Assembly (NCBI GenBank): GCA_043817485.1 | Contig: JBDRGX010000137.1 | Span: forward strand, 1-10,200 | Length of the DNA stretch: 10,200 bases | Direction of reading: 5' to 3' | Origin: JBDRGX01 sp043817485 [NCBI: bacterium] | GTDB lineage: Bacteria; JBDRGX01 | Shown here: positions 1 to 10,200 of the stretch, piece after piece | How the letters are laid out: the number at the start of each line of letters is the position of its first letter | Position numbering within the stretch: the stretch's first letter is position 1 | Notes under the pieces: model-generated | Seen by the model: the letters and a program-made list of their open reading frames with translations, nothing else | What the model was told of the DNA's origin: nothing | The model's database searches: none | Position numbers and translations under genes: made by a program

Positions 1-1681
1 CCATTTTAGATCCAGTTTGAGCAGCATTTCCAATAAATCTTATTTTAGAAGAATCAATATTTGGAATAAGTCCTATTTTAAGAGCATTTTCTTTTCTAAT
101 ATAATTTCCAAAAGTACCAGCAATATATACTTGTTCAATATCTTCATTTTCTATTTCTAATATTTTTTTTAATACTTCTATGCCTGCTTTAATTGCTGCT
201 TTAGCTAATTGCAAATTTCTTATATCTTTTTGAGTAATTTTAATTTTTGAAGATAAATAAAAAGCATTATTATCTAATCTTTTTAATAAAAGTGGAGATA
301 AATTATTTTGTAATTCTTTTTTTGTTTTAAACTTACCTGTTGAATCTAAAATTCCTTTTTTAAGCATTTCTGCAACTAAATCAATTAACCCAGTTCCACA
401 AATTCCACAAGGTTCGATATTTCCAATTACATTAACAATTACATCATCTTCTAAAATAACCTTTTCTATAGCACCTTGTGTTGCACGCATTCCACAAGAA
501 ATTTCTCCACCTTCAAACGCTGGACCTGCTGCTGTTGAACAAGATAAAAGTCTATGTTTTGATCCTAAAACAATTTCTCCATTAGTGCCAATATCTATAC
601 ATAAAGAAATTTTATCTTTTTTATAAATTTCACTTACAAAAATAATGCCAATAATATCACTACCTACAAAACTAGAAATATTAGGTAAAGAATAAACATT
701 AGCCTTTTTATTTATTTTAAGTTTTAAACAAGAAGATTTTTCTTTAAAATTATTAGAAATAACTGAAACAAAAGGAAAAATTCCAAGTGATTTAGGAGAA
801 ATTTTGAAAAAAAGATGTTGCATACAAGGATTTCCAACTATACACATTTCATAAATATTTTCTTTTTTGATTTTAGTTTGTTTTGCAATTTTTATTATTA
901 TTTCATTTATAGTGTTAATAATTTCTTGATGTAATTGCATTAAACCATTTTTTTGATTTATACAAAAATTTATTCGAGAAATTACATTAGCCCCAAATTT
1001 AGTTTGTTTATTTAAAAAAACTTCGGTTAAAATTTCTTCACCAGTATTAAGATTCATTAAAGTTCCAACAACTGTTGTTGTTCCTATATCAAAAGCAAAA
1101 CCATAATTTTTATTTGTAGTATCATTCTGTTCTAAAGCAATTATTTTTTCATTATCAACAACAACTGTTATTTTGTAATCACTTTTTTGTAAAAAATCTG
1201 TAAGTTTTTGAAGAAGAAATAAATTTGGCTGAAATATTTTCCCAGTTTTATTTTTAAGACAAGTTTGTAAATTTTCAAATAATGAAATTTGTGTTTCAAT
1301 GTTTGGTTTTTCAAGATGAAAATAATATTTTTTAATAGTAGACTCAAAAGAAATTTTATTTTCTCTTTGCAAAGATAATATTTTTTCTTTATATAATTTT
1401 ACTTCTTTTTCTACAAAAATTACAGATTCTTGATATATTTTAGATTGACAAGCAAGCCGTATTCCTTGTTTTAATTTATCAGAAGAAAGATGTTTTTGTT
1501 CTAAAACAGTAGGTTCAAAAGCACCTTTAATAACCTTTACTACACATTTTCCACATGTTCCTTGATCACCACATAAATTAGTAAGGCTAATTCCAGCTAA
1601 TATAGCTGCTTCCATAATAGAAGTTCCTGATAAAACATAAACAATTTTTTTTTCTGGTTGAAAAATAACTTTTATTTCCAA
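1..1681 (-). CDS. RACo-like corrinoid-activation protein: N-terminal 2Fe-2S ferredoxin plus ASKHA ATPase (DUF4445), C-terminus cut by window edge
   Basis: About 560 codons are visible; the last ~50-80 residues lie off the left edge. Residues 1-95 form a plant-type 2Fe-2S domain with cluster ligands C37, C43, C46 (spacing CX5CX2C) and C78. A linker follows, then an ASKHA fold: phosphate-1 motif DIGTTT (198-203), DIGTNGE (363-369), GPAFEGGEI (386-394), GMRA (397-400), PCGICGTGLID (424-434) and AGTFGN (521-526). This order is that of RACo, which uses ATP and a low-potential electron to reactivate the Co(II) corrinoid protein of acetyl-CoA synthesis; relatives serve corrinoid methyltransferases. 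The partner here cannot be seen. The frame is open from the start to the edge with no shift. The start is TTG at 1681, one base after the ilvD stop, with AAGAAGG five bases upstream inside the last ilvD codons; no better start exists. It is probably translationally coupled to ilvD. The family is secure, the substrate is inferred. Confidence 0.9.
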   Translation of the reverse strand, partial: MEIKVIFQPEKKIVYVLSGTSIMEAAILAGISLTNLCGDQGTCGKCVVKVIKGAFEPTVLEQKHLSSDKLKQGIRLACQSKIYQESVIFVEKEVKLYKEKILSLQRENKISFESTIKKYYFHLEKPNIETQISLFENLQTCLKNKTGKIFQPNLFLLQKLTDFLQKSDYKITVVVDNEKIIALEQNDTTNKNYGFAFDIGTTTVVGTLMNLNTGEEILTEVFLNKQTKFGANVISRINFCINQKNGLMQLHQEIINTINEIIIKIAKQTKIKKENIYEMCIVGNPCMQHLFFKISPKSLGIFPFVSVISNNFKEKSSCLKLKINKKANVYSLPNISSFVGSDIIGIIFVSEIYKKDKISLCIDIGTNGEIVLGSKHRLLSCSTAAGPAFEGGEISCGMRATQGAIEKVILEDDVIVNVIGNIEPCGICGTGLIDLVAEMLKKGILDSTGKFKTKKELQNNLSPLLLKRLDNNAFYLSSKIKITQKDIRNLQLAKAAIKAGIEVLKKILEIENEDIEQVYIAGTFGNYIRKENALKIGLIPNIDSSKIRFIGNAAQTGSKM

Positions 1682-1682
1682 T

Positions 1683-3351
1683 TTAACCTTCTTGTTTTAA
1701 AATTGCTCCAGTATTTGCAGAACTTACTTGCATTGCATAACGATAAAGGTATCCAGATTTTATTTTATAATCAGGTTTAATCCATTTTTCAAATCTATCT
1801 TTTATTTCTTTATCAGTTAATTTTACATTTAATTTTTTGTTTGGAATATCAATTTCAATAATATCTCCATCTTTAAGAATAGCAATAGTTCCGCCTTCTT
1901 GAGCTTCGGGAGAAATATGTCCAATAGCAGCACCTCTGGTGCCACCAGAAAATCTCCCATCTGTAATTAAAGCAACATCTTTATCTAACCCAATCCCAGC
2001 AATTGCTGATGTTGGTCCAAGCATTTCTCTCATTCCAGGTCCACCTTTAGGTCCTTCATAACGAATAACAATAACATCACCTTTTTCTATTTTTTTTTTC
2101 AAGAATTGATTTTGTAGCATCTTCTTCAGAATTAAAAATTCGAGCTGGGCCTTTATGAACAAACATTTTTTCATCTACAGCTGATTGTTTAACTACAGCA
2201 CCATTAATAGCAAGATTTCCAAAAAGAATAGCAATTCCACCATTTTGTGAATAAGCGTTATCAATAGTTCTAATTACCTCTGTATCTAAATTTTTCGCAT
2301 TTTCTATATTTTTTTTAAGAGTATTGCCTGTAACTGTAATTACATCAGTATCAAGAAAATTTTTCTTTTCTAATTCTTTCATTACTGCACAAATTCCACC
2401 AGCTAAATCTAAATCTTCCATATGATGATGTCCAGCAGGAGAAATTTTACAAAGATTTGGAGTTTTTATACTTATTTCATTAAATAAATTCAAATCTAAT
2501 TTTATTTTAGCTTCATTAGCTATGGCTGGTAAATGTAAAACTGTGTTTGTTGAACTACCTAAAGCCATTTCTACATAAATAGTATTATAAAATGCTTTTT
2601 GTGTTGCAATATCTCGTGGCAAAATATTTTTTTCAACTAACTCCATTATTTTCATACCAGTTATTTTAGCTAATCGTTTTCTTTTAGCATGAACTGCTGG
2701 AATAGTTCCATTTCCAGGCAATGCTAATCCTAATGCTTCTGTTAAACAATTCATTGAATTGGCAGTGAACATTCCCGCACAAGACCCAACTCCAGGACAA
2801 CATTCATTTTCTAATTCTTTTAATTCTTCTTCATTAATTTTAGAACAAGCATATTTTCCAACACCTTCAAATACTGTAATTAAATCAACAATTTTATTTT
2901 TTATTTTCCCAGCCAACATTGGCCCACCACTTATAATAATTGAAGGGATATTTATTCGCAACATTGCCATTAACATTCCAGGAGTAATTTTATCACAATT
3001 AGGAATCAAAACTAATCCATCAAAAGGATATGCATTAGCCATTATTTCAATAGAATCTGCAATTATTTCTCTTGAAGCAAGAGAATATTTCATTCCTAAA
3101 TGTCCCATTGCAATTCCATCACAAACTCCAATTGTAGCAAATTCCATTGGAGTTCCTCCAGCAATTTGTATTCCTGTTTTTACAGCTTCAAGAATTTCAT
3201 TCAAATGCATATGACCTGGAATAAGTTTATTGGCAGAATGAGCAATTCCTATAATGGGCTTATTTAATTCTTCATCAATATATCCCATTGCTTTAAATAA
3301 AGAACGATGAGGTGCTTTTGTATAACCTTTTTTCATTAAATCAGAACGCAT
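1683..3351 (-). CDS. ilvD: Dihydroxy-acid dehydratase (IlvD), interrupted by a one-base frameshift in an A10 tract
   Basis: IlvD (EC 4.2.1.9) dehydrates 2,3-dihydroxy-isovalerate and -methylvalerate to the 2-keto acids of valine, leucine and isoleucine synthesis in the cytoplasm. Visible motifs are PGHMHL (45-50), [14 protein letters not shown] (116-129, cluster Cys119 and Lys121, the usual carbamylated lysine), [12 protein letters not shown] (184-195, Cys191) and, past the shift, [11 protein letters not shown] and [10 protein letters not shown] with the catalytic-type Ser. Gly46 stands where [2Fe-2S] homologues carry a third Cys (TPCN type), so this looks like the E. coli-like O2-sensitive class. 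The first 420 residues read from ATG 3351 (GGAGG six bases upstream). Without correction that frame stops at 2077, and the remainder is open in another frame to 1683. Removing one A from the A10 tract gives a 555-residue protein, normal for the family, with no other damage. It is followed by the RACo-like gene after one base. Confidence 0.93.
1687..1693 (-). promoter_or_regulatory. Ribosome binding site fixing the TTG start of the RACo-like gene
   Basis: AAGAAGG on the minus strand overlaps the last sense codons of ilvD and sits five bases before a TTG that opens the ferredoxin domain. No in-frame ATG or GTG offers a full-length alternative, so this site decides the start and implies coupling to ilvD termination. 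Confidence 0.7.
2090..2099 (-). other. A10 homopolymer at the ilvD frameshift point
   Basis: On the coding strand G is followed by ten A and then TAG. The upstream frame reads LEKKNRKR and stops, while the downstream frame reads [15 protein letters not shown]. With nine A the join is [12 protein letters not shown], matching the spacing I know for the family (AIL-x-x-K-I-x-x-GDV). Correction would need RNA polymerase to drop one A or add two, or a +1 ribosomal shift. A sequencing or assembly length error is equally possible. Confidence 0.85.
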
Positions 3352-3357
3352 ATATAA

Positions 3358-3362
3358 CCTCC
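3358..3362 (-). promoter_or_regulatory. Strong ribosome binding site of ilvD
   Basis: GGAGG lies six bases before the ATG at 3351. It is the strongest Shine-Dalgarno match at normal spacing in the window and confirms that the ilvD reading frame begins at [10 protein letters not shown]. Confidence 0.75.
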
Positions 3363-3379
3363 AATGTTATAATTGAAAA

Positions 3380-3432
3380 ATGCAAATATCAAAATGCAAA
3401 ATTGTGTTTATAAAAATTTTAGATGCAAAATT
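3380..3432. repeat. ATGCAAA direct repeats in the ilvD leader
   Basis: ATGCAAA occurs at 3380-3386, 3394-3400 and 3423-3429. The last two extend to ATGCAAAATT (3394-3403, 3423-3432). Start-to-start spacings are 14 and 29 bases. They fall inside the expected untranslated leader of ilvD, about 130 nt long. The function is unknown: a protein-binding cluster, a copy of a dispersed intergenic repeat, or chance in AT-rich DNA. Confidence 0.5.
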
Positions 3433-3486
3433 ATTTTTGATTTTTATATAATAAATTTTACTAATTTTTTTCAAAAATTTATTTTT

Positions 3487-3515
3487 ATTTTATTACTTTC
3501 TATTTTCTTTGTCAA
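3487..3515 (-). promoter_or_regulatory. Predicted sigma-70-type promoter for ilvD and the RACo-like gene
   Basis: On the minus strand TTGACA (3510-3515) is followed by a 17-base spacer and TAAAAT (3487-3492), five of six matches to the -10 consensus at optimal spacing. Transcription would start near 3480 and leave a leader of about 130 nt before ilvD. That leader holds no ATG, no T-box core and no clear hairpin, so a classical leader-peptide attenuator is not supported. A weaker candidate (TTGAAA 3469-3474, TATATA 3445-3450, spacer 18) lies just downstream. Confidence 0.6.
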
Positions 3516-3626
3516 ATTTTTTTTTGAATTTTCTGCTTACATAATACTTTCTACAAAAATAGGTTATAGAGGTTTTTTTTATTTTTGGAAGCATATACAT
3601 AGTTATATTAAAGGCGGGAAATTATG

Positions 3627-4211
3627 CTAAAATACTTCAATTTCCAATTTTTTAAACATTTGATATATTTTTCGCAAAGGCAATCCTACTATATTGTAAA
3701 AACATCCTTCTATTCTGCGAATAAAAAAAGCACCTTTTCCTTGAATATCAAATCCTCCTGCTAATTTTGTTGGAGAAATTAATGAAAAATAGTTTTCAAT
3801 TTCTTCATCTGTAAGTTCATCCATAAAAACTTTTGCTTTTTCATAATCCACTAACAATTTATTTTTGTTTTTATCAATTATGGCAACACCTGTATAAACC
3901 CATTGTGCTTTTTGCGATAATTTTTTTAACATTAATTTTGCTTCTTTTAAATCTTTAGGTTTTCCATAAACAATTTTATCTTGTACAATAATAGTATCTG
4001 CACCAATAATAATGCCTTTTTTTAATTTTTCAGCAGCAAACATTGCTTTTTTTAAAGCATTTCTTTTTACTAATTCTGCATAGGATAAATTTGGTTTTTG
4101 TTTTTCTTCTTTTACATATGTTGGAATAACCTTAAAATTTAATCCTAAAATTTTTAAAAGTTCTTTTCTTGCTTTTGAATCTGATGCTAAATATAAATTT
4201 CGTATTTTCAT
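3627..4211 (-). CDS. maf: Maf/YhdE-family nucleoside triphosphate pyrophosphatase
   Basis: At 194 residues it has normal Maf length. Maf enzymes hydrolyse non-canonical or pyrimidine NTPs (dTTP/UTP and modified forms) to the monophosphate and pyrophosphate in the cytoplasm and are linked to septum formation. The N-terminal nucleotide-binding motif LASDSKARKELL (8-19) is a variant of the usual LASxSPRRxELL: the proline and one arginine are replaced. The base-bearing GADTII (70-75, Asp72) and GKPKD (83-87) follow, then GGFDIQGKGAFF (152-163) and IEGCFYNIVGLPL (167-179), the last two diagnostic. ATG 4211 has only a weak purine stretch (AGAAAGAA) ahead. It lies 44 bases after the flavoprotein gene and is probably the last gene of the glmU-like/truA operon; no intrinsic terminator is visible after it. 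The dTTP/UTP versus other-NTP subtype is not certain. Confidence 0.93.
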   Translation of the reverse strand: MKIRNLYLASDSKARKELLKILGLNFKVIPTYVKEEKQKPNLSYAELVKRNALKKAMFAAEKLKKGIIIGADTIIVQDKIVYGKPKDLKEAKLMLKKLSQKAQWVYTGVAIIDKNKNKLLVDYEKAKVFMDELTDEEIENYFSLISPTKLAGGFDIQGKGAFFIRRIEGCFYNIVGLPLRKIYQMFKKLEIEVF

Positions 4212-4255
4212 TAATTTTAATTCTTTCTTTTGTAAAATTTTTGCATAAAAAATTA

Positions 4256-5506
4256 TTAGAAATTTAAAACAGAACTTTCACCTGCAAGATAACCAGTAGA
4301 AAATGCTGCTTGAAGATTAAATCCGCCTGTATCTGCATCTACATCAATCATTTCTCCACAAAAATATAATCCATTAATTAAACGAGATTGCATTGTACAT
4401 GGATCTATTTCTTTTAAAGAAATTCCGCCTTGTGTAATCATTGCTTTTTCTCGTGATAAAAAACCAGTAATACTTAATGGAAAAGATTTAAGTAAAGAAA
4501 TTATTTCTTCTTGCTCATATTGATTAATTTGACTTATTTTTTTATTAGAATCTATTTTTAAAATTTGCATAAATACCTCTGCTAATCTTTGAGGTAAAAA
4601 AGTTTTCATAATACTTAAAACACTTTTTTTAGAATTTAATTTAATTTCTCTTAACAACCGTTCTTTAATTTGCTCATTAGACAAACCGGGTTTTAAATCT
4701 ATTTTGATATTCACAGATTTTTTTTGATTTAACCAATTTACAATTTTAGCACTTAAAGATAAAATTAATGGTCCTGAAATACCAAAATGAGTAAATAATA
4801 ATTCACCAATATCAGAAATTATTTGTTTTTTTTCACAAGTAATTTTAAAACGAATATTTTTAAGAGTAAGGCCTTTTAATAAATTTGGAAATTCTTCTTT
4901 TATTTTCAAAGGAACAAGTCCTGGCATTAAAGGAACAATAGTATGTCCTAATTTTTGAGAAATTTTCAACCCTTCTCCTGTTGATCCAGTAAAAGGAAAA
5001 GAAACTCCTCCTGTAGCTAAAATAACTTTTTTTGTAGAAATAATTTTTCCATTTTCAAGAATTATTTCTTTAATTTCTTTGTTTTCTATTAAAATATCTT
5101 TTAGTTTTGTATTATAAAAAATTTCTACTTTATTTTTAGATAATTCATTTTTTAAAATTTCTAAAACACTTTGAACTTGATCATTTGCAGGAAAAACACG
5201 ATTTTGTCTTTCAACTTTTAGTTTTAATTCCCTTTTTTCAAAAAATGAAATTAAATCTTGATTAAAAAATTTTTTAAATGCATTTCTTAAAAATTGACCA
5301 TTTTTATTAGAAAATTTTTCAATGAAAAAATCTAAATCACAAAAGTTAGTAATATTTCCACGACCTTTACCAGTTAAAAGAAGTTTTTCTCCTAATGAAG
5401 AATTTTTTTCTATAAGTATTACTTTATTTCCTAATTCACTTGCTTTAATTGCTGCCATCATTCCTGCAGGCCCACCACCTATTACAATTACTTCCTTTGT
5501 ATTCAT
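4256..5506 (-). CDS. HI0933-family (BaiN/RdsA-like) NAD(P)/FAD-dependent oxidoreductase
   Basis: This 416-residue soluble flavoprotein belongs to the COG2081/HI0933 group. A Rossmann FAD-binding motif GGGPAGMMAA lies at 10-19, with an acidic residue at the end of beta-2 (LIEKN, 31-35). The family signature KLLLTGKGRGNITN spans 41-54. Next come a second dinucleotide-contact segment (VILATGGVSFPFTGSTGEG), the inserted domain with GELLFTHFGISGP, and a C-terminal FAD-contact segment ending VDADTGGFNLQAAFSTGYLAG. The physiological substrate is unknown for most members; BaiN-type relatives act on bile acid intermediates, but nothing here supports that role. A strong AAAAGGAG precedes ATG 5506 by an unusually long 15 bases, and no in-frame start lies between them. 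It sits 32 bases after truA in a same-strand housekeeping run, so conserved operon membership says little about its job. Confidence 0.92.
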   Translation of the reverse strand: MNTKEVIVIGGGPAGMMAAIKASELGNKVILIEKNSSLGEKLLLTGKGRGNITNFCDLDFFIEKFSNKNGQFLRNAFKKFFNQDLISFFEKRELKLKVERQNRVFPANDQVQSVLEILKNELSKNKVEIFYNTKLKDILIENKEIKEIILENGKIISTKKVILATGGVSFPFTGSTGEGLKISQKLGHTIVPLMPGLVPLKIKEEFPNLLKGLTLKNIRFKITCEKKQIISDIGELLFTHFGISGPLILSLSAKIVNWLNQKKSVNIKIDLKPGLSNEQIKERLLREIKLNSKKSVLSIMKTFLPQRLAEVFMQILKIDSNKKISQINQYEQEEIISLLKSFPLSITGFLSREKAMITQGGISLKEIDPCTMQSRLINGLYFCGEMIDVDADTGGFNLQAAFSTGYLAGESSVLNF

Positions 5507-5538
5507 TTTATTATGTGCAAACTCCTTTTAATTGAAAA

Positions 5539-6267
5539 TTAATATTTTATTTTTTGTAAATATAAACCATAAGCTGGAGCTGGTGCTCCAATAAGTTTTT
5601 TATCAGAAAAAATAAGAATTTTTTTAACATCTTCGGGCTTTATTTTTTCTTTACCTACTTTAATTAAAGTTCCCATAATTAATCTAACCATTTTATGTAA
5701 AAATCTTGTAGCTTCAATTTGAAAAATAATAAATTCTTTGTTTTCTTTAAATATTATTTTTTTTATTTCACAAAATTTATTTTTTGCAGAATCTGAAGTT
5801 ACTGTAAAAGATTGAAAATTATGTTTTCCTATAAGATATTTTGCTGCTTTTTTCATTTTTTTTAAATTTAATTGATAAGGAATAAAATAAGCATAATTTC
5901 TATAAAAAGGTGAGAAATTTTTAATTATTTTGTATTCATATATTTTGGTTTTAGTTTTATATCGAGCATGAAAATCTAAAGAAACTTCTTCTACTTTTTT
6001 AATTAGTATATCGTCACTTAAAAGACTATTTAAAGCATTTTTAATAGATAATGTAGGAATTTGAGAATTAGTTATAAAATTTGCTACTTGTTCATTTGCA
6101 TGAACTTTTGCATCTGTACGACTAGATCCAATTAATTTTATTTTTTCTTGAAAAATTTTTAATAATTTTTTTTCTATAACGGCTTGAATAGTTAAAACAT
6201 CTTTTTGTTTTTGCCATCCATAATAATTTGTTCCATCATAAGCAATAATAATTTTTATATTTCGCAT
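5539..6267 (-). CDS. truA: tRNA pseudouridine(38-40) synthase TruA
   Basis: TruA converts U38-U40 in the anticodon arm of many tRNAs to pseudouridine. The 242-residue protein opens with the expected IAYDGTNYYGWQ (8-19). Its catalytic motif is SSRTDAKVHA with Asp52 as nucleophile; the usual glycine after RTDA is a lysine. Further motifs are KIYEYKI, HNFQSFT, RFLHKMVRLIMGTLIKVG, and the C-terminal APAPAYGLYLQKIKY closing the fold. ATG 6267 lies nine bases after the glmU-like stop and has no Shine-Dalgarno sequence, only A/T. Because the protein begins exactly where the family does, the start is right and is probably reached by coupling to the upstream gene. It looks complete and undamaged, including through several long A/T runs. 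Confidence 0.95.
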   Translation of the reverse strand: MRNIKIIIAYDGTNYYGWQKQKDVLTIQAVIEKKLLKIFQEKIKLIGSSRTDAKVHANEQVANFITNSQIPTLSIKNALNSLLSDDILIKKVEEVSLDFHARYKTKTKIYEYKIIKNFSPFYRNYAYFIPYQLNLKKMKKAAKYLIGKHNFQSFTVTSDSAKNKFCEIKKIIFKENKEFIIFQIEATRFLHKMVRLIMGTLIKVGKEKIKPEDVKKILIFSDKKLIGAPAPAYGLYLQKIKY

Positions 6268-6276
6268 ATTATTTTT

Positions 6277-7758
6277 TTACAAATTTATAATAGAATCAAT
6301 TCCTTCTGCTTGTGGAAGAAAAAATTTCACGGGTTGAATTGTCCCATCTTTTTTAACAATTCTTTCTATACATTTTTTAATCAAAACAGAATGATGAATT
6401 AATAAATCATTTTCAATAACTGAACCAAAAATATAAGTAGTTCCTTTTATATCAACATTTTTACCTATTTTTACTGGATATTCATTACTTCCAGTAATAA
6501 TTACAGATGATTCTATATTGCAATTTTTATCTATAAATACACAACCTTTTATAATATCTCCTTTTAATATGCTAACATTTTCGCTTATAATCATTTTTTG
6601 ATTAGGATAAGTACTTAAAGTAACATTTTCTCCAATTTTTACATTTTTTTCTAATTGAATATTTCCTTCTAAAATACTATTTTTTCCTATTTGAACTTCT
6701 TTGTTAAGTTTTACTCCTTGATAAATTTTAACTCCTTTACCAATGACAATATCTAAATTATTTATTGATTTTTCTAATTCTAAAATATCTTTTACTACTT
6801 CATCATCTATAAAAAAATCATTTTCATCTTCAAAAGTAATAATATTTTTCAATTGATAATAAACTTTTTGACAAGCAATTATTTCCATTTTTTTTAAAAC
6901 ATCTTTTGTATTAAAACCAAGAACTTCTTTATAATCTTCTATTTGCAAAGAATTTATTGAAAAATGGTGAGAATTAAAAATAGGAATTAAACTTGGCAAA
7001 TAATATTCTTGTTGAATATTATCATTTTTGATTTCTTTAATATGTTTAATTAATTTATCAGATTTAAAAGCATAAATACCACCATTAAATTCTCTGATTT
7101 TTAACAATTCTTCTTGAGAAAAACTATAATTGCGTTGATTAAAAATAACTTCATAATTTTTCTTCAAAGAAAGTATATCTTTGTATTCCATAATTTCAAT
7201 TATTTTATTTTCATCTTTTTCAGAAGGATTTCCTAAAATATCATTTTTAGGTACTCGTAAAACTCGTCCATAATCTCCTTGAGGAAAAATGGCTGTTATG
7301 AAAAGTAAATCACTATTTGATTGTTCAAATTTTTCTTTTAAATTTTCTATAAATGATGAAGTGACAAGTCCCATATCACCTGAAAAAACATAAATATTTC
7401 CTTGAAATTTTGAGTCAAGATTTTCTAATGCTACACGAAGAGCATGTCCTGTTCCTTTTTGTTCTTTTTGCCAAACAAATTTAATATTTTCTTTTTTTCC
7501 AATAGATTTTGCTACTTGTTCACCTTTTATTCCAATTACTATTATTTGGTTTTGAGATTTTAACCCATTTATTGCAGAATTGGAAACTCTAACAACACTT
7601 GAAACTCCCCATATCTTGTGAAGCATTTTAGAAGTTTCAGATTTAATTCTTTTTCCATGACCAGCTGCTAAAATAATAGATAAATTTTTTTGATTAAAAT
7701 CTATTTCAGAACTTAATTGTTCTATTGTTTCCAGTATTTTATGATTATTATTTTCCAT
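6277..7758 (-). CDS. glmU: GlmU-like sugar-1-phosphate nucleotidylyltransferase with atypical left-handed beta-helix lacking the GlmU acetyltransferase motifs
   Basis: The N-terminal domain (about 25-295) matches the UDP-GlcNAc pyrophosphorylase half of GlmU: LAAGHGKRIKSETSKMLH (30-47, catalytic-type Arg37 and Lys44), EQKGTGHA (99-106), SGDMGLV (126-132, metal-binding Asp128), DYGRVLR (162-168), IMEYKD (189-194), FNGGIY (224-229), QQEYYLPSLIPIF (249-261) and GFNT (281-284, second metal ligand Asn283). A FEDENDFFID segment (309-318) resembles the GlmU domain boundary. Hexapeptide repeats then run from about 336 to 460. They lack the GPFAHLRP and NYDG acetyl-transfer motifs, and the protein ends in a distinct tail, KDGTIQPVKFFLPQAEGIDSI. 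It probably makes a UDP-sugar for envelope synthesis, but acetylation of GlcN-1-P is unlikely. I chose ATG 7758 (493 residues): AAGGA lies seven bases upstream. An in-frame ATG at 7791 would add 11 residues but lacks an RBS and precedes the predicted transcription start. Confidence 0.85.
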   Translation of the reverse strand: MENNNHKILETIEQLSSEIDFNQKNLSIILAAGHGKRIKSETSKMLHKIWGVSSVVRVSNSAINGLKSQNQIIVIGIKGEQVAKSIGKKENIKFVWQKEQKGTGHALRVALENLDSKFQGNIYVFSGDMGLVTSSFIENLKEKFEQSNSDLLFITAIFPQGDYGRVLRVPKNDILGNPSEKDENKIIEIMEYKDILSLKKNYEVIFNQRNYSFSQEELLKIREFNGGIYAFKSDKLIKHIKEIKNDNIQQEYYLPSLIPIFNSHHFSINSLQIEDYKEVLGFNTKDVLKKMEIIACQKVYYQLKNIITFEDENDFFIDDEVVKDILELEKSINNLDIVIGKGVKIYQGVKLNKEVQIGKNSILEGNIQLEKNVKIGENVTLSTYPNQKMIISENVSILKGDIIKGCVFIDKNCNIESSVIITGSNEYPVKIGKNVDIKGTTYIFGSVIENDLLIHHSVLIKKCIERIVKKDGTIQPVKFFLPQAEGIDSIINL

Positions 7759-7765
7759 TGTATTT

Positions 7766-7770
7766 TCCTT
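7766..7770 (-). promoter_or_regulatory. Ribosome binding site deciding the glmU-like start
   Basis: AAGGA on the minus strand lies seven bases before ATG 7758, downstream of the predicted +1 near 7788. It favours that start over the longer frame opening at 7791. Confidence 0.65.
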
Positions 7771-7794
7771 AATTTTAGTTAAAATTTTCATATT

Positions 7795-7822
7795 ATTATA
7801 ATAATTATAATTTTTTTGTCAA
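7795..7822 (-). promoter_or_regulatory. Perfect-consensus sigma-70 promoter of the glmU-like/truA/flavoprotein/maf operon
   Basis: TTGACA at 7817-7822 and TATAAT at 7795-7800 on the minus strand match both hexamers exactly, with a 16-base spacer. Counting seven bases from the -10 puts +1 at an A near 7788, giving a leader of about 30 nt that contains the AAGGA site. With only short gaps among the four downstream genes, it probably drives all of them. Confidence 0.75.
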
Positions 7823-7879
7823 TTGTTTTATAATTTACTTTTTCAAAAAATAATTGACAAGTTATAAATTTTTTGTCAA
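7805..7879. repeat. Pair of 18-bp direct repeats plus a TTGACAA/TTGTCAA dyad between divergent genes
   Basis: TTATAATTTTTTTGTCAA (7805-7822) and TTATAAATTTTTTGTCAA (7862-7879) are identical at 17 of 18 positions, with starts 57 bases apart. The first copy contains the -35 hexamer of the minus-strand operon. The second overlaps a dyad, TTGACAA (7854-7860) and TTGTCAA (7873-7879), separated by 12 bases. The arrangement could be a shared operator for both divergent genes or a duplicated promoter half; A/T-rich chance matching is a real alternative. Confidence 0.5.
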
Positions 7880-7906
7880 AGGTTCCTTCAAAGAAACTTA
7901 TAAAAT
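7873..7906 (+). promoter_or_regulatory. Weak candidate promoter for the M28-MqnA gene
   Basis: TTGTCA (7873-7878) and TATAAA (7899-7904, extending to TATAAAAT) face the plus-strand gene, but the 20-base spacer is long. TTGACA at 7854-7859 has no good -10 at 16-18 bases. A better-spaced match was not found; the gene must nevertheless start transcription somewhere in this 155-base gap. Confidence 0.3.
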
Positions 7907-7935
7907 AGCAAAATTTTATTATTAACTTTTCAAAA

Positions 7936-7941
7936 AAAGGG
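7936..7941 (+). promoter_or_regulatory. Ribosome binding site of the M28-MqnA gene
   Basis: AAAGGG is followed by five A and the ATG at 7947. Spacing is short but usable, and no in-frame upstream start competes. Confidence 0.65.
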
Positions 7942-7946
7942 AAAAA

Positions 7947-10172
7947 ATGTATCAAGAAATATTTAATATTTTAAAAAAACAAATTTCTGGGGAAAAAATA
8001 AAAAATACTCTTTCAAAAATTTTCTCAAGTGATAAATATTTTTCTTTTGATAATTTTGAAAAAACAGCTTTAATTTGTGCAAATTTGATGAAAGAATATG
8101 GATTAAAAGAAGTAGAAATTATTCCTTTTAAAACAAATGAAAAATATGGTGATTGGATAATGCCTCCTTATTGGAAAGCAGAACAAGCAGAACTTAAAAT
8201 AATTTTTCCAATTGAATATAATTTAGCAGATTATCAAAAAAATCCACATTCTTTAATTATGTTTAGTTCTCCAACTCCTTCTGAAGGAATTAAAACAGAA
8301 GTAGTTTTATTTGAAGATTTAAAAAATTATTCTTTATTAAAAGGGAAAATTGCTTTTACTGATAAATCTCCACATGAAATAGAAAATGTAGTTTTAAATA
8401 ATGGAGGTATTGGAATTATTTCAGATAACATTCCAGAAAATAAAATTGAAAATAGAGAAAATTTTATTCCAGATGCAACTGTTTGGCGCAATGATTGTTT
8501 TGGATATTTTAAAAAACAAACAGGATTTGGCTTTTCTATATCTTTTGAAAAAGGAAAGCTTTTAAGAAATTTATTAAAACAAGAAGAAAAAGTTGTTGTT
8601 TATGCAAAAGTTAAAACAGAAATTACAGATGGAAAAATATATGCAGTAACAGGATTAATTTCAGGAGAAACAAAACAAGAAATTTTAGGAATTGCTCATT
8701 TATATGAACCTGGTGCAAATGATAACGCATCAGGAGTATCTGTTCTCATTGAAATAGCAAATCTTATAAAAAAATTAGGAAAACCAAAAAGAGGAATTAG
8801 ATTGTTTTTTTCTTTTGAACTTTTTGGAATAATGGCTTATCTCTCTCAAAAAAGAAATCATTCAATTATTGCTGGTATAAATTTAGATATGGTAGGAGAA
8901 GATCAAGAAAAAACTAAAAGTATTTTAAGAATGATTTCAACACCCGCACCAGTTCCTTATTTTACAAATTATTTATTAAAAAAATTATTATTTGATATTG
9001 CTAATTTGGATTCTTCTTTTAAATGGGCAGAAAAATCATTTGATGTTTTAGATAATATTATTTCAGATCCGATGATAGGAATTCCTACTCAATCTTTAAT
9101 TAATTGGCCAGATTTATATTATCATACTTCATTAGATACAATGGATAAAGTAAGTGAAAAAATGCTTTTTAATAGTGGGTTAATTGCTGGAACTTATTTA
9201 TCATTTTTGTCTAAATCTGGATTTAAAGAAGCTTATTGGTTTGTACAAAAAATATATGAGGAAAATAAAGAATTATTTTCCCTTCCATTAAATGAAAAAA
9301 ATTATTATTTAAAAAAAAATGTAAAAAAAATGCTTTTTTCTACATTGTTTTTAGTAAATGAAAATGAAAAATCTGAATTAGAACAATTTATTTTAAAAAC
9401 AATTAATGAAAAATCTGAAAATTTCATTTTTGCTTCTATGGAAAATAATCCACAATATAAATTAATTCCAAAAAGAAAAATATTTGGACCTTTATCAATG
9501 TTTGATTTATCAGAACAAGGAAAAGAAGATTTATCTAAAATTACAGATGAAACCTTTCCTTGGAATAAAATATTAAATTATATTTTATTTTGGACAGATG
9601 GAAAAAAAAGTATTGAAGATATTTTTAATCTTGTAAAACAAGAAAAAAAACTTGATATTTCTTCTATTTCTTCTATTGAGTATGTAAAAAATGAAAACCA
9701 ATATTTTTTAATAGATGATATTTCTCTTAATTCAAAAGGTTATACAAAATCTGTTATTTTTTTTTCACATAAAAAAATAGATAATTTGAGTAATACTTCT
9801 ATTGTTTTAAGTCCTTTTAGTGCAACTTCATCTATTGTTTTAAAAATATTATTAAATTATTTTAAAAATAAAAATATTGAATATACAAATAAAATAAATA
9901 AAAAAAATTCTCTTTTACTTATTGGAGATGATGCTTTAAAATATGAAAATAAAATTTATCCTTTTCAATATGATCTTGGAAATTTATGGTTTGAAATATT
10001 TAAAAAGCCAATTGTTTTTGCTCTTTGGGCAGTAAATAAAAAAAGTTTGTTAAATGAAAAAATTGATATTAGAAAATGTGCTGATACATTATTAGAATCT
10101 AAAAAAATTTTTAAAAATGAATTTAACCAAATTGCAAAGAAGCAAAAAAAAATTATTCGGAAATTTGTATAG
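7947..10172 (+). CDS. Chimeric protein: DUF4910-type M28 aminopeptidase fused in frame to a truncated MqnA (chorismate dehydratase) domain
   Basis: Residues 1-425 form an M28-like zinc peptidase of the DUF4910/DUF2172 type. A PA-like inserted region spans about 90-220. The metal-site motifs are AHLYEPGANDNASG (250-263, His251 and Asp259), FELFGIMAYL (290-299, Glu291), NLDMVGED (312-319, Asp314) and YYHTSLDTMDKV (391-402, His393). A helical linker leads to KRKIFGPLS (509-517) and the start of a winged helix, ILFWTDGKKSIEDIFNLVKQE (546-566), the usual C-terminal module of this family. At about 570 (base 9654) it becomes MqnA: SSISSIEY, KSVIFFSHKKI, LSPFSATSS, LLIGDDALK, YDLGNLWFE and PIVFALWAV. 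The first 60-80 MqnA residues and its N-terminal YLN-type motif are missing. The frame stops at 10170-10172, but the MqnA C-terminus continues in the -1 frame. No signal peptide is seen, so both parts look cytoplasmic. The peptidase may work; a functional dehydratase is doubtful. It is divergent from the glmU-like operon. Confidence 0.85.
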   Translation: MYQEIFNILKKQISGEKIKNTLSKIFSSDKYFSFDNFEKTALICANLMKEYGLKEVEIIPFKTNEKYGDWIMPPYWKAEQAELKIIFPIEYNLADYQKNPHSLIMFSSPTPSEGIKTEVVLFEDLKNYSLLKGKIAFTDKSPHEIENVVLNNGGIGIISDNIPENKIENRENFIPDATVWRNDCFGYFKKQTGFGFSISFEKGKLLRNLLKQEEKVVVYAKVKTEITDGKIYAVTGLISGETKQEILGIAHLYEPGANDNASGVSVLIEIANLIKKLGKPKRGIRLFFSFELFGIMAYLSQKRNHSIIAGINLDMVGEDQEKTKSILRMISTPAPVPYFTNYLLKKLLFDIANLDSSFKWAEKSFDVLDNIISDPMIGIPTQSLINWPDLYYHTSLDTMDKVSEKMLFNSGLIAGTYLSFLSKSGFKEAYWFVQKIYEENKELFSLPLNEKNYYLKKNVKKMLFSTLFLVNENEKSELEQFILKTINEKSENFIFASMENNPQYKLIPKRKIFGPLSMFDLSEQGKEDLSKITDETFPWNKILNYILFWTDGKKSIEDIFNLVKQEKKLDISSISSIEYVKNENQYFLIDDISLNSKGYTKSVIFFSHKKIDNLSNTSIVLSPFSATSSIVLKILLNYFKNKNIEYTNKINKKNSLLLIGDDALKYENKIYPFQYDLGNLWFEIFKKPIVFALWAVNKKSLLNEKIDIRKCADTLLESKKIFKNEFNQIAKKQKKIIRKFV

Positions 10173-10200
10173 ATTTTAAAGAATATTATAATTGTTTAGG
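10144..10200 (+). other. A9 tract and out-of-frame continuation of the MqnA C-terminus
   Basis: The annotated frame reads QKKIIRKFV and stops just after nine A (10144-10152). In the -1 frame from 10151 the sequence reads NYSEICIDFKEYYNCLG, open to the window edge, and resembles the YY..L stretch near the end of MqnA. One added A in the A9 tract, or one added A at 10137-10139 (giving IAKEAKKNYSEI), joins the two. The true gene end therefore lies beyond the window. Confidence 0.7.

What the first reader, a model, noticed from the sequence alone, without database searches (positions are those of the whole stretch)
9590..9720. In-frame fusion of an M28/DUF4910 aminopeptidase to the middle of MqnA
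The peptidase's C-terminal winged helix is cut after NLVKQEKKLD, and the next residues, ISSISSIEY, match the internal DxxLxSSIEY motif of MqnA. Both parent genes plausibly encoded a KLDI-like stretch here, so a microhomology-mediated deletion of a few hundred bases (end of the peptidase, intergenic gap, MqnA N-terminus) would explain a seamless join. The base sequence at the join also contains ATTTCTTCT twice in tandem. I know of no described protein with this architecture. It may be a young deletion that disabled menaquinone synthesis, a real bifunctional or regulatory fusion, or an assembly join.
Basis: partly seen in the sequence, partly recalled or inferred. Interest (0 to 1): 0.75.

Follow-up and report, generated by a model that had tools for sequence, protein, structure and literature searches.

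The report
Accidental join of two broken genes
One reading frame runs from a nearly complete peptidase-like gene straight into the middle of a vitamin K2 (menaquinone) synthesis gene whose conserved front end is missing, which looks like a recent accidental deletion (or an assembly error) and not a new two-function protein.

Summary
One open frame (7947-10172, 741 aa) carries a DUF4910/M28 domain and then an MqnA domain that starts inside the MqnA profile. All 37 peptidase homologue rows that I aligned run at least 23 residues past the join. MqnA homologues have some 45-50 residues before it, with a G-x-x-x-YLN-x-x-P motif (Gly and Asn 22 of 23) that is absent here. Both partners are thus cut, one near its end and one near its start, as a deletion of a few hundred bases between neighbouring genes would leave. 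The MqnA half is broken again: its conserved tail lies in another frame after an A9 run, and TGLPFVFA reads FKKPIVFA. No match row covered both domains in 805 genomes, and no locus examined held both genes. Codon use is compatible on both sides, so a two-species chimera is unlikely; an assembly join within one genome is not excluded. Most likely it is a recent loss-of-function deletion fusion. A selected fusion is improbable. Interest is low. The lineage could not be placed, and no genome is held.

The parts
7947..10172 (+). fused open reading frame, 741 aa, ATG to TAG
7947..9641 (+). DUF4910/M28-type half, residues 1-565; conserved positions H251, D259, E291, D314, H393 (read as M28-like metal ligands, inferred) kept
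   Evidence: Pfam; alignment of 37 homologue rows
9474..9641 (+). C-terminal winged-helix-like segment of the peptidase half (about residues 510-565; winged helix inferred from the related CA_C2195), cut before its end
   Evidence: homologues continue 23-43 aa in 33 of 37 rows, the other 4 run on into a further domain
9639..9659 (+). join zone (residues 565-571, EKKLDIS); contains an A8 run at 9643-9650
   Evidence: last peptidase-like and first MqnA-like residues; homopolymer list
9642..10142 (+). MqnA (PF02621) part, residues 566-732, lacking some 45-50 N-terminal residues incl. the YLN motif
9657..9674 (+). tandem ATTTCTTCT; native MqnA coding sequence, not an insertion
   Evidence: spacing equal to homologues
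10144..10152 (+). A9 run after which the conserved MqnA C-terminus continues in another frame to the window's end
   Evidence: three-frame translation; alignment

Best explanation
A recent in-frame deletion fused two neighbouring, same-strand genes: a DUF4910/M28 peptidase-like gene and mqnA (chorismate dehydratase, first enzyme of the futalosine route to menaquinone). The deletion removed about 25 codons and the stop of the first gene, any gap, and some 45-50 codons of mqnA. The product would keep the peptidase core, with MqnA residues in place of the last elements of the C-terminal segment, and would carry an inert MqnA remnant. Shown: the two truncations, the loss of conserved MqnA residues, the second frame break, and absence of the architecture in the genomes sampled. 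Inferred: that the genes were neighbours, that the event took place in the cell, and that MqnA activity is lost.
For: Geometry: the breakpoints lie some 23-43 residues from the end of the first gene as homologues have it and some 45-50 from the start of the second, on the same strand, as a short deletion between neighbours predicts; a random join would seldom do so (my reasoning, not computed). The lost N-terminus holds conserved positions (Gly 22, Tyr 19, Leu 21, Asn 22, Pro 22 and a further Pro 23 of 23) and is not found elsewhere in the window. The remnant keeps 29 of 55 conserved columns against 33-52 in homologues, TGLPFVFA reads FKKPIVFA, its GC1/GC2 (0.28/0.22) is the lowest of the correctly phased genes, GC2 only just, and a frame break follows. 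Under neutral AT-biased change a stop would appear after a median of 6 substitutions, within 27 in 95% of 2000 runs, so the open frame points to a recent event. Synonymous codon use of the MqnA part fits the other window genes (z 0.5).
Against: No sampled relative shows the two genes adjacent: no MqnA match in 18 peptidase loci, no peptidase match in 26 MqnA-type loci, and, by eye, different contigs or 2.8 Mb apart in genomes listing both. The lineage itself was not reached: best peptidase identity about 40%, best IlvD 60%. Two homopolymer frame breaks in 10.2 kb may mean an error-prone assembly. The lower conservation of the MqnA part could simply reflect a divergent lineage, and the conserved columns were defined on the homologues, which favours them.
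Confidence: 0.55

Rival explanations
1. Assembly artefact: the contig wrongly joins two loci of one AT-rich genome, or drops a stretch between two neighbouring genes, through a short shared low-complexity sequence.
For: The join zone is low-complexity (A8 run, TATTTCTTCTATT twice) in a window of 24% GC. Two frame breaks at homopolymers in 10.2 kb suggest sequence error. No locus examined has the genes adjacent and no match row covers both domains. An assembly join would leave both parents intact until recently, as the open frames imply.
Against: A random misjoin would rarely fall in about the last twentieth of one gene and the first fifth of another, same strand and in frame (reasoning). Codon use is compatible across the join. 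Within the window the only exact repeat of 13 bases or more touching 9601-9700 is the local tandem; imperfect ones exist (18 nt at 83%, 31 nt at 71%).
Confidence: 0.33
2. A selected fusion protein: the MqnA half was recruited as a C-terminal ligand-binding or structural cap of the peptidase-like enzyme, or the protein has two functions.
For: The frame is open through the join, and some MqnA alignments run 18-28 residues back across it (nine genomes). Relatives of this peptidase family do carry another enzyme domain at the C end: 4 of 37 homologue rows have an Antibiotic_NAT domain.
Against: In those four the C-terminal segment is complete in the alignment and the added domain nearly whole; here both are cut. 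The conserved MqnA motif is missing, the tail is out of frame, and no match row in 805 genomes covers both domains. One in three random joins is in frame.
Confidence: 0.08
3. Contig chimera of two different organisms.
For: Only that such joins occur in metagenomes (general knowledge); that the window is a metagenome record is itself not told.
Against: Both sides have the same extreme composition (GC3 0.08 and 0.06) and compatible codon use.
Confidence: 0.04

Closest known systems
MqnA, chorismate dehydratase (SCO4506; PDB 7ahr, 2nxo)
   Same: Aligns to residues 54-228 of 291, 4.2e-11; PF02621 well over its cut-off
   Different: Lacks the first 53 residues by that alignment and what follows about 228; conserved N-terminal motif absent; TGL of TGLPFVFA replaced; no NCBIfam match
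DUF4910/M28 peptidases with a C-terminal winged helix (e.g. L001 of an Armatimonadota MAG; CA_C2195, PMC4000134; PDB 3k9t matched at 1e-5 is, from recollection, CA_C2195)
   Same: 35% identity to L001 in the alignment; same conserved His/Asp/Glu positions
   Different: The last 23-43 residues that homologues have are missing and MqnA sequence follows
M28-Antibiotic_NAT fusions in Armatimonadota genomes (L027, L028, L032, L036)
   Same: Same peptidase family with another enzyme domain at the C end
   Different: There the peptidase end is complete and the added domain nearly whole; here both are truncated at the join

Membership tests
MqnA (chorismate dehydratase) | PF02621 match | tested here: met
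   3.5e-32, 112.3 bits against cut-off 26
MqnA (chorismate dehydratase) | closer to solved MqnA than to MqnD, which shares PF02621 | tested here: met
   7 of 9 PDB sequences matched are named chorismate dehydratase, 2 'Hypothetical protein' (2nxo, 2i6e), none MqnD; no MqnD control was run
MqnA (chorismate dehydratase) | N-terminal segment with G-x-x-x-YLN-x-x-P | tested here: not met
   absent; Gly and Asn in 22 of 23 homologues; not elsewhere in the window
MqnA (chorismate dehydratase) | complete C-terminal part in frame | tested here: not met
   frame ends at 10172; conserved tail in another frame
MqnA (chorismate dehydratase) | NCBIfam curated model reached | tested here: not met
   0 families for the whole protein and for the MqnA half
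MqnA (chorismate dehydratase) | dehydratase activity on chorismate | not testable with these tools
   needs protein
DUF4910/M28 peptidase | Pfam PF16254 and PF04389 over cut-off | tested here: met
   55.0 and 52.1 bits against 26.6 and 21.3
DUF4910/M28 peptidase | conserved His, Asp, Glu, Asp, His positions | tested here: met
   H251 36/37, D259 37/37, E291 36/37, D314 37/37, H393 36/37 rows, all kept in the window
DUF4910/M28 peptidase | canonical M28 catalytic Asp (HxD) and first Glu of EE | tested here: not met
   Y253 and F290; homologues mostly C (28/37) and P (28/37), so peptidase activity is unproven; the motif assignment is mine
DUF4910/M28 peptidase | complete C-terminal winged-helix segment | tested here: not met
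   37 of 37 rows continue at least 23 residues past residue 565

The most novel reading that the evidence does not exclude
A fixed, expressed fusion in an unsampled AT-rich lineage, in which a remnant of MqnA's binding-protein fold serves as the C-terminal cap or ligand sensor of a DUF4910 enzyme, replacing the end of its winged helix.
Probability: 0.06. Interest if true: 0.5.

Novelty: new member of a known kind. Interest (0 to 1): 0.2.

Why it matters
It shows how an in-frame join can pass for a new domain architecture: both parents are cut where conserved elements begin or end. If the deletion is real, this lineage lost this mqnA and so perhaps the futalosine route, unless a second copy exists. 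Automatic annotation would otherwise record a spurious 'peptidase-MqnA' family. It would matter far more if the same fusion turned up in a second genome.

Tried and rejected
Own genome: none held, so a second mqnA, mqnB/C/D/E and the rest of the tail could not be sought. Lineage: IlvD matched 17 of 28 genomes given; the best rows (54-60%) are Chloroflexi, Thermotogae and Armatimonadota alike, with other Armatimonadota at 39-49%, so no phylum is assigned; the three-genome class of the best Armatimonadota hits did not help. Viral contigs: no relative of either half. Rfam: no match.

Structure: the AlphaFold model is mostly confident to about residue 490 (less so near 161-190 and 361-400), but the MqnA half has pLDDT mostly under 50.

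A frameshift alone as cause of the fusion was rejected. The tandem 9-mer as an insertion was rejected. Alignments that overrun the join exist on both sides: MqnA rows from query 537-547 in nine genomes, from 552 (G945) and 559 (G077); peptidase rows to 578-587. I take these as chance extensions but did not run Pfam on each; a few of these frames are long (G747 638 aa, G223 858 aa).

Rows dropped or left out: of 29 MqnA-type loci held I gave 26 (L023, L024 and L025, partial or weak PF02621 matches, left out); L019 and L020 gave no match to the window segment at E 1 and fell out; L080 duplicates L067. The 37 peptidase rows are my choice from the peptidase loci held (10 of the 18 and 27 from the genome search). 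In one search the ilvD_C row was read out of phase and is disregarded.

Paper searches: fusion and families; homopolymers. One search (mqna, gene fusion, peptidase) found no paper; in PMC3914697 'fusion', 'fused' and 'bifunctional' do not occur (passages only).

Full report
Observation. The window carries one open frame at 7947-10172 (+), 741 aa. Pfam finds DUF4910 and M28 within residues 57-411 and PF02621 (VitK2_biosynth) in 565-732, the latter from profile position 39 of 252. Residues 566-741 alone match PDB chorismate dehydratase SCO4506 from its residue 54 on (4.2e-11); none of the nine PDB sequences matched is named an MqnD, though I ran no MqnD control.

Both partners are cut. I aligned 37 peptidase homologue rows (36 distinct genes, since L010 and L059 are the same one), chosen from the loci held. 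Every row goes on past window residue 565, by 23 to 43 residues in the 33 rows without an additional domain. By comparison with CA_C2195 I read the missing piece as the end of a C-terminal winged helix. On the other side, 24 of 26 loci given to the search (23 distinct proteins) have a match to the window's MqnA segment and were aligned. The front end missing in the window carries a conserved motif: Gly 22, Tyr 19, Leu 21, Asn 22, Pro 22 and a further Pro 23 of 23; the one row without the Asn, L075, is cut short there. The Asn lies 32-45 residues before the Asp at which the window's MqnA sequence begins. That an Asn in this segment is catalytic is my recollection; no paper on the MqnA structure was among those listed (20 of 1,337 and 12 of 50).

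Nothing is hidden in another frame. The other two frames at 9600-9760 have stops. Of 22 homologue MqnA N-termini none matched the window under E 0.05, and the best of 36 peptidase tails matched 14 residues at E 0.004 inside maf, which I take as chance. As a rough control, a homologue N-terminus found the locus of another homologue, anywhere in it and at E up to 1, for 23 of 23 loci.

The MqnA half is broken at the other end as well. Its frame stops at 10172, but a conserved continuation (CIDFKEYYNCL, fitting the Y-L region of homologues) is in another frame after an A9 run at 10144-10152. In the same window ilvD is split at a T10 run, 2090-2099, with both parts matching Pfam. Homopolymer frame breaks therefore occur twice in 10.2 kb, either as sequencing error or as real slippage-prone sites. 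Other runs of eight or nine within the fused frame (such as A9 at 9311-9319 and T9 at 9757-9765) do not break it.

Age and constraint. The remnant keeps 29 of 55 columns that are conserved in at least 60% of homologues, against 33-52 among the homologues themselves; the columns were defined on those homologues, which favours them. TGLPFVFA reads FKKPIVFA. First and second codon position GC is 0.28 and 0.22, the lowest of the correctly phased genes, though GC2 only just (glmU 0.23) and on 170 codons; the ilvD_C row of that table was out of phase and is disregarded. Yet the 170-codon frame holds no stop, while neutral AT-biased change would create one after a median of 6 substitutions and within 27 in 95% of runs. 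I infer that the sequence evolved under selection until recently, and that the join is young or artificial.

One genome or two. Synonymous codon choice in the MqnA part fits usage from the other window genes (z 0.5); the peptidase part is more typical than expected (z 2.6) and glmU less (z -2.5), so the test is rough. The join is probably not between two organisms.

Elsewhere. The full protein was searched in 101 genomes of the Armatimonadota locus's phylum, 100 of the Acetothermia locus's, 103 of the Thermotogae loci's, 4 of the Zixibacteria locus's, 251 of the Chloroflexi locus's, 47 of the Eisenbacteria loci's and 199 of the Acidobacteria loci's: 805 genomes, at E cut-offs of 1e-3, 1e-6 and 1e-5 (the rest). 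Phylum names are read from the record titles of the starting loci. In some searches only part of the candidates was scored in some genomes (such as 5 of 7), and genomes without a match are partly unlisted, so weak MqnA matches can have been missed. re-searched 3 of the Armatimonadota. No match row covers both domains, though some overrun the join by up to 28 residues on one side. Where a genome lists both halves, I see them by eye on different contigs or, in G093, 2.8 Mb apart. No MqnA match lies in the 18 peptidase loci, with up to 10 kb on each side, and no peptidase match in the 26 MqnA-type loci, with about 1.5-4 kb on each side where the contig allows. Different contigs in fragmented assemblies are weak evidence against adjacency, and the window's own lineage was not among those reached.

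Mechanism. A short deletion between neighbouring genes leaves exactly this: the first gene cut just before its end, the second cut just after its start, same strand, and in frame one time in three. A random misjoin would seldom do so, but a local assembly collapse could look the same. I put a real deletion at 0.55, an assembly join within one genome at 0.33, a selected fusion at 0.08 and a two-species chimera at 0.04. ATTTCTTCT in tandem is native MqnA sequence.

What the product would do. The DUF4910 core keeps the conserved positions H251, D259, E291, D314 and H393, but by my reading lacks the M28 HxD Asp (Y253; Asp in only 2 of 37 rows) and the first Glu (F290; Pro in 28 of 37). The authors of CA_C2195 (PMC4000134, passages seen) report Ser and Pro at these two places in their DUF4910 protein and favour a role other than classical peptidase. 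'Aminopeptidase' should therefore be read as a family name. MqnA activity is very unlikely (inference from the missing conserved segment).

Verdict. As a finding it is ordinary: a fused pseudogene-like remnant or an assembly join.

Noticed in passing
window 2090-2099 (-): ilvD is split into two overlapping frames at a T10 run; both parts match dihydroxy-acid dehydratase domains. Either a homopolymer sequencing error or a slippage-prone site in an AT-rich genome.
   Followed up: partly
L027, L028, L032, L036 (genomes of the Armatimonadota locus's phylum): M28-type peptidases of this family with a nearly complete C-terminal Antibiotic_NAT (AAC(3)-like) domain: 4 of 37 homologue rows, each checked with Pfam; DUF4910 is over its cut-off only in L027 and L028. 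A recurrent natural fusion that may be worth its own look.
   Followed up: partly
window 2-1681 (-): RACo-type ASKHA protein (Fer2, linker, middle and C-terminal domains), a corrinoid-protein activator family; it runs off the low end of the window and hints at Wood-Ljungdahl or methyl-transfer metabolism (inference).
   Followed up: no
residues 253 and 290 of the fused ORF (window 8703-8705 and 8814-8816): This DUF4910 family lacks the canonical M28 catalytic Asp and first Glu in most of 37 rows (C in 28 and P in 28), so its chemistry is open.
   Followed up: partly
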